Shown one piece after another: positions 1 to 64,000 of a stretch of 64,000 nt of DNA (the first letter of the stretch is position 1; every line of letters starts with the position of its first letter). The stretch is from Bdellovibrionales bacterium (lineage in GTDB: Bacteria > Bdellovibrionota > Bdellovibrionia > Bdellovibrionales > UBA1609): contig DAIDIG010000002.1 of assembly GCA_027459485.1 (NCBI GenBank), forward strand, positions 186,001-250,000, written 5' to 3'. A model generated the notes under the pieces. The model was not told where the DNA came from. It saw only the letters and a list, made by a program, of their open reading frames with translations, and ran no database searches. The position numbers and the translations under genes were made by a program.

Positions 1-844
1 GACGCGAGCACAGGAGCACCCCTGCAAGACCGGCGAATGCACCCATGATTGTGTAAACCCAAAATAAAGTGCGCTTGATCCGCACCCCGGCCCAATAAGC
101 GGCTCGTTGGTTCGAACCGATCGCATATATACTTCGACCGAAAACAGTGGAGTTCAGCCAAAAACTGCTGAGAGCCGCCACCACAACCAAAAACACGACG
201 AAAACCGGCAGCCCGCGGTAACCATAAAAGGCGTATGCGAACGCGGCCAAAAGAAGCGCGGGGAAGATCAGGTTTTGCCATTGTTTGCGATTGACCCAGA
301 TCAAACAAAGAAGAAACAGTAAAACCAGAGCTAGAGACGGCACGCGTGGCAAATATGAATCTGAGAATTTACCGAGCTGGTCGCTCATCGGGGATAGTGT
401 GGCACCGCCTGAAAGGATCATGGCTCCGCCGCGCGCAATGACCATCATGCCGAGGGTAATAATAAACGGATTGACCCCGAGAAGAGCTGTTAAGAGGCCC
501 GAGATTGCGCCGCAAGCAAGACCGACAAGAACGGCTACACCGACCGAAAGCCATGCGCCGGTATATCCGAGATCGATGAAGTGCCAGTTGAGTTGCGCAA
601 TGCCGGCTACGATTCCGGTGATTGCGACCAAGCTACCGACGGAAAGGTCAATCCCGCTTGTGATAATCACAAGGGTCATGCCGGCGGCTAGAATTCCGTT
701 GATAGTTGCCTGTAAAAGCAGGTTTGTGAGATTACGGGCGGAGCCGAACTCGCCATGAGTGAGAATGAGAAAAATAAATGAAAGGCCGAAAAGGCCGATC
801 CAGGCGCCGTTTTTTTGTGCGAACGTACCCATCTTGGATTTCAT
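1..844 (-). CDS. Sugar ABC transporter permease, XylH/RbsC family (3' end outside window)
   Basis: Inner-membrane permease of a pentose/ribose-type ABC importer. About 281 codons are visible from the ATG at 844; the C-terminus lies beyond base 1. The translation shows strongly hydrophobic segments, a family-typical stretch reading TSGIDLSVGS near residue 62, and a second conserved region with GVNPFIITLGMM near residue 122. The start overlaps the stop of the upstream ATPase gene as ATGA, so the two are probably translationally coupled. It is the third gene of a binding protein, ATPase, permease operon. The family is secure from the motifs and context. The substrate (xylose, ribose or another sugar) is inferred from its partners only. 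Confidence 0.9.
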   Translation of the reverse strand, partial: MKSKMGTFAQKNGAWIGLFGLSFIFLILTHGEFGSARNLTNLLLQATINGILAAGMTLVIITSGIDLSVGSLVAITGIVAGIAQLNWHFIDLGYTGAWLSVGVAVLVGLACGAISGLLTALLGVNPFIITLGMMVIARGGAMILSGGATLSPMSDQLGKFSDSYLPRVPSLALVLLFLLCLIWVNRKQWQNLIFPALLLAAFAYAFYGYRGLPVFVVFLVVVAALSSFWLNSTVFGRSIYAIGSNQRAAYWAGVRIKRTLFWVYTIMGAFAGLAGVLLCSR

Positions 845-2370
845 GCCATGGCCTCCTTGCGCGCGTTACCGACCGCAAGTTGCATGAGCGCCACCTGCGA
901 AAATTGCTCACGCGCGAGTATGCCCATTAATTGCCCCTCGCGCATCATCGCAATGCGGTCGCTGAGCGCCATCAGCTCTGGCAAATCCGACGAAATCATG
1001 AGAATGCTTCGCCCTTGCGTCGCCAATTGAAAAATAATTTCATAAATTTCGGACTTTGCTTTGACGTCGATACCGCGAGTTGGTTCATCGAGAATAATTA
1101 ATTTCGCGTCGGTATCCATTGCGCGGGCAATGATAACTTTTTGCTGGTTGCCACCTGAAAGTTGCGAGATCGACTGATCGAGAGAGGAGTGCTTCGTGCT
1201 CAGCTCCCCAAGGCGGGTACGAGCGCGTTCGGTTTCGCCCGTGTGATTAATGCGCAAACCGCGAAAAAAAACCGCAAGTCGTGAAATGCCGGCATTTTCG
1301 ATGAGCGAGCGTTCGGGCAAAATGCTTTCACCTTTGCGATCTTCGCTGACGTAACTCAGCCCGCGCCGAAGTGCCGCTTGAGGAGTCAAAAACTTCACGA
1401 CCTCATCGAGAAACCGAACTTCGCCGCCCAGCTGCTCGGCTGTTTCGTCGCCGAAAATCGCTTTTACGAGTTCGGTACGGCCGGCACCGAGCAGTCCGCC
1501 AATGCCAAATATTTCGCCGGCACGTATTTGAAAGCTTAAAGGCCCAAGTACAATTGCGCGCTCGGGTAGTCGCGCCCTGTATTCATTCAACTCAAGAATG
1601 GGATTGCCGAACTTACGCTTCGGTGCAGGCGGGTATATGTTTTGAATTGCGCGACCTACCATGTGTTCGATCAAGCCGTCCGGATTCGTTTCGGTCGTCA
1701 TGAAGGAGCAGACCGTTTGGCCATCGCGTAAGACAGTCAGGCGATCGCAAAGCGCGAAAATTTCTTCCATCTTGTGGCTGATGTAAACCATTGCCTTGCC
1801 TTGCAGCCGCAAGTCTCGAAGTAGCTGAAAAAGTTTTGCGCTCTCTGTCGGTGTGAGACTTGAGGTCGGCTCGTCTAAGATCAAAACCTTGGATTGCCTC
1901 GATAGTGCTTTGGCAATTTCTATCAATTGTTGCGTACCGATGCTGAGGTCACCGATTTTTTCGTCTGCCCGGCAGGGTGCTCCCACTGTGTCGAGCCAGG
2001 TTTGGGCCATTTGATTTAGACGCTGCCAATCGACCATACCGCTGGCGGCTTTCGGCCAATGCCCGACGAATAGATTTTCCGCTACAGTCAGGTCTGGAAA
2101 GGTAGAAAGCTCTTGATGAATGATTGCGACGCCGTGACTTTCGGCATCTGAAGGGGAACTGAATGCGACGGGCGTGCCGTCTATGGTGATTTGCCCTTCG
2201 TATGTGCCGTTGGCGTACACTCCCGACAGAATTTTCATGAGCGTCGATTTACCGGCGCCGTTTTCGCCGATGAGGCCCAGAATTTCTCCGGACCGAATGG
2301 TTAAATCGACATTGTCGAGGGCCTTCACTCCAGGGAAGAGCTTGGTGACGCCCTTGAGCTCAACGATCAT
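841..2370 (-). CDS. xylG: Sugar ABC transporter ATP-binding protein, XylG-like
   Basis: Tandem-domain ATPase of 509 residues, the usual size for XylG/RbsA/MglA proteins. The first Walker A is GENGAGKS at about residues 35-42, followed by Walker B LILDEPTSS near 163-171. The second half carries a degenerate Walker A, GLLGAGRTE, at 292-300, then signature LSGGNQQK at 404-411 and Walker B LIILDEP near 424-430. The degenerate second site is normal in this family. The segment around residue 57 (TYEGQI) resembles XylG rather than RbsA, hence the symbol. It hydrolyses ATP in the cytoplasm to drive import through the permease encoded downstream. It starts 11 bases after the binding-protein gene. Confidence 0.9.
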   Translation of the reverse strand: MIVELKGVTKLFPGVKALDNVDLTIRSGEILGLIGENGAGKSTLMKILSGVYANGTYEGQITIDGTPVAFSSPSDAESHGVAIIHQELSTFPDLTVAENLFVGHWPKAASGMVDWQRLNQMAQTWLDTVGAPCRADEKIGDLSIGTQQLIEIAKALSRQSKVLILDEPTSSLTPTESAKLFQLLRDLRLQGKAMVYISHKMEEIFALCDRLTVLRDGQTVCSFMTTETNPDGLIEHMVGRAIQNIYPPAPKRKFGNPILELNEYRARLPERAIVLGPLSFQIRAGEIFGIGGLLGAGRTELVKAIFGDETAEQLGGEVRFLDEVVKFLTPQAALRRGLSYVSEDRKGESILPERSLIENAGISRLAVFFRGLRINHTGETERARTRLGELSTKHSSLDQSISQLSGGNQQKVIIARAMDTDAKLIILDEPTRGIDVKAKSEIYEIIFQLATQGRSILMISSDLPELMALSDRIAMMREGQLMGILAREQFSQVALMQLAVGNARKEAMA

Positions 2371-2381
2371 GACGACGAGCC

Positions 2382-3401
2382 CTAGTGTCCGTAAATTTCA
2401 GCGTGAGTGTGAAAGCCCGATTTGATAATACGCTGGTCAATGTTGCCCTTATCGATTAGGTACACCGGTATCGTATCCATCGGCACTTCGAAGCGGCCGT
2501 TTTTGAATTCTACTGTTTTCGTTTCATTGAGAGCGATTTTTTGCTTGAGCGCCAGTTTGTAGGCGATGTCGGCCGAATCGCGCGCCATTTTTTCGATATC
2601 CTGCATGACGTCTACTTGTTGTTTGCCGGCCACGATATTTTTGATGGCCGCGACATCGGCATCGGCGCCCGCAACAAAAACTTTACCCGCGAGCTTTTGT
2701 TCGTTCAATGCTTGAACGGCGGCATTGGCCATCCCCGAGTTATTACAGAGTACGGCTTGAATATTATTATTGTAGCGTGCCAGTGCGTTTTCAACGGTAG
2801 CGAGTGCGAGCGAGGGGCTCCAGTTTTCATGATTCTTTTCAACAACGATATGAATGTCGGGATATTTGCTGAGAACTGAGTGATAACCGCGCGTGATTTC
2901 AGTCGCGATATTGTGACCGGCCTGGCCCAAAACAAGAACGTAGTTGCCTTTACCATGGGTCGCTTTGACGGCTGCTTCGGCTTGTAAGACGCCAATCTTA
3001 AACGCGTTCTCAGTGATGTAGTAATCAATCGGTGAATTACTGATGACCCGGTCATACGCAATGACCGGAACATTGTCATCGTGAGCCATGCGCACCAAAT
3101 TGGTAGCTGCATTCGAATTGACTGGCTGTATGACTAAAGCTTTTACGCCTTCGCTCAAGAGGTTTTCGACTTTCGCGGTTTGTGTTTGCGGGTTGTTATC
3201 GGCAGACACGACAACCGGTTTAAACCCCAATTTGTGAGCCTCATTTACAAAATATTTTTGATCTTTGATGTAGCGCTCCTCTTGGAGCGTTGAAAGCACA
3301 AAACCGATTTTGGGTTCGGTTGCGGCCGCGGCGTTGGCGGCTGGCCCGAGAACGCAGCAAACAGATAAAAGTCCTAACAAAAACAAAATAGATCCGTTCA
3401 T
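2382..3401 (-). CDS. xylF: Periplasmic sugar-binding protein, XylF-like
   Basis: Solute-binding protein of 339 residues with an N-terminal signal peptide (hydrophobic core at about residues 4-24, cleavage probably after ANAAAA). The mature protein begins KIGFVLSTLQEERYIKD, close to the XylF start pattern (KIGFS.. .REERW). It also has the type I periplasmic binding fold landmarks VKALVIQPVN near residue 87 and VIAYDRVI near 113. It delivers sugar to the XylG/permease complex encoded downstream. A GGGG ribosome site lies about 9 bases before the ATG. Xylose is the best guess from XylF similarity, but the exact pentose cannot be fixed from the sequence alone. Confidence 0.9.
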   Translation of the reverse strand: MNGSILFLLGLLSVCCVLGPAANAAAATEPKIGFVLSTLQEERYIKDQKYFVNEAHKLGFKPVVVSADNNPQTQTAKVENLLSEGVKALVIQPVNSNAATNLVRMAHDDNVPVIAYDRVISNSPIDYYITENAFKIGVLQAEAAVKATHGKGNYVLVLGQAGHNIATEITRGYHSVLSKYPDIHIVVEKNHENWSPSLALATVENALARYNNNIQAVLCNNSGMANAAVQALNEQKLAGKVFVAGADADVAAIKNIVAGKQQVDVMQDIEKMARDSADIAYKLALKQKIALNETKTVEFKNGRFEVPMDTIPVYLIDKGNIDQRIIKSGFHTHAEIYGH

Positions 3402-3488
3402 TTTGCAATTCCCCTTTTTCCGATGTGTGGAGCGTTCCCGCGAATATGGATTTGAATATGGTTAGTAGTCAATGTTAAAAACCACGAC

Positions 3489-3860
3489 ATGGTAACTGTC
3501 GAAATGTGGTGTCGCAGCCGTAGTGGCGTAATTGCTGGCGTGTGTAAAGGTTTGGCCGAGCGAATCGACATAGATGTAATTTTCGTACGTTTGGTGTGGG
3601 CACTTGCCGTTCTCTTGGCCGGCGCGGGGCTCGGCCTGTATTTACTACTCGCAGTCAGCTTGCCGCGCGAAGATCGTTTGGATCAAGCATACAACTCGCG
3701 AGTCTTCGGAGTGGCGGCGCGATTCGCAAGACGATTCGAACTTGATGTTGGTCTGACGCGCGCGGCATTTGTTTTTTTACTTTTCGCAACCGGTGGCACG
3801 ATGCTCCTCGCCTACTTAATCATGTATTTTATTTTGCCGAGCGAAGCCGAACTCCGCTAA
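3489..3860 (+). CDS. PspC-domain membrane protein with two PspC-like units
   Basis: Small inner-membrane protein of 123 residues. The first half has the classic PspC pattern: RSRSGVIAGVCKGLAER, then a VRLVW helix and a second hydrophobic helix ending in LPRED. The second half (about residues 70-120) repeats the layout: VFGVAARFARRFELD, LTRAAFVFLL, then AYLIMYFILPSE. It therefore appears to be an internal duplication. PspC proteins sense or respond to envelope stress, but nothing here shows a regulated partner. No good ribosome site precedes the ATG at 3489; an in-frame ATG at 3504 is an equal alternative. The gene is divergent from the sugar ABC operon. Confidence 0.8.
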   Translation: MVTVEMWCRSRSGVIAGVCKGLAERIDIDVIFVRLVWALAVLLAGAGLGLYLLLAVSLPREDRLDQAYNSRVFGVAARFARRFELDVGLTRAAFVFLLFATGGTMLLAYLIMYFILPSEAELR

Positions 3861-3889
3861 TATTGAATCCACGCAGGGAGGCAATGAGT

Positions 3890-4957
3890 ATGGCTTGGTA
3901 TAAACGGCTGAACTGGGTGAATGCGATTTTTCTGATCGTAACTCCGGTGATTGTTTCAATTTTTATCCCGCTCAATATTATTTTTCACGGGTTCGATTGG
4001 CGTTTGGTGCTGATTTTTATCCTCGGTTGTTTGGCGACCAGCGTTTCGATCACGGGCGGTTATCATCGCCTCTTCGCGCACCGAAGTTACGAAGCAAATT
4101 GGCTACTGAAGCTTTTTTATCTCGTTTTCGGAGCGGCCGCATTGCAGGGGTCGGCAATCAAATGGTGCAGCGACCATCGCCGCCACCACAAGCACGTCGA
4201 TACCGACGTTGACCCTTACTCCATTAGTAAAGGATTTTTGTTCGCGCATGTCGGCTGGGTTTTTTTGAAAGATGACCCGCAGTATCGAGAGTTTCGATCG
4301 CAAGACCTGAAAGCTGATCCGCTGGTGGTGTGGCAAAATAAATATTACTTTTTGCTGGCCGTAATCGTGGGGTTTGGCATTCCCACTCTGATCGGCCTCG
4401 CGTTCGGTTCGCCGTGGGGCGGTTTATTATGGGGCGGGTTCGCGCGCGTCGTGATCACGCACCACTGCACGTTTTTTATCAATTCGCTTTGCCACATGTG
4501 GGGCAAGCAACCTTACGGTAAGAAAAATTCGGCGCGCGACAATTTCGTGCTCGCATTTTTCACTTATGGCGAAGGTTACCATAATTTTCATCACCGCTTT
4601 GAGGCCGATTATCGTAACGGCGTACGCTGGTATCAGTGGGATCCGACCAAATGGTGGATTCGCAGTTTGTCCTTCTTCAAACTCACGCGCAATTTAAAGC
4701 GCGTGCCGGATTCTGAAATTTTGAAGGCGCGTCTGCAAGCCGATGAGTCTCTCTTTATTGCGGCGGGTTCCTACAACGAGCGGTTGCGAGAGATAAAAAC
4801 GAACATCGAGGAGCGGCTTCGTCAGATGGCCCAATTTCGAAAAGAAAAGCTCAAATTTGAATTTAAATCGGCGCGGATCGAGCTACGGGCGCTGCTCGCG
4901 CAGTGGCGTTTGGCGCGTCGTCTCTACGGCAAGCGACGGGTTGAGTTTGCCGCCTGA
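3890..4957 (+). CDS. Membrane fatty acid desaturase (acyl-CoA delta-9 type)
   Basis: Integral-membrane di-iron desaturase of 355 residues. The three histidine boxes are HRLFAH (59-64), HRRHH (96-100) and HNFHH (231-235), with the surrounding WCSDHRRHHKH and GEGYHNFHH patterns of stearoyl-CoA desaturases. It should introduce a cis double bond into acyl chains and so tune membrane fluidity. I chose the ATG at 3890 because AGGGAGG ends 8 bases upstream. In-frame alternatives are ATG 3884, which is too close to that site, and TTG 3863. The C-terminal tail of about 80 residues (290-355) is charged and helical. The 3' end overlaps the convergent protease gene by 75 bases. Confidence 0.93.
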   Translation: MAWYKRLNWVNAIFLIVTPVIVSIFIPLNIIFHGFDWRLVLIFILGCLATSVSITGGYHRLFAHRSYEANWLLKLFYLVFGAAALQGSAIKWCSDHRRHHKHVDTDVDPYSISKGFLFAHVGWVFLKDDPQYREFRSQDLKADPLVVWQNKYYFLLAVIVGFGIPTLIGLAFGSPWGGLLWGGFARVVITHHCTFFINSLCHMWGKQPYGKKNSARDNFVLAFFTYGEGYHNFHHRFEADYRNGVRWYQWDPTKWWIRSLSFFKLTRNLKRVPDSEILKARLQADESLFIAAGSYNERLREIKTNIEERLRQMAQFRKEKLKFEFKSARIELRALLAQWRLARRLYGKRRVEFAA

Positions 4958-5851
4958 AATCAGGCGATTGTGAAAATTGTTAACCGCGGTCGCGGTTTGA
5001 TCGATATGCTCAATGATTGTTTCGGGCGAGCGAACTTGCGGGTTCAACTGTAAGAATCGGGCCACCACGCCCGTCACGACCGCGGTTGCTTGGGACGTTC
5101 CGCTCATCGCGCCCATTTCACCGCCCGGGAGTGTCGAGATCAAATTGTCGCCGGGCGCGGCGATGCTCACCGAGTGCTCTCCATAATTGCTGAAGTCGAG
5201 AAGATTTTGGCCGCTGTGATCGAGGGCGGCGACCGACAAAATATTCGATAGTTTGTACGAGGCCGGGTAAAAGCCGCTGATGTCGTTGTCACTGTGGTTA
5301 TTGCCGGCCGCCGCTACAAAGAGTACGTTCGCGCGCGCAGCCTTTTCAATCGCCGCTTTTTCGTTGGCGTCGGGGTTGGCTCCGCCGCTAGAGAAATTGA
5401 TCACGCGCGCGTGCATCTTCACGGCATATCGGATGGCGGCCGTCGATGCGCGCAATGAGGCTGTCGGGAGCATGCCGCGTTCGTAGTACTTCAGCACCAT
5501 AAGTTGAATCGGGCGGCACGATGTACTCGCGATTTCGCGCTGGTTGCGAGGGCCGACTATTAGACCGGCCACGTGGGTCCCGTGCCCATGTTGATCGGCG
5601 AGGTTATTCGAACGATCGGCGAAATTCCAGCCATGAACATCGTCGACATAGCCGTTGGCATCGTCGTCGACTTGGTTGGTCGACTTGTTTTTGCCGAACG
5701 CATCTGTGCCTGTCTCACCCGGGTTTGTCCAAAGATGGCCTTTGAACCGAGGGTGATTCGGATCAAGGCCCGTATCAATGACGGCGACCACCACTGGTTG
5801 TGCGGCGGCACAGGTCACTGGCGTTATTTTGGGTGGGGGATAAGCATGCAT
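4883..5851 (-). CDS. Subtilisin-family serine protease (S8), no visible signal peptide
   Basis: Peptidase S8 of 322 residues with a complete triad: Asp26 in VAVIDTGLD, His90 in HGHGTHVAG, and Ser253 in SGTSQATA, plus the oxyanion Asn184 in AAAGNNHS. The usual Pro after the Ser motif is replaced. The start at 5851 is chosen because GGAGG sits exactly 6 bases before it. The frame stays open upstream to 6103, but that extension has no ribosome site and no signal peptide. With this start the catalytic domain begins almost at once, with no propeptide, as in intracellular subtilisins. Export by a non-classical route or a misjudged start are the alternatives. It overlaps the desaturase gene tail to tail. 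Confidence 0.88.
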   Translation of the reverse strand: MHAYPPPKITPVTCAAAQPVVVAVIDTGLDPNHPRFKGHLWTNPGETGTDAFGKNKSTNQVDDDANGYVDDVHGWNFADRSNNLADQHGHGTHVAGLIVGPRNQREIASTSCRPIQLMVLKYYERGMLPTASLRASTAAIRYAVKMHARVINFSSGGANPDANEKAAIEKAARANVLFVAAAGNNHSDNDISGFYPASYKLSNILSVAALDHSGQNLLDFSNYGEHSVSIAAPGDNLISTLPGGEMGAMSGTSQATAVVTGVVARFLQLNPQVRSPETIIEHIDQTATAVNNFHNRLISGGKLNPSLAVETTRQTPLREQRP

Positions 5852-6157
5852 TCGTTGCCTCCTTCGCGCCGAAAGCGCGAGTGATTTCGGTTGCCCCTTT
5901 TGGCGTCGGGCCCCTTGCCCGAAGTTCATGGGGTAAGACTGGGGGAGTGCAACGGTTAGACCAGGTGGTGAGAGCGTATTTTTCAGTTCGCTGAGAAATG
6001 TGTGCGGAGGTGAATGCAGACGACTGTCACGCGAACACGTGTTGATCGTTATCAGATGTCTATAAAAAACAGAGGGCTGTAGATTCAACTTCGCCGCTGT
6101 CAAGAGAGTGGACAGGTGTAAAAAATCGAATGGCTGAAACAGAAAAACGGAGGGAGT
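5852..6157. other. Intergenic stretch upstream of the protease gene
   Basis: About 306 bases between the protease start and the stop of the next minus-strand gene. The protease frame remains open through most of it (to 6103), with internal ATG at 5929, but no ribosome site supports those starts. It presumably carries the protease promoter. I see no convincing terminator hairpin or repeat. Confidence 0.4.
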
Positions 6158-7348
6158 TTAGCCCGGTGGAATTGCGCCGGTTTTGGCGCGCCGACGTAAA
6201 AGGCGCGAGCACGGTGTCGCGTTCCATTTACGCACGATAAAATCGCGAGCCTGATTCATTTTCTGATTCAGCTTTTCAGTCGCCTGTTGAAACCGCTCGA
6301 GCGAGCGGGCAATCTGCGGATATCGTGCCAATATTCGATCGCCCCAAACGTAGAATAATCCGCCGGCTGCGGCTGAAATGAGAAACGGGGAGTTGGCCAT
6401 GGCAAAATGAGCTAGACTGACAGAAGATCCGGCCATGACCATTTGAGGAACAAAATAGCCGACCGCCGTTCCGCGAATCGTATTAAAAACTGTATAAGCC
6501 TGGCGGCTGATGGGGCGTTCGCTGTCTTTTAACGGATCCCACTTACGCGAGAGAAGTGTCCAGCCAAATCCGCTGAAATAACCAAAGCCCGCTTTACGTA
6601 AATTGTTGTACAGTGGGCCCGCTCCAAAAGCCTGAAGAAAAAGACTTTTTGAAGCATGTAGAACGTTCAGCAAAAATGCGATCGCACCGGGACCCGAATG
6701 CCAATGCGGCAAACTAAAATCAATGACAAACTGATAAGCGAGGTACGTGAGGTAAATCAAAGCGGCGTGTGAAAGATAAGGGCTTATTTTCGAAACTTGC
6801 GTTTCAGTTAGCCGCGGTATCTTTCTGAGGCCCTTCGAAATCACGCTGCGCTCGACCAATTGCATGGCCTTCGTCCAACTGCCCGGTCGCAAATCCCAAT
6901 ATTTCATAAAGTAGAGGTTGAAAAGCGTAACGCCGGCTTTTTGCAGAAGCGTATGGGTGGGTGAAATAAAGTAGAGTCGATCTTCGTTGGCGTAGCTTAA
7001 AACCGTGATCGTCGTATTGAGTGAATCAGCCTGCTGCACGACAATGTCGGCGTCGGCTTTGGTCGGTTTGTCCGTCGCGGATTGGTCATCACTTGCCGGC
7101 GGTTCAGCCGCGACAAGAACCTTGGCGGACGGATCTTGTTTTAATACTTCGCGAGCAAGGTCATCAGGTGCGACGCCGTCGACCTCAGTCGTGAACGCGA
7201 GCGCCGGATCCTCTAACGGCGGTGGATTTGCAGCTGTCGCCGCCTCATTAAGTGCGGACTCCGCATGCGCGATCGGCGCAATCGGCCCCGCGATAACGAG
7301 AAGCGCGAGAATAAATGATAGGAGTTGATGCTTCTTACCCTCAAGCAT
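6158..7348 (-). CDS. Exported/membrane protein of unknown function
   Basis: Not recognised. The 396 residues start with a signal peptide (hydrophobic core at about 10-24, cleavage probable after AHA near 29). A low-complexity acidic/Ala-Pro region runs to about residue 110. After that come several hydrophobic segments, for example ALIYLTYLAYQFVIDF near 196-211 and FLISAAAGGLFYVWG near 325-340. The C-terminal 45 residues are basic and helical, with repeated Gln/Lys, ending in Arg-rich RLLRRRAK. The layout suggests an inner-membrane protein with a periplasmic N-terminal part. It is flanked by the protease and glyoxalase II genes on the same strand without close coupling. No function is offered. 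Confidence 0.75.
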   Translation of the reverse strand: MLEGKKHQLLSFILALLVIAGPIAPIAHAESALNEAATAANPPPLEDPALAFTTEVDGVAPDDLAREVLKQDPSAKVLVAAEPPASDDQSATDKPTKADADIVVQQADSLNTTITVLSYANEDRLYFISPTHTLLQKAGVTLFNLYFMKYWDLRPGSWTKAMQLVERSVISKGLRKIPRLTETQVSKISPYLSHAALIYLTYLAYQFVIDFSLPHWHSGPGAIAFLLNVLHASKSLFLQAFGAGPLYNNLRKAGFGYFSGFGWTLLSRKWDPLKDSERPISRQAYTVFNTIRGTAVGYFVPQMVMAGSSVSLAHFAMANSPFLISAAAGGLFYVWGDRILARYPQIARSLERFQQATEKLNQKMNQARDFIVRKWNATPCSRLLRRRAKTGAIPPG

Positions 7349-7448
7349 GGCCGGCGAATGTATACTGTTATTGGGCGATTTGCATACGGATATTTTTCAC
7401 AAAGTGAATGAAATGTAGGCAGTAATTTGTATCGTTGATTTGCGGGGC

Positions 7449-8216
7449 TTACCACCCGTTTCGCGCGGTCCGAACTGCCGTGAATTCTTCAACAGTGTGG
7501 GCGCGTAGAAACAAATTGTGATGCCGTTCAGAATCGATCGTTATAGGCACGGTGGGGCGGCCGTGGCGGCGCCTTTCGGCGAGTTGTTCGCGCAGTTGCA
7601 AATACGGAGCGATCGAACGGTCGTCGTGCGTGCGGCGAAGATAGTCGATGGTGAAATCCAGATTGTTGAGCGTATACTCGTGCGCACAATAGACCCGCGT
7701 ATCGGGCGGGAGATTCTTCAGCTTTGCAAGAGACCCGAACATTTGGGCGAATGTCCCTTCGAACAGCCGGCCACAGCCGAACGAAAAGAGCACGTCTCCG
7801 CAAAAAAGAACGGGTGCTTGGTATGTGTTGCGGTTTTCTGAATGAATGCCGACGTCGTGGGCAAAAAAAGCCAAGTGATCCAGCGTGTGGCCGGGCACGT
7901 AAAGAGTTTGCCACTCGCGGTTTCCGAACTGAAAGAAATCGCCTTCATGCAAAACGCGATCAATCTCGATGCCTATTGCGGCTAAACTGGACGGCCCAAG
8001 AATCTTCGATTTTGGGTGGTGCTCTTTGAGATCGGCGATTCCGCCTGAGTGATCCGGGTGATGATGAGTCGCAACGATCAGATCCAGAATTAAATTGGAG
8101 CGCGCTAAAAAATCGAGGACCGGAGCTGCGTCGCCCGGATCGACGACCATCGCATGCCCGTTGGCTTCGACGATAAATATATAGTTATCTTGAAAGGCGG
8201 GGACCAGATGGATCAA
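7449..8216 (-). CDS. gloB: Hydroxyacylglutathione hydrolase (glyoxalase II)
   Basis: Metallo-beta-lactamase-fold thioesterase of 255 residues, the normal GloB length. The metal motif THHHPDHSGG is at residues 50-59, with later ligands in PGHTLDH, CGDVLFSFGCGRLFEG and CAHEYTLNNLDF. It hydrolyses S-lactoylglutathione to lactate and glutathione in methylglyoxal detoxification. The start is TTG at 8216, preceded by AGGAGG four bases upstream, which is a strong reason to accept the rare codon. A glutathione-based chemistry in this organism is also supported by the GST, CGFS glutaredoxin and glutathione peroxidase genes elsewhere in the window. Confidence 0.93.
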   Translation of the reverse strand: MIHLVPAFQDNYIFIVEANGHAMVVDPGDAAPVLDFLARSNLILDLIVATHHHPDHSGGIADLKEHHPKSKILGPSSLAAIGIEIDRVLHEGDFFQFGNREWQTLYVPGHTLDHLAFFAHDVGIHSENRNTYQAPVLFCGDVLFSFGCGRLFEGTFAQMFGSLAKLKNLPPDTRVYCAHEYTLNNLDFTIDYLRRTHDDRSIAPYLQLREQLAERRRHGRPTVPITIDSERHHNLFLRAHTVEEFTAVRTARNGW

Positions 8217-8302
8217 AATACCTCCTCATACATGCGCGGATTTTCGCAGCTCAAACTTTACGGATGCAATTGCAATGCCGTCAAATCTTTAGACAGACCG
8301 CT

Positions 8303-8315
8303 GCCGAATTTCGGC
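8303..8315. promoter_or_regulatory. Perfect 13-base palindrome in the gloB/secreted-protein intergenic region
   Basis: GCCGAA-T-TTCGGC, perfect six-base arms around one base. It lies between two divergent genes (gloB on minus, the 148-residue secreted protein on plus), where an operator would be expected. No regulator is identified. The role is inference. Confidence 0.35.
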
Positions 8316-8404
8316 GGTTGGGGCCATAGATCGAAGCTGTGCTGCCTTTAAATTTGCGGGCGAGATACCCGGAGCGGGCCCGCCAATTGCAAAGACCGAG
8401 ATTG

Positions 8405-8426
8405 GATATGAGCCGCAGGCTCTATC
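8405..8426 (+). promoter_or_regulatory. Hairpin in the 5' leader directly before the ribosome site
   Basis: GATATGAGCC, loop GCA, then GGCTCTATC form a near-perfect stem with one bulged base. The sequence AAGGAG starts at the next base (8427-8432) and the ATG follows at 8440. A second GC-rich inverted repeat (TTGCGGGC with GCCCGCCAA, about 8355-8385) lies just upstream. The leader may be structured, or the hairpin may stabilise the message. Confidence 0.4.
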
Positions 8427-8439
8427 AAGGAGTATTAAG

Positions 8440-8886
8440 ATGGGAAAAAAATCATTCGTAATTTTAGCGGCCGTTTTGACTCTCGCCGGTACCGTGGCCA
8501 TGGCAAAAGTATCAACCCGCGATTGCCTGAAGGACGTAATCAATCACCCGAGCAAAAACTCAATGGATCAGATTGACCCCTCCATTCAAAAGTTAAACAC
8601 CGCGATGGGTGATTTTTTTGCAAAGACAGAAACGGGCCAGTTTTATAATGCCAATAATTTCGGCCTTGTGGTTAGGGACTGCAGAATTACCAAAACGATC
8701 GCCGATGACGGGACGGCCTCGTCACAGCTCAGTGTTGAGTTGCAACGCGGAGATCAGAAACAACACAAGCTTTTTCCCGGCACTCAATCGCTGGTCATTC
8801 GCGGCGACGCTTCGCGATCTGAATTTTTGCGTCAGGTAAAAGATGCCGCAGATCGATTAAACAGTATTCAACAACAAAATATTTAA
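8440..8886 (+). CDS. Small secreted protein of unknown function
   Basis: Not recognised. The 148 residues begin with a clear signal peptide (MGKKSFVILAAVLTLAG, cleavage after AMA at about 22). The mature part is hydrophilic with two cysteines (CLKD near 29 and DCRI near 76) that could form a disulphide. AAGGAG eight bases before the ATG gives a secure start. The gene ends 18 bases before the convergent FAD oxidase gene. The mature protein is short and has no membrane segment, so a periplasmic or extracellular protein is likely. Confidence 0.8.
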   Translation: MGKKSFVILAAVLTLAGTVAMAKVSTRDCLKDVINHPSKNSMDQIDPSIQKLNTAMGDFFAKTETGQFYNANNFGLVVRDCRITKTIADDGTASSQLSVELQRGDQKQHKLFPGTQSLVIRGDASRSEFLRQVKDAADRLNSIQQQNI

Positions 8887-8903
8887 AGTTTATTTATCGA
8901 GTT

Positions 8904-10289
8904 TTAAAATATTTTGCCCGGGTTTAAAATCGAATCCGGGTCGAATACGCGCTTGATATCTTTCATTAGCGAAATTTCGGCGGCGGATCGCGTGTGATGA
9001 AGAAATGGCTTTTTCACGAGGCCGACACCGTGCTCGGCTGAAACACTCCCTTCGAACTTTTCGATCACATCAAACATTTTCTCATCGACTTTTTTGCAGC
9101 GCTCGACGAACTCGGTGCTTGAAAGCGAGTCCGGCTTCAATATATTGACGTGCAAATTGCCGTCGCCCACATGACCGAACCAAACAACTTCGAAGTCGGG
9201 GTGCTCGTGAGCGATCACAGCGGTCATCTCGTTTAAAAATTCGGGTACGCGCGAAACGCGCACCGAAATATCGTTCTTATACGGCTGCTTGTGACTGGTC
9301 GCCTCGGTGATGTTTTCGCGAAGGGCCCAGAGCTCCGCCGCTTGTTGTGGCGATTGGCTGATCACTCCATCCACGATCAAACCTTCTTCGAGCAGCCGGC
9401 CGAATTCTTCGGTCGCCTGTTCGATGTAAGCGTCGGACTCGTGCTCGAGTTCAAGTAAAACATAATATTTCGCGGGCGTTGAAAACGGCGCGCGCGCACC
9501 GTGAGCGGCGGTGTAAGTGAGCGCCAGATCGGTGAACATTTCGTAGGCAAAAATGTTAAATCGTGATTTGTACCGCGAGTAGATCTCCATAATAGCCGCA
9601 AGATCGTTGGTGCCCATTACAAACACGGTAAAGTCTTTGGGAGGTTTCGTGAGTCCAACCGTAACTTCGGTGATGATGCCGAGTGTGCCTTCGCTGCCGA
9701 TGAAAAGTTGGCGCAAATCGTAGCCGGTGGCGTTTTTCACGAGTGAGCGGTTCAGTTCTAGAATTTCACCTCGCCCGGTCACGACCTTAAGCCCGGTCAC
9801 CCAATGACGGGTTAAACCATAGCGAATCACTTTGATGCCGCCGGCATTGGTCGCGACGTTGCCGCCGATTTGACTCGAACCGCGAGCCGCAAAATCGACC
9901 GGATAATAAAACCCGTGCTCACGCGCATACTTTTGTATCTGTTCGGTGATCACTCCCGCTTCACATCGAAGAGTTTGATCGAACGAGTCCAGTTCAAGAA
10001 TACGGTTCATGCGGCTCAAACTCACAACCACTTCGCGGTTGGTAGCAAAAGCGCCGCCGCTGAGGCCCGTGCGCCCACCTGAGGGCACAAGCGCCGTTTT
10101 CGTGCGGCGAGCCCATTGCACAATGGTTTTCACCTGTTCGGTCGATCGCGGCAATAAGATGGCGGTCGGGTTGGGGGTGAAGTGTTTTGTCCAATCTTTG
10201 CCGTAGGTTTTGAGACTTTCGGCGTCTGTGAGAGTCTCGACGTCTGCGAGGGAGTCTGCTTCAGGTACGTGAGAATTATGAGAACTCAT
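8904..10289 (-). CDS. FAD-linked oxidase, GlcD/D-lactate dehydrogenase-like
   Basis: Flavoprotein of 461 residues in the vanillyl-alcohol-oxidase superfamily. The FAD-binding PCMH domain shows PSGGRTGLSGGA (about residues 54-65) and GSSQIGGNVATNAGG (about 137-151). The C-terminal cap has HVGDGNLHVN and SAEHGVGLVKK, typical of D-lactate, D-2-hydroxyglutarate and glycolate dehydrogenases. It oxidises a D-2-hydroxyacid to the 2-oxoacid, passing electrons to a quinone or cytochrome. The exact substrate is not determined by these motifs. The ATG at 10289 is chosen because AAGGA lies 9 bases upstream; a TTG two codons earlier is in frame. Confidence 0.9.
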   Translation of the reverse strand: MSSHNSHVPEADSLADVETLTDAESLKTYGKDWTKHFTPNPTAILLPRSTEQVKTIVQWARRTKTALVPSGGRTGLSGGAFATNREVVVSLSRMNRILELDSFDQTLRCEAGVITEQIQKYAREHGFYYPVDFAARGSSQIGGNVATNAGGIKVIRYGLTRHWVTGLKVVTGRGEILELNRSLVKNATGYDLRQLFIGSEGTLGIITEVTVGLTKPPKDFTVFVMGTNDLAAIMEIYSRYKSRFNIFAYEMFTDLALTYTAAHGARAPFSTPAKYYVLLELEHESDAYIEQATEEFGRLLEEGLIVDGVISQSPQQAAELWALRENITEATSHKQPYKNDISVRVSRVPEFLNEMTAVIAHEHPDFEVVWFGHVGDGNLHVNILKPDSLSSTEFVERCKKVDEKMFDVIEKFEGSVSAEHGVGLVKKPFLHHTRSAAEISLMKDIKRVFDPDSILNPGKIF

Positions 10290-10360
10290 TCGCAATATCC
10301 TTGAAGATTCGTCACGCGGGGCCTATCGTAAGTCTTTAACCACTACAAGATCATAAAGAT

Positions 10361-11722
10361 ATGAAACTCCTCGAACGTTTGCAAGTCGGCCAACAGGATA
10401 TTCAAGACAGTGCCATTGAAATCACGAAGACCACTTTTTCATCGATACCTTTTATCGCGGCGGGCTTAGTATCGGCGATCGTTTGTTCGATTTATTTATC
10501 TCTTTTTAAGAAGGCCGAGGGTCTCGCCTTTCAAACTTTTGATCATCATAAGTGGCAATTTCTTGTGATCGCCCCACTCGTTTTTATGGTGTCGACTTGG
10601 ATCGTGCGGCAATTCGCGCCCGGTAACGGCGGCAGCGGCATCCCGCAAGTTTTGGCTACACTCGAGGCCGAAGACCACGCGGCGGACCCGGCCCATGCCG
10701 GGATGGTCGCCCCCGAAGTTCTATCGAAACGATTTTTAAATTGGAAGGTTTTGCCGGTCAAAATGCTCAGCTGTGTTGTCGGCGTGATCGGCGGCGGCGG
10801 CATCGGCCCTGAAGGCCCGTGCGTGCAACTCTCGGCTGTCATTTTTCGGATGGCGCGCGATTGGTGGCAGAAATTATTCGGCACGCAGGTCTCGTTTTAC
10901 AACATGATTGTGGCGGGGGGCGCAAGCGGGATCGCCGCGGCCTTTAACACTCCTCTCGGGGGAGTGATGTTCGCCGTTGAAGAACTCGCGAAGTCGCACA
11001 TTGCCACGTTTCGTCTGGGAGTGCTCGAAGCCGTGATTGCTTGCGGATTTTTGTCGCAGATTATGAATGGCCCGTATCTTTACCTCGGATTTCCGGTTCT
11101 GCCGACCGTGACGCTGAAAGATTTGCTGCTGGTTTTGAGCGTGAGTTTTGTCGCGGGTATCGCGGGCGCTGGGTTCGGTGTTGGGCTTCGCAAAGTCATT
11201 TGCTGGCGGCGTGCACTTGAGGGGCGACTCGTTTATTTCTCCGCAGCAGTCGGCGGATTCGCAACGGCTTTGTTGATTATCATTCTCGGCAAACCGGCGA
11301 TTGGTTCGGGTCACGAGCTGATGAAGCATATTTTGTTTACTGGTCAACATCACCCCAGCGTATTCGGCGCGTTTCTGACAAGTGTCGCGCGATTCGTTTC
11401 ACCGTTCTTTGTCGCCTGTGGCGATATTGCCGCGGGCATTTTTGCTCCGTCGCTTACGGCCGGTGCTTCAATCGGGCAGTTTCTCGGCCAAGCTTTTGAT
11501 CCGGCACTCGGCAACCTCGCTCCAATTTGCGGGATGATCGGTTTTTTGACCGGTATCACGCGCACGCCATTGACGGCGTTCGTGATTATTATGGAGATGA
11601 CTGATCGTCACTCCGCCATTTTCGCGATGATGCTATCGGCGATCGTTGCCTTTATTTCGGCCCGCGCCGTCGATTCGAAATCGTTTTACGAACGCATGGC
11701 CGAAGTTTATTTAGGGCATTAG
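10361..11722 (+). CDS. ClC-family chloride channel/transporter
   Basis: Membrane protein of 453 residues with the ClC filter motifs in order: GSGIP (near residues 90-94), GPEGP (near 149-153, the GREGP position with the gating Glu kept), GGASGIAAAFNTPLGG followed by FAVEEL, and GIFAPSLTAGASIGQ. ClC proteins move chloride either as channels or as chloride/proton exchangers. There are no C-terminal CBS domains, so this is the short bacterial type. It is divergent from the FAD oxidase gene with a 71-base gap. No regulatory site was recognised. Confidence 0.93.
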   Translation: MKLLERLQVGQQDIQDSAIEITKTTFSSIPFIAAGLVSAIVCSIYLSLFKKAEGLAFQTFDHHKWQFLVIAPLVFMVSTWIVRQFAPGNGGSGIPQVLATLEAEDHAADPAHAGMVAPEVLSKRFLNWKVLPVKMLSCVVGVIGGGGIGPEGPCVQLSAVIFRMARDWWQKLFGTQVSFYNMIVAGGASGIAAAFNTPLGGVMFAVEELAKSHIATFRLGVLEAVIACGFLSQIMNGPYLYLGFPVLPTVTLKDLLLVLSVSFVAGIAGAGFGVGLRKVICWRRALEGRLVYFSAAVGGFATALLIIILGKPAIGSGHELMKHILFTGQHHPSVFGAFLTSVARFVSPFFVACGDIAAGIFAPSLTAGASIGQFLGQAFDPALGNLAPICGMIGFLTGITRTPLTAFVIIMEMTDRHSAIFAMMLSAIVAFISARAVDSKSFYERMAEVYLGH

Positions 11723-11762
11723 CTGAGCAGACCCGAGCTTGTTTGCGGCCCGGGCAATGCTG

Positions 11763-12254
11763 TTATGGTCGGCACACACCCATTTGAACTAGCTTTTGTT
11801 TCGCCGGTATGACGTCGGTATCCATGCTAGCCATGCATCCCGTAATCGGCGCGTTGTTCAGGTAATAGACATAATCCGTGCAAGGGTTGCCCGCGGGGTT
11901 ATATTTTAGAGTACAAACGCCGGGCATCGGTCGCGAGCACGCTCCACTTGCATAGTAATCCGAAAGCGAGTGTTCTACCTGATCTAGGTCAGCGAGGCAC
12001 GGTGAAACTGGCGAATTGTTCGCGTAAACGACATAAGTCGTACATGAATTGCCAATGGGATTATATCTCAGTTCGCAGCTTGGGCCCATGACTGGTGGCG
12101 GTTGTGGTTGGCCAGAGCAAATGACCTGAGTGGTCTGCTGAGTTTGATAGTCATAGAATACTTTTGAACTTCCGGGTGTCATATATTCTCGTGGCAAGTT
12201 CTGTGCAAAAGCCGCTGAACCGACAAACACCATTGATATTACGACGCGTTTCAT
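11763..12254 (-). CDS. Secreted protein with a duplicated four-cysteine module
   Basis: Not recognised by name. The 163 residues have a short signal peptide (cleavage after AFA near 17). They then contain two copies of one module: Cys60, 71, 86, 106 and Cys114, 125, 140, 161. Cysteine spacing is 11, 15, 20 in the first copy and 11, 15, 21 in the second. Each copy reads C-x-L-[RK]-YNP-x-GN-x-CT-x-YV and continues to NN-[SA]-P near the third Cys. Disulphide-stabilised extracellular or periplasmic repeats are likely. A GGGG ribosome site precedes the ATG. It is convergent with the ClC gene. Confidence 0.8.
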   Translation of the reverse strand: MKRVVISMVFVGSAAFAQNLPREYMTPGSSKVFYDYQTQQTTQVICSGQPQPPPVMGPSCELRYNPIGNSCTTYVVYANNSPVSPCLADLDQVEHSLSDYYASGACSRPMPGVCTLKYNPAGNPCTDYVYYLNNAPITGCMASMDTDVIPAKQKLVQMGVCRP

Positions 12255-12344
12255 GATTTCCCCCTTTGTGATAAGTCCCCGGTCGAAACCTATTAGAGTG
12301 AAATCGAAAAGGCAAGCGGCAACGGTAATAGTAGGCTACGCGGC

Positions 12345-12746
12345 TTAACCGCCGAGGGCGCGTAACCGAGCAAAGTCGGGGACATTGGCGAGATTGAGTT
12401 CTTGGCCGGCCAAGCGGCTCGCCACGATTTTGCGCAAAACAGAGAGCGCGACTCCAACTGAATCGGCGGTATTAGATAACACGTGGGCATCAATTGCCGA
12501 ATTACCGCTAGCTGCGCTCAAGCAAATTTTCTCGGTCACTGCGCAGAGCTCGCTGATTTCGGGGATGCCATATGTTTTTCCGGTGCCTTTGAGTTTGTGA
12601 AAGTCGTCGCGCAGGCGGGCGAAATCAAGCGCTTGCAGATGCGCTTCAATGTCATAAAACTTTTGCGGAAAGGATGCGAGGTACTCCGCCCGCAGTTCTT
12701 GCATCATTTTGTTAAAAGATTCGGCACCGTTCATGTTAGGGCTCAC
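12345..12746 (-). CDS. Histidine phosphotransfer (HPt) protein
   Basis: Small, mostly helical protein of 133 residues carrying the HPt signature around His50 (DFHKLKGTGKTYG), where the phospho-accepting His is followed by Lys-x-x-Gly. It should relay phosphate between the histidine kinase and the receiver proteins encoded just upstream in the same run. The start is GTG 12746 or ATG 12734; neither has a clear ribosome site. It sits 18 bases after the kinase stop. The end of the coding region is followed by a small gap before the next minus-strand gene. Confidence 0.82.
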   Translation of the reverse strand: MSPNMNGAESFNKMMQELRAEYLASFPQKFYDIEAHLQALDFARLRDDFHKLKGTGKTYGIPEISELCAVTEKICLSAASGNSAIDAHVLSNTADSVGVALSVLRKIVASRLAGQELNLANVPDFARLRALGG

Positions 12747-12764
12747 GATTGTTCATACTACTGT

Positions 12765-14102
12765 TCACACCACGGCTCGCAATTGAGTATTGGGGGCATG
12801 TCGCCACTTTGGCAAGGTAAAGTAAAAAGTCGAACCTTCGCCGGGGCGCGAACGAACGCCGATCATACCGCCATGCTGTTCCACCAGAGTTTTGGCGATG
12901 GCGAGCCCGAGACCTGTGCCCTTCACGAGCGGGTTTTGCGGGCTCGAAGCCTGTCTGAATTTTTCAAAGATTATAGCTTGATCCTCGGGCGCGATGCCGC
13001 GGCCCTTGTCTTGAATCTCGACGCAAATATGGTCCGTTTCGGTCGGAGCGAATCTGACCGTGACGGCTTGACCTTCTGGGCTGTACTTCACTGCGTTTGA
13101 AAGAAGGTTCGTCAGAACTTGCTGGATGCGGTCGCAATCAATGTACAGTTCAAAGTTTGTAGCTTCCTCGCACTCGAGCCGAACTTGCGCCGCCTGGCAG
13201 AGGCCGTTGAGCCCCTGAAAAGTTTTACTGATCAGATCTTTTGACGATACCCATTCCTGATGGAGTGGGAACTGCCGCGCTTCTATTTTGGCGAGATCTA
13301 ATAGTTCGTTGATCAATCGAATCAAGCGGTCGGTTTCTTCAAGGGCGATGGACATGAGGTTTTGCGCTCCCTGACTGATCTTACCCATTATTCCGCCATT
13401 GAGAAGCGCGAGCGAACCTTTAATTGAAGTCAGCGGTGTGCGCAACTCGTGGCTGGCAATGTTCAAAAAATCCGACTTCGCTTTGTCGAGGGCTTTGAGC
13501 TCCTCAATTTGATTCAGAACTTCTTGGGCCATTTGATCGAACGCGTTCTGCAATTCCCCGATCTCGTTCGGCTCGGGCACAGCGAATTCGTAGGAATATT
13601 CATTCTGCACGAATTCTTCCATTCGAGTCGAGAGTTGATGAATCGGTTTAAATAAATAGACGAGAACGTAAATCATGAGGCCAAAGCTGAAAAAGAGCGT
13701 CGAGCCGAGGGCCAAAGCGCCATAAAACCGAGCTCGTTTCAAAAAATACCGAGTGAGCGGTCGCAGATATTGCCGATATTCTTTCTCGCTTCGAGACAAG
13801 TAGCGGAAATTGCGGCTGCTCGGGTCTTTGAACATAGCATCGGCCGCATCGGCGCGAAATTTCGGGCGCAGCGTCACGGCCTTGTCGCGCCACGAGTTGA
13901 TCCACGCATCGTCTTTGTCGGTTTGATCGAGAGATTTATATTTGAACGCGACCATGGCGTCGACGAGATCGTAACTCGTATCGATTTCAGAGTTCAGGCG
14001 CGAGTACTGATCGAACGAAGCGAAAGTGAGAAACGCGGACGCGGCGACAACCGATAGGCAAGCGGCCGATATCAGAAGTAAACGCGCGCGAATCGACTTC
14101 AC
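12765..14102 (-). CDS. Membrane sensor histidine kinase (HAMP-HisKA-HATPase)
   Basis: Sensor kinase of 445 residues. Transmembrane helix one is at about 7-29 and helix two at about 127-150, enclosing a 95-residue periplasmic sensor. HAMP and linker follow, then the H-box ASHELRTPLTS with His218 and the ATPase boxes N (NLLSNAVKYSP), G1 (QDKGRGIAP) and G2 (GTGLGLAI). It autophosphorylates and should pass phosphate to the two upstream-encoded receivers or to the HPt protein. The start is GTG, abutting the TGA of the response regulator gene, so coupling is likely. The signal sensed is unknown. Confidence 0.92.
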   Translation of the reverse strand: MKSIRARLLLISAACLSVVAASAFLTFASFDQYSRLNSEIDTSYDLVDAMVAFKYKSLDQTDKDDAWINSWRDKAVTLRPKFRADAADAMFKDPSSRNFRYLSRSEKEYRQYLRPLTRYFLKRARFYGALALGSTLFFSFGLMIYVLVYLFKPIHQLSTRMEEFVQNEYSYEFAVPEPNEIGELQNAFDQMAQEVLNQIEELKALDKAKSDFLNIASHELRTPLTSIKGSLALLNGGIMGKISQGAQNLMSIALEETDRLIRLINELLDLAKIEARQFPLHQEWVSSKDLISKTFQGLNGLCQAAQVRLECEEATNFELYIDCDRIQQVLTNLLSNAVKYSPEGQAVTVRFAPTETDHICVEIQDKGRGIAPEDQAIIFEKFRQASSPQNPLVKGTGLGLAIAKTLVEQHGGMIGVRSRPGEGSTFYFTLPKWRHAPNTQLRAVV

Positions 14103-14483
14103 TCAGCCCGCCTTCTGCCGGGCCGTGGCGCTCAAAATACGCTCGATCTGCGAGCAGAGTTGCATCGGGTCGAACGGCTTGGCGATGTAACCGACCGTGA
14201 TTGGGCTAAATTCTTCGACTCGAGCCGTCTGCGGGTTGGCGCTCAGAAAAATGATGGGAGCCGTGCGCGCGCCGGACTCTCGAATTTCGATGCAAACGTC
14301 AGCCCCACTTTTTTTCGGCATCATTTCATCAAGTAGGATGACGTCGAACGTGCCGGTGGTTGCGGCGGTTTTGGCTGCTTCGCCGTCGTTAGCCCAGGTC
14401 ACTTGGTGATGACCGATTTGCTCGAGCGCCAGACGGGCGATCGTTGCGATGTTCGAGTCATCTTCGCACAATAGAATCTTCAC
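14103..14483 (-). CDS. Single-domain response regulator (REC)
   Basis: Receiver-only protein of 126 residues: acidic pocket CEDD at 7-9, phospho-acceptor Asp52 in LLDEMMP, Ser in FLSAN, and Lys in AKPFDP. With no output domain it probably acts as a relay partner or a protein-binding switch. I start it at GTG 14483, which overlaps the previous stop as GTGA and has AAGGGAG a few bases upstream. The longer ATG start at 14516 would add 11 residues with no receiver function. It is the third gene of the phosphorelay operon. Confidence 0.9.
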   Translation of the reverse strand: MKILLCEDDSNIATIARLALEQIGHHQVTWANDGEAAKTAATTGTFDVILLDEMMPKKSGADVCIEIRESGARTAPIIFLSANPQTARVEEFSPITVGYIAKPFDPMQLCSQIERILSATARQKAG

Positions 14484-15175
14484 GCGGCTCCCTTTCGCGT
14501 CGCTTGGCCGATCCATACGCGGACGCGATGATAAAACGCATCGCTCACGCCGGCGAATGCGACACGGATTTCGTATCCGTCTTCGACTTTACGGCAGCCA
14601 ATCACTTTCATCGGCGGCGGCGTTTTCAGTTCGAGTTTGCGAAAGAAATCTGAAACAACATTAACCGCCGTGCTTTCGGGGATCTCAACCGACGCATGCA
14701 ACACCAAACCGAGTTCGTTGATTTGCACGATGCGCGCGGCCGTTGAAATCTGTGCCACGGCGTAGGTTGAAGTCGGGGGCAATTCGTAATGTAGCCGTTC
14801 AACCGGCGGCTTTTTCTTAAAGAGATGATCGACTTTTTCAAGCAGGAGCATGGGGTCGATCGGCTTGATAATGTAATCGTCAACGCCGGCGCGAATCGCC
14901 TTTTCAATGTCTTTTTTCTCCCGCAAGCCAGTGAGCATGGCAATGGCCATTCGTTCAAAACGTTTGTTATTTTTGACCGTTCGAACTAATTCAAAGCCCG
15001 AGAATTGGGGCATGTTAGCGTCGCTGATGAGCAAATCGAAGCGCGAGGCGTTCAAAAGGTCCATGGCCTTAACGGCGTCGACCGCTGTGAATACCTCGTG
15101 CTGGCTCAGAGCTAAAACTTTTTCGACGACACGAAGGACGTCCGGGTCGTCATCGACAACTAGGATTCGGCTCAT
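14480..15175 (-). CDS. Response regulator with a C-terminal PilZ-like domain
   Basis: Protein of 231 residues. Residues 1-122 are a receiver: VVDDD at 6-10, Asp52 in SDANMPQ, Thr in MLTGL, Lys in IKPIDP. The remaining 100 residues form a beta-rich region (RLHYELPPTSTYAVA through VEDGYEIRVAFAG) that resembles PilZ/YcgR-like folds. I do not see the canonical RxxxR and D/NxSxxG cyclic-di-GMP residues, so ligand binding is doubtful. The start at ATG 15175 matches the beginning of the receiver; a longer open frame upstream to 15286 is out of keeping with receiver starts and overlaps the DUF2892 gene. Confidence 0.85.
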   Translation of the reverse strand: MSRILVVDDDPDVLRVVEKVLALSQHEVFTAVDAVKAMDLLNASRFDLLISDANMPQFSGFELVRTVKNNKRFERMAIAMLTGLREKKDIEKAIRAGVDDYIIKPIDPMLLLEKVDHLFKKKPPVERLHYELPPTSTYAVAQISTAARIVQINELGLVLHASVEIPESTAVNVVSDFFRKLELKTPPPMKVIGCRKVEDGYEIRVAFAGVSDAFYHRVRVWIGQATRKGAA

Positions 15176-15179
15176 GCCA

Positions 15180-15359
15180 TTATGTCGGCGAATTGATGCG
15201 AAAAATCCAGTAAACGAAGCAACTGCCGAAACTGGCCGTCGCGATGAGATAAATTCCGATGAACGTCCAGTGTGGCCCCCCGGCAATGGCCCAGGTGAAA
15301 AGGACGATGCCTAAAATATACCGTAGGATGCGCTCCCACATATCGAGGTTTTTTGGCAT
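15180..15359 (-). CDS. Small inner-membrane protein, DUF2892 (YgaP transmembrane-like)
   Basis: Short gene of 59 codons found by reading the minus strand. It begins MPKNLDMWERILRYILGI, has two hydrophobic helices, and contains the pattern GxxxxxxASFGSCFVYWIFRIN. This fits DUF2892 proteins, which typically read N-[ML]-x-x-x-[DE]-R-x-x-R-x-x-x-G, then a G-x-C-x-x-Y near the end. It is only four bases upstream of the receiver-PilZ gene and seems to be the first gene of the phosphorelay operon. The function of the family is unknown. A competing 77-codon frame over the same bases has no recognisable protein features. Confidence 0.75.
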   Translation of the reverse strand: MPKNLDMWERILRYILGIVLFTWAIAGGPHWTFIGIYLIATASFGSCFVYWIFRINSPT

Positions 15360-15492
15360 GAAATGATACTAGCTCGGGTTGCCGGATTTTGGTAGTGGAC
15401 GCCAATCAATCGGTGAGCGCGTTTTTTGGGCGGGGGTGAGCCGGAGTGACAAATTTGAGCGCGGGTTGAAATTTGTTACAGTATTATTTGGA

Positions 15493-15516
15493 GCGGCAAT
15501 TGTGGTAAATTGCCGC
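15493..15516 (+). promoter_or_regulatory. Perfect hairpin between the ribosome site and the start codon
   Basis: GCGGCAATT, loop GTGGTA, AATTGCCGC: nine perfect pairs ending two bases before the ATG at 15519. A GGAG sits at 15490-15493, at the foot of the stem, and nothing else resembles a ribosome site. Folding of the stem would bring GGAG next to the ATG, so the hairpin may be required for, or may control, translation. As DNA it could also be an operator. Confidence 0.5.
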
Positions 15517-15518
15517 CT

Positions 15519-16214
15519 ATGCGAAGTATACGAGCGGTTTGCATTTTTTTATTCGCAATGAGCACTGTATTCGCCCTGTCCGCGAATGCCCGGTCTCGTG
15601 CGATCTATATTGAAGAAGGATTTGACGGCGCCTGGGTAAGCAGCCCTGAGATCGTGCGCTTTTTGTACCGCATCCCCCATTTGGTGAATAACGGCCGGGT
15701 CAGCCTTCTCCAGGGGTATGAATTCAGCACGCTACTTTCAAAAAATTCTCCTGATAGTTGGTACTCAAGCAAGTTTGATAAAAGCCCCGAACAGATTCAA
15801 AACGATCGCAAAATTTTTGGAGCGCTCGACGACAAAATGGCGGCCGCGTATGAAAATCTCCTGAGCCACGATGAAATCGCCGCACATCTGGCCCGGTACG
15901 GAGTATCGGTGAAGCCGACCGATTGGACGAGTCCGACGACGTACGAATTGAACGATCCGTACATTGACGGCGTCGACACTTTTACCGTCGAAAGCGTTTG
16001 CGTGAAAAATCATGAAATTGTGCCGACGTACAATGCACTCGCGCGCGGCGTGCTCGCGATCCCGCCTTGCGCTGACGGTCAAATCTATTCCGTCATAAAA
16101 TTCGCACAAGTTCGCTATGACCCGTTTTGCGACGGAGTGCCTTGCCGTTCACCCGATGATCTGATTAACACCGTGCAAGTCGTGCCGTTGTTAACGACTG
16201 TGGTGACAAAATGA
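15519..16214 (+). CDS. Secreted protein of unknown function
   Basis: Not recognised. From the ATG at 15519 there are 231 residues, with a signal peptide (MRSIRAVCIFLFAMSTVFA, cleavage near NA at about 25). The mature part has paired cysteines near the end (VCVKN, PPCAD, PFCDG, VPCRS), so disulphides are likely. Aromatic residues are frequent, and there is no membrane segment. An in-frame TTG at 15510 lies inside the hairpin arm and is unlikely to be the start. It is transcribed away from the phosphorelay operon. Confidence 0.75.
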   Translation: MRSIRAVCIFLFAMSTVFALSANARSRAIYIEEGFDGAWVSSPEIVRFLYRIPHLVNNGRVSLLQGYEFSTLLSKNSPDSWYSSKFDKSPEQIQNDRKIFGALDDKMAAAYENLLSHDEIAAHLARYGVSVKPTDWTSPTTYELNDPYIDGVDTFTVESVCVKNHEIVPTYNALARGVLAIPPCADGQIYSVIKFAQVRYDPFCDGVPCRSPDDLINTVQVVPLLTTVVTK

Positions 16215-16305
16215 GATTATGGTTGAAGGTCACGCAAGGGTATAATTTAAAAATTAAGCGCTGAGCCGTGGGAGGTTGCTCAGTAAAATCGGGTATACAC
16301 CCCGG

Positions 16306-16614
16306 CTATTTTATCATTTCTTGAAGCTCGCCGGATTGATACATCTCCATCATAATATCGCTGCCTCCCACGAGCTCTTTGTTGACGTAGAGTTGTGGTA
16401 TCGTCGGCCAGTTGCCGAATTCTTTAATGCCTTGGCGGACCGTATCGTCAGCCAATACGTCGACGCCTTGAAATTGAACTCCCAGCTCTTGCAAAATCGC
16501 GACGGCTCGAGCCGAAAAACCGCATTGCGGGAATGACGGCGTACCTTTCATGAACAGCACCACGCGGTTCGAATTCAGAATCGATTCGATTTTCGTCTTT
16601 GTATTTGCGTCCAT
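16306..16614 (-). CDS. grxD: Monothiol glutaredoxin, CGFS type (GrxD/Grx4)
   Basis: Protein of 102 residues with the monothiol active site CGFS at 31-34 preceded by KGTPSFPQ. It also has the glutathione-binding TIP (WPTIPQLY) and GGSDI motifs, all diagnostic of the GrxD/Grx5 class. These proteins bind a [2Fe-2S] cluster with glutathione and deliver it to targets, often together with a BolA protein. The BolA-family gene lies 27 bases upstream in the same operon, a well-known functional pairing. AGGAG precedes the ATG. It is cytoplasmic and contributes to iron-sulphur trafficking and iron status sensing. Confidence 0.95.
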   Translation of the reverse strand: MDANTKTKIESILNSNRVVLFMKGTPSFPQCGFSARAVAILQELGVQFQGVDVLADDTVRQGIKEFGNWPTIPQLYVNKELVGGSDIMMEMYQSGELQEMIK

Positions 16615-16641
16615 TTTTTAGATCTCCTTCTATAAAATTAA

Positions 16642-16884
16642 TTAGGCGCCCGGCGCCGGTTTTGCGATCGTTTTGATTTGCAAAGCGTGAACTTCACCCG
16701 TTTTCAGTTCGGCCGAGAACAGATCCATCACCGACTTGTGCTGTTCGATTCGCGATTTGCCGGCAAACGTACGCGAGGCTACTCGCACGTCAAAATGATT
16801 ATTCGTGCCGGTCGTGTCGAGAACTGCGACTTCGCAATCCGCCCACGCGTCTTTGATCCGCTTTTCAATCTGCTCAGCTGTCAT
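16642..16884 (-). CDS. BolA-family protein
   Basis: Protein of 80 residues with the BolA fold pattern: a first helix (AEQIEKRIKDAW), a strand region with NNHFDVRVASRTFAGKSRIEQHKSV containing the conserved His and the FxGKSRIxQHK motif, and the C-terminal VHALQIKTI. The ATG at 16884 follows GGGGGC; six more codons are open upstream to 16902. BolA proteins form [2Fe-2S]-bridged complexes with CGFS glutaredoxins, and the next gene encodes one. Whether it is closer to BolA or to the IbaG/YrbA branch I cannot say from the sequence; the lack of a symbol reflects this. Confidence 0.92.
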   Translation of the reverse strand: MTAEQIEKRIKDAWADCEVAVLDTTGTNNHFDVRVASRTFAGKSRIEQHKSVMDLFSAELKTGEVHALQIKTIAKPAPGA

Positions 16885-16951
16885 AGCGCCCCCATATAGC
16901 ACAAGTTGAGGCTAATGACAAAACGTGTTATATCTCCCGATGGAGTAACTA

Positions 16952-17260
16952 TTGGCTGAAGAAAAGAGTGACCCTTATTTCGAAACTGCGGACGAAACGC
17001 ATATCCGGCGCGAAAAGGCACGGGCGCGCGAACTTCGTGAGTCGCAATGGTGGCGAGGTCAACTGGGGCAAGGTGTCTGCTACTATTGCCGTGAGAAATT
17101 CGAGAAATCCGATCTCACCATGGATCACGTCGTTCCGATCGTACGCGGCGGGCGCTCCACAAAATCGAACGTCGTCGTGGCGTGCAAAGAGTGCAACTCA
17201 CAAAAAAAATATTGGACGCCGGCCGAACTGGCGTTTCAAAGATTGCAAAAATCCACTTAG
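16952..17260 (+). CDS. HNH endonuclease, small zinc-ribbon type
   Basis: Protein of 102 residues with a single HNH domain. It has a zinc knuckle CYYC near residue 43, catalytic DHVVPIVRGG with His59, the Asn of KSNVVVACKECN, and a second CxxC (CKEC). It should be a metal-dependent DNA nicking or cutting enzyme. The start is TTG 16952 after GGAG; an ATG just upstream is followed directly by a stop. It lies 18 bases ahead of the topoisomerase VI B gene on the same strand, so co-transcription is likely. Related small HNH proteins are common and mostly uncharacterised. Confidence 0.88.
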   Translation: MAEEKSDPYFETADETHIRREKARARELRESQWWRGQLGQGVCYYCREKFEKSDLTMDHVVPIVRGGRSTKSNVVVACKECNSQKKYWTPAELAFQRLQKST

Positions 17261-17278
17261 CGTCTTACCGTTTACGTC

Positions 17279-19051
17279 ATGGCATCAAAAATAACTCAGC
17301 ATAGCACCGCGGAGTATTTTGCAAAAAATCTCCAGCAGGTGGGTTTTTCATCGCCGGTCAAGGCGGTGTTAACGACATTGAAAGAATCCGTGGACAACTC
17401 TCTCGACGCTTGCGAAGAAGCCGGTATATTGCCCGAACTTGAGGTAGTCGTGCGTCGCTTGGGCAACGGATCGGCGAAAAACACCGAGCTTGTCGAAGTG
17501 ATCGTCGACGATAACGGCCCGGGTATCGACGCCGACGATTTGGCTTCGGTATTCGGCGAATACTTGTCCTCGTCGAAATTCGGCCGCGGTCGCTGCTCGC
17601 GCGGGCAACAAGGCATCGGGATCTCCGCCGCCACGACTTGGGCGCAACTCACCAACGCCGCCGGCGTAAAAGTCACGAGTAAAACGAAGGCCATGCGCAA
17701 AGCCGTGAAGGCGCAAATCGACGTCGACATCAAAGCCAATAAAGGCCTCGTGAAAAATAAAGAAACCATCGATTGGGATCGCCCCCACGGCACGCGCGTG
17801 CAGTTTTGCATCGACGGCCGAGTTCAGCTCAATGGTGACGGTGGAATACTGACCTATCTCGAAGGCACAACGTTGGTGAATCCACACCTGACTCTGAAAT
17901 ACAAACTCCTCGATAATGAGGCAGTCGAAGTGAAACGTGTCAGCGACGCGGTGCCTGAGGTGCCGCCGCCAACGCTTCCGCACCCTCATACGATGAAACT
18001 CGGCGAGTTCATGACCCACGCGCACCTTTTCGGCAAAGTGACACTCGACAATTTTTTGCGCAAAGGGTTTTCGAGAGTCGCCGATGAAGCGATCAAAGGA
18101 TTTGTTCAACACGGTATGCCCAAGTCGTTTCTGCATAAGGCTCTGACGACTGTCTCTGAGGCCGAGTTCAAAACGGCATTTCAAGCGATTCAATCAACCG
18201 AATTGCAAAATCCGTCGACGCGATCGGTGATGATCGTCGGCGAAGAAGCGCTATCGAAAAGCATTCAGCGGCTCGGCGAAGTGGATTTCTTTTCCGTCGT
18301 GGCTCGTAAGCCGCGCATCTGCGATTTTAAGCCGGTGGCTGTCGAGGTGGCGATCGCGCGCTTTATTAAGAAGCCGAATTTGAGCGACGAAGCTGAACAA
18401 ATTCAGCTTTTGCGTTTTGCCAATCGCGTGCCGCTTCAATTCGATAAAGCCGCCTGCGCCATCACGCAAGCGGTGGAGTCGGTGAATTGGCGCGCCTATG
18501 GCCTGCAGCAGTCGAAAGATTCTTTGCCGCTCGGCCCTTATGTCTTCGCGATCAGTGTCGTATCACCCTTCATTAAGTTTAAAAATGCCTCGAAAGAAAC
18601 AATTGACGCGAGCGATGAGCTGGTCGAAGAAATTCGTCGGGCGCTGATGCAAGCCGGGCAAAAGCTCTCGCGTCATATCAAGCGCGAAGTGCGGGCCGCC
18701 GATCTCGAGAGAAAACTGCAGCACATCGAGAAATTCGGGCCGATTTTGGTTGAAGCCCTTGGTAAAATCGTGAATGCCCCGAAAGCGCGCGTGAAGCGGG
18801 CCGAAGATGGTTTGGCGAAACTATTGGGCCGCGACAGCCGCGATGCCGAAAAGGAACTCGCCGAAGCTGAAACGCAACTTGAAAAAGTGAAGGCCAAGCA
18901 AAAAGGCACATCTTCAGATGACGGCGAAGGTGGCGGCGAAGAAGTTGCGATCGAAGCAGCGTCCGCTTCAGATGAGGCGCCGATTGGGGCAGATGAGCGG
19001 CGCGGTCAACTCGAGATGGAATTTAAAGTCGAAGAACCCGAAGAGGTTTAA
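17279..19051 (+). CDS. top6B: DNA topoisomerase VI subunit B
   Basis: GHKL ATPase subunit of a type IIB topoisomerase, 590 residues. The Bergerat ATP fold is complete: N-box Glu36-Ser-Val-Asp-Asn40 with DACEE, G1 VDDNGPGID at 76-84, G2 GRCSRGQQGIGISAA at 104-118, then GTRVQF. H2TH, transducer and a charged C-terminal tail follow; the tail (about 530-590) is acidic and Ser/Gly/Glu-rich. It closes an ATP-driven gate so that the A subunit can cut and pass duplex DNA. The start MASKITQHSTAEYFAKN matches archaeal Top6B starts. Topo VI is rare in bacteria. The A gene follows 14 bases later. Confidence 0.95.
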   Translation: MASKITQHSTAEYFAKNLQQVGFSSPVKAVLTTLKESVDNSLDACEEAGILPELEVVVRRLGNGSAKNTELVEVIVDDNGPGIDADDLASVFGEYLSSSKFGRGRCSRGQQGIGISAATTWAQLTNAAGVKVTSKTKAMRKAVKAQIDVDIKANKGLVKNKETIDWDRPHGTRVQFCIDGRVQLNGDGGILTYLEGTTLVNPHLTLKYKLLDNEAVEVKRVSDAVPEVPPPTLPHPHTMKLGEFMTHAHLFGKVTLDNFLRKGFSRVADEAIKGFVQHGMPKSFLHKALTTVSEAEFKTAFQAIQSTELQNPSTRSVMIVGEEALSKSIQRLGEVDFFSVVARKPRICDFKPVAVEVAIARFIKKPNLSDEAEQIQLLRFANRVPLQFDKAACAITQAVESVNWRAYGLQQSKDSLPLGPYVFAISVVSPFIKFKNASKETIDASDELVEEIRRALMQAGQKLSRHIKREVRAADLERKLQHIEKFGPILVEALGKIVNAPKARVKRAEDGLAKLLGRDSRDAEKELAEAETQLEKVKAKQKGTSSDDGEGGGEEVAIEAASASDEAPIGADERRGQLEMEFKVEEPEEV

Positions 19052-19065
19052 TTAGAGGTGTTACT

Positions 19066-20229
19066 GTGGCGAATCCGGCAACGTTAAGAAAATCCGACAA
19101 AGACATCCCGAAAATCGCGCAGAAGATTTGTGACGATATGCTAAAAGATTTGGAGCACGCCAAGCGCCCGATTCTCGAAGCGGTCAAGTGCTCTCTCGAT
19201 AATAGCTTGTACGATTCGAAAGTCGGTTATCTCACGCCCGGCAAAAAAATGGTGGCGACCGAGCTCAACGTTTCATCGGTTCAGAAAATGGCGCGCACGG
19301 TATTTTTTCTCGATATTTTGCTCAACAACATTAAAACGGGCGCTGTGAACACGAAACGTGAATTGTATTATATGGCGAAAGGTTTCGTGAAATCCGACCC
19401 GCATTATAAGCCGCTTGATTTCGACGACCAGAACGAGAGCGACGCCATCATTCAATTTATTTGCGATATGCTCACAGTCTATCGCGAAGAGATGAACTGC
19501 TTTGCCAACGATCGCGGCGGTCAGACCTACTCGAAGCAATTGGTGGTAACCGAGCATCTGCCCGATGGTACTCGCGCCGAAGTCGACCTCGGCTCTCTCG
19601 GAACGACTCCGTTTCAACCAAAAAATAAACCGCAAGTGTTTAAGCTAAAGTCAAAGGGCAAAATTGATTTTTGTCTCGTCATCGAGTCGGAAGGCACGGC
19701 GAACACATTGGTATCGAACGGTTTTACCAAGCGCCACAAATGCATCATGGTCGGCGCGCAAGGTGTGCCGAGTAATGGCGTACGGGGATGGGTGCGAACC
19801 ATTCAAGATCAACTCAAAATCCCGTGCTACTTTTATGGTGACCTCGACGCGTACACGTTGCAAAATATCTATAGAACGTTGAAGGCGGGTTCGGCTGCGT
19901 CACTCATTCGAAACAGCGAATTTAGCGCGCCTGAGGTGAAATTTTTGGGCGTGCTCCCGGAAGACGTCAAAAAATACGATCTGCATTGTTACCCCGTTTC
20001 AGAGAAGAACCCGGCCGATGCACGGTCACTCAAAAAAGCGCGCGACGTTTTGCAAAACGACCCGTTTTTTCAAGACAAGCGAAATAAAAAGCTCGCCGAC
20101 ATTCTCAATTGGCTTTTGAAAAACAAAGTGCGCTGCGAGCAGCAATCGATTTTTTCGGTGAATCCGAAAGACCCGACAATGCCCGAGAAGATTATTGTTG
20201 AGAAGATCAAGCACGGGTCGTTTGTATAA
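19066..20229 (+). CDS. top6A: DNA topoisomerase VI subunit A (Spo11-like)
   Basis: DNA-cleaving subunit of 387 residues. The winged-helix CAP domain carries the catalytic tyrosine in TKRELYYMAKG (Tyr101/Tyr102, the second being the expected nucleophile). The Toprim domain has Glu207/Glu209 in VIESEGT and the acidic pair Asp259/Asp261 in YGDLDAYTL. In most Top6A and Spo11 proteins this motif continues Asp-Pro-x-Gly, whereas here it is Asp-Ala-Tyr, a departure worth noting. The start is GTG with AGAGGTG upstream. Together with Top6B it should form the A2B2 enzyme that relaxes and decatenates DNA with two-base overhang breaks. Confidence 0.94.
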   Translation: MANPATLRKSDKDIPKIAQKICDDMLKDLEHAKRPILEAVKCSLDNSLYDSKVGYLTPGKKMVATELNVSSVQKMARTVFFLDILLNNIKTGAVNTKRELYYMAKGFVKSDPHYKPLDFDDQNESDAIIQFICDMLTVYREEMNCFANDRGGQTYSKQLVVTEHLPDGTRAEVDLGSLGTTPFQPKNKPQVFKLKSKGKIDFCLVIESEGTANTLVSNGFTKRHKCIMVGAQGVPSNGVRGWVRTIQDQLKIPCYFYGDLDAYTLQNIYRTLKAGSAASLIRNSEFSAPEVKFLGVLPEDVKKYDLHCYPVSEKNPADARSLKKARDVLQNDPFFQDKRNKKLADILNWLLKNKVRCEQQSIFSVNPKDPTMPEKIIVEKIKHGSFV

Positions 20230-20265
20230 GCGATCTTCAATTGTTGCCGGCAATCAATTAACAAA

Positions 20266-20309
20266 TAAAAAAATAAAAAAGGCCTGAACCAATCCTAGGT
20301 AGCAGGCCT
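20266..20309 (-). terminator. Rho-independent terminator of the outer-membrane protein gene
   Basis: On the minus strand AGGCCTG pairs with CAGGCCT across a 16-base loop (arms at 20303-20309 and 20280-20286). A run of T with one A follows directly. It lies 47 bases after the stop of the barrel gene at 20356. The A-rich side faces top6A, so it is not built to stop the plus-strand transcript. Confidence 0.8.
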
Positions 20310-20355
20310 CAAGAACTAAAGTAACTCTCTTGCAGTTTATTAAAAAGTCTTTCGA

Positions 20356-20904
20356 CTAAAACGTCAACGGCAGAGTCACGGTGAGGAGTGTCGAATTTGC
20401 CGTGACGTTGCTCCCCAAAGACGAACTGCCTTGTTTCGTATAGGTTCGGCTCACTTCTTCGAGCGCGAGCGTGATAAACGGCAATGGAGTGAACCCAATG
20501 CCTAAACGATAACCGGTGCCTTTGATGTCACCGCCCGAAATATCCGCATCGGTCGCCGTCGACAACAAATAGTATGTTCCGTAAACACGAAACAGAATCG
20601 GGAAGTTGTAACCGACGAATATCCCTGCGTCTGTCGTAGACACGTCGTAGTTAGATCCACCGCTCGGGTTGCCTCTGAGCGCGCCGAGTGCGTATTCGCC
20701 GCCGATCATAAAACCCAAGCTTTCGTAACCTAGCCGCGCACCGTAATTGGCGCCGGTGAGGCCATCTGACTGACTGCCCTGTTTGATCTTACCGATTTCA
20801 TAGCCTGCGAATGGCTCCACTAGAAGACTTGCGTGGGCATCGAAGCCAATCCCGCAAACCAAGAGCGAAACAAGCGCCACCGCGGTGGCAAATTTAACTT
20901 TCAT
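20356..20904 (-). CDS. Outer-membrane beta-barrel protein
   Basis: Protein of 182 residues with a signal peptide (cleavage after AHA near 25). Alternating hydrophobic strands follow, rich in Gly, Tyr and Phe (LLVEPFAGYEIG, YGARLGYESLGFMIGGEYALG, GIFVGYNFPILFRVYGTYYLL). The C-terminus ends LLTVTLPLTF with the terminal Phe expected for BAM-mediated insertion. This is the small eight-strand OmpA/OmpW-like barrel type; the precise family is not recognised. GGAGGGG precedes the ATG. A strong terminator follows the gene. Confidence 0.82.
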   Translation of the reverse strand: MKVKFATAVALVSLLVCGIGFDAHASLLVEPFAGYEIGKIKQGSQSDGLTGANYGARLGYESLGFMIGGEYALGALRGNPSGGSNYDVSTTDAGIFVGYNFPILFRVYGTYYLLSTATDADISGGDIKGTGYRLGIGFTPLPFITLALEEVSRTYTKQGSSSLGSNVTANSTLLTVTLPLTF

Positions 20905-21026
20905 GACCCCTCCCGTTTTAAGCTAGTTTACCTACCCGTTGGGCCCAATCCAACTGGGCTTCGGGCCGGAGTTATAATCCAACGCGATGGGGTTTGCTGA
21001 AACCAGGTCTAGGTTCTAACATGGTA

Positions 21027-21048
21027 CCCGTCAATATATAGACGGGAG
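21027..21048 (+). promoter_or_regulatory. Hairpin overlapping the ribosome site of the aconitase gene
   Basis: CCCGT (21027-21031) can pair with ACGGG (21042-21046) across a 10-base A/T-rich loop. The GGGAG ribosome site (21044-21048) shares three bases with the right arm. If formed in RNA it would partly mask the site for the start at 21056. The stem is only five pairs, so this is tentative. Confidence 0.3.
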
Positions 21049-21055
21049 CAGAATC

Positions 21056-23590
21056 ATGGCAAAACGGAAAAGTGCGAAAAAGTCCGCAAAGAATGCAAAA
21101 AAATCGGCGAAGAAAAAAGTGGCAACGAAGAAATCGGCGATGAAAAGGTCAATGGCGCGAAAGCCGGCGATTAAAAAGTCGACCATGAAGTCGACTAAGA
21201 AAAAAGTGACAAAGGCGAAGCGCAAACCAGCACGAAAAGCTGGGGCGAGCGCCGTGCCCATGATGGCTCAATCATCAAACCCCAAATTGGGCGGCGGCAA
21301 AATCGACACCACGCCCGAGTTGGTTCGTGCCGCCTATGCAAAAATGCGGGAGCGTCTCTCGATCGTTCGCAATCGCCTCGATCGCCCGATGACGTTGGCC
21401 GAAAAAATCGTGTTTGGGCATTTGGTCGAGCCGAAAGCTCAAGATCTCGCGCGCGGTAAAAGTTTTTTGCAACTGCAACCGGATCGCGTGGCAATGCAAG
21501 ACGCGACGGCGCAAATGGCGCTGCTCCAATTCATGCTCGCTGGCCGAGACGAGGCGGCCGTGCCGAGCACGGTCCATTGCGACCACTTGATTCGCGCGTA
21601 TGAAGGCATGGAGCCGGATATGAAAACGGCCATGCAAGAAAACAAAGAAGTATTCGATTTTCTGGCGACCGTCGCCTCTCGTTATAATATTGGGTTTTGG
21701 AAGCCCGGGGCCGGTATTATTCACCAGGTGATTTTAGAAAACTACGCTTTCCCGGGTGGGCTTATGATCGGCACCGATTCGCACACACCGAACGCGGGTG
21801 GTCTCGGTATGGCGGCGTGTGGAGTAGGCGGCGCCGATGCGTCGGATGTGATGGCCGGACTCCCGTGGGAGGTCAAAAACCCGAATATCGTCGGTGTTCA
21901 CCTCACCGGCAAATTGCAAGGTTGGACCTCCGCCAAGGACGTGATTTTAAAATTGTGCGGAATTTTAACCGTCAAAGGCGGTACGAACAAAATCATCGAA
22001 TATTTCGGCGAAGGCTGCGAATCGATCAGCTGCACCGGCAAAGGCACGATTACGAATATGGGGGCAGAACTCGGCGCCACGTGTTCGATCTTCCCCTACG
22101 ATACGCGGATGGCGACGTATCTCAAAGCCACTCGTCGAGGGGATCTCGCGGCGCTGGCCGACAAAAATCGCGATCTCGTCACGGCTGACAAAGAAGTTTG
22201 GGCCGACCCGCATCGTTTTTATGACGAAGTTGTCGAGATCGATCTGTCAACGCTTGAACCGCAAATCGTCGGCCCTCACTCGCCCGACGCCGCTCACGCG
22301 ATTTCGGAGATGAAAACGGCGGCCGAGAAGAACAAATGGCCGACGCGATTGTCGGCGGCGCTGATCGGTTCGTGCACGAATTCATCTTACGAGGATATCG
22401 GCCGCGCCACACACGTTGCACAACAAGCGCTCGACGCTGGCCTCAAAATGCCGCAGCAATTTATGGTGTCGCCCGGCTCGTCGCAGATAAAAAAGACGAT
22501 CGAGCGCGACGGTCAGATGGAAGTCTTGAGCGAAGTCGGTGCGAACGTTCTTGCCAACGCCTGCGGGCCATGCATCGGGCAATGGCAACGTAAAGACATC
22601 CGAAAAGGCGAAGTGAATACAATCGTGAACAGTTTCAATCGTAATTTTCGCGGGCGAAACGACGATAATCCAGAAACGTTGTCGTTCATCGCGTCGCCAG
22701 AGACGACAATGGCGCTCGGGATAGCCGGTCGGCTCGATTTTAATCCGGCGAAGGATACGCTGACGACTCCCTCAGGTAAAACTGTGAAACTACAACCGCC
22801 ATCGGCGCCCGAATTGCCGAAGAACGGATTTGTCACCGACCCGACGGGATATCAAGCCCCGCAAGGTTCGGGCGTGACCGTCAAAGTGAGCCCGTCGTCG
22901 AACCGTCTGCAACTACTCGAGCCTTTCGCGAAGTGGGATGGCGATGACGTGCGCGAAGCGCTGGTATTGTGCAAAGCCAAAGGCAAATGCACAACCGATC
23001 ACATAAGCCCCGCCGGCAAATGGCTTACCTACCGCGGCCACCTCGATAACATTTCAAACAATTTGCTTTTGGGCGCGACAAACGCGTTCGGCGGCACGAA
23101 TTCGTCTCAAATGATCGGCAAAGGCAAAAATGTTTTGACCGGCGAAAGCAGCATTGAATTCGCGAAAATAGCGCGCGATTACAAAGCAAAAAAGCAGAAC
23201 TGGGTAATTATCGGCGACGATAATTACGGCGAGGGTTCGAGTCGCGAGCACGCGGCCATGACGCCGCGTTTTCTGGGAGGTCGTGCCGTGATAGCGAAGA
23301 GTTTCGCGCGAATACACGAGACGAACCTCAAAAAGCAGGGGATGCTGGCGCTCACGTTTGCCAACCCCGCTGATTACGACAAAATTCGCGAGGACGATCG
23401 CGTGACGATCGAAGGCCTCAAGAATTTTGCACCGGGGCAACAGCTGACGCTCGTCATACACCATGTCGACGGCGGCAATGAGCGAGTGAAACTCAATCAC
23501 ACGTTCAACGCCGAGCAGATCAAATGGTTCAAAGCGGGTTCGGCACTGAATCTTTTGCGTGCTGAGCGGGCCTCCGGTCGTGGCCACTAA
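21056..23590 (+). CDS. Aconitase with an N-terminal histone-H1-like lysine-rich tail
   Basis: Aconitate hydratase of 844 residues, interconverting citrate and isocitrate in the TCA cycle. The catalytic body resembles the mitochondrial-type enzyme: [14 protein letters not shown], the [4Fe-4S] cysteines in IGSCTNSS and [11 protein letters not shown], and the C-terminal swivelling domain with [15 protein letters not shown]. The body needs about 770 residues; ahead of it lie residues 1-61 with 24 Lys, 5 Arg and no acidic residue, in [10 protein letters not shown] repeats like histone H1 or bacterial histone-like tails. GGGAG seven bases before the ATG supports this start. An internal Met68-Met69 lacks a ribosome site. 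The tail could bind DNA, RNA or membranes. Confidence 0.95.
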
Positions 23591-23611
23591 AGCACGAGCT
23601 GAAGTTCGCGC

Positions 23612-24157
23612 GTGAGACTGATAACGAAGATTTTTCTCATTTTAGTTGCGGCGGTCATGACATTTTTGGTCGCCGTGTTCGTCCATTTGGGCGCTTACAA
23701 AACTCCGCGCGTCAGTCAAAGGTCTATACCCGGCATGAGTCTTCTCTATGTCGAGCATATCGGCGCGTACAACGGTGTTGCTTCACTGATGGACCAAGTT
23801 CAGCAATGGGCGATGGCTCATCATTTGTTATGCGAGAAAACATTCGGCTGGTATCTCGATGATCCGCAAACGACCGAAGAGCGCCGGCTGCGCAGCCACC
23901 TCGGTTGTGTCTTGACGGCGGGTTCGCCTCCCCCGAATGGGCCGTATAGGGTCGAACAATTACCCTCGGGCCGATACGTTTGGGCGTCGTTTGATGGGTC
24001 GCCGGCGATCGGGCCATTTCGCGTGTATCCCAAAATTTTCGAATATGCGCGCTCGCATCATCTCAAGCTCGGGCCCTCGTCACTGGAAGTCTATACGGTA
24101 CGAGGGCCGCAAGAGCTGACGACTGAATATTATATTCCAGTCGTCAGTGCTCGTTAA
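23612..24157 (+). CDS. Membrane-anchored GyrI-like domain protein
   Basis: Protein of 181 residues. An N-terminal hydrophobic helix (about 6-27) acts as a signal anchor. The rest resembles the GyrI-like/SOUL small-molecule-binding fold: YVEHIGAYNGVASLMDQV, then GWYLDDPQTTEERRLRSHLGC, which matches the G-x-x-x-DDP-x-x-T-x-x-x-LR pattern of the family. These folds bind hydrophobic or cationic small molecules. The start is GTG 23612, 21 bases after the aconitase stop, without a clear ribosome site. It may be co-transcribed with aconitase. Its stop codon shares bases with the stop of the convergent gene. Confidence 0.72.
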   Translation: MRLITKIFLILVAAVMTFLVAVFVHLGAYKTPRVSQRSIPGMSLLYVEHIGAYNGVASLMDQVQQWAMAHHLLCEKTFGWYLDDPQTTEERRLRSHLGCVLTAGSPPPNGPYRVEQLPSGRYVWASFDGSPAIGPFRVYPKIFEYARSHHLKLGPSSLEVYTVRGPQELTTEYYIPVVSAR

Positions 24158-24888
24158 GGCACGGTCGGGATGAAATCGGGAACAAATATGATCGAATTCA
24201 CCGCTTGACCATTGAGTGATCGCACATGCAGCAAATAACGGCCCGATTTTAATTCGCCGACGCTGACGGATTTCTCAAACGGGAAGACGCCTTGTTTGCA
24301 ATCGTTGCGTTCCGCTACCTCGGCGATCGGCTGTATGACTATGACGTCCGGTTGAGTCGTCACTTTTACGCTTTCAATTTGCAAACAACTGTTGGTGAAA
24401 GAACCTGAAATCGTGACCACGTTTTGACGGGCGACACGGTGGTAGTAGGCCTGTGATATAGGTGCATACAGATAATCGTCAGCATTGGGGCTGATCGCTT
24501 TGCGAATATCGAATTCGGCGAGCGGCTTTCGCTCACCCGACTGTAACACCGTGTAATGGCCGTGCGGCAAAATGCCCAAATTGAGTACTTGATCGTACGG
24601 CACGAGAACCATGAGACACATGCCTGAATAATAAAATGCCGATGGTGAAAGCGTGATGGTCTTTGCAAACTTGTCAATGACGACATTTGTCGTGCCGGGG
24701 CGATAACAAGTGTTGGCGAATAGGCCCTCGGCGACGACTTGCACGCGGTCATTGTCGTCAAAACCGTTAGGTATATAGGTTTTGTCATAAGCGGTGGCCA
24801 CGAGCTTTGGTTGCATATTCGTGTCGGCGAATACGTGTGCAGAATATATGGCGCTAACAGTTAAGATTAAGGTTAAAATATAGGACAT
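24154..24888 (-). CDS. Secreted protein of unknown function
   Basis: Not recognised. There are 244 residues from the ATG at 24888, chosen because GGGAGG lies six bases upstream and a signal peptide follows at once (MSYILTLILTVSAIYSA, cleavage after FA near 21). The longer open frame to 24987 has neither. The mature part is beta-rich with cysteines near TCYRPG, GMCLMV, SCLQIE and DCKQG. Strands recur as VVTISGSF and YLLHVRSLNG. An immunoglobulin-like periplasmic protein is possible but not shown. The 3' end overlaps the GyrI-like gene by four bases. Confidence 0.78.
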   Translation of the reverse strand: MSYILTLILTVSAIYSAHVFADTNMQPKLVATAYDKTYIPNGFDDNDRVQVVAEGLFANTCYRPGTTNVVIDKFAKTITLSPSAFYYSGMCLMVLVPYDQVLNLGILPHGHYTVLQSGERKPLAEFDIRKAISPNADDYLYAPISQAYYHRVARQNVVTISGSFTNSCLQIESVKVTTQPDVIVIQPIAEVAERNDCKQGVFPFEKSVSVGELKSGRYLLHVRSLNGQAVNSIIFVPDFIPTVP

Positions 24889-25016
24889 AAATACCTCCCT
24901 TATGAGTGTCGATGTCGTGCCATCAATACGAACGCTACAATTTCTGTGCCACTGAAATGCGGCAACAAATAAAATCAGGCGATACATGATTATGAAATTG
25001 AAACAAAGATGACGTT

Positions 25017-25053
25017 ATTGTCGTCATTGGAGTGACAGATTGTCGCAATGGAG
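25017..25053. repeat. Imperfect direct repeat with 22-base period upstream of a secreted protein gene
   Basis: ATTGTCGTCATTGGAG at 25017-25032 recurs as ATTGTCGCAATGGAG at 25039-25053. The first copy also sits inside an inverted repeat ATGACG/CGTCAT (25009-25014, 25022-25027). A 22-base period is about two helical turns, as for tandem operator sites. The regulator is unknown. Confidence 0.35.
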
Positions 25054-25133
25054 GCGCGACTCCTTGACGGAACGCGCGAAGAATTGTTCTACTTAAAGTC
25101 GCTCGTAAACATTAATATCAAAGGGAGTATTCA

Positions 25134-25532
25134 ATGCGAAACTTGCAAAAAGTAGTGCTCGGTCTTGCATGCGCCGGTTTGTTTGTAATCGTGCCGATGA
25201 CCGCGAATGCCGATATGGCAAAAGAAGTCGCAACTGCGGCTGATCACGCGAAACTTTCAACCCAGGCTCCAACGCTTGAGGTGGCACATTTACACCTTAA
25301 CCACACGCTGAATTGTTTGGTCGGTGCGAAAGGTCATGGCTACAATGCGAAAGCCGGCGACCCATGTAGCGGGATGGGCAAAGGTGCAATCAACGACGCG
25401 AAAAACGCCAAGTCGAAAGGGATGCTCAAACGCATCGCCGCCCGAGTCAAAGCTGCGCTTCACAATAAGCATCTCGCCAGCGTTAAGAAGCTGGCCGGCA
25501 AAATCGAAGCCGATCTCGCGAAGATTAAATAA
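25134..25532 (+). CDS. Small secreted protein, His/Ala/Lys-rich
   Basis: Not recognised as a named family. The 132 residues start with a signal peptide (cleavage after ANA near 26). The mature region has THE pattern VAHLHLNHTLNCLVGAKGHGYN with clustered histidines and one Cys, then a second Cys in DPCSGMGKGAI. The C-terminal helix is strongly basic (KRIAARVKAALHNKHLASVKK). The His/Cys layout could bind metal or haem, but this is conjecture. GGGAG precedes the ATG. The upstream 110 bases hold repeated ATTGTCG sequences that may be regulatory. Confidence 0.75.
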   Translation: MRNLQKVVLGLACAGLFVIVPMTANADMAKEVATAADHAKLSTQAPTLEVAHLHLNHTLNCLVGAKGHGYNAKAGDPCSGMGKGAINDAKNAKSKGMLKRIAARVKAALHNKHLASVKKLAGKIEADLAKIK

Positions 25533-25881
25533 TTTCGCTGAATTTTTCTTTTACCTGGCCTCGGCGCTTGCGTGCGAAATCTTCAAGCTGGCGCCGAGTC
25601 GCACCGAACGCATCACGAATGGCAACGTAAACATCTTCGTGTGCCGCATTTTTCTCGTGTTCAGTTGAGACAAAAATATCGCCGCCGGCCACATGCAGTC
25701 GAATTTGTATGTGATAAATATTGCCTTGTCGGTGATGGTGGTGAGGGGCAGTGACGATCACATGACATGAGATAATTCGCTTGTAGAATTTGTCGAGCTT
25801 TTCAGCGTGATCCCAAATGTTGTTCCAGATAAAATCCGAGTGGTCCATGCCGCGAAACTGAATGTGCAGGGGAAAGTTCAT
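25525..25881 (-). CDS. hpf: Ribosome hibernation promoting factor, HPF/RaiA family
   Basis: Protein of 118 residues with the S30AE fold pattern: PLHIQFRGMDHSDFI, AEKLDKFYKRIISCHVIV, and the end of the domain HEDVYVAIRDAFGATRRQLEDF. It lacks the C-terminal dimerisation domain of long HPF, so it is the short form that inactivates or protects 70S/100S ribosomes during slow growth. AGGAG six bases before the ATG fixes the start. It overlaps the convergent small secreted protein gene by eight bases. The symbol is family-level. Confidence 0.88.
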   Translation of the reverse strand: MNFPLHIQFRGMDHSDFIWNNIWDHAEKLDKFYKRIISCHVIVTAPHHHHRQGNIYHIQIRLHVAGGDIFVSTEHEKNAAHEDVYVAIRDAFGATRRQLEDFARKRRGQVKEKFSEII

Positions 25882-25971
25882 GAATAACTCCTGTAACTTC
25901 CCCCTGCATTTACCGTACCCATGACCGGGTAGACAGTTAAGAAATCAAAGTAAAATATCTTCGCGTCGCTT

Positions 25972-27456
25972 TTAAAACAACCGCAGCGGCTTTCTACGCT
26001 CAGCAAATCGCAAATACTGGGCGCTATACTTATTCAAGCTGAGCGTGGGCTCGACCCGAACCGGTGTAAACACGTGCGGGTGCGCGTTCATCTGGTTGGC
26101 GGCGATCGAGTTCATCGCAAGACCGTCGGTTTTTGAGCTCAGCGCAAAAATCGGGAAGGCCGTCGAGCCGCCGAACGAACTCGATATATAATCGCCGACC
26201 ATATGGCCCATTGTGGTTGATGGAACAGTCGCCCAATCCACGACATTTTGGCCCATTTCGACGGGAGCAGACCAGCTCGCTCCACCATCAAGTGATTGAA
26301 CGGTGGCGACACGCAGTTGGCAGTCGGTGCCGTTACAGCCAGCGTCAGGGTAGAAATAATAAGTGAGACTCAAATGAACTGCGGCGCCGGTTGTCGCACG
26401 GTCAACGGCTAGACCCGGGATGAAATGATCGACATTGCTGCCGACCGGCTCAGTCGGAATGCGCACGACGGGCGACCAATTCACACCGTCGGTTGTCGTC
26501 GTCATGACCATGTCATTCGCCGAACAGTTATTCTCAAATCGACAGTCTTGCCAAACCACGTAGACTTTGCCATTTGCATCGACAGCAGCACTCGGCAGCG
26601 GCTCGGTTCGCACGCCGTTGCCGACATCGTGCGAGTTCATGCTGGCAACCGCAGTCACCGAACTCCACGATTGACCCCCATCGGTCGAAACAAACGATTG
26701 CAGGTTGCCGAGATTCGCATCGCCGATCGGTACAACAACAGTACCATTCGGTTGCACCACAGGTTGGCCGCCGAGACCGCTGGCTTGTTCGGCCGTGTTT
26801 TTCGGAGCGCCCCAAGTGAGCCCGCCGTCTGTCGACGTACTCATGTCGATGAGGTTCCAATTGCCCGGTTCATCCCACTCTGTGTAGCAATTGCCGTAGT
26901 AGGGTGATTGCGGCCAGTTGTCGCAAGTAGTCCAGTTTTTATCGAGGCTCGCGCTGATACCTTCACCGTATATGTTCACGGGGCTCTGCCAATTCAATCC
27001 GTCGGATGACCGACTGACCACAACAGCCGCGCCGTTCACGTTGCCGCCGGATGCACTTACCGCAAGGGTCGAAACAAGCCAGACGCCGTGCTTGGCATAG
27101 TAAGCGACAGACGCATCGCTGCCACGGTCAAAAGGGCCGTTACCCTGGTACTTGGTCAGCGCAGGTAGAAAACCATGCTGCCACGACGTGCCGTTATCTT
27201 TCGATGTCGCCCAGCCAATATCAACCGCACCGCCATCGGCGAAACGGCCGACTTGAAACGCTGTCACAATTGTTGATCCGTACGAATACGAATCGGGTTC
27301 TACTTCGGTTTTTTGTGATTGATTCGTGTAAGGGTCCGAGCTGATTTCAGTTGTAAAGGCCATTTTCATGGCAGCGAACGCGCTCGCCCCTAAGCCGAGC
27401 ATGATGAATATAATCCACTTTCTAGAGAACCGTGATTTTGATGAACGAGCCCCCAT
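25972..27456 (-). CDS. Exported Asp-box (BNR/sialidase-like) propeller protein
   Basis: Protein of 494 residues with a basic N-terminus and one hydrophobic segment (about 14-30), a signal anchor or signal peptide. At least six Asp-box motifs of type S-x-D-G-x-x-W are visible: SKDNGTSW, SSDGLNW, STDGGLTW, STDGGQSW, TTDGVNW, SLDGGASW. This is the six-bladed propeller of sialidases and related exo-glycosidases. I do not see a convincing FRIP motif or arginine triad, so enzymatic activity is uncertain. It may bind or cleave surface glycans. GGGGGG lies just before the ATG. Confidence 0.82.
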   Translation of the reverse strand: MGARSSKSRFSRKWIIFIMLGLGASAFAAMKMAFTTEISSDPYTNQSQKTEVEPDSYSYGSTIVTAFQVGRFADGGAVDIGWATSKDNGTSWQHGFLPALTKYQGNGPFDRGSDASVAYYAKHGVWLVSTLAVSASGGNVNGAAVVVSRSSDGLNWQSPVNIYGEGISASLDKNWTTCDNWPQSPYYGNCYTEWDEPGNWNLIDMSTSTDGGLTWGAPKNTAEQASGLGGQPVVQPNGTVVVPIGDANLGNLQSFVSTDGGQSWSSVTAVASMNSHDVGNGVRTEPLPSAAVDANGKVYVVWQDCRFENNCSANDMVMTTTTDGVNWSPVVRIPTEPVGSNVDHFIPGLAVDRATTGAAVHLSLTYYFYPDAGCNGTDCQLRVATVQSLDGGASWSAPVEMGQNVVDWATVPSTTMGHMVGDYISSSFGGSTAFPIFALSSKTDGLAMNSIAANQMNAHPHVFTPVRVEPTLSLNKYSAQYLRFAERRKPLRLF

Positions 27457-27529
27457 ATTCCCCCCTCTTTAATTTGCTTAATATTTAAGCGAACCAAAGT
27501 GCGACCCGCCTGTCAATCGCCCGCTCAGT

Positions 27530-28579
27530 TTAATTTTTATGGCTGTGCGTATGGTGCATGTCGGGAAAGTGCGAGTGCTTATGCGTCAGCCTTGCGTGTC
27601 GATGTTTGTGAGTGTGAGGTTCGCCCGGTGGATCATCCGGGCTGTGAGTGTGTTGATGGTGATCGTCATGGTTGTGCGAATGTTCGTGTTCGATCTCTTC
27701 ATGCGTATGCTCATGGTCATGCGATTCGGTTAGGTGCAGGTAGAACCCTGCGCCCATCAATGCAGCCGCAATCACCAGATTTCGAGTCAGCGGCTCGTGC
27801 CCAAAAATAATCGCTATCATCGCCCCGATGAAAGGTGCCGTCGAAAAATAAGCTCCGGTTCGCGCCGCGCCCATATTGCGAAGGGCTAGAATGAAACAGA
27901 TGAGGCTCATTCCGTAGCAGAGAAAACCAAGAGCGCCGGCCCGTGCGGCGACACCGATCGCCGGTAGCTTTTCGCCGATCGTAAAAGCCAGCGCAAGATT
28001 TGTCGCGCCCGCGACCAAGCTTTTAATCATCGTGATCTGCACTGGGTCATTAAGCGATATTTTTCGCGTGAGATTGTTGTCGATGGCCCAACTGAGGCAT
28101 GCTCCCGCAACAAAAAGAGGGCCGGCAAAACCGCCCAGCGACAAACGATTCGTCCAACTCAATACAACGCCCCCGATGATGATCGCGACCATGCCGGTGA
28201 CAATGCGACGATCGAAATGTTCACGAAATATCGCCCACGCCAACCCAGCTGTTAACACGCCTTCTAAATTTAAAAGGAGTGATGCAGTTGAGGCCGGCGT
28301 GCGCGAGAGGCCATACATTAACAGTACGGGGCCTATCACGCCGCCGAAAAGCGTCAAGCCGATCAGCCATGGTACATCACGCCGGTTGATCGATTTGATC
28401 GGCTGTCTTTTGCGCAGCGACTGAATGCTGATGATGACACCCATCCCGACGCCGGAACCTAAGTAAAGAAGCGAAGCCAGAACCCAAGGGTTGACGACGC
28501 CGAGAAGTGATTTGGCTATCGGCGAACTCAGTCCGAACAAAAGCGCGGCAAAAGAAGCTAGCAGGGGGCCTGATATCAT
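27530..28579 (-). CDS. DMT/EamA transporter with a histidine-rich C-terminal tail
   Basis: Drug/metabolite-type transporter of 349 residues with ten hydrophobic helices in two EamA repeats (first at about 5-135, second at about 150-285). The last 63 residues hold more than 20 His in HDH/HTH/HSH runs, which should bind divalent metal. It is divergent from a CDF metal exporter whose N-terminus is also His-rich, so a metal (Zn, Ni or Co) is a reasonable substrate guess, though EamA proteins usually move organic metabolites. The ATG at 28579 matches the family N-terminus; a TTG seven codons upstream (28600) is also open. Confidence 0.85.
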   Translation of the reverse strand: MISGPLLASFAALLFGLSSPIAKSLLGVVNPWVLASLLYLGSGVGMGVIISIQSLRKRQPIKSINRRDVPWLIGLTLFGGVIGPVLLMYGLSRTPASTASLLLNLEGVLTAGLAWAIFREHFDRRIVTGMVAIIIGGVVLSWTNRLSLGGFAGPLFVAGACLSWAIDNNLTRKISLNDPVQITMIKSLVAGATNLALAFTIGEKLPAIGVAARAGALGFLCYGMSLICFILALRNMGAARTGAYFSTAPFIGAMIAIIFGHEPLTRNLVIAAALMGAGFYLHLTESHDHEHTHEEIEHEHSHNHDDHHQHTHSPDDPPGEPHTHKHRHARLTHKHSHFPDMHHTHSHKN

Positions 28580-28662
28580 GCCTTTAGAAACGCTTTGCAA
28601 CGTGGATTTGTCAATGACGGTTTTAAAGGTATATTTGCGAAAAGCGAAAGCAAAGCAGGTTT

Positions 28663-29610
28663 ATGAGCGACGACCACGACGAACACCGACAGCACGATCA
28701 TTCGCATCACCATCACCATGGTCATTCTCATGCTCCGAAAGATTTCACCATGGCATTCGCGGTTGCGGTCTCACTCAATCTTGGGTTCGTTATTGTTGAA
28801 GTTGTGTATGGCTACTGGGCAAGTTCACTCGCGCTCATTGCCGACGCCGGTCACAACCTCAGCGATGTCTTGGCACTCGTTCTCGCATGGGGCGCCATCT
28901 GGCTTTCGAAACGAAAACCATCGGCAATGTATTCATACGGCCTGCGTAGCAGTTCGTTTTTGGCTTCACTCGCCAACTCTATCTTACTTCTCGTCGTGAC
29001 CGGCGGGATAATTTGGGAGTCTATCGATCGACTGATTCATCCCACTGTTGTCGCGGCCAATGTCATGATCTGGGTGGCGGCGATCGGAATTTTTGTCAAC
29101 GGTATCACGGCGACATTATTTGCGCGCGGTCGCAATTCCGACCTTAATATCCGCACGGCTTATTTTCATATGGCGGCCGACGCTCTTATTTCTCTGGCCG
29201 TTGTGATCGGCGGGCTCATCATCAAGTACACGGGGTGGACGGCGATTGACCCCCTGCTGGGTCTAATCGTCAGCTTTACGATTATTGCCAGTACGTGGGA
29301 GCTGCTGCGAGAATCTATCAATTATGCTCTTCACGCTGTACCCACAGGTATTAGTTATGAGGACGTTTATCGATATTTAAAATCTCTGAAAGGCGTGGCG
29401 AAAATTCATGACCTGCACATTTGGGGCATGAGCACCACCGAAACCGCAATGACCGCGCATTTAATTTGCCCGTCGGGGCACCCAGGTGACGCGTTTTTGA
29501 ACAGGATTACGCACGAATTGGCAACGCGTTTTTCTATTCATCACGCAACATTGCAAATTGAAATCGGCGACGGCGCCGCGTGTGCGCTCGAGCCCGACGA
29601 AGTTGTTTAA
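28663..29610 (+). CDS. Cation diffusion facilitator (CzcD/ZitB-like) metal exporter
   Basis: CDF protein of 315 residues. The N-terminal 26 residues are His-rich (HSHHHHHGHSH). Six transmembrane helices follow, with the metal-site pattern ADAGHNLSDVLAL in helix 2 and HMAADALISL in helix 5, and a cytoplasmic C-terminal domain containing KIHDLHIWGMS. It exports Zn or a related divalent cation in exchange for protons. The gene starts 83 bases from the divergent EamA start, and the intergenic region presumably holds both promoters. The GST gene follows 28 bases downstream. Confidence 0.93.
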   Translation: MSDDHDEHRQHDHSHHHHHGHSHAPKDFTMAFAVAVSLNLGFVIVEVVYGYWASSLALIADAGHNLSDVLALVLAWGAIWLSKRKPSAMYSYGLRSSSFLASLANSILLLVVTGGIIWESIDRLIHPTVVAANVMIWVAAIGIFVNGITATLFARGRNSDLNIRTAYFHMAADALISLAVVIGGLIIKYTGWTAIDPLLGLIVSFTIIASTWELLRESINYALHAVPTGISYEDVYRYLKSLKGVAKIHDLHIWGMSTTETAMTAHLICPSGHPGDAFLNRITHELATRFSIHHATLQIEIGDGAACALEPDEVV

Positions 29611-29638
29611 ACCGGCCGACTAAAAAAAGGGGGAACTC

Positions 29639-30268
29639 ATGGATACAATCAAATTTTACACCAATCCGTTGTCGCGCGGGCGCATCGCACATTGGATGCT
29701 CGAAGAAGTCGGAGCTCAATACGATGTCGAGCTGCTGAGTTTTGAAAAGCGCGAGCACAAGAGCCCGAAGTATCTCGAAATCAATCCGCTCGGCAAGGTG
29801 CCCGCAATCGTCCATCGTGGAGTGGCCGTCACAGAAACATGCGCGATTATCGCGTATCTTGCGGAGCTCTACCCGAAGGCCAATCTCGCCCCCGCTGTCG
29901 GCACAGCCGAGCGCGGTGCGTATTATCGTTGGTTGTTTTTCGCGACTGCAACTCTGGAGCCCGCGATTATTGATAAAATGACCAATCGCCCGCAGAGCGA
30001 AAAGACCGGTGCTCTACCGTACGGCACTTATTCAGATACATTCAATGCGCTCGAGAAAATCGTAAGTGAAAACAATTTTCTTATAGGTGATCATTTCACG
30101 GCGGCTGACCTGGCTGTCGCGTCGCAAATCGGTTTTGGCTTGATGGTTAAGGCATTTGATGAGCGACCGGCGTTTAAACAATATGTCGCCCGTTGCACCG
30201 ATCGGCCCGCATTTCAGCGTGTGCAAAAGCTATCAGCTGAATGGGCCGAAAAGCTAAGCGGAAAATGA
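29639..30268 (+). CDS. Glutathione S-transferase family protein
   Basis: Protein of 209 residues with the thioredoxin-like N-terminal domain (KFYTNPLSRGRIAHWMLEE; NPLGKVPAIV with the cis-Pro; TETCAIIAYLAE) and an all-helical C-terminal domain ending with FTAADLAVASQIGF. The Ser in PLSRGR is at the usual catalytic position, consistent with Beta/Theta-like bacterial GSTs. It conjugates or reduces with glutathione. The ribosome site AGGGGGA lies before the ATG. The 3' end overlaps the convergent Coq4-like gene by 15 bases. The substrate is unknown. Confidence 0.9.
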   Translation: MDTIKFYTNPLSRGRIAHWMLEEVGAQYDVELLSFEKREHKSPKYLEINPLGKVPAIVHRGVAVTETCAIIAYLAELYPKANLAPAVGTAERGAYYRWLFFATATLEPAIIDKMTNRPQSEKTGALPYGTYSDTFNALEKIVSENNFLIGDHFTAADLAVASQIGFGLMVKAFDERPAFKQYVARCTDRPAFQRVQKLSAEWAEKLSGK

Positions 30269-30916
30269 GCGTGCTGTTTGAGATGTCATCAGACGCGATC
30301 TGACCGACGCAAGATTCTCAGGCCACAAAGATTCAAGTTTCATTGTGGCTAAATTTTGAGCTTGTTTACCGCGCGTGTATCCTTCGGTGATTCGCTCAAA
30401 AACTTTCGGCAATTCGAGCGGGTTGTAAAATAAAATATGAAGTAGGCCGGCTGTCAGTATGTACATCGAGATCGGAGCATTGAGCTGCGCATACACAAAA
30501 GCCTGAAGGGCCAATTCGCCTTCGGGCGTGGTATCGTAACCCGTCAGCACATGCCACAAATCATGTGTTTGGCGCATTCTCGCCGCCAAGTAATCGAGCT
30601 CGCTTTCCGGTTCTATTTTCGGAAAGCCATTCGGCTCAAACCCATTCGTATCTAAAAACTTGGCGAGTTCGCGACCGACCGTGCCCTCGGGCAATTTTCG
30701 CAGCTGATCGATCTCGATCAGTTTGTTATATCGCTCGCGCCATAGGCTTATAAAATTCGGATCGTTGAGAATGTTGGCCATGATCCTCTTGGCCGATTCT
30801 CGCTGGCTGCTGCGGCCGACGTCGCCCATTTCAAAAATCTTTTCGGTTCGAAGTGGATTTCTAACCACCATCAGATAGGCGCGAATGAATTTGATTTTTT
30901 GCCACAGCCTTTTCAT
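30254..30916 (-). CDS. Coq4-like protein (ubiquinone biosynthesis family)
   Basis: Protein of 220 residues. The diagnostic motif is HDLWHVLTGYDTTPEGELAL, the Coq4 HDxxHxxxG-type metal site. After it come a helical region (SMYILTAGLLHILF) and a C-terminal RGKQAQNL. In eukaryotes Coq4 organises the ubiquinone-synthesis complex and has C1-decarboxylase/hydroxylase activity; bacterial relatives are less well studied. I start at ATG 30916 because AGGGGG ends seven bases upstream; an earlier in-frame start at 30946 has none. No other quinone-synthesis gene is adjacent. Confidence 0.82.
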   Translation of the reverse strand: MKRLWQKIKFIRAYLMVVRNPLRTEKIFEMGDVGRSSQRESAKRIMANILNDPNFISLWRERYNKLIEIDQLRKLPEGTVGRELAKFLDTNGFEPNGFPKIEPESELDYLAARMRQTHDLWHVLTGYDTTPEGELALQAFVYAQLNAPISMYILTAGLLHILFYNPLELPKVFERITEGYTRGKQAQNLATMKLESLWPENLASVRSRLMTSQTARSFSA

Positions 30917-30995
30917 AACTTGCCCCCTTGCTGTTGGTTCTACCATAAATTTGTTTTAGTTGAAGTAGAACAGTACATGGCGCTAGACTTTCTAT

Positions 30996-31409
30996 ATGAC
31001 ATACGTTCGAGGTTTCATCGCCGGTTTTGCTTCAACTCTCATCTTTCACCAAGGCTTACTTGGCCTGCTCTACGTTATGAAGGCGGTGCCGTTTGCGCCA
31101 TTTAATATGTCGCCGACTCGACCTTTCGGCGTCCCCTCGGTTGTTTCACTCGCGTTTTTTGGCGGTTTGTGGGGTGTTTTGATCGCCCGCCTCGTGATGA
31201 ACGCCTCAACCACAAAACAATTGTTTCGATGGATCGTTTACGGAGCAATCGGGCCCACTGCCGTTGCGATTTTAGTTGTATTCCCATTGAAGGGCATGCG
31301 TTTTGAACCACGAATTATACCTGCCGGTTTATTGCTCAACGGATTCTGGGGTCTTGGCTGCAGTTTGATCATGCAGATTCGCGTTCGGCCTAAGGTGCGC
31401 TCCGCCTAG
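30996..31409 (+). CDS. Small inner-membrane protein of unknown function
   Basis: Not recognised. The 137 residues contain about four hydrophobic helices (near 5-28, 48-66, 80-98, 110-128) with short loops. The N-terminus is MTYVRGFIAGFASTLIFHQG and the C-terminus is basic. No conserved charged residues in helices suggest transport chemistry. There is no visible ribosome site before the ATG. It lies 62 bases before the large exported protein gene and may be in the same transcript. Confidence 0.72.
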   Translation: MTYVRGFIAGFASTLIFHQGLLGLLYVMKAVPFAPFNMSPTRPFGVPSVVSLAFFGGLWGVLIARLVMNASTTKQLFRWIVYGAIGPTAVAILVVFPLKGMRFEPRIIPAGLLLNGFWGLGCSLIMQIRVRPKVRSA

Positions 31410-31470
31410 ATAAACGTCCTGCCAATAAACTAGTCAAACTTACCTTGCAGAAGGCCGATAAGAAGCCGAT

Positions 31471-34188
31471 ATGTCTAGGCCATTTTCTGCGCGCCTTTTT
31501 ATTGTACTTTCGATTTTCGCAATCGGCGCGAATTGCATTGCATTGAACGCTTCGGCCGCGCCTTTTAACACTCAAACGGCTGCCGGCCTTTGTGAGAATT
31601 GCCCGAACGGTCTTGATCAGATCGGCTTTCTTCAAAACTCTCCGCTGGACGCGAACACATTCGGCGTGCTCAGTGGCACCACGAGATCGCTCGATCGCGA
31701 CGTCGCCACAAAAACGTGCGCGCAAATCGAGAAATCAAAAGAATGCCAGGATGTCTATGCTGCTATTAAAAAAAGCGGCAATGACCCGGCCGACTATCAA
31801 CTCACTTGCAACGAAAGCGAGATCGCACAGCTCGAAGAAGACGCTTGGTACTATGAACTCGGTGGCCTAGTGGGCGCCGGCGAAACATTGCGGAGTATCA
31901 TTCACCTCCCAGCGGATGCCTGGGATTTCGGTCAGCTAAGCATTCAAAAGCTGAATCAACTCGGCGCTGACATCGGCTCCAAGCTTTATTGCGACACCCA
32001 TGTTCAAGCGAAGAAGCTGCTGTTCGAAGCTTTGAATGAGAACTTCTCACCCGGAGATCAGCTGCCCATTCCGTCTGACAACATGCTCAAGTATGTGACA
32101 TGTCATCAAATCAATTACGCCTTTTATTTGCAGAGATTGCACGTGGCCGGCCCGACAATTGCCAAGCCAGGCGAGTATCCGGGGCGAAGTATTGTTCGGG
32201 GTTTGCGCCGTCTTTTAGCGAAAAAGTACAAAACGATGAAAATTCACGCCGAATGCTACAATTCGCGCAAACGCTCTGAAATAGCAGGGGCCACGGTTAT
32301 GACTTTGGCTTTGGACGTCGCTCCCGTCGGTTTTGCCAAAAAGCTTGCGCAGATCGCCGGCCTCGTCAAAGTAGCGGAGACGGAAGACCAAATTCTCGAT
32401 GCCGCCGAAGTCGCCCGCGGGGCCCTGTCGCGGCCTCACGCGCCCGAAGATCTCAATTTGGCAAAAGCTTTGGTCGATCGCAAATTGCTTACCGAACAAG
32501 AAAAAGACAGGCTTGTGGCCGATCACGACACGAAGACGTTAACCCATCTTTTGCACGGGGGTAAAATTTCGCGCGACGAATTCGACGAACTCGTCGACGC
32601 CTTCGGTTCGGTACAGCCCCCACAACATATCACTCGCGAGGTTGAGTACGAATTTGTGCCGAAGGGGGCGGCTCAGGGGGCAAAATCGCGAATCCTCATA
32701 CGCTATACAGATTTAAAAAACTACCACGCAATGTCGCTCATTGACCCGGCAACAAAGCAGCCGATCGGGATCGTTCATTACTCGATTCTAGATGACGGCA
32801 AGACCCTTCATATTAATCTAATTCGCATCAACAAAGTGAATCGCGGCTTCGGTTATTCTGAAATGTTGTTTCAGAGTATATTGAAAGAGCATCCCGGTAT
32901 CAAAACCATTACCACCGATTTGGTGGATAAGAATCTTCAGATTTTAAACGATGCGCTCGCTCGCGACATGCCGCTCGAAGATGCGATTAGAGAAACGCCA
33001 GCTTATAAAGTTAGAAAGCGAATAGGTTTTTCTGACATGACCGTTAAAAAACAAATTGTCGGGCGCACAAAAGACGGGCGAGACGAGGTCATTTATTCGA
33101 TTCACGCCACTCGACCAGAAGCAAGCGCCCGGGCTTATTCCCGATGGGTTGGCGACCCGGTGGCGGTTGCGTCCGAGCAAGTGAGGCGAAAAACAGATGA
33201 GGCCCTGTTACAACTGAGGCGGATGAACATCGGGCATCACCTCAATTCCGGGATAACGACGGAATTACATCGAATGGCAAATAGCGAAGAAATAAACGTG
33301 GCAGCGGACGCTCGCGGCTTTCGATATTACGGTGAAATCTATACGGTGGACACTTTACCTAAACCCCTGGCAAAAGGTTCGGCATACACCGAGGCACTTT
33401 TGCACCCCGAAATGGCAAGATACAGAAAATTGCTAGATAAAATGGGATATCAACTCGTAATCGACACGTCGTTGGGCCCGATGAACACAAAAGGTTATGT
33501 CTGTGTGAAAAACCGCATACTCGCTCTAGAGCCGACGAGTTCGTGGCAAACCTTCATTCATGAATATCAACACGTCGAATTCGACCACTATATAAAGCCG
33601 CACTTCTTTTCTTTAGAGAACTTAGTGGCCGAAGGTAAAAGCATTAAAGATGTTTTGCCGATTGAGGAGCAAAAGGCGTGGGGGGCGAGACGTGTCGCTC
33701 TTTTGCAAACCCTATTAGAAAAGCAATTGCCCGAGACGGCCGTAAACGAATCACTTTCGGTCGATGCTCAGATTCGCTCACTCGGATTCCATCGCTTTTT
33801 ACCAACCGGAGATGCCATGAGCGCCCGATTGTATGCTCTTGAGCATCAGATCACCGAGCTTGAAAAACTCCCTAAGTTGACGGCGACCCAAGAACACACG
33901 CTTAAACATGCAATAAGAGGATATAAACTGTTTATGTTGCAAGATTACGGTTATCGCATCGGAGCAACGGCCGCTATTGGCGCGGCGGTCGGTGCACCGA
34001 TTTACAATCGCTTGAAACGGCTTCGCAACGCCAAAGCTATCTCGGCGCAAACAACAATTAATCAGCCGAGCGAAGACCCGAATAACTACCGACAGATTCT
34101 TTACGATAAAAAGGGGGACATTATCGCCCAGACAAACGCTGGCACTTGGGTCCGCTTTCATGCACAGGACCTATCTGCGGCTAAATGA
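31471..34188 (+). CDS. Large exported protein with GNAT-like middle and HExxH zincin motif
   Basis: Protein of 905 residues with a signal peptide (cleavage after ASA near 29). Residues 30-300 are Cys-containing and helical. A middle region (about 395-480) has a beta-alpha pattern with PIGIVHYSIL, then NRGFGYSEMLFQSIL, resembling the GNAT acetyltransferase fold including a possible motif A. Further on is HEYQH at 697-701 with downstream acidic and His residues (HVEFDHY), the HExxH metal site of zincin peptidases. It ends with a short hydrophobic segment (about 835-850). The combination is unusual. Effector, toxin or predation roles are speculation. The frame is intact. Confidence 0.8.
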   Translation: MSRPFSARLFIVLSIFAIGANCIALNASAAPFNTQTAAGLCENCPNGLDQIGFLQNSPLDANTFGVLSGTTRSLDRDVATKTCAQIEKSKECQDVYAAIKKSGNDPADYQLTCNESEIAQLEEDAWYYELGGLVGAGETLRSIIHLPADAWDFGQLSIQKLNQLGADIGSKLYCDTHVQAKKLLFEALNENFSPGDQLPIPSDNMLKYVTCHQINYAFYLQRLHVAGPTIAKPGEYPGRSIVRGLRRLLAKKYKTMKIHAECYNSRKRSEIAGATVMTLALDVAPVGFAKKLAQIAGLVKVAETEDQILDAAEVARGALSRPHAPEDLNLAKALVDRKLLTEQEKDRLVADHDTKTLTHLLHGGKISRDEFDELVDAFGSVQPPQHITREVEYEFVPKGAAQGAKSRILIRYTDLKNYHAMSLIDPATKQPIGIVHYSILDDGKTLHINLIRINKVNRGFGYSEMLFQSILKEHPGIKTITTDLVDKNLQILNDALARDMPLEDAIRETPAYKVRKRIGFSDMTVKKQIVGRTKDGRDEVIYSIHATRPEASARAYSRWVGDPVAVASEQVRRKTDEALLQLRRMNIGHHLNSGITTELHRMANSEEINVAADARGFRYYGEIYTVDTLPKPLAKGSAYTEALLHPEMARYRKLLDKMGYQLVIDTSLGPMNTKGYVCVKNRILALEPTSSWQTFIHEYQHVEFDHYIKPHFFSLENLVAEGKSIKDVLPIEEQKAWGARRVALLQTLLEKQLPETAVNESLSVDAQIRSLGFHRFLPTGDAMSARLYALEHQITELEKLPKLTATQEHTLKHAIRGYKLFMLQDYGYRIGATAAIGAAVGAPIYNRLKRLRNAKAISAQTTINQPSEDPNNYRQILYDKKGDIIAQTNAGTWVRFHAQDLSAAK

Positions 34189-34207
34189 TCCACCTTGTTG
34201 GTGCGAA

Positions 34208-34963
34208 CTACTGCGCCGTCCATCCACCATCGACAACCAAAGCGTGGCCAGTTACGAACGAGGCCTCGTCAGAGCACAACCAAAGAACGGCTGATGCAAT
34301 TTCTTCTGGTTTGCCCATTCGCCCAATTGGTTCGCTCTTGCTAAGTGAATAGGCTTCTTGCGCATTGCCTCGTGTAAGGCGTTGCACCATTGGCGTGTCG
34401 ATGACCCCCGGACAAACGGCATTGATGCGCAATTTCGACTTTGCGTATTCGAGCGCAGCCGTTTTGGTTAAACCGATCACTCCATGTTTGCTTGCCACGT
34501 ATGCCGGTAGGTTCGGAAAGCCGACCAATCCGGCAATTGACGCGCAATTTACAATTAATCCGCCGCTTACTTGTTTGAGCATATGCGGGATTTCAAATTT
34601 CATGCATAACCAAACACCGCGCAAGTTCACAGTGAGAAGGCGATCCCAGTTTTCGAGCGTGCAGTCGGCCGTCGGGCCTTCGTTACCTTCGACTCCTGCA
34701 TTGTTGAATGCGTAATCGAGACTTCCGAATCGCTCAACTGTTTCATCGACTGCAGCTTTAACCTGGTCAGGCTGCGAAACATCACATTTGATGAATGCCG
34801 CCGAGCCTTTCGCAAGTTTAATCAACTCGACTGTCCTTTCCCCTTCGGCTTCTTGAGTATCCGCAACCGCGACATGTGCGCCACGCCGGGCAAATGCCAA
34901 GGCGGCGGCTCGGCCAATCCCCGAGGCGGCGCCTGTAATAAATGCGGTCTTGTTCGATTTCAT
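34208..34963 (-). CDS. SDR-family oxidoreductase (NAD(P)-dependent)
   Basis: Classical short-chain dehydrogenase of 251 residues: Rossmann motif TGAASGIG at 11-18, NNAGVEG at 91-97, catalytic Ser in NCASIAG and YVASK (Tyr/Lys) near 158-162, then PGVIDTPM. The C-terminal [10 protein letters not shown] ends the fold. It reduces or oxidises an alcohol or ketone; the substrate is not determined. GGAG lies before the ATG. It is convergent with the 905-residue gene, 20 bases away. Confidence 0.93.
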
Positions 34964-35169
34964 TTTTTATCTCCTCACGTCATTTTCGACAGTAGTTTGA
35001 GTTTGCGGCCAGCGATCATAAAGTAGCCACCAGGGCCGGTTCGCGAAATCTATACACCTCAGAAAGTGCGAGACGTTTCTTCATCCCACCTGCAGTGTAG
35101 TGCGGTACGGCGGCGAGCTCTTGTCAAAAAATCTGAACAAGCAAAAAGTCAGCTTTTGCGCATAATTTC

Positions 35170-35574
35170 TTAAAGAGACTTCGAAGGCAGAAGATCAGCA
35201 AGTACTCGGCGCGCATCCGTCTCGGTAAAAATGCCGACCAGTTTGCCGTTGTCGACGACCAGAGCGCACTCATGTTTATATTCAGCCATTTGTTCAACGA
35301 CTTCGCTGAGCGAAGCTTGCGGAGTGGTAACGTATGGATCGAACGTGCACGCATCTTCAACTTTTAGCGTTTCGGCGTTGGCGTTTTTGATACCGAGTGC
35401 TCGGTCGATATCTCGATCGGTAATAACACCAACCAATTCGCCCCCTTTAATTACGGGCAAATGTCTCAGTCTCAACTTGCGCATAAAATCCGCGGCTTGT
35501 GCAATCGTTTGATCGAAGGCTATTGATTTCGGAATGAACGTCATAAATTTTTTAATTTGCGGGCGAGTTCTCAT
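35170..35574 (-). CDS. CBS-pair domain protein
   Basis: Protein of 134 residues made of two CBS repeats: FIPKSIAFDQTIAQAADFMRK with VGVITDRDI, and VTTPQASLSEVVEQMAEYK with VGIFTETDA. Such stand-alone pairs sense adenosine ligands such as AMP or ATP and often regulate a partner protein. The ATG at 35574 follows GGAG nine bases upstream; longer open frame to 35649 is without a ribosome site. It is on the minus strand, facing away from the signalling operon. Confidence 0.9.
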   Translation of the reverse strand: MRTRPQIKKFMTFIPKSIAFDQTIAQAADFMRKLRLRHLPVIKGGELVGVITDRDIDRALGIKNANAETLKVEDACTFDPYVTTPQASLSEVVEQMAEYKHECALVVDNGKLVGIFTETDARRVLADLLPSKSL

Positions 35575-35984
35575 AGTTGTATCTCCATTTACCGACCTAC
35601 AAAAAAACAATTCAAAAATCTTGCCACTTTTTTTTGAGCAACAAATCAAGTTTAAAACGTTTTAGTGGGCAAAATGTCGCCAATGTCCCAAAGTAGCTGG
35701 TCAAAATGGCGCAACTGTTTGACAAAGCTTTGCTCAAAAACCGGCACAGTCGGCTAGGCTAATCTGGGCCAAGCTTGAGTCAGATTGGCCCAAAAGCTGT
35801 ATGCGCGACGATCTATTAGTTTGGCCGCCAAGTGTTAAACCGGCATCAATTCAATTGCTCTTAGCGGTCAGTTGACTCTCGCTGACAGTTAAGCATTCGT
35901 GAGAGCTGGGTCTTCTATTTGACTCGCTGGTGCTTCGCCGGCCAAAATATGCTTTTGTGCTGAAGCTTGAGTTTGAGGTAGCCC
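35575..35984. other. Long intergenic region between CBS gene and signalling operon
   Basis: About 410 bases without a convincing gene; the longest short frame has 24 codons. It holds an inverted repeat at 35765-35792 (listed apart). It also contains repeated short elements AAAATG-GCG(C)/TTGGCC(C) that may be regulator sites. It must carry divergent promoters for the CBS and kinase genes. Confidence 0.5.
35765..35792. promoter_or_regulatory. Perfect 8-base inverted repeat with 12-base spacer
   Basis: TGGGCCAA (35765-35772) and TTGGCCCA (35785-35792) are perfect reverse complements. The position 190 bases upstream of the PAS kinase gene, and with no T-run after it, suggests an operator more than a terminator. 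No factor is named. Confidence 0.4.
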
Positions 35985-37124
35985 ATGAAACCGTCAATTG
36001 AGGGTCTGGATTTCAGTCACCTCAAATCCGCCATCGACGAGGCGGCGATTGTCGCGATTACCGATAAACGCGGTATTATTAAATACGTCAATTCGAAATT
36101 TTGCGCGATTTCAAAGTATGCACCTGAGGAGCTCCTTGGCAAGACTCACAAAATCATCAATTCGGGCTACCACCCGAAAGAATATTTTACCGAGATGTGG
36201 CGGACTATTTCGTCCGGCAAAGTGTGGGAAGGCGAACTTCGCAATCGAGCGAAGGACGGGTCGTATTATTGGGTGCATACGACAATCGTTCCATTTATGA
36301 ACGCTGAGGGCAAGCCGGAGGATTACGTGGCCGTCCGCTACGAAATTACCGAACGAAAACTCGCTGAAGAGCAACTCAAAATCTATTCGAAAAAGCTTGA
36401 GCTCAGCAACCAAGAGTTACAGGATTTCGCCTCAGTCGCAGCTCATGACTTGCAAGAGCCTTTGCGTAAGATCCAGTCTTTCTCTGACAGGCTTAAAACA
36501 AAAGGCCGGGAAGAATTGAAGCCGGAGCTTTTCGATTACCTCGATCGTATACAAAGTTCAGCGGCGCGGATGCAAACTCTGATCAATGATCTGCTTGCGT
36601 TCTCTCGTGTGACGACTCGGGCCCAGCCCTTTATACGTGTCTCGTTAAACGAAATAATGAAGCAAGTCGTGTCGGATCTCGAACTGCGGTTGGAGCAGTC
36701 AGCAGGCCGGGTTGAATGGGATGATCTCCCCTCGATCGATGCCGACGCCACGCAAATGCGTCAGCTCTTTCAAAATTTGATCGGTAATGCATTGAAATTC
36801 AAAAAGCCTGATCAGTCACCGGTCGTCAGAGTAGAAGCTCACGTTTTGGATTTATCTCCCTTGGGGCGGCCCGGTCCGGCTGTCAAGGTCACTGTCACGG
36901 ACAACGGGATCGGTTTTGACGAAAAATATTTAGATCGCATTTTTACAATATTTCAAAGACTTCATGGCCGGCACGAATTTGAAGGGACCGGCATTGGCCT
37001 CGCCGTTTGCAGAAAAATTGTTGATCGACATGGTGGGCAGATCACGGCAAACTCGTCTCCAGGGCAGGGAGCTAAATTTATCGTGACGCTGCCCATGACC
37101 CAACCTTCAGGAGTGGCGATATGA
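35985..37124 (+). CDS. PAS-domain histidine kinase, cytoplasmic
   Basis: Kinase of 379 residues. Residues 14-130 are a PAS/PAC domain (AIVAITDKRGIIKYVN, then DGSYYWVHTTIVPF), followed by a coiled linker, the phytochrome-type H-box SVAAHDLQEPLRK with His154, and a HATPase_c domain with NLIGNALKF, DNGIGFD and GTGIGLAV. There is no transmembrane segment, so it senses an internal signal such as redox state or a small molecule. GAGGT precedes the ATG. It overlaps the next gene by four bases and is the first of three signalling genes. Confidence 0.93.
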   Translation: MKPSIEGLDFSHLKSAIDEAAIVAITDKRGIIKYVNSKFCAISKYAPEELLGKTHKIINSGYHPKEYFTEMWRTISSGKVWEGELRNRAKDGSYYWVHTTIVPFMNAEGKPEDYVAVRYEITERKLAEEQLKIYSKKLELSNQELQDFASVAAHDLQEPLRKIQSFSDRLKTKGREELKPELFDYLDRIQSSAARMQTLINDLLAFSRVTTRAQPFIRVSLNEIMKQVVSDLELRLEQSAGRVEWDDLPSIDADATQMRQLFQNLIGNALKFKKPDQSPVVRVEAHVLDLSPLGRPGPAVKVTVTDNGIGFDEKYLDRIFTIFQRLHGRHEFEGTGIGLAVCRKIVDRHGGQITANSSPGQGAKFIVTLPMTQPSGVAI

Positions 37125-37579
37125 AATTGAACTCACATGTTCCTATTCTTATAGCTGATGACGATCTTGAAGATTGCCAAATGATTAAAGAAGCGTTTGA
37201 AGAAAGCCGTTTAATTAATTCGCTTTACTTCGTGCACGATGGTGAAGAGCTGATGAGCTATCTTCATCATCAAGGTAAATATGAAGATATGAAAAGGCAT
37301 CCCACTCCCGGGCTTATACTTCTCGATTTGAATATGCCCCGAAAGGACGGGCGAGAAGCTCTTAAAGAAATAAAGTCGGATGCCAAATTTCGACAGATTC
37401 CGGTTGTCGTGTTGACGACGTCTCAGGCGGACGAAGATATTTTTCGGACCTATAACCTGGGCGTAAATTCGTTTATTACCAAGCCGGTCGCCTTCGATTC
37501 GCTCGTCCAAGTGATGCGTGAGTTGGGGCGTTACTGGTTAGAAATAGTCGAACTCCCCGACGGCAAAGACGACAAGTGA
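37121..37579 (+). CDS. Response regulator, Rcp1-like single receiver
   Basis: Receiver protein of 152 residues of the Rcp1 type found next to phytochrome-like kinases: DDD at 13-15, Asp69 in LLDLNMPRKDG, Thr in LTTSQ, Lys in TKPVAF. It has no output domain. It probably accepts phosphate from the PAS kinase whose gene overlaps it by four bases and passes a signal by protein contact. The next gene overlaps it as GTGA. Confidence 0.93.
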   Translation: MKLNSHVPILIADDDLEDCQMIKEAFEESRLINSLYFVHDGEELMSYLHHQGKYEDMKRHPTPGLILLDLNMPRKDGREALKEIKSDAKFRQIPVVVLTTSQADEDIFRTYNLGVNSFITKPVAFDSLVQVMRELGRYWLEIVELPDGKDDK

Positions 37580-38700
37580 CCGCTTTTGACTTCAATGTTC
37601 TAATTATTGATGACGATGAAGATGACTTTGTAACGATTCGCGATCTTCTCGCAGATAATTTGCGCAGTCGCTATCATTTGACTTGGAAGTCATCATACAA
37701 AGATGGTCTAGAAGCCTTACAGCGACAGAAGTTTGATGTTTGTCTGCTTGATTTTCGCCTCGGTGCTGAAACCGGCCTTGATCTCTTGCGCGAAACGCAT
37801 GGTCAAAATCTCTCGTGCCCGATCATCCTGTTAACTGGCCAAGGCGATTTTGACATTGACGTCGCGGCCATGCAAACCGGTGCCGCCGACTACCTCATAA
37901 AAGGACAATTTACGGCTCCGCTTTTGGATCGTTCAATTCGATATGCGATGAAACATGCTTTAGATAAGGAAGAACTTCGGGCCAATCGTGCACAGATTCT
38001 TCAGCAAGATCGGTTGGCATCGTTGGGCCTTTTGGCATCAAGCCTTGCCCATGAAATCGGCACCCCGATGGGGATCATTCGAAGCCGCGCTGAAATGGTT
38101 GTGAAAAGATTCGGCGACAACAGTGCCCTTAAAGACAATATGACATCAATCATTTTTCAAATCGATAAGGTGACGAAACTTGTTCAGTCCTTACTTAATA
38201 TTGCTCGCGAGAAGAGATCGGACTATTCGGGAGCTGTCGACTTGAAGGTGGTCATAGACGATGTTCTGAGTCTCGTGCAGCATGAGCTAAACAGAAAGAA
38301 TATCGATCTTGAATTAAAAAATAGCGACTCACTTCAGGTAAAAGCGGAAGAGGGCCCATTGGGGCAAGTTTTACTGAATCTCTTGGTGAATGCCATACAT
38401 GCCATTGAAGAAGCAAAAAAGCGCGGCCGCACAGAGGGGCATAAAATCGCCATTACAGTCGCGGCCACTTTGAAAACAGTGGATATCTCAATTGAAGATA
38501 CGGGCGTTGGGATTGCTGCGAATAATTTGCCGCAAATCTTCAAGCCATTTTTTACCACAAAAGAAATCGGCCAAGGTACGGGTTTGGGCTTAGCGACTTC
38601 GTATAAACTCATACAGTCATGGGGCGGAACAATTTCAGTATCGAGTGAGGCTCAAACCGGAGCGAAATTTACTGTGCATCTCTTAACGGCAAAAGGTTAG
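37576..38700 (+). CDS. REC-histidine kinase fusion
   Basis: Protein of 374 residues. The N-terminal receiver (Asp59 in CLLDFRLG, Thr in LTGQG, Lys in LIKGQF) is followed by a histidine kinase with H-box SSLAHEIGTPMG (His159) and ATPase motifs NLLVNAIHA, DTGVGIA and GTGLGLA. Having the receiver first suggests it is itself a target of the upstream kinase and passes the signal on. The start is GTG 37576 in overlap with the previous stop. The three genes form one tight operon. Confidence 0.92.
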   Translation: MTAFDFNVLIIDDDEDDFVTIRDLLADNLRSRYHLTWKSSYKDGLEALQRQKFDVCLLDFRLGAETGLDLLRETHGQNLSCPIILLTGQGDFDIDVAAMQTGAADYLIKGQFTAPLLDRSIRYAMKHALDKEELRANRAQILQQDRLASLGLLASSLAHEIGTPMGIIRSRAEMVVKRFGDNSALKDNMTSIIFQIDKVTKLVQSLLNIAREKRSDYSGAVDLKVVIDDVLSLVQHELNRKNIDLELKNSDSLQVKAEEGPLGQVLLNLLVNAIHAIEEAKKRGRTEGHKIAITVAATLKTVDISIEDTGVGIAANNLPQIFKPFFTTKEIGQGTGLGLATSYKLIQSWGGTISVSSEAQTGAKFTVHLLTAKG

Positions 38701-38810
38701 GACATGATTGCTCCGCATTCAACGCACTTGTGACATTTTGTCTGACTGTTCGCGCCGGTGCCGTTCGAATGGCCCTTCCGCTCGGCATGTCTATTGCAAA
38801 AGTAAATGTT

Positions 38811-39569
38811 ATGACAAAAATCAATACCCAACCGGCTTACCACAACCGCGTTTTTCTCGATAGCGATGACGGTCGGCCTGTTCGCATTTTGGCGGAATAC
38901 TTAGAACCGCTCTACAGGCTTCGTCGAGAGGGGGTGCACGACACGATCGTGTTTTTCGGGTCGGCGCGAATGACCGAGGATGGTCCGCTCGGGCAGTACT
39001 ATAAAGACGCGCGGTCTCTTGCGAAGTTGTTGGCGGAGTGGGCGAAAGATCTGCATGGCTCTCGACGCTTTGTCATTTGTTCCGGCGGAGGTGGCGGGAT
39101 TATGGAGGCTGCCAATCGAGGTGCGGCCGATGCCGGTGAGAAATCAATTGGATTCAATATTGGTCTACCGCACGAACAGCGGCCGAACTCATATATTAGC
39201 CCAGAGCTGCTGTTCGAGTTTCATTATTTTTTTATGCGCAAGCTTTGGTTTTCGCATTTGTCGCGGGCGTTAATTGTTTTTCCTGGCGGCTTCGGCACAT
39301 TGGATGAGTTCATGGAGACTTTGACTCTGGCCCAAACAAAAAAACTCGATCGAAAAGTTTTAATTTTACTTTATGGTTCAACTTATTGGGATGAAGTCAT
39401 AAATTTAAAGAGCCTCGTCAGACATGGCATGATCGCCACTGAAGACTTGAATCTAATCAAACGAGTCGACACCGTCCACGCGGCGTTCGATTATTTGCGA
39501 GCAAACCTTCAAGTCGAAGCCGAGCCAATTTATCCAGCGATCGCAAAGGCTAGATTTTCGGGAAGGTGA
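38811..39569 (+). CDS. LOG-family protein (TIGR00730; nucleotide phosphoribohydrolase-like)
   Basis: Protein of 252 residues. It carries the LOG signature PGGFGTLDEFMETLT, with the upstream GGGGGIMEAANRGA and FFGSAR motifs. Characterised relatives cleave cytokinin nucleotides or other purine monophosphates to free base; older names call it lysine decarboxylase-like, which is wrong. The start is uncertain: ATG 38811 fits family N-termini. In-frame ATG 38787, ATG 38769 and GTG 38730 also exist, none with a good ribosome site. It is followed closely by hemN. Confidence 0.86.
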   Translation: MTKINTQPAYHNRVFLDSDDGRPVRILAEYLEPLYRLRREGVHDTIVFFGSARMTEDGPLGQYYKDARSLAKLLAEWAKDLHGSRRFVICSGGGGGIMEAANRGAADAGEKSIGFNIGLPHEQRPNSYISPELLFEFHYFFMRKLWFSHLSRALIVFPGGFGTLDEFMETLTLAQTKKLDRKVLILLYGSTYWDEVINLKSLVRHGMIATEDLNLIKRVDTVHAAFDYLRANLQVEAEPIYPAIAKARFSGR

Positions 39570-39577
39570 GGTTCTGG

Positions 39578-40933
39578 ATGCGCGAGATCGACGTCGACCT
39601 ATTGAAAAAATACGATGTGGCAGTGCCTCGGTACACAAGTTACCCAACTGTTCCCTTTTGGGCCGATTCGCCCACGCAAGACGAGTGGTTTGATTCGCTT
39701 CGACGTGCTTTTCGAGACCAGGCCGCAAGTTGGTCGTTATATTTGCACATTCCATTTTGTGAAACACTCTGCACGTACTGCGGGTGTAATAACGTGATCG
39801 GTCGTGCACACAAAGTCGAAGCCCCTTATGTAGCCCAGCTACACAGAGAGCTGGCGGTCTATCTTCAGCAGGTACCTGACCTCGATCGTCGTCCGTTAAA
39901 GCAATTGCACATTGGCGGCGGTACACCCACGTTTCTATCTGCAGCCAATCTCGACAGCCTACTAGCTGGAATCTTTAATAAGCTCGATGTTGCTCACGAC
40001 TATGTGGGTAGCGTTGAGGTTGATCCACGGCGCACTGACAAGGGTCAATTAGAAGTTTTTCGAAAATTTGGCTTTTCGCGGTTGAGCATGGGCGTTCAAG
40101 ATTTCGCACCTCAAGTGCAGCGTCTGATAAACAGAATTCAGCCGAAAGAGATGACCGAAGAACTGACGCGTACAGCTCGAGATCTAGGCTACAATTCGAT
40201 AAATTATGACCTCATTTACGGACTGCCGGGGCAAACTCCCGAGACGTTTCTTCGCACACTTAATGACACGGTTCAGCTCAATCCCGATCGGATTGCACTT
40301 TACTCATTAGCCGTAGTGCCTTGGGTCAAGCCACAACAGCGCCTTTTTAAAGAAGAAGATCTGCCACAAGGGGCTGAAAAGCGAAAACTCTACGAGCTCG
40401 CCTGTGAGCATTTTTTAAAAAGTGGTTATGTCGAAATCGGCATCGATCATTTCGCCCTACCTAATGAATCACTCGCAAAAGCCCGCCAAGCAAACTCCAT
40501 GCATCGCAATTTTATGGGGTACACCGACCACAGAACCGATGTTCTCTTGGGGCTTGGAGTTAGTGCTATATCAGAAACTCCCGACTGTTTTCACCAAAAC
40601 GAAAAATCACTGTCTCGATACCAAGGCGCCATTGCCGAGGGGCGCCTCGCGACTTTGCGTGGGCATAAACTAAGCGCCGAAGATCGCATGTGTCGAGAGC
40701 AAATTCTGCAGTTTATGACAAGAGGGCAAGTTGAATTTCATAACGCCGAACAAATGGCAGACGTCGCGAAATACTTACAAAGCATGATCGAGGATGACCT
40801 TGTGCATATCATCGGGTCACGGCTGATATTGACGGACAAAGGACGGCCATTTTTACGTAACGCTTGTGTAGCCTTCGACGTGCGGTTGCGGCGAGCGAGC
40901 CCTCAGACGCAGATTTTTTCACTTGCGTTATAA
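39578..40933 (+). CDS. hemN: Oxygen-independent coproporphyrinogen III oxidase
   Basis: Radical SAM enzyme of 451 residues that decarboxylates coproporphyrinogen III in anaerobic haem synthesis. The [4Fe-4S] motif is FCETLCTYCGC with CxxxCxxC, preceded by YLHIPFC and PRYTSYPTVP. These, with HIGGGTPTFL, match HemN rather than the HemW chaperone. The ATG at 39578 follows AAGGTGAGG; a GTG four codons earlier overlaps the previous stop. The 3' end overlaps the convergent decarboxylase gene by 31 bases. Confidence 0.93.
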   Translation: MREIDVDLLKKYDVAVPRYTSYPTVPFWADSPTQDEWFDSLRRAFRDQAASWSLYLHIPFCETLCTYCGCNNVIGRAHKVEAPYVAQLHRELAVYLQQVPDLDRRPLKQLHIGGGTPTFLSAANLDSLLAGIFNKLDVAHDYVGSVEVDPRRTDKGQLEVFRKFGFSRLSMGVQDFAPQVQRLINRIQPKEMTEELTRTARDLGYNSINYDLIYGLPGQTPETFLRTLNDTVQLNPDRIALYSLAVVPWVKPQQRLFKEEDLPQGAEKRKLYELACEHFLKSGYVEIGIDHFALPNESLAKARQANSMHRNFMGYTDHRTDVLLGLGVSAISETPDCFHQNEKSLSRYQGAIAEGRLATLRGHKLSAEDRMCREQILQFMTRGQVEFHNAEQMADVAKYLQSMIEDDLVHIIGSRLILTDKGRPFLRNACVAFDVRLRRASPQTQIFSLAL

Positions 40934-42684
40934 TGTTTAAGAATATTTGCAAGGCTCTTTGCAAATGCCTCCGGATAGCTCACATTTGGCTCGGCCGAAG
41001 TGAAGAACGGGTTCATCAGGCAGACTCGGATGAGCATGAGGCGTGAGCTGTCTTTATCGGGATACCAATCGGGAAAGTTCGCTTTAAGAAATTCATGATA
41101 ACAATTAATGTCGATTTCGGTTTTTGAGACAAAGAAGTCACTTTCTTTGTATGGCGAAAAGTGCTCGAAAATCTTTTGCGTGCGCGCATTCACTGCAGTG
41201 ATCGATTCGCCGGATCGGCCGACGCAAAAACACAAAATGTTCGTATCGGCGGCAGTCGGGATGTGAACATCTTGAATAGTCTCTTGCAGTGCTCGTCGAA
41301 GCACTCGCGTGGCTTCAATAGTTCTGTTTAGAATGCGACCGTACCCGTCTCTATTAAAGCCGATTGTTTTTGCCGTTAGCCAAGTTGCAGTGGCTCCAGC
41401 GGCAGAGCGAGAACCTTCTATGGTGAAATGGCTAGTATCACTCTTTTGAAAATCGATATAGGGGCTTTCTTGTGTAGGTATGCGGTTAAATCTTTGGTCT
41501 CGAATCAGAAAGGCACCGCAAGCGTACGGCACATATCCCAATTTGTGAGGATCAATTGTCACTGAATCGGCAAATCGAACGGAATTTAAGTCGCGGTTGA
41601 ATTGTTCATCGATAAGCCCGTGAGAATCTTTAAGCGAACAGAAGAACCCTCCAAATGCTGCGTCAACATGATGCCAAGTGTTTATTCCGCTGCTTCTATT
41701 ATATCGATGGATCAAATCGTGAATTTTGTGAATCGGGTCGACGAGCCCCATTTCAGTCGTGCCGAGTACGGAAATAATCATTGCGATCGGGCGCTGATTT
41801 TGGCGGCACCATGCAATCTTTTGTTCAAGGTCGCGAATCGAGGCGGTGCCGTGTTGGTCGAGTTCGATAGTCAGCAAATTTTCTCTTCCGTAGCCGAGCA
41901 GGACACTGATTTTTTCCCACGAATAGTGGCGATGAGCAGGTACTAAAATAACCGGATCATAGTAACTGCCGAGCGTCGCTTCAATGCGGCGGCTGGCGCT
42001 TCGAGCCGAGCGGTCGTAAATGGCAAAATCCGCTAACGTCTCTTCTGACCCCTTGAGTTGCCGGATAAGCTCGTTGTACCTTTGCCATCCGAGATTGGCC
42101 GCATCGAAAAAGCTGCCATCCCAAAGTTTGTGAAGTTTGCCAGCGCAAGCGGCTGAAAGCCACAGCGAGAGCCGCCACTTCGCTCGAATAGCCGCCTCGA
42201 AATTGGCGATAGTTCCACCACTCGTGAAATGACCCGTTCCGGTTCTGTGGTCAAATCCGCACATTGTGAGAAGTTCATTGATAGCTTCTTGTTCGATTTG
42301 AACTCCGACCCGAGAGGCTTCGGCAGAGACATTGTTCGGGTTGTGAAGCAATGAAATGCAATGGCCAAATAGCGCGGGCAGCGAGATCTCTGAAAACATA
42401 TGGCCTATGTACCGTGGCGAAAACTTCGGGACTTCAGATTCAAATCGCTGCAACAGATGTTCGACCATCGCGTCGATGCGACGGATGTCACTTTGAAATT
42501 CAGGCGTCATTTTGTCGTACGCCGAAATCGCGCGCCCATCGTCGGGGAAGCGGCTTTGCCGCCAGACGATCCACCGGTCAATGATCCGCTGAAAACTGTG
42601 CCGTACCAATTCGGCGTTTTCGGCTTGGGGGCCTAAAAAAAAACTCTTCAGCGCAATCTCATCAGGATCGCAACTTTTCGGCAT
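40903..42684 (-). CDS. PLP-dependent decarboxylase, group II (glutamate/aromatic/Tyr type)
   Basis: Protein of 593 residues with the group II decarboxylase fold: FTSGGTIANFEAAIRA (cofactor phosphate loop), HHVDAAFGGF (Asp contacting the pyridine N), and SVTIDPHKLGYVP with the Schiff-base Lys. A long N-terminal part of about 110 residues precedes. It decarboxylates an amino acid or a related acid; glutamate, tyrosine, DOPA or 2,4-diaminobutyrate are all possible and the motifs do not decide. Residues near the C-terminus (CHEFLKANFPDWYPDKDSS) suggest the larger Tyr/Glu-decarboxylase branch. Confidence 0.87.
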   Translation of the reverse strand: MPKSCDPDEIALKSFFLGPQAENAELVRHSFQRIIDRWIVWRQSRFPDDGRAISAYDKMTPEFQSDIRRIDAMVEHLLQRFESEVPKFSPRYIGHMFSEISLPALFGHCISLLHNPNNVSAEASRVGVQIEQEAINELLTMCGFDHRTGTGHFTSGGTIANFEAAIRAKWRLSLWLSAACAGKLHKLWDGSFFDAANLGWQRYNELIRQLKGSEETLADFAIYDRSARSASRRIEATLGSYYDPVILVPAHRHYSWEKISVLLGYGRENLLTIELDQHGTASIRDLEQKIAWCRQNQRPIAMIISVLGTTEMGLVDPIHKIHDLIHRYNRSSGINTWHHVDAAFGGFFCSLKDSHGLIDEQFNRDLNSVRFADSVTIDPHKLGYVPYACGAFLIRDQRFNRIPTQESPYIDFQKSDTSHFTIEGSRSAAGATATWLTAKTIGFNRDGYGRILNRTIEATRVLRRALQETIQDVHIPTAADTNILCFCVGRSGESITAVNARTQKIFEHFSPYKESDFFVSKTEIDINCYHEFLKANFPDWYPDKDSSRLMLIRVCLMNPFFTSAEPNVSYPEAFAKSLANILKHYNASEKICV

Positions 42685-42773
42685 AATACACTCCCTAAAT
42701 TTGCGACTGCAAAAAACGCGCCTTGTTTCAAATCAAATGCATAGCACGGACATGACAAAATTACTCAGATTCG

Positions 42774-42788
42774 GAGACGAAATGTCTC
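42774..42788. promoter_or_regulatory. Small hairpin upstream of the ribonucleotide reductase gene
   Basis: GAGAC, loop GAAAT, GTCTC. A possible -35 TTGACC (42813-42818) and weak -10 TAGGCT (42837-42842) with 18-base spacing follow. I looked for a cobalamin riboswitch here because the gene product uses B12 and saw no match. The hairpin is small and its role is unknown. Confidence 0.3.
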
Positions 42789-42874
42789 AATTAAACCTGA
42801 TTGTTTTCAATATTGACCGCCATCGAATTTCGCTCTTAGGCTAAGTTCAACCAGCACAACAAGGGGTGATAATC

Positions 42875-45800
42875 GTGGAAGTCCAAATGAAACCTTTCGA
42901 GAAAGTTACACCGCAGAAGAGGCATAAGGGCGCCACGCTGAATCTGAAAAGACGCCATACTCGTAAAGGGGAGAACCCGCTTGACGAAGTTTCCTACGAA
43001 AAGCGATCCGCTAAAATCCGCAATTCAGATGGTTCAACTGTTTTCGAAATGGCTGATGCTGAGGTTCCAAAAGATTGGTCACAACTCGCTACAGATATAT
43101 TGATTTCGCGATATTTTAGACGAGCCGGCGTGCCCGAATCGGGTCACGAGACAAGCGTTAAACAAGTCATATTTCGAATTGCCCACACGATCCGAGAGTT
43201 CGGCGAAAACGGCGGCTACTTTGCATCTAGCGAACAAGCTGAAATTTTTGAGGCCGAGCTTTCATATCTGCTCATCAATCAAAGAGGCGCATTCAATTCG
43301 CCGGTCTGGTTCAATGTCGGGCTTTACCAGCAGTATGGTATTCTTGGGTCTGGCGGTAATTATTTTTTTAACGAAAAGACTCAAAGCACTGAAGAGACGT
43401 CAAGCGCGTACGCGCAACCACAGTCATCGGCCTGCTTCATACAGAGCATTGAAGATGAACTGGGCGGCATATTTGAACTTCTAAAGAACGAATCGAAAAT
43501 TTTTAAGTATGGTTCAGGTACGGGTACAAATTTTTCGAAAATCCGAGGGCATATGGAGAAGCTTTCGGGCGGTGGCACAAGTTCCGGGCTTATGAGCTTT
43601 CTTGAAGTTCTTGATCGCGGGGCGGGCGCCACGAAGTCAGGAGGCACCACCCGTCGAGCTGCAAAAATGGTCTGTTTAGACGTGGATCATCCCGAAATTG
43701 AAGATTTCATTCAGTGGAAGACAAAAGAAGAGAAGAAAGTAGCGGCTCTGGCCGCTGCGGGCTACTCATCCGACTTCAACGGAGAGGCCTACAAAACCGT
43801 ATCGGGTCAGAATTCGAACAATTCTGTGCGCCTCAGTGATGATTTTATGACCGCTGTGCTTGAAGGTAAAGATTGGCAAACTCGGTTGCGCACAACGGGG
43901 GAGATTCATAAGACAATAAAGGCGCGAGATCTATTCGAGCTGATTTCGCATTCGACTTGGGCGTGTGCCGATCCGGGTGTTCAGTTCGATAGCACAATCA
44001 ATAAATGGCATTGTTGCCCGCAGTCCGGCAAAATCAATGCGTCGAACCCTTGCTCGGAATACATGTTTCTTGACGATAGCGCTTGCAATCTTGCTTCGAT
44101 AAATTTGCTCAAATACCTGAGCGAGAATGGCGACTTTGACGTTGAAGGTTTTCAACATGCATGCCGCATTTTTTTCCTGGCTCAAGAAATATTGGTAGGG
44201 CAGTCTTCATATCCGACACCGAAAATCGCACAAAATAGCCGCGACTATCGTCCGCTTGGTTTGGGATACGCAAATCTTGGTGCCCTGTTGATGGCAAAGG
44301 GTATCCCGTACGACAGTGAACTTGCGCGTTCGTGGTGTGGCGCTCTCACGGCTATAATGCTAGGCGAAGCCTATTCGATGAGCGCCGAAATCGCACGAGT
44401 TAAAGGTCCATTTGCAGGTTACGCAAAAAATTCTTCGTCAATGAATCGTGTGTTGCAGATGCACCTGCGTGCGACCCAAAATATTTCGGAAGGCGCACCC
44501 GATAATATGCGAGATGCTGCCAAGAGTGCGCTCGCGCGGGCAGTCGAATTCGGGCAGAAATATGGTTACCGCAATGCTCAAGCGACGGTACTAGCGCCCA
44601 CCGGCACAATCGGTCTATTAATGGACTGCGATACGACAGGCATTGAACCGGACTTCGCGCTTGTGAAGTATAAGAAGCTGGCGGGTGGCGGTCACTTTAA
44701 AATCGTCAACCAATCTGTACCGCGCGCGTTGAGTGCGCTTGGTTATGCGCCCGCTGAAGTTCAGGCAATTATACAGTACGTTGTCGGTAGTTTAACTTTG
44801 AAGGGCGCCCCACACATCAACGATAAAAGTTTGGCCACCAAAGGGTTTTCATCAGATGACATTCATCGCGTCGATGATGCTCTGAAGGGCGCCTTTGATC
44901 TTGAATCCGCTTTCAACACAGCAACAATTTCGGACTCCACAATGGCGAAACTGAGTCTAACTGGTAAGGCGAACGTTCTCGAAGCGCTTGGGTTTTCAAA
45001 AAATGAGATCGACGAAGCCAACGAGTGGGTTTGCGGTCGAATGACAATCGAAGGCTGCCCACAATTGAAGTTGGAACATTTACCGGTTTTCGATTGCGCC
45101 AATCGCTGCGGTAAAAACGGCACGCGATTTTTGTCGCCGCTGAGCCATATCAAGATGATGGCCGCGGCTCAACCGTTTCTTTCGGGCGCCATTTCGAAAA
45201 CCGTGAATTTGCCGAACGAAGCAACAGTTGAAGACATTAAGAATATTTATGTTGAAGCTTGGAAGTTAGGCTTAAAGGCCGTTGCTGTTTATCGCGACGG
45301 TTCAAAAATGAGTCAGCCGTTATCGACGATTAAAGATCATCCTCCCGCCGGTGAGGCAACAAAGCTCAAAAGGCGAATTTTACCGAAGAAGCGAAGCGGG
45401 TTTACTGTCGAGGCTCGAGTCGGCGGGCATAAAATTTATCTGCGCACGGGCGAGTATGAAGGCGGCGAACTAGGCGAGATTTTTATTGATATGCATAAAG
45501 AGGGGGCGGCATTTCGCTCTTTATTAAATTGTTTCGCGATCGCTGTTTCAAAGGGGCTTCAGCACGGGGTACCTCTTAAAGAATATGTCGACACCTTTAC
45601 GTTTACCAGATTCGAGCCGAATGGCATTGTTGATCATGAAAATATTAAGAGCGCTACGTCAGTTGTCGATTTTATTTTTCGGCTTTTGGGTATGGAATAT
45701 CTCGGAATGACTGATTTTTTACATGTCGCTCCAGCGAAATTGACCTCGGCACAAGATCGTTCAAAAGTGATTCCGCAAAAGGATCACGCGCAGGGTAATT

Positions 45801-45955
45801 TCGAAGCCCAGGGGGCCGCTGTGGACGGCGCCAACCAATTTTACAGTCAGTTTATGGGCGATGCGCCCGCTTGCTCATCATGCGGGCACACGACTATTCG
45901 TAATGGAACATGTTACCGTTGTTTGAACTGCGGCAATTCAATGGGGTGCAGTTAA
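42875..45955 (+). CDS. nrdJ: Vitamin B12-dependent (class II) ribonucleotide reductase
   Basis: Protein of 1026 residues that makes deoxyribonucleotides with adenosylcobalamin, working with or without oxygen. The reductase core has [22 protein letters not shown]-type active-site sequence around residues 385-405, [10 protein letters not shown] earlier, and [19 protein letters not shown] near 575. The tail has the NrdJ zinc-ribbon CSSCGHTTI...[10 protein letters not shown]. The start is GTG 42875 with AAGGGG upstream; the GTG at 42866 is part of that site. No NrdA/NrdD gene was seen in the window. Confidence 0.95.
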
Positions 45956-45984
45956 AATAGCCGCAGTTTATTAAAGGCGATTGT

Positions 45985-46629
45985 TCACTTCAAGCCTTGC
46001 AAATAGTTAGCTACGTCTCGCTCTTCATCGGCAGTAAGTTTGCTGGCCACAATTGGCATAGTTGCAGCTTCTTTACGTTCATTGCGCTTAAATGCCTCGA
46101 GCTGGCGAACAATGTAACCGGCGCTTTGGCCGGCGAGTCGCGGAGCAAAATCATTGCCCTGTGCCGAATCGCCGTGACAAGCGTAACACGGAGGCACGCC
46201 GTTTGCTGGCACTCCGTTTTTAAAAATAACCTCGCCGTTCTTTACCCGATCGGGATTGCCGGGGCTATTGGGAGTGGGCGTTTGTTCGCTAAAGTACTCC
46301 GCGAGCAGATGGATTTTTCCATCACTAAGGCTCGAAGCCGGCCCGTACATGTAACCGAATGCGTCAGGGTCTCTACGGGTGTGCTCCCGAAAGGCTTTAA
46401 GTTCTTTTTCTAAATATAACTCATTCTGACCTGCTAGGCGTGGGAAGATCGGCGACGTGCTATTGCCTGAATGATCATGACAGAGCAGACATTCCCCATA
46501 CAGTATAGGTTGGATTGGGCCAAAATTAGGCGGCGGATCCGACTGAGCCGTCGATGCGACCGCGAGTCGCGCAAAATTCAAAATCACCAATAGGATAATC
46601 AATCGAAACGTTATTGTTCTGCTTTTCAT
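45985..46629 (-). CDS. Dihaem c-type cytochrome (cytochrome c553/c4-like)
   Basis: Protein of 214 residues with a signal peptide (cleavage near VAS at about 26) and two haem-binding sites: CLLCH at 47-51 and CYACH at 148-152. Each is in its own cytochrome c fold, with distal Met candidates (MYGPASSL and MPIVASK). It carries electrons in the periplasm, most like cytochrome c4. The start is ATG 46629, preceded by a run of G as ribosome site. The open frame continues to 46713 through the tandem repeat. Confidence 0.9.
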   Translation of the reverse strand: MKSRTITFRLIILLVILNFARLAVASTAQSDPPPNFGPIQPILYGECLLCHDHSGNSTSPIFPRLAGQNELYLEKELKAFREHTRRDPDAFGYMYGPASSLSDGKIHLLAEYFSEQTPTPNSPGNPDRVKNGEVIFKNGVPANGVPPCYACHGDSAQGNDFAPRLAGQSAGYIVRQLEAFKRNERKEAATMPIVASKLTADEERDVANYLQGLK

Positions 46630-46647
46630 GTCCCCCCCCTTAGCAAT

Positions 46648-46710
46648 TATCAACTCGAGCTTAAGCAAGTTGAGTGCAAGTATCAACTCGAGAGTAAGCA
46701 ACTTGAGTGC
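46648..46710 (-). repeat. Tandem 30-base repeat in the cytochrome c leader
   Basis: Two copies at 46648-46677 and 46681-46710, matching at 27 of 30 bases and spaced 33 bases start to start. Each holds CAACTCGAG and a near-complementary CAA[GC]TTGAG, so each is itself partly palindromic (TCAACT..AGTTGA in copy one). They lie directly upstream of the ribosome site. A dimeric regulator binding at three helical turns, or a translated leucine-rich leader (11 codons per unit), are the two readings. Confidence 0.7.
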
Positions 46711-46834
46711 CATGAAAACAGGGCGCCATTTTGAATTTAAATCGGTATCACAAAATTAAAAGCCGGAAGTTGGGTCACATTGTCAAAATGGTCGAGACGG
46801 TACGGCAAGAAAAACGATCTTTTACATCAGGTAA

Positions 46835-47389
46835 TCACTCGCCCAATATTGCATTTACGATCGCGCCAAGTCGGCCTTGCTTTTTTCTCGCATGGCGTAA
46901 ATAAGTGCAATAGCCAGGCGTGGAGTTTGGTCCTCTTTGGGGTAAGTTATCAACAAGGACTTCGTTCGATAGAATTGCCGACCCATTATTAAATACAGAC
47001 CACTGAACCCGGTTTTCGGCCACGGTATGACCCGTTTTTGCATCTATAAGTCTTCGATCGTATCGAATACGAGCGCTATCCATGGTTGTGACAGTCTGAA
47101 CAAGCCAAGATCTATCGGATCGCGATCGAACACCTTGATTAATCTGCGTAAAAATGAAGTCACCGTCGTCTCCAAACGGAGTGACGCCAGATGCGGCCAT
47201 TGAAATAGGTCCGTATATTTCAAACGCAGTGTCGCTAATTCTTTGCACTTTGAGAGGGGTTGGACAAAGGCTACCTTCTGGTGCTTGACGATTGGTTTGT
47301 ACAAATTCACCCGTCAAATCGGCCGCCCGCGACACGGTGGCTGCGGATAGAATTAAAATAAAGACGAGTAGTAAATTTCTTTCGCTCAT
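46835..47389 (-). CDS. Secreted protein of unknown function
   Basis: Not recognised. The 184 residues start with a signal peptide (MSERNLLLVFILILSAATVSR, cleavage after RAA near 23). The mature part is hydrophilic with two cysteines (SLCPTP, GYCTYL), strands such as FEIYGPISMAASG, and a basic C-terminal helix. The ATG at 47389 follows AAAGG; the frame is open to 47458 without support. It is divergent from the DUF167 gene. Confidence 0.75.
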   Translation of the reverse strand: MSERNLLLVFILILSAATVSRAADLTGEFVQTNRQAPEGSLCPTPLKVQRISDTAFEIYGPISMAASGVTPFGDDGDFIFTQINQGVRSRSDRSWLVQTVTTMDSARIRYDRRLIDAKTGHTVAENRVQWSVFNNGSAILSNEVLVDNLPQRGPNSTPGYCTYLRHARKKQGRLGAIVNAILGE

Positions 47390-47547
47390 ACTTTCGATTA
47401 CCTTTATAAATCTACAGGATTCATACATGTGCAAAGATGCGGCCATTGTTAGGTTCAAATCTGGTTGATTTTAGGGCCATCAACGACCACAGAAAGGCAT
47501 TGGTATTGTAGCCAATTCAAAATAAGCTCAGTTGCAGAGGGCTCTTG

Positions 47548-47871
47548 ATGTCAGTTGTTAAATTGCCGGCCTGGATTCGGCGCGATGGTTCTAACGCGAT
47601 TGTTCGGTTTCATATTCAACCCAAAGCATCGCGTACTGAATTGGTTGGCGAACATGGCGACGGCGCTACCGCACGTCTTAAAGTTCGCGTGGCGGCACCG
47701 CCGATCGATGACGCAGCCAATGAAGAACTTCTGCAGTTTTTAAAAAGCTTAACTCGGTTGCCTCGCTATCAGTTACAGATTGTTCGCGGCAAGACGTCTC
47801 GTCAAAAGGATGTCTTGTTTATAGGTATGCGAATCGATGAGTTAACTAAAATTTTTGATCAAAAAGCTTAA
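47548..47871 (+). CDS. DUF167 (YggU family) protein
   Basis: Protein of 107 residues with the DUF167 pattern: IVRFHIQPKASRTELVG, then LKVRVAAPPIDDAANEELLQFL and the closing VRGKTSRQKDVLFIG. It is small, basic and cytoplasmic; the function is not known, though the fold resembles a beta-sheet with two helices. AGAGG lies before the ATG at 47548. Confidence 0.9.
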   Translation: MSVVKLPAWIRRDGSNAIVRFHIQPKASRTELVGEHGDGATARLKVRVAAPPIDDAANEELLQFLKSLTRLPRYQLQIVRGKTSRQKDVLFIGMRIDELTKIFDQKA

Positions 47872-47965
47872 ACAAGATTTGCCACGTGGAAGTCACAGGT
47901 GAAGAATTGCAAGTTCAAACTGATGTTAAGTTGCGCTGTATGACGAGTTTCAATACACTCGGTAC

Positions 47966-48469
47966 ATGCATCCGATACGAGAAAATTTTTATTCGTTCCA
48001 AGTGAAATGCCACGACGGCAGCTTCAAATCGCTGGCGGATTATGAAGGGCAGGTTGTGCTCGTCGTTAACGTAGCAAGCAGGTGTGGTTTTACTCCGCAA
48101 TACAAAGGGCTTGAAGCGATTTATAAGAAATACCGCGACAGGGGATTTGTCGTCGTCGCATTTCCGTGCAACCAATTTGGTGCGCAGGAGCCGGGATCCG
48201 ACGACGAGATTCAAAATTTTTGCAAGTTGACTTACGATGTTGATTTTCCGGTGATGGCAAAAATTGATGTGAACGGCGAACAAGCTGATCCACTTTACAA
48301 GTGGATGAAAAATTCGGCGCCGGGGTTTCTCGGGATCGAAGCAATCAAATGGAATTTTACAAAATTTCTCATCAGCAGAGGCGGGGATGTCATCGAGCGG
48401 TTTGCTCCGCAAACAGGCCCGGAGGCCATCGAACCCGCGATCGAAAAGGCTTTGGCCGACGCGGAATAA
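47966..48469 (+). CDS. Glutathione peroxidase (cysteine type)
   Basis: Protein of 167 residues with NVASRCGFTPQY (peroxidatic Cys40), FPCNQFGAQEPG with the Gln, and KWNFTKFL with Trp129 and Asn130, forming the catalytic tetrad. It reduces hydrogen peroxide and lipid hydroperoxides using thioredoxin or glutathione. There is no signal peptide. It is convergent with the next gene, four bases away. Confidence 0.93.
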   Translation: MHPIRENFYSFQVKCHDGSFKSLADYEGQVVLVVNVASRCGFTPQYKGLEAIYKKYRDRGFVVVAFPCNQFGAQEPGSDDEIQNFCKLTYDVDFPVMAKIDVNGEQADPLYKWMKNSAPGFLGIEAIKWNFTKFLISRGGDVIERFAPQTGPEAIEPAIEKALADAE

Positions 48470-48473
48470 CTTC

Positions 48474-50081
48474 TTAGAATTGTAATAAATAGCGGCATTG
48501 TCGAAATGCAGCGTATTCAGTGCGCCCCCCGTTTGACTCGCGCAAATATTTTTCAATGACATGGTGAGCTTTTGAATCTTTGCGCATTGAAAGGGCCCGA
48601 ACGGCTTGGTCGCGAATGCGCATATTGTCGTGATAGACAAATGGTTCGAGCCAATCGCTAATTATAGCTTCGGGTCGAACAGCCAGCGCTCGAATAGCAA
48701 GCGATTGCACTTGCTCACTATTGTTAGCCAGTAGCGACTGCAAGATGGGCAAAGCCTCGGGCTCGATCCGGCCATAGAGCGCATCAGCTAACGGAATTAG
48801 ATCGCGATAGTTCTGAGGTGAAAGAGTTTTGAACGACGCTTCAATTGTCGCAATAGATTCACCTTTAAGCGCGGAAGGCTCGCCGGGGTGTTCGCCACTA
48901 TATCCAGAAGCCTGGCGGTTATATAAGTAGTTTAAGTCTTTGATTCCTTGTCGCCCATATTTTGAAAAAAAATTGTCAGCTATCGAAGCAAGATTCAAGC
49001 CGTTCGCTCGAAGTTCACGCACATATTCAACTTCTTCTTGGCGATGCTGATATTTTTGATGACAAACCGGCGAAACTTGACACTTCTGGCGAAGATCTTT
49101 GGTCATTTCATCGACATGCCGAAAAACGACGCCCTTATCCGGGGCATGCGGGCGGACAAATGCTTGCGCTGAATCGTGAGCCCATCGCCAGGCTTTGGTT
49201 TTCTGCGGATCTATTTCATAGTCTAAAGCATTTGGTGCCTGCTCTTGAAGCGGCCCCGCTTCATCGTTTGTAATGATGACTCCGCCAAAATCTACGGCAG
49301 TGTGGCAGATTGATCTTTGCCGTCCACCATACGGGTCAATATAAATAGATTCAGGTATGCAAAGATTCGAAAATCGACCGACATGGGCTTGCCGAATATA
49401 AAGAGCCGACGGTATTTCATGATTGGCTTTTAATATATTGAAAGGAAGTCGAATAATGGCGTACGTCTCGACAGTTTCAAGCGCAGACCCGGTCAGGTCA
49501 AAAAGATCTTGAACGACCTGTTGCCGGGTTGTTTCAGCAATGGCTTCACCCAAACTAATCAAACCATCGCTATGCCCTTTTTCTCGAAGCTTGTTCATGT
49601 CCATGTGGGCATGCACTTGTGGGGCAATAACTTCTCTCGAAAGCGCCCCGTGACCAGCGCCTTTGATATCAAACAGCCCTATAACGTGAGCGGAATCGAC
49701 CGGACTATGAACCTCAACGATCATAGATCGAACATAACTTGGTGGGCGAAATGCTGGCACCCGTCGGTCGCCAAAGGGGATTGGGGTTTGACGAATTCCG
49801 TCGAGCTGCGATTGCAGCGATCCTACAAAAGAGGCCTCGTGCAGTAGCCAACTTTTCAATTGTTCATCGTTGAGTAGTTTTAATTCGGGGAAGTCTCGAA
49901 CCAATGCTGAACGGTTAAAGTAAGCTACCTCACTGCCCACCACTTCGCGCGCCAGCTCGAAAGTTGGGCTCTGTAGCTCCTCGTGACTGCGTGGTAGCAG
50001 TATTTCGTTTGCAACCGCGCGGTTCAACGAGAAGACTACTCCACAACCTAACAAAATGAGGATAAGTCCGTGCTTAAACAT
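48474..50081 (-). CDS. Exported SelO-like (pseudokinase) protein with HEAT-like C-terminus
   Basis: Protein of 535 residues from ATG 50081, with signal peptide MFKHGLILILLGCGVVFS and cleavage after AVA near 24. Residues 40-290 recall the SelO/YdiU fold: ELAREVVGSEVAYFNRSALV, FDIKGAGHGALSRE with Lys140 at the nucleotide-binding Lys position of SelO (KGAGxTPYSR), SDG at 171-173, ALYIRQAHVGRFSN (compare VAPSHIRFG), and TAVDFGGVI with DFG at 264-266. SelO AMPylates proteins. The C-terminal 130 residues look like HEAT repeats (LIPLADALYGRIEPEALPIL, NNSEQVQSLAIRALAV, NMRIRDQAVRALSM). The match is by eye and partial; activity is unproven. Confidence 0.6.
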   Translation of the reverse strand: MFKHGLILILLGCGVVFSLNRAVANEILLPRSHEELQSPTFELAREVVGSEVAYFNRSALVRDFPELKLLNDEQLKSWLLHEASFVGSLQSQLDGIRQTPIPFGDRRVPAFRPPSYVRSMIVEVHSPVDSAHVIGLFDIKGAGHGALSREVIAPQVHAHMDMNKLREKGHSDGLISLGEAIAETTRQQVVQDLFDLTGSALETVETYAIIRLPFNILKANHEIPSALYIRQAHVGRFSNLCIPESIYIDPYGGRQRSICHTAVDFGGVIITNDEAGPLQEQAPNALDYEIDPQKTKAWRWAHDSAQAFVRPHAPDKGVVFRHVDEMTKDLRQKCQVSPVCHQKYQHRQEEVEYVRELRANGLNLASIADNFFSKYGRQGIKDLNYLYNRQASGYSGEHPGEPSALKGESIATIEASFKTLSPQNYRDLIPLADALYGRIEPEALPILQSLLANNSEQVQSLAIRALAVRPEAIISDWLEPFVYHDNMRIRDQAVRALSMRKDSKAHHVIEKYLRESNGGRTEYAAFRQCRYLLQF

Positions 50082-50264
50082 TGAGTATGGTCGAACTCTA
50101 TGGCGCAAGATTGCGACTACGTCCAACACTAATTGGATTTTTCCCTTTTTTGTATAGGATTTTCAAATCGCTCATGTCACTGCGGCGCCGTAAAGTTGCA
50201 GAGCAAAAGCGATCAAATGGGCGTGAACGAGCGCAAATCAGACCGCGAACTTACGCGAAGTTGG

Positions 50265-50338
50265 CGTCCCCGGCGCGATTCGAACGCGCGACCTTTAGCT
50301 TCGGAGGCTAACACTCTATCCAGCTGAGCTACGGGGAC
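50265..50338 (-). tRNA. tRNA-Arg (anticodon CCG)
   Basis: Cloverleaf on the minus strand: acceptor GTCCCCG/CGGGGAC, D-stem GCTC/GAGT, anticodon stem TTAGC/GCTAA around loop CTCCGAA (anticodon CCG, reading CGG Arg), variable loop of five bases, T-stem GCGCG/CGCGC with TTCGAAT. All stems pair. The 3' CCA is not encoded. Confidence 0.96.
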
Positions 50339-50413
50339 ACTGTTCCGTTTCTATATTGTCAGTGTACAATTACGTCGAATTGTTTTAATCCAAATATGTA
50401 AAGGAGCCAACCT

Positions 50414-51016
50414 ATGAAGATCAGCACTCGAGTTAAAATCGCTTTTTCCGCCCTGGCAGCGAGCCTATTGCTCACCGGGTGCGGCATCCAATCCATCCCC
50501 CAAGCTAAAAACCAGGTCGACGCCGCAATGTCTGAGGTGACCAACCAGTACAAACGCCGCGCCGATTTGATTCCGAATCTTGTCGCGACCGTAAAGGGAT
50601 ACGCCAAGCACGAAGAAAAGGTGTTAACCGAGGTCACCGACGCCCGCGCGCGCGCGACTGCGGTGATGATCGATCCATCACATGCCACTCCCGCGCAAAT
50701 TGCGAAATACCAACAGTCACAAGGCGAGCTTTCAGCGGCCCTTGGTCGATTGATGTCAGTGAGCGAACGCTACCCAAATCTAAAAGCGGACGAGCAATTT
50801 CGCGAGTTGCAAGCGCAACTTGAAGGCACCGAAAATCGCATCACGATCGCGCGTCAACGTTTGATCAAGTCCATTCAGGATTTCAATAACCAAATCACCG
50901 TGCCGCCCGAGAGCTGGACAAATTCAATGTTCTACCATTACAAAGAGATGGCGCAGTGGGATGTCCCCGCGGCTGAAAAATCGACCATTCAACAAGCCCC
51001 GAAAGTGAATTTCTAA
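50414..51016 (+). CDS. lemA: LemA-family lipoprotein
   Basis: Protein of 200 residues with lipobox LLTGCG (Cys at 23), so it is a lipoprotein. The LemA domain then follows: helical bundle with QYKRRADLIPNLVATVKGYAKHE, the family signature, and LQAQLEGTENRITIARQRL. LemA proteins are often encoded with TPM-domain proteins, as here. Their role is not settled. The next gene begins eight bases after the stop, and AAAGGAG precedes the ATG. Confidence 0.94.
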   Translation: MKISTRVKIAFSALAASLLLTGCGIQSIPQAKNQVDAAMSEVTNQYKRRADLIPNLVATVKGYAKHEEKVLTEVTDARARATAVMIDPSHATPAQIAKYQQSQGELSAALGRLMSVSERYPNLKADEQFRELQAQLEGTENRITIARQRLIKSIQDFNNQITVPPESWTNSMFYHYKEMAQWDVPAAEKSTIQQAPKVNF

Positions 51017-51023
51017 TTTGTTC

Positions 51024-51815
51024 ATGCGAGGGCGGGCGATCTCGATTTTTATTCGTTTTGTAGCGGTCTCTGCGGTCGTGTTTGCCACCGCATTCGCGTT
51101 CGCCGACTTTAAAGTGCCGGCTCTAACGGGCCCGGTTGTCGACAACGCGCATTTGTTTCAGCCGGACGAGGCGCAACAGATTTCGGATTTACTTCGCGAC
51201 ATCGCCTCTCACGGCAAAGCGCAGATTCAGGTTCTAACCGTGCCGGACCTCGGCGGCGAGGCGATCGAGCAGGCCTCGATCCAAACAACCGATGTATGGA
51301 AGCTCGGCAAGAAAGGCGTCGACGACGGCGTTCTCATTTTGATCGCGCAAAAAGAGCACAAAATGCGAATCGAAGTCGGGCAGGGGCTTGAAGGTGACAT
51401 CCCAGACGCCATTGCCATGCGGATAATCGACGAAACGATGAAGCCGTATTTTCAAAACGGCCAGTACGCGCAGGGGACGTACGCCGGCATTTTGCGAATT
51501 CTTTCGTACGCGGACCCGCAATATCTGCAAAAACTTGAAAAAACCGGCGTCGCCGTGAACGCCGACTATGACAACGGCGCGCCCATGCCACTCAGCAAAG
51601 CCATTGTTTTGATTTTTCTTCTCGTTTTCTTAGGGCCTTGGCTGTTCTTCGCTCTTACAGGTGGCGGTTTTTGGGGAGGGTTCGGCGGTTTTGGCGGAGG
51701 CTTCGGTGGCGGATTCGGTGGTGGCCTTGGCGGCGGCGGATTTGGCGGCTTCGGCGGCGGCTGGGGCGGTGGCGGTGGTGGATTCTCTGGCGGCGGAGCT
51801 TCAGGCGGATGGTAA
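51024..51815 (+). CDS. TPM-domain membrane protein (YgcG family)
   Basis: Protein of 263 residues: signal peptide or anchor (about 5-29), then a TPM domain (VPALTGPVVDNAHLFQ; GKAQIQVLTVPDLGGEAIE; DDGVLILIAQKEHKMRIEVGQGLEG), a transmembrane helix (about 196-216) and a Gly-rich tail of about 45 residues (GGGFGGFGGG). TPM domains have been reported as acid phosphatases in plants and are common near LemA. The ATG at 51024 is preferred over TTG 51018. Confidence 0.92.
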   Translation: MRGRAISIFIRFVAVSAVVFATAFAFADFKVPALTGPVVDNAHLFQPDEAQQISDLLRDIASHGKAQIQVLTVPDLGGEAIEQASIQTTDVWKLGKKGVDDGVLILIAQKEHKMRIEVGQGLEGDIPDAIAMRIIDETMKPYFQNGQYAQGTYAGILRILSYADPQYLQKLEKTGVAVNADYDNGAPMPLSKAIVLIFLLVFLGPWLFFALTGGGFWGGFGGFGGGFGGGFGGGLGGGGFGGFGGGWGGGGGGFSGGGASGGW

Positions 51816-51818
51816 TTT

Positions 51819-52478
51819 ATGACTGAAAAAATCCCGAAGTGGGCGCGGGCCTATTTGAACGATGCGGATTGCGAAAATATCTCGCAGGCCGTGAAAGACG
51901 CCGAGTCGAAAACGTCGGCTGAGATCATCACGATGCTCGTGCGCAGATCGAGCGGCTCACACATGGTGCCGTTCACGATGACTCTTTTGTGGACGATTTT
52001 ACTTCTGTTATTTGCAATCAACCGGCGGGAATTGCTTTTACACGATCGGTACTGGTGGGTGCTTCCGCTTTTGATCGTGCTCGGGGCGTTTGTGTCATTC
52101 GTAATAGCGCGGCTACCGCTTGTGCAAAAACTATTCACTCACCCGCGAGATCGACATGCGCAAGTTTGGGCGCGTGCAGAACTGGAATTTCACCGTCAGC
52201 AGTTTGATCGGTCGCCCGAGCACACGGCCGTTTTGATTTTCGCGTCGCTCTTCGAACGTGATGTTGTCGTTCTGGCCGACTCGAAGATCGCCGAGAAACT
52301 GCCGGCCGAGACATGGCAAGAGATCGTTCAAACATTGGTGTCGGGTTTTCGTGATAAGGGCCACGGCCATGGCTGGGTGCAGGCAATTGAAAGATGCGGT
52401 CAAATTCTGGCTAAGCAATTCCCGACAACAGCGCAGCACAAGCCCTTATTCAATACTGGGATTTACTTAAAAGAATAA
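51819..52478 (+). CDS. TPM-domain membrane protein, second copy
   Basis: Protein of 219 residues beginning with a short TPM-like unit (KDAESKTSAEIITMLVRRSSG), two transmembrane helices (about 54-66 and 78-94) and a second soluble part containing LIFASLFERDVVVLADSKI and ADSKIAEKLP, matching the second half of TPM domains. It starts three bases after the previous stop. It is the third gene of a LemA-TPM-TPM set. Its last 30 residues are basic and hydrophilic. Confidence 0.85.
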   Translation: MTEKIPKWARAYLNDADCENISQAVKDAESKTSAEIITMLVRRSSGSHMVPFTMTLLWTILLLLFAINRRELLLHDRYWWVLPLLIVLGAFVSFVIARLPLVQKLFTHPRDRHAQVWARAELEFHRQQFDRSPEHTAVLIFASLFERDVVVLADSKIAEKLPAETWQEIVQTLVSGFRDKGHGHGWVQAIERCGQILAKQFPTTAQHKPLFNTGIYLKE

Positions 52479-52511
52479 TTGCTCACACGCGAATGGTTGA
52501 ATGCGAATCGA

Positions 52512-54251
52512 TCACTGAATGTCGTCATAAGGCGGGCGGCGTTTCAAAAGATTCTCGCAATCTGCTCGCACGGGTACGGGGGCTGCGGTCGGCCCTGATA
52601 GTGCGCCGATGATCGAATCCTTGAGATTCAGGTTTTTGAGAAATTGATCAAGTTGTTCGGACCAGCGTTCGCCGACAAACGGAACACTTGCGGCCAACGA
52701 AACGGCCGCCTCGCGCGGACTCAAATATGGATTCGCCGCCGCATCGATTCGCTCTTGTTCTTCGGTGTTCGGATATTTAACGCGCGCCCAAACTTTTGTA
52801 ACCTTCCACATGACCGGGATCATCATCGCAAGACACGCGGTCGACAGCCAAGGTGTGTACCAACTGGCAAAACCGTCACGGTACTGCGTCAGCATCCACG
52901 TGAACCACATGCGATCGCCTTGGCTCATGGCGTTTCGCGGTAAGTAATATTTAAATTGGCGATACCAATCGACCTTCTTGAGCGGCGTTTTCATTTTCAC
53001 ACTCGAGACGTAATATTTGCCGGTTTCATCGCGAGTGATCATCGGGACGGGGATTGTCGCCCACCCTCGATCTTGCCGCAATCGCGCTTTGACGTCAGAG
53101 AACTTATTAAACGGCTGTTTGAGCCGTTTTGAAATCTGCAGCGAAATCCAAAATTGCAGAACATTAAATGCTGTCGAGGCTGGCGTGAAGATGTTGAACA
53201 TTTGCACAATACCGCCGGGGCTGATCTCTTTGATGCCGAGATACATGGCCACGTTCGTGACCATATCTTTACGCTCGAGCTCTTTAATGGTGCGGCCGCG
53301 TTTACGCCAGTTTTGATAAAAGCGCGTGAGCCATCCCATACCGAACGCCATACCGAGACTCAAGTAAGCGACAGCGCTCGGCGGGTGAGCCGTGCCAATG
53401 TGCAGGCCGAATAAATGGCTCGAACTCCAAACAAACGCTGCTGCGGTCAATTTCGCTGAACCGTATTGGGCGCCGGCCGAAAGGGCGCCGACCCATGTTG
53501 TGTACCATGTCGGGGCTTGATAGGTGGCTCGCCACCATCCTTCGATTTTCTCTCGCCGAGTTTTCGGCTTCGCGCGAAGGCGGATGCCATTGTTGACGAT
53601 TTGGTTGTCAGAGACCGAAACCAAAATGACGTCGCGGCCGAGCGGGACGTCGTGGAGTTTGCCATCTGGCGTTTTAAATACGTAACTCTTTCGTTTGGTG
53701 CCCGAATCGTACCACATACGCGCCACCAGCAGCTTTTCAGCTTTTGAGTCGCGTTCAACTTCAGGCTCGACGAAAACGATTTTGACTCCTGAGTATTGAT
53801 CCGTAATGCGGCCCGTGGGGTAACCGTCAACAGCCGAAAACTCGACTCTGCCGGCGCCGGGTATGTCGTACGCAATTTTGTCTTTATCGAGCTCCTCAGC
53901 GAACTTGTCGGGGCCTAATTCCTTGTATTCAGCGCGCATTTTCTCGCGCGCTTGAATGTAGGCCGCATGGTAAAACCGTATTGTCTGTACGAGATCGCTT
54001 CGACTCTCGATTTTTTCAAGCGGGTCGCCGCCGGTTAGGGCGTAAGCCCGGTTGAGTTCTCTTTCGAGACCCGCGTCGTCTTGAGTCTGAAACTGAAAAT
54101 ACTTGATGCCGTCGAATTGTTGGCCGGTGAATTTCGGCACGAAAACGGGGACGTCATCGGTTGAGCGCGCAAGAGCAAAATTGGGGGCGGCGATTATGGC
54201 TATCGAGAGAATGTAGCTGAGAATGTGCCTCGCTAGATTCGGCCTAACCAT
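52512..54251 (-). CDS. Exported/membrane protein of unknown function
   Basis: Not recognised. The 579 residues start with a signal peptide (MVRPNLARHILSYILSIAIIAAP, cleavage after ALA near 28). About 200 hydrophilic residues follow, and then several hydrophobic segments between about 230 and 470 (for example AVAYLSLGMAFGMGWL near 296 and WLSTACLAMMIPVMW near 475). The tail has an amphipathic region and two Cys near the end. AAGGA is found before the ATG. Layout resembles the 396-residue protein at 6158-7348 (signal peptide, soluble part, membrane part), but no sequence similarity is obvious by eye. Confidence 0.75.
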   Translation of the reverse strand: MVRPNLARHILSYILSIAIIAAPNFALARSTDDVPVFVPKFTGQQFDGIKYFQFQTQDDAGLERELNRAYALTGGDPLEKIESRSDLVQTIRFYHAAYIQAREKMRAEYKELGPDKFAEELDKDKIAYDIPGAGRVEFSAVDGYPTGRITDQYSGVKIVFVEPEVERDSKAEKLLVARMWYDSGTKRKSYVFKTPDGKLHDVPLGRDVILVSVSDNQIVNNGIRLRAKPKTRREKIEGWWRATYQAPTWYTTWVGALSAGAQYGSAKLTAAAFVWSSSHLFGLHIGTAHPPSAVAYLSLGMAFGMGWLTRFYQNWRKRGRTIKELERKDMVTNVAMYLGIKEISPGGIVQMFNIFTPASTAFNVLQFWISLQISKRLKQPFNKFSDVKARLRQDRGWATIPVPMITRDETGKYYVSSVKMKTPLKKVDWYRQFKYYLPRNAMSQGDRMWFTWMLTQYRDGFASWYTPWLSTACLAMMIPVMWKVTKVWARVKYPNTEEQERIDAAANPYLSPREAAVSLAASVPFVGERWSEQLDQFLKNLNLKDSIIGALSGPTAAPVPVRADCENLLKRRPPYDDIQ

Positions 54252-54388
54252 GGGCGGTCGATTCCTTCCCCTGTCATGTTTTGTTGATGAAGAACATATA
54301 ACATGAGCGAGTCAAAAACGCTTGAACTGTTTTACAAATCCACGTATCAAAAGGGGAATTTGTAAAAATTTCTTCAAACGGAGGTCTC

Positions 54389-55018
54389 ATGAAGTCCGCA
54401 ACGTTGTTCACCCGCACGTTTATTGTTGGAGTTATATTCGCGTCATTTACCATGGCCTTACCCTCGTTCGCTAAAACTCACAAAATCGCCAAGCTTAAAG
54501 GAGCAAAGAAGATGACAAACCCTGTGGTTGAGATCGACACATCAATGGGCAAAATCGATGTTGAACTGTTCCCGAAAAAGGCTCCGATAACAGTCGAGAA
54601 TTTTTTAAAATATGTCGACGCCGGCTTTTATAATGGCACGATCTTTCATCGCGTGATCCGTGGGTTTATGATTCAAGGCGGTGGGTTTGACGAGCACATG
54701 AAAGAAAAGCCAACACGTGATCCGATCAAAAACGAAGCGGATAACGGCCTTAAAAACGACAAATATACGATTGCAATGGCGAGAACGAGCGTCGTCGATA
54801 GCGCGACCGCACAGTTTTTTATTAACACGGTCGATAATCACTTTCTTAATTTCCGTTCGAAAGACCCCCAGGGGTACGGCTATGCGGTTTTCGGCAAGGT
54901 GATTTCAGGCGAAAAAGTCGTGGATAAAATCGAAGCGACCCCGACAACCGTGAAAGACGGCATGCAAGACGTTCCCGCCTCGCCTGTTGTCATTCATACC
55001 ATCAAGAGAAAAAAATAA
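54389..55018 (+). CDS. Peptidyl-prolyl cis-trans isomerase, cyclophilin type, exported
   Basis: Protein of 209 residues with a signal peptide (cleavage after SFA near 29). The cyclophilin domain has [15 protein letters not shown] (active-site Arg), [23 protein letters not shown] and [10 protein letters not shown]. It catalyses proline isomerisation in the periplasm, similar to PpiA. GGAGG lies before the ATG, giving a secure start. The next gene on the same strand follows after 70 bases. Confidence 0.93.
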
Positions 55019-55088
55019 ATTTACCTTAGCGAAATTAACCTGGTGCCCGTAAAGAGTCACCACGACTTAGGCATCAGGACTTCGCTTT

Positions 55089-55997
55089 GTGAAGACAGTC
55101 ATTGGTTTGATTTTTTCTCTCAGCATCCCGGTAGCGGCCGCCCCGAAGGTTCAGCCCCGGTCGATTCGCGAAAGTTGCAATCGATTATTAAAGGTCTCAT
55201 TCAAATCTCCGACCCTGATGTTTATGACGATGTTCGCTGACCATCGCCCGGTGACGGTTGATAACCGACTGATATCAGCTGAAAACGGGCGGGATCAAAT
55301 CGAACATTTTATGAAAGTGAGTGGCCGCCATGGAGAACTCGCGTTCCTGATTAAAAACGATGTGCAGAGTCAATCGGGTGGCCCGTTTGAAATTCTCATC
55401 GGCCATCCCGGCGAAAAGGCGGGCTCGTGCGCGCCAACAATGACGGTGACCCAGACGGACGGCACCGCTTTCGATGTGCCGATCGAAAATATATTGGCTT
55501 ATACCTTACTCGACACGCGAAATCGCGATGCCCTTTTTGACCGCGAGTTCCCCGTCGCCTATCTTGGCCCCGAAAATGAAATCGAAAAGGATTGGCGAGA
55601 CAGCTCGTATATTCAAAAAATTTTTTTTCGCGCAAGAAACGAAAGGCCGGCGCGGCCCGAAACTCAGAAGGCAATCGACTTGTATCGAGCCTGGTTAGAT
55701 GTTCTGGCCAAACGTAAAGAGCGTTTAGCCGTGCTAGTAAGAGAACCTTATCGAGAGGGTCAAGAGCTGGTGATTGGTGTCGTGAAACCCTTACTGGAGC
55801 AAGTGAACGGATACAATGCAATCACTGGAGTTGAGATCCAGACTTCAGCCGGTGAACATTTTCGTGTCCCGATCTCACTTAATTCATACACAGTTGGCGT
55901 TTTGAAAATGACTAACGATTCTTATGTGAACCTGACATCCAAACGTGGTTCATATCTTAAGCTTGAATTCAATCGCATACCGATTCATCATAATTGA
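55089..55997 (+). CDS. Secreted protein of unknown function, first gene of a five-gene run
   Basis: Not recognised. The 302 residues begin with a short signal peptide (MKTVIGLIFSLSIPVAA, cleavage near 18). The mature part has mixed alpha/beta sequence, with paired cysteines (ESCNRL and GSCAPT). Two regions look related to each other in outline (TQTDGTAFDVPIENILAYTLL and QTSAGEHFRVPISLNSYTVGVL), which suggests an internal repeat of a beta domain. The start is GTG 55089 with AGGA upstream. Its stop is followed at once by the ATG of the porin-like gene. Confidence 0.7.
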   Translation: MKTVIGLIFSLSIPVAAAPKVQPRSIRESCNRLLKVSFKSPTLMFMTMFADHRPVTVDNRLISAENGRDQIEHFMKVSGRHGELAFLIKNDVQSQSGGPFEILIGHPGEKAGSCAPTMTVTQTDGTAFDVPIENILAYTLLDTRNRDALFDREFPVAYLGPENEIEKDWRDSSYIQKIFFRARNERPARPETQKAIDLYRAWLDVLAKRKERLAVLVREPYREGQELVIGVVKPLLEQVNGYNAITGVEIQTSAGEHFRVPISLNSYTVGVLKMTNDSYVNLTSKRGSYLKLEFNRIPIHHN

Positions 55998-57074
55998 ATG
56001 TTCATCGTCGTGTTGCTGTTGTTAGCCGCGCTAGTGCCAAATGCGGCGTTTGCTGATGCCAATGCATCCACTTCCACCCTGCAATTGCCGGCCATCGATT
56101 ATTCGGGGAGTATTTTTCTCTACGAATATATGCCGGACATGCCCGGAGCCGACCCGAGTTTTGATTTGTACGCGTTTGAGCTTAACCTCGATTCGGCAAA
56201 CTCCGACAAAACCTTGGGCGTTCATTCACAGATTCGCATTCGCGATGACAAGCTTCGCTCGTACTATAATTCTGACATTTGGTTTCAGGAGCTCTACATT
56301 TATCGCAAGACGGATTGGGGTAATTTTAATATCGGCAAGATTTATCGGCAGGTCGGGCTGACCTGGGACAACTCGTTTTTTGGCAACGTCGAATATTTTA
56401 ACGGTCTCATGCTCAACACCAATTACGGTGCCGAGTGGGTGGATAAGCAATCGATCGGGACGGCTTGGGCTCTCAGCGAATCATTTCAATATTTTCCGAA
56501 CGAAGGGCTGGGAGATACGGACGGATCGCTCGCCGGTCGCGATGTGAACAGCGACGCAGATGCGCAGTTGCGCGACGTTGTGACGGCTCGGGTAACATCC
56601 GCGCGCTCGCTGGGGCGAGGTCGTCAAATAATTGTCGGCCTTTCGGGTTTAAACGGTAATTTGAAAAGCCTCATCGCCGCGAATAGAAATTATGACTTCA
56701 ACCAATTGGCGGCGGACGTCACTCTTGATTGGGCGCCGCTATCAATCTACGCCGAAGTCTTACAACAAAATGGCGAGCCCGACGATTCTCAGCATCCGTA
56801 TAGCCGCGCCGGTTACGATTCAGCTACGTACTTTCTTGGCGGTTTATTGGCTCACTTGACCGATCGTCTTGCCGCCTACTTCAATTACAGTTCGGCCAAT
56901 TATGTCGGCCAAAATGCGTTGGAACAAGAACTGCTCCCCGGAGCGACGTATACGGTGGCGCAAAACTTAAATGTAATCGGCGAATTTGATTATTGGCGGG
57001 TTGTCCCGCACGTTGGTGGCGGCGGCACTCTGATAGACCGTAGCCTCAACTTGGTGGCACAATATAATTTTTAA
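55998..57074 (+). CDS. Outer-membrane barrel protein (porin-like)
   Basis: Protein of 358 residues with a signal peptide (cleavage after AFA near 20) and a run of amphipathic strands rich in Tyr, Asn and Gly. It includes LDSANSDKTLGVHSQIRIRDDKL-type strands and a C-terminus SLNLVAQYNF with a terminal Phe for outer-membrane insertion. It is probably a channel for a small substrate. The family could not be named. The gene starts right after the stop of the previous gene and lies 15 bases before the MFS gene. Confidence 0.82.
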   Translation: MFIVVLLLLAALVPNAAFADANASTSTLQLPAIDYSGSIFLYEYMPDMPGADPSFDLYAFELNLDSANSDKTLGVHSQIRIRDDKLRSYYNSDIWFQELYIYRKTDWGNFNIGKIYRQVGLTWDNSFFGNVEYFNGLMLNTNYGAEWVDKQSIGTAWALSESFQYFPNEGLGDTDGSLAGRDVNSDADAQLRDVVTARVTSARSLGRGRQIIVGLSGLNGNLKSLIAANRNYDFNQLAADVTLDWAPLSIYAEVLQQNGEPDDSQHPYSRAGYDSATYFLGGLLAHLTDRLAAYFNYSSANYVGQNALEQELLPGATYTVAQNLNVIGEFDYWRVVPHVGGGGTLIDRSLNLVAQYNF

Positions 57075-57089
57075 AGTGAGGGAGCATCC

Positions 57090-58385
57090 ATGAACGATCA
57101 GCCAAATTCCGTCGGCGAACGGTTAGATCAAATGGACTGGAGCTCATTTCACACTCGGCTGACGTTAGCGCTGGGCATTGCCTGGCTGCTTGATTCGTTC
57201 GAAGTCAATATCATCGGCAGTGTTTTAGCCGTTTTAAAAAAAATATGGGCTATTACAGAATTTCAAAGTTCGCTTCTCGTCAGCGTCTGGCTCATTGGGA
57301 TAATGGTTGGTGCGTTGTTCTTCGGGTATCTCGCCGATCGGTACGGTCGACGTAAACTTTTTTTGATCACGCTTTTGATTTATTCATTTTTCACTCTTAT
57401 TTCGGCCATTTCGCCAGGGTACTATTGGTTTCTGATTTTTCGTTTTCTGACGGCGATTGGCGTCGGTGCCGAGTATTCCGCGATCAATTCGGCGATTAGC
57501 GAGATGATCCCGGCGCGTTTTCGCGGTCGAGCCAACGCATGGGTTATGAATTTTTGGCCGATTGGCGGGGTACTCGCAGCTTTAGTGAGCCTGTTTCTGA
57601 TTAGCGCCTTGCCCGCGACAATCGGCTGGCGATTGTCGTTCGGGTTTGGCGCCATCATTGCCGTTTTCACTCTCTGGGCGAGACGACACATACCCGAGTC
57701 GCCGCGCTGGCTCGCGAAACGCGGTGAACGGCCGTTTTGGCAGCAACTAAAGAGTCTTTTGCAACGCTGCCCGGGGCGATTGGCGATCGGCTGCGCACTC
57801 GATTTTTCAGAAGCATCGGGCTACTACGGCATATTCGCATTCCTTCCACTTATTGTATTACCGAAAGCTGGGATATCCGCAGAAAAGATGCCGTGGTTTT
57901 TTATCATAGGCAACTTGGGCGCGGCAGTTGGCGGAATTTTGGCCGCGTGGGCGCTTGATCGAGTCGGACGAAAAATCACCGTTATGAGTTTTTACTTGCT
58001 CGCAGCGCTCTCGATGTTCGGGATGGCTGTCGCCACGCGCGAGGAGAGTGCCGCCGGTATTTGCGCCGCATTTATCGTCGCGAATTTTTGCGCGACTGGT
58101 AGTTGGATTTCGGCCTATCCGTTTTTTTCAGAAATCTTCCCCACGGATTTGCGTTCGACCGGTATCGGGTTTTCGGTCGCCTTCGGTCGAATCGGTGCGG
58201 CGATCGCGCCACCCGTGCTCGTTTTTATTGCGAGTCGGTGGACACCGACAGCAGGTTTTGCACTGCTGGCGGTATTCTGGCTCATCGGTTTTTTTGCTAT
58301 GATCCCATGGTCGATTCACGGTATTGAGCCTCGTGGCATCGCGCTCGAGACAATCGAGAGTGAATTGGCGAAAGTGAATCTATGA
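57090..58385 (+). CDS. MFS transporter
   Basis: Transporter of 431 residues with 12 predicted helices. It has the MFS loop motif GYLADRYGRRK after helix 2, the central AWALDRVGRKI repeat after helix 8, and the helix-6 PESPRWL motif of sugar/organic-acid porters. The substrate is not fixed by sequence. It is preceded by a strong AGGGAG ribosome site. The stop overlaps the radical SAM start by four bases, so coupled translation and a joint function with it are likely. Confidence 0.92.
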   Translation: MNDQPNSVGERLDQMDWSSFHTRLTLALGIAWLLDSFEVNIIGSVLAVLKKIWAITEFQSSLLVSVWLIGIMVGALFFGYLADRYGRRKLFLITLLIYSFFTLISAISPGYYWFLIFRFLTAIGVGAEYSAINSAISEMIPARFRGRANAWVMNFWPIGGVLAALVSLFLISALPATIGWRLSFGFGAIIAVFTLWARRHIPESPRWLAKRGERPFWQQLKSLLQRCPGRLAIGCALDFSEASGYYGIFAFLPLIVLPKAGISAEKMPWFFIIGNLGAAVGGILAAWALDRVGRKITVMSFYLLAALSMFGMAVATREESAAGICAAFIVANFCATGSWISAYPFFSEIFPTDLRSTGIGFSVAFGRIGAAIAPPVLVFIASRWTPTAGFALLAVFWLIGFFAMIPWSIHGIEPRGIALETIESELAKVNL

Positions 58386-59287
58386 CGACGGGCCAAGTAG
58401 TTGGGCCTACAACAGCCGAAGGCGAAAAAAAATTCCCATTTGCGCCGCTGGCGGCTCTTGATGTTCTCTGGCTGCAAGTCGCCGGGACGATTTGCAACTT
58501 GAAATGCAGTCATTGTTTTATTTCGTGTTCACCGACCAACCACAGTCACGAGATGATGTCGCTGGCGCATGTCCGCAGTTTATTAGATGAAGCCAAAACG
58601 TTGGGAGTCAAAGAATATTACTTCACAGGCGGCGAGCCCTTTCTCAATCGCGATTTACTTATAATGTTTGAAGTCGCGCTGGCCCAAGGGCCTGTGTCCG
58701 TGCTGACGAATGGGATTCTCATCACTCCGAAAGTGGCGGCGCGATTGCGCGAGTTATCCGATGCGAGCGAGCACAGCCTGGACATCCGCGTTTCGCTCGA
58801 CGGGTATGATGCAGAAACGCATGACGCGATTCGCGGGCGTGGCATGTTTCAGCGCGCGATCAAAGGGGTTATGAATTTAAATAGCGCCGGGCTCGTCCCC
58901 GTCATTACAGCTGCCGAAGTGACGGATGACATCGGTGCCGAGCGCGGTCGCGCCCAATTCCTTGAGATGCTGAAATCACTCGGCGTGAACCGGCCGCGTC
59001 TTAAAATTTTGCCAATTCTTCGTATGGGTGCTGAAGTCGAACGAACGCGGGCCTATCAAGAGTGGGAAAGTCTTCGCGGTCATACGCTCAGTGAAACAGA
59101 AGCGGCAAGGCTTCAATGTAACTCTTGCCGAATGGCGACTTCCAAAGGAGTGTACGTTTGCCCGCTTCTCATCGAACAGGACGGCGCGCGCATGGGTGAT
59201 CGGCTCACCGATACTCTGGGGCCGTTTGAATTAAAACATTCGGCCTGTTTTACTTGTCACTCGACGGGGTTTTCGTGTCGAACCTAA
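58382..59287 (+). CDS. Radical SAM protein with Cys-rich SPASM-like tail
   Basis: Protein of 301 residues. The cluster motif is GTICNLKCSHCFISC (Cys38, 42, 45), and FTGGEPFLN is the SAM-binding GGEP region. RVSLDGYDAETHDAIRG fits typical radical SAM strand/helix pairs. The last 55 residues carry further Cys (CNSCRMA, VCPLL, CFTCH, SCRT) that could bind auxiliary iron-sulphur clusters, as in SPASM/Twitch proteins. It overlaps the MFS gene by four bases and the phosphoesterase-like gene by 13. The reaction is unknown; modification of a small molecule or peptide is possible. Confidence 0.9.
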   Translation: MTTGQVVGPTTAEGEKKFPFAPLAALDVLWLQVAGTICNLKCSHCFISCSPTNHSHEMMSLAHVRSLLDEAKTLGVKEYYFTGGEPFLNRDLLIMFEVALAQGPVSVLTNGILITPKVAARLRELSDASEHSLDIRVSLDGYDAETHDAIRGRGMFQRAIKGVMNLNSAGLVPVITAAEVTDDIGAERGRAQFLEMLKSLGVNRPRLKILPILRMGAEVERTRAYQEWESLRGHTLSETEAARLQCNSCRMATSKGVYVCPLLIEQDGARMGDRLTDTLGPFELKHSACFTCHSTGFSCRT

Positions 59288-60111
59288 TCGGCGCCAATCA
59301 GCAAATGCGTTACGCGAATCTCGAATCGTATGATCGCGTATTATTCATCGGCGGTATTTATTCGAATTATCTCGCCTTAGAGAAGGCCTTCACTATGGCG
59401 CGTTCATTGAAGGCTGAGGCCGTAATCGTAATGGGTGATTTCGGTGGATTTGGTCCGTTTCCCGATCGCACGCTCGAGCTGTTGCGCCGAGAAAAGATTT
59501 TTGCGATTCAAGGGAATTACGAAGAAGCTCTGGCGGGCGGCGCCGAAGATTGCGGGTGCGGTTACACAGACCCGCGCGACAATCACTACGCGCAAATTTC
59601 TTATGATTACACCCGATCATGCACGAGCGCCGAGCACGTTCGCTGGATGGGCGAGCTCCCGCGGTATATTCGACTCTCGATCGGCGGTCAACGCACGCTT
59701 GTCTGTCACGGTTCACCGCGACAGATTAACGAATTTTTATGGCAAACGATGACGCCAAGACCATTCATTGAAAAGATGCTTCGTGACTTCGACACGGACC
59801 TCATCATCTGCACTCACACCGGGCTTCACTGGTCGCGTTTTATTGAGCCCGGGCGCGGAGTCGTGAACGTCGGTGCCCTCGGCCGACCGGCCAATGACGG
59901 CAAAACAAACGTGTGGATGAGTTTGCTCGAATGGCAAGATTACGGCTTTCGGGCTGAGTTCATACCTATCGAATACGATTTTGATCGACTAGCCCGTGAG
60001 ATGGAGAGTGAGAAACTTCCACCTGAATTTGTTGCCACCATTCGAACTGGATGGTGGACAACCTGCCTTGAGGTCTTACCGGCAAAAGAGCGAGCGCGCG
60101 GCCAATTTTAA
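59275..60111 (+). CDS. Metallophosphoesterase-like protein with an altered first metal motif
   Basis: Calcineurin-like fold of 278 residues: GGIYSNYLALEKAF at 26-39, VMGDFGGFGPFPD near 52-64, IQGNYEEA near 78-85, VCHGSPRQ near 141-148 and CTHTGLHW near 178-185. In active members the first motif is DxHGN; here it is GIYSN, so Asp and His are lost, and the GNHD motif is GNYE. GDFGG and the C-terminal His motifs remain. It may use fewer metals or act as a binding protein. GTG 59275 follows GGGG and overlaps the radical SAM gene; ATG 59305 is a possible alternative. Confidence 0.82.
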   Translation: MSNLIGANQQMRYANLESYDRVLFIGGIYSNYLALEKAFTMARSLKAEAVIVMGDFGGFGPFPDRTLELLRREKIFAIQGNYEEALAGGAEDCGCGYTDPRDNHYAQISYDYTRSCTSAEHVRWMGELPRYIRLSIGGQRTLVCHGSPRQINEFLWQTMTPRPFIEKMLRDFDTDLIICTHTGLHWSRFIEPGRGVVNVGALGRPANDGKTNVWMSLLEWQDYGFRAEFIPIEYDFDRLAREMESEKLPPEFVATIRTGWWTTCLEVLPAKERARGQF

Positions 60112-60147
60112 ATAAGAGAGAAATAAGAAAAAAGTTCAGAATTATCG

Positions 60148-61533
60148 TCACTGTCTAATGACTGCGTGCGCATTTCTAGATGAAACTTCATTGCCTTTAG
60201 CGCTTTCTTCAAAGATGACGCTCATTTTCGTGCCCGTTTGGTTCGAATCTATGACCAGGCGCCATCCGTAAAAGCGACAGACAGATCGAACCCACGCGAG
60301 ACCGAGTCCATGCCCTTTAATTTTCGAATCGCCCCTGTTAAACGGTTCACCCAATCGTTCGAGCACCGAAGGCGGAATCCCATGCCCGCGATCGGCGACA
60401 ATCAAAGTCCGCTCGGTCACGGAAATCGACACTTGTTCGGCAGAATATGCGAGTGCGTTGGTGAGCAAGTTCGTGATGAGTTGTTCGAGGTGGTGCGTGT
60501 TTGCGAGCACGGTTGGGTCCGACTTGACTTCGGTCACAATTCGATTCGGGTGTGAAGCCGCAAAACGGTCCGCCACCGATTTTACGACCGCCCCGACGTG
60601 ATTCGCATATAGATGCTTTTGTTCGCTCGTATTCTCGAGTTCAGCCCAACCCAGAAAGGAATTGACTGTATCAGAGAGTTTTTCCGACTCTTTTCGAATC
60701 GGTAAAATATCTTTCTCGGCAAGCCCCGCCTTTTCGCGCATCTGTTCAAGTTCGATATTGAGAATCGAAAGCGGCGTTTTCAGCTCGTGGGCCATTTGAT
60801 AGGCCCATAACCGTGAAAAGCGATAGTTATTGTTAACACGTTGGATGAGCGAGTTTAAACCTATGACCATTTTTTGAAACTCATCTTTGAAATGGCCGCG
60901 ACCGAGTAGCGTCTCAGGTACCGTCTCGAGTTGTGGTTGGGCTTTCGCCTGCTCTGACAATCGCGCCAAAAAGCGTTCAAGTTTGACCAGCGGTTGCAGC
61001 AAGAATGACGTCAATAGGTAGCTTGCCACGAGACCGATCGCGAGAATGCACGACAAAAATGTAATAGACGATCGCGAGAAGTAATCGGGCTTAACGAATT
61101 CGGCGTTGAGCATGACACCCACTTGTAGCATCCGATTCGGAAAGTCGGGCATTTGCAGGTTGAGCAGACGGATATATTTACTTTGCCAATATAACGAGGC
61201 CCATTGGCTGTCGGTCGGCAGCTCGGCAATCGCCGCGACCTTCTTCGCCAAGGGGCTTTCGTAGAGAACCCGGCCTTTGCCATCCCAAATCACGAAGAAC
61301 TTTTCAATTTCGGTTTTGCCAAGTTCGTCCGCCACAATCCTCTCGGATGCAGCGAAATTGATTTTGCGAATGTCGTTTTCTTTGGCCTTGATCAAAGCTT
61401 CAGCGGCTTCGCGCGCGAGCTGATCAACGAGAGCCACGCGATCGCGGCGTAAGAAAAGTGCATGCACCACAATTGAGCTTGTTGCCACGACGAACAAGAC
61501 CGTCAGAATCGTAAGAAAATATCTAACCCTCAA
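60148..61533 (-). CDS. Sensor histidine kinase, HAMP-type
   Basis: Kinase of 461 residues. Transmembrane helix one is at about 6-27 and helix two at about 160-181, around a periplasmic sensor of about 130 residues. HAMP follows, then the H-box YQMAHELKTPLS and an ATPase domain with NLLTNALAYS, DRGHGIP and GHGLGLAW. It works with the response regulator whose gene precedes it and overlaps by 11 bases. The signal is unknown. The gene is convergent with the metallophosphoesterase-like gene. Confidence 0.92.
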   Translation of the reverse strand: MRVRYFLTILTVLFVVATSSIVVHALFLRRDRVALVDQLAREAAEALIKAKENDIRKINFAASERIVADELGKTEIEKFFVIWDGKGRVLYESPLAKKVAAIAELPTDSQWASLYWQSKYIRLLNLQMPDFPNRMLQVGVMLNAEFVKPDYFSRSSITFLSCILAIGLVASYLLTSFLLQPLVKLERFLARLSEQAKAQPQLETVPETLLGRGHFKDEFQKMVIGLNSLIQRVNNNYRFSRLWAYQMAHELKTPLSILNIELEQMREKAGLAEKDILPIRKESEKLSDTVNSFLGWAELENTSEQKHLYANHVGAVVKSVADRFAASHPNRIVTEVKSDPTVLANTHHLEQLITNLLTNALAYSAEQVSISVTERTLIVADRGHGIPPSVLERLGEPFNRGDSKIKGHGLGLAWVRSVCRFYGWRLVIDSNQTGTKMSVIFEESAKGNEVSSRNAHAVIRQ

Positions 61534-62194
61534 TCCAGTACCCGCTGTTTCTCAAATTTTTAATTTGAACTTCAGCTCCGATTTCAGCCAGGCGCTTTCG
61601 CAAGTTGGCGACTGTGGCCTCGACAACATTGGTGTCGACATCGGAGCTTTGTCCCCACACGTATTGCAAGAGCTCGTTTTTGCTCCAAACACGGCCGCGC
61701 TCTTGGCTTAACGCTCGAAACAACAAAAATTCTTTCGGTGGTAAATTCTCGACTAAAGAGCCCACTGAAATGACCCGATTGACGAGGTCGACGGCCACAT
61801 TGCCGACATTTAACGTGTACTGATCCGCTGAAACGTTTCGTCGCATCAGAGCGCGAAGCCGCGAAATTAATTCTTGAGTCGAAAAGGGTTTGCCCAGGTA
61901 ATCGTCGGCGCCCATATCGATCAATTCAGCGCGTTCGTTCGGTGTGCTAATGGCGGATAGAATGAGAATCGGGACGCCCGGCCACTTGTTTCGCATTTGC
62001 GGCAGTACTTCTTTAGCGTCGAATGAACCGAGCATTCGATCCAATATGATCATTTGAATGGGGCTTGATTTCTGAATCTCATCAATGAGCGCCGGCTGAT
62101 TGCTAATATGATCCACACTAAAGCCTTGATCATTCAATGCGGCAATAAGGTGATTCGCGATTCGCACATCATCTTCTACGAGCAACAATTTCAT
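61523..62194 (-). CDS. Response regulator, OmpR/PhoB family
   Basis: DNA-binding regulator of 223 residues. The receiver has EDD at 7-9, Asp52 in ILDRMLG, and Lys in LGKPFS. The C-terminal winged helix has ENLPPKEFLLFRAL, GRVWSKNELLQYVWG and VDTNVVEATVANLRKRL. It pairs with the kinase encoded downstream and shares a 193-base intergenic region with the divergent pgaC gene, so it may control exopolysaccharide synthesis. That last point is context-based inference. Confidence 0.94.
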   Translation of the reverse strand: MKLLLVEDDVRIANHLIAALNDQGFSVDHISNQPALIDEIQKSSPIQMIILDRMLGSFDAKEVLPQMRNKWPGVPILILSAISTPNERAELIDMGADDYLGKPFSTQELISRLRALMRRNVSADQYTLNVGNVAVDLVNRVISVGSLVENLPPKEFLLFRALSQERGRVWSKNELLQYVWGQSSDVDTNVVEATVANLRKRLAEIGAEVQIKNLRNSGYWIEG

Positions 62195-62387
62195 CGAATT
62201 CCCATCTAAAGGTAGGTGGTCCGCAAGTTAAATCTAAAAATTTTTTTATCTGTGATCAATTCGAATGCCTCAATCGGCTCGAAACTAAAAAAATATTTAT
62301 CTTCGAAATGAGGTTCAAAAAAGCTTTAGCTTCGGAACACGATACACCCTTCACCCGCGGCGGCCGTATCGGGTATTTTAAGAATAG
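62195..62387. promoter_or_regulatory. Divergent promoter region between response regulator and pgaC
   Basis: A 193-base A/T-rich stretch with an inverted repeat CGATAC (62340-62345) / GTATCG (62366-62371) about 20 bases before the pgaC start. Short runs of A and T (AAAAATTTTTTTAT near 62236) are suitable for promoters. No -35/-10 pair is strong enough to place with confidence. Confidence 0.35.
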
Positions 62388-63656
62388 ATGGTTCATGTTT
62401 TAGTCGCTGCCTTCAAAATAATTCCGCTGCTCTTGAGCTTCGCCTGGATTTTCGGCGCCGTTATTTTTTACTGGAATCGCGAGCGAAATTCTCCCGCAAT
62501 CCCGGTCGAAACTAACATTCTACCGCCGATTTCAATTATTGTCCCGTGCCATAATGAAGAACTCACGATCGCTAATACAATCGCCGCTCTCGATCGGCTG
62601 CAATATCCGGAATTTGAAATCATTGCCGTGAACGACGGGTCGAGCGACCACACCCAAGCGGTGCTCGAAAATTTGGCCCTAAGTCAGCCGCGGATGCGTG
62701 TCATTAACGTAGTTCGAAACAAAGGTAAAGGCGCGGCTCTCAATGTCGGGATAGTTTCGAGCCGTTATGATCACGTCGTGTGTATAGATGCTGATTCGGA
62801 GCTGGATCCTTATGCTCCGCGATGGTTGATCCCGCATTTGACTCAAAACGCGAACGTGGCAGCCGTCACAGGTAACCCGCGCGTGAAAAATAGAGGGACT
62901 CTCGTCGGTCGCATACAAGTCGGCGAATTTTCGGTTTGTGTTGGCATCATTCGACGCTACCACCAAGTGATCGGCAAACTAGGGACAATGTCGGGCGTTT
63001 TAATGGCATTTAAGAAGCGCGCCCTTTTTGATATCGGTCTTCTCGACACGGACTGCATTACTGAAGACATCGCTGTGACCTGGAAGCTGCAACGAGCCGG
63101 CTGGGATGTTCGATTCGAGCCGCGAGCTCTCTGTGACGTTTTGATGCCCGACACAATCAAAGGTCTTTGGAAGCAGCGGGTGCGTTGGGCCAGCGGCGGC
63201 TTCGATACAATGATTCGAAATCTCGAGATCGTTTTCTGGCCGAATGCCTGGGCCTTAAAGGTTTTATACCTTGAATACTTTCTCTCAGCTTTTTGGACAT
63301 TCACGGTCCCGGTTCTTGTTATTGTCGGGCTTATGTTGCATCACCACGGCGTTTCGCTTTTGTCGCAGTGGTTTTCGCCCTGGGGGTGGACGGTATGCTT
63401 GACCGGCCTATTCAGTGCATTGATGTTTATCGCCGGCTTTTGGATGCACGAGAGGTACGAAAAGGGCGTCGGCAAATTTGGCTACTGGGCCATTTGGTAT
63501 CCGTTTTTGTACTGGGTGTTGAACGGCGCGGCGTTTTTGGTGAGTGTACCCAAAGTGTTATTTGGTAAACGAGTGAAGTTTAGTACGTGGATCAGCCCCG
63601 ATCGAGGAGTTTTAAGCTATGAAAGCATGCGACTTAAAAGAATTGCGACCGAATAA
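62388..63656 (+). CDS. pgaC: Poly-beta-1,6-N-acetylglucosamine synthase, PgaC/IcaA-type GT2
   Basis: Membrane glycosyltransferase of 422 residues. An N-terminal helix (about 5-27), then GT2 domain with SIIVPCHNEE, VNDGSSD, CIDADSEL (DxD) and TEDIAVTWKL, and the QRVRW motif of processive synthases; two or three C-terminal helices follow. It polymerises UDP-GlcNAc into PNAG for biofilm matrix at the inner membrane. It overlaps the next gene, pgaD, by 38 bases. The order of motifs and the partner gene support PgaC rather than cellulose or hyaluronan synthase. Confidence 0.9.
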   Translation: MVHVLVAAFKIIPLLLSFAWIFGAVIFYWNRERNSPAIPVETNILPPISIIVPCHNEELTIANTIAALDRLQYPEFEIIAVNDGSSDHTQAVLENLALSQPRMRVINVVRNKGKGAALNVGIVSSRYDHVVCIDADSELDPYAPRWLIPHLTQNANVAAVTGNPRVKNRGTLVGRIQVGEFSVCVGIIRRYHQVIGKLGTMSGVLMAFKKRALFDIGLLDTDCITEDIAVTWKLQRAGWDVRFEPRALCDVLMPDTIKGLWKQRVRWASGGFDTMIRNLEIVFWPNAWALKVLYLEYFLSAFWTFTVPVLVIVGLMLHHHGVSLLSQWFSPWGWTVCLTGLFSALMFIAGFWMHERYEKGVGKFGYWAIWYPFLYWVLNGAAFLVSVPKVLFGKRVKFSTWISPDRGVLSYESMRLKRIATE

Positions 63657-64000
63657 GACCCGAGTGTTCATCGAGCATGGGCTGACACTCGCCATTTGGT
63701 CGTTTTGGTTCGTGAGCTTAGTCACAACGATCGAAAATTGGCATTGGGTCATTCAATGGTGGGCCGGCTATTCACCGACCGCAAAAATTGAAATGCTCGC
63801 CGCCGCCGCTGTTTTTGTCGCGTTGTGCATGAGCTGGAAGTGCAACCTCGGCTCAAAAAAGGTAAAGTTCGGTGCCCCTAAATTGGACCCGTCAGCGAAA
63901 ACAAAATGTCTCGAGCTGTTCGGTTGGAGCGAAGAGGACCTCAAACTCGCGCAAAACTCGCGTTTGTTTGATTTACACGGACCGAGCGACAGCATGGCGA
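63619..64000 (+). CDS. pgaD: PgaD-like accessory protein (3' end outside window)
   Basis: About 127 codons from the ATG at 63619, read in a frame different from pgaC, which it overlaps; GGAG is 10 bases upstream. The visible part has two transmembrane helices (near 23-41 and 56-72) followed by a soluble region. This is the architecture of PgaD, a small two-helix partner needed for PgaC activity and responsive to cyclic-di-GMP. Position directly after pgaC is the main support. Family-level similarity is modest in the visible part. Confidence 0.75.
   Translation, partial: MKACDLKELRPNKTRVFIEHGLTLAIWSFWFVSLVTTIENWHWVIQWWAGYSPTAKIEMLAAAAVFVALCMSWKCNLGSKKVKFGAPKLDPSAKTKCLELFGWSEEDLKLAQNSRLFDLHGPSDSMA

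Follow-up and report, generated by a model that had tools for sequence, protein, structure and literature searches.

What do five tightly packed genes for a secreted protein, an outer-membrane barrel, a transporter, a radical SAM (rSAM) enzyme and a phosphoesterase-fold protein do together, if they work together at all? The question is raised by a locus of a Bdellovibrionales bacterium (GenBank assembly GCA_027459485.1, contig DAIDIG010000002.1), within the stretch of 64,000 nucleotides that we analysed and call the window (positions 186,001 to 250,000 of the forward strand; coordinates below count from its first letter). The initial annotation took the run for a whole route, of import and breakdown or of synthesis and export. 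We give about an even chance, on the evidence of the sequences, to the reading that four of the genes constitute a module for the uptake and organification of an arsenical.

Gene organization

The five open reading frames (ORFs) of the run are:

55089 to 55997, + strand: secreted protein without a family, with a GTG start and a signal peptide recognised by eye; judged to lie outside the conserved module
55998 to 57074, + strand: outer-membrane protein (OMP), a 16-strand porin-type barrel with a signal peptide (from the ORF and the model)
57090 to 58385, + strand: MFS transporter, putative inner-membrane importer (from family searches and same-place copies)
58382 to 59287, + strand: radical SAM enzyme belonging to an unnamed clade; its C-terminal Cys are SPASM/twitch-like (from family searches, alignment and tree)
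59305 to 60111, + strand: metallophosphoesterase (MPP)-fold protein with a Car1-type CxC pair and a third invariant Cys (from family searches, model and alignment)

The run of five ORFs on this strand and its first three gaps (0, +15 and -4) agree exactly with the initial annotation. The fourth gap, given there as -13, is obtained only with GTG 59275 as the start of the MPP ORF, while TTG 59254 gives -34 and ATG 59305 gives +17. Since residues 1-14 of the MPP model, numbered from TTG 59254, have pLDDT below 50, ATG 59305 is favoured and the gap between the rSAM and MPP genes is probably +17. The family calls made earlier for the last three genes match Pfam, with PF07690 at 163 bits for the MFS transporter, PF04055 at 70 bits for the rSAM enzyme and PF00149/PF12850 for the phosphoesterase fold.

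The secreted protein had been counted as a component of the route, and this did not hold. Its homologues were found only in this genome and in one genus mate, and its gene is absent from every module locus of the other genomes; being genus-restricted and missing at these loci, it was rejected.

Conservation of the module

The proposed unit of porin, transporter, rSAM and phosphoesterase-fold protein recurs with the same gene order in other genomes: OMP-MFS-rSAM-MPP was found again in Elusimicrobia and Acidobacteria, which makes three phyla in all. Tight spacing alone is insufficient to prove a unit, and it is because of this conservation across phyla that the unit is proven, for the last four genes only. 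Wherever the contig of a locus with this rSAM type extends far enough, the rSAM gene lies immediately upstream of the MPP gene (34/34), and fusions of the MPP with an rSAM domain occur in Actinobacteria (L044, L050, L051) and Rhizobiales (L063, L065, L066). The best conserved pair is rSAM/MPP, and not MFS/rSAM alone; judged by gene order and fusion, it is the core of the module. The earlier statement that no known pathway matches stands for the combination, as no published description of rSAM and MPP together was found within the searchable literature, but it gives way to a partial match with the ArsS arsenosugar pathway and with Car1 chemistry.

The radical SAM enzyme

The rSAM enzyme has 301 residues and a CX3CX2C motif (C38, C42, C45) that is invariant in 30 homologues, as are five more Cys (C246, C260, C289, C292 and C299), so that the extra Cys clusters proposed initially are plausible. 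The C-terminal Cys, arranged as C246-x9-G256-x3-C260 and C289-x2-C292-x6-C299, are similar, not identical, to the SPASM/twitch pattern CX9-15GX4C plus CX2CX5C.

Identification as ArsS was rejected, since the enzyme scores 67.3 bits against the ArsS model TIGR04167 (cut-off 300) and lies outside the ArsS clade. In the tree it has its own clade (SH-aLRT 96), separate from the ArsM-linked rSAM and, by long branches, from ArsS (100); the tree does not settle the order of the clades. A role in RiPP maturation was discarded as well: peptide maturases occur among the rSAM matches, but all far below cut-off, and we noticed no precursor peptide in the module loci that were read. A defence role of the viperin type was also rejected: in PADLOC the rSAM core has only a weak pVip match (53 bits), and the MPP has no match.

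The MPP-fold protein

The MPP model (pLDDT 92.1) matches MPP structures in Foldseek with an E-value of 5e-17, and its nearest characterised fold match is the Ap4A hydrolase SapH. The canonical calcineurin-like ligand set comprises D and H in motif I, D in motif II, N in motif III, H in motif IV and two H in motif V. In all 37 window-type homologues (numbering from TTG 59254) G34 takes the place of the motif I D, Y36 that of the H and G190 that of the second H of motif V, whereas D62, N88, H152 and H188 are retained. Both Cys of a CxC pair, C83/C85 from ATG 59305 (C100/C102 from TTG 59254), are invariant in the 37 homologues, and a third invariant Cys is C254 (C271 from TTG 59254). Because three canonical metal ligands are lost and the Car1-type CxC is kept, the label phosphoesterase, correct for the fold by Pfam and model, is probably wrong for the activity.

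In Car1 of Rufibacter tibetensis, a metallophosphoesterase-type arsenate reductase, Cys74 and Cys76 are reported to be essential, according to a paper that cites the work (PMC12124457). Distant homologues of the window MPP, at about 26-34% identity, are encoded on eight plasmids, within operons with ArsR and ACR3, ArsM, ArsC, ArsH or ArsN2. Their CxC lies at residues 74/76 in five and 75/77 in three, and the window CxC aligns with CGC 74/76 of these ars-operon proteins. The latter retain the canonical metal motifs; since the window type does not, its chemistry may differ from that of the ars-operon type.

Arsenic-related gene neighbourhood

Beside the window genes no ArsM, ArsR or ACR3 was seen, and the models NF008823, NF038099 and NF040538 detect no ArsM in this genome. 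An ArsM-like methyltransferase adjoins rSAM-MPP in eight acidobacterial loci; the two of these that were scored against NF040538 give 339-344 bits (cut-off 500). In Elusimicrobia the gene directly after MPP belongs to TIGR04283 (L037, 232.6 bits, cut-off 182) or to TIGR04282 (L036, 205 bits, cut-off 134). In a betaproteobacterium (L062) MPP adjoins ArsS, which stands in place of the window-type rSAM, and in Bacteriovorax a PhnDEC-MPP group lies ~10 kb from ArsS-T2T1. A single cluster of Roseomonas plasmid p546-1 holds TIGR04282, two rSAMs, PhnD-PhnE-ABC ATPase, MPP, VTT and a TIGR04283-like GT2. At L006 and L007, which have the ArsM-linked rSAM type and no MPP shown, a gene for an ArsC-type arsenate reductase follows rSAM.

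This genome also carries an overlapping pair of TIGR04283/TIGR04282-like genes (T2/T1; L080, 8861-10181) that scores just below both cut-offs (154.5 for 182 and 115.3 for 134), and similar T2 genes are present in genus mates that do not have the module. At loose E-values TIGR04283 is uninformative, with 13 of 14 control genomes positive, and only above-cut-off or adjacent matches were weighed. Acidobacterial genomes tend not to combine ArsS with a close MPP: one has both, against an expectation of 4.6 (P=0.038, without correction for phylogeny). The corresponding cyanobacterial statistics were dropped, MPP occurring in only 2 of 244 genomes, and the label SSS transporter for a cyanobacterial membrane protein beside MPP was withdrawn, as it has no Pfam or NCBIfam match. 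Across many phyla, relatives of the rSAM/MPP pair have arsenic genes as neighbours. Taken together, the ArsM adjacency, the arsenosugar-type transferases, the exchange with ArsS and the ars-operon MPP homologues point to arsenic as the substrate element.

Outer-membrane barrel and direction of transport

The barrel has no Pfam family, and a PDB search with its sequence gave no match. Its model (mean pLDDT 69.5) consists of an N-terminal helix and 16 long strands, and 16-strand general-porin barrels are the top matches of a Foldseek search of the PDB, in agreement with the earlier call of an outer-membrane barrel. At L036, L037, L043 and L137, upstream of rSAM-MPP, barrel homologues have an MFS gene or AEP-type ABC genes as neighbours. 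The MFS transporter scores best, among MFS models, with TIGR00895 (aromatic acid/H+ symporter; 203 bits, below the cut-off of 418.55). Copies in the same place have 70% and 59% identity at L036/L037 and L043, and another with 45% identity adjoins MPP in Microbispora (L061).

In L137/L138, Bacteriovorax and Roseomonas the MFS transporter is replaced by ABC importers of the AEP type or PhnDEC. Since such importers with solute-binding proteins stand in for it, the direction of transport, left open between import and export in the initial annotation, is probably uptake. No locus has both ArsM and an importer; with few independent loci, an exclusion between the two is suggestive only.

Discussion

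Gene conservation, the rSAM-MPP fusions, the neighbours, the Cys and ligand changes and the porin-like fold are read from the sequences; from them we infer the substrate, its reduction, the formation of a C-As bond, the product and the direction of MFS transport. A small oxyanion-like arsenical would cross the outer membrane by the porin and the inner one by the MFS importer. It could be arsenate or, more likely in view of the negative ArsM search in this genome, a pentavalent methylarsenical. The MPP-fold protein would use thiol chemistry to reduce As(V) to As(III), and the rSAM enzyme would join the trivalent arsenical to carbon, most likely giving, like ArsS, a 5'-deoxyadenosyl adduct. Genes at another place in the genome encode TIGR04283/TIGR04282-like proteins, which may complete an arsenosugar-like product. 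More tentatively, we propose a widespread, undescribed organoarsenical pathway in which deliberate import of environmental pentavalent (methyl)arsenicals by a porin and importer dedicated to them, thiol-type reduction by the MPP and a non-ArsS rSAM would lead to an arsenic natural product not seen before. The rSAM/MPP pair, fused or adjacent, would also serve ArsM-equipped makers of methylarsenicals.

The likeness to the ArsS arsenosugar pathway (TIGR04167 rSAM, ArsM, TIGR04282/TIGR04283) is that window-type rSAM genes are likewise linked with ArsM and with both transferase families, and that MPP homologues are paired with ArsS in some genomes. The window rSAM differs by its score below the cut-off, its SPASM/twitch-like Cys tail, its own clade, and its company of porin, importer and MPP. 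With Car1 the window protein shares the MPP fold and a CxC pair aligned with the two Cys reported to be essential; it differs from Car1 and the ars-operon homologues in lacking three metal ligands, in its third invariant Cys and in having an rSAM partner instead of ACR3/ArsR. The ArsL/ArsM/ArsQ arsinothricin cluster (PMC8552651) likewise combines a radical SAM enzyme, ArsM and a transporter, a C-As bond is made there, and it is the arsinothricin ArsM model that the acidobacterial ArsM resembles most. However, ArsL has 428 residues, with CX3CX2C at Cys194-201 and no conserved Cys beyond these three (PMC8552651), whereas in the shorter window rSAM the motif occupies C38-C45 and a further five Cys are invariant.

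It is unlikely, in our estimation, that the MPP is a true phosphatase of an arsenosugar-like route, in which rSAM would form 5'-deoxy-5'-X-adenosine, an MTAP-like phosphorylase would release X-ribose-1-phosphate and the MPP would dephosphorylate it. The gene content of L044 and L051, where an MTAP-like phosphorylase directly follows the MPP-rSAM fusion, is compatible with this order of reactions, as are the MPP fold and its nearest match SapH. There is precedent in the metal-dependent phosphoesterases SalN (PMC5947533) and, as proposed, FdrA (PMC7408626), which follow a SAM-derived 5'-substituted adenosine and a phosphorylase and dephosphorylate chloro- and fluoro-deoxyribose-1-phosphate. The window MPP, in contrast, is without the canonical metal ligands (motif I Asp/His and the second His of motif V replaced in 37/37 homologues, with the Car1-type CxC invariant), neither MTAP nor another phosphorylase adjoins the window genes, and the ars-operon homologues have no sugar context.

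The importers of related loci, of the 2-aminoethylphosphonate and PhnDEC families, together with the genome's lack of a detected ArsM, would also suit the import of a phosphonate or other oxyanion, whose C-P bond the rSAM and MPP would break or rebuild. We consider this quite unlikely, given that such importers also suit arsenicals, arsonates being close phosphonate analogues, that we noticed no genes for a C-P lyase among the loci read, and that the neighbourhoods described above favour arsenic. Highly doubtful is the import and degradation of a ready-made organoarsenical, with rSAM cleaving the C-As bond and MPP reducing the released arsenate: uptake is the probable direction and importer-type loci have no adjoining ArsM, several of them with a porin, but the same rSAM type accompanies ArsM and TIGR04282/TIGR04283, which are assigned to synthesis, and no arsenite efflux gene lies beside the window genes. 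A chance grouping of unrelated genes, which the genus-restricted first gene would fit, has a negligible probability; the conserved order in three phyla and the rSAM-MPP fusions in two more lineages refute it for the four genes after the first.

The literature examined describes only ArsS and ArsL as radical SAM routes to a C-As bond. If the four genes take up and organify an arsenical as proposed, they would represent a third, present in several phyla, and their MPP would be an arsenical reductase that has diverged more from a phosphatase than the ars-operon proteins have. In this sense, annotations of metallophosphoesterases beside radical SAM genes may hide redox enzymes. The module would also help to account for genomes with "arsenosugar" transferases but without ArsS or ArsM, and new arsenic natural products would be predicted in Acidobacteria, Elusimicrobia, Actinobacteria and the Bdellovibrio lineage.

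Composition and conservation of the gene cluster

Reading the open reading frames of the window placed the five-gene run at the coordinates of the initial annotation:

55089-55997, + strand, secreted protein
55998-57074, + strand, outer-membrane barrel (OMP)
57090-58385, + strand, MFS transporter
58382-59287, + strand, radical SAM enzyme (rSAM)
59305-60111, + strand, calcineurin-like metallophosphoesterase-fold protein (MPP)

The gaps of 0, +15 and -4 were exact, but the last one, given as -13, holds only for a GTG start at 59275. TTG 59254 would make it -34 and ATG 59305 +17, the latter being the likely start since the AlphaFold2 model of the protein, otherwise good (mean pLDDT 92.1), falls below 50 for residues 1-14 counted from the TTG. 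Pfam and NCBIfam searches confirmed the MFS, radical SAM and calcineurin-like phosphoesterase domains and assigned no family to the OMP or the secreted protein. In the OMP model (pLDDT 69.5), 16 long strands follow an N-terminal helix, and general-porin barrels are its top PDB fold matches. Directly downstream of the run, genes for a histidine kinase and a response regulator form a convergent two-component system (60148-62194). Also, an adjacent gene pair at 17279-20229 resembles, by eye, subunits B and A of DNA topoisomerase VI, which are unusual in bacteria.

Close MPP orthologues were rare among 369 genomes of the phylum, where genus mates carried neither rSAM nor MPP, and scanning 84,980 species genomes yielded 36 MPP loci. 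The order OMP-MFS-rSAM-MPP recurs in two near-identical Elusimicrobia genomes (48-49, 70, 70 and 65% identity, respectively) and in an acidobacterium (34, 59, 41 and 51%). The five-gene grouping is thus upheld for these four genes, but not for the secreted protein, which we excluded because it is confined to this genome and a single genus mate and was present in no module locus. MPP lies directly downstream of rSAM in all 34 loci of the window rSAM type whose contig extends far enough, and both domains form a single protein in Actinobacteria and Rhizobiales; rSAM and MPP are almost certainly a functional pair. The module could not be placed with confidence in any named family.

Direction of transport

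Import and export had both been considered possible. Where MFS is missing, a solute-binding-protein ABC importer can stand in for it: a 2-aminoethylphosphonate-type system in loci L137 and L138 (the former also with OMP) and downstream in L038, PhnD-PhnE-PhnC in Bacteriovorax and, on a Roseomonas plasmid, PhnD-PhnE-ATPase lying between the rSAM and MPP genes. Binding-protein-dependent ABC systems are importers, so their replacement of MFS makes uptake the most likely direction, and MFS would likewise import. Apparently membrane-embedded proteins of ~450-480 residues, without Pfam or NCBIfam match, directly adjoin MPP in three loci (L045:1785-3218, L032:8165-9523, L033:6161-7510); this group, found in cyanobacteria and some Bacteriovoracia, is possibly a new transporter family for the module's substrate.

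On the Roseomonas haemaphysalidis plasmid (NZ_CP061178.1, 49271-74197), what looks like a complete cluster comprises a TIGR04282 transferase, DUF547, a pair of radical SAM genes, PhnD-PhnE-ABC ATPase, MPP and VTT, followed by FAD oxidoreductases and a TIGR04283-like GT2. Being cultured, this strain suits experiments.

Arsenic as the probable substrate

Six lines of evidence suggest that the element handled is probably arsenic. ArsM-type methyltransferase genes adjoin rSAM-MPP in eight acidobacterial loci. The nearest rSAMs in the window's own family (29-33% identical) directly follow ArsM in L002-L004 and L007, and the Rhizobiales MPP fusions carry this same rSAM type. MPP is paired with the radical SAM enzyme ArsS (TIGR04167) in a betaproteobacterium, and Bacteriovorax has ArsS with TIGR04283/TIGR04282 transferases near PhnDEC-MPP. 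In Acidobacteria, ArsS and a close MPP share one genome against 4.6 expected (P = 0.038, uncorrected for phylogeny), as if rSAM replaced ArsS. Both transferases, of the families labelled 'arsenosugar', follow MPP in Elusimicrobia, over cut-off, and a similar pair, just under it, lies elsewhere in the window's genome. Distant MPP homologues on eight of eight plasmids belong to operons with ArsR and ACR3, ArsM, ArsC, ArsH or ArsN2. Finally, an ArsC-like arsenate reductase follows rSAM in L006 and L007, where no MPP was seen. A main weakness of this reading is that no ArsM or arsenic-specific gene lies beside the window copy of rSAM-MPP.

A genus mate encodes a true ArsS (G004:C33:18450-19352, 449 bits) and neither MPP nor window-type rSAM, consistent with mutual replacement of the two radical SAM enzymes. 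In acidobacterial loci such as L150 and L157, an FAD-dependent oxidoreductase without assigned family recurs beside rSAM-MPP, often with ArsM, and may oxidise the trivalent product.

Putative roles of MPP and rSAM

In the ars-operon MPP homologues, a CxC pair occupies residues 74/76, or 75/77 in three of them. These positions correspond to Cys74/Cys76 of Car1, a metallophosphoesterase turned arsenate reductase, which are quoted as essential (Shen et al., 2024, as cited in PMC12124457). The CxC of the window MPP, C83/C85 from ATG 59305, aligns with this pair and is invariant, as is C254, among 37 window-type homologues. Every one of the 37 has other residues where catalytic phosphoesterases carry the Asp and His of motif I and the second His of motif V. 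The phosphoesterase fold previously noted is supported by domain matches and model, but judging from these residues the protein is less likely to be a phosphatase than an arsenical reductase working through thiols. We retain as an alternative a SalN/FdrA-like phosphatase acting on 5-substituted ribose-1-phosphate, because in two of three actinobacterial loci (L044, L050, L051) an MTAP-like phosphorylase lies between the MPP-rSAM fusion and the TIGR04283-type transferase present in all three; the replaced motif residues and invariant cysteines argue against it.

As noted initially, rSAM has extra Cys clusters: beyond CX3CX2C, five further invariant Cys form a SPASM/twitch-like pattern. It is not ArsS (67 bits, cut-off 300), nor do its features fit the arsinothricin enzyme ArsL. 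Our tree places it in a clade of its own (SH-aLRT 96); ArsS, the rSAM linked to ArsM and the fusions of Actinobacteria form separate ones, with long branches and unsupported clade order. A single MPP family accompanies all four of these rSAM clades, which suggests that each of them requires a trivalent arsenical in order to form a C-As bond by radical chemistry. For the window rSAM this step would be modelled on the adenosylation by ArsS (Cheng et al., 2021, as cited in PMC12159101). In this sense, the module would import its substrate, reduce the arsenical and form a C-As bond, a complete scheme that we consider about evenly poised between right and wrong.
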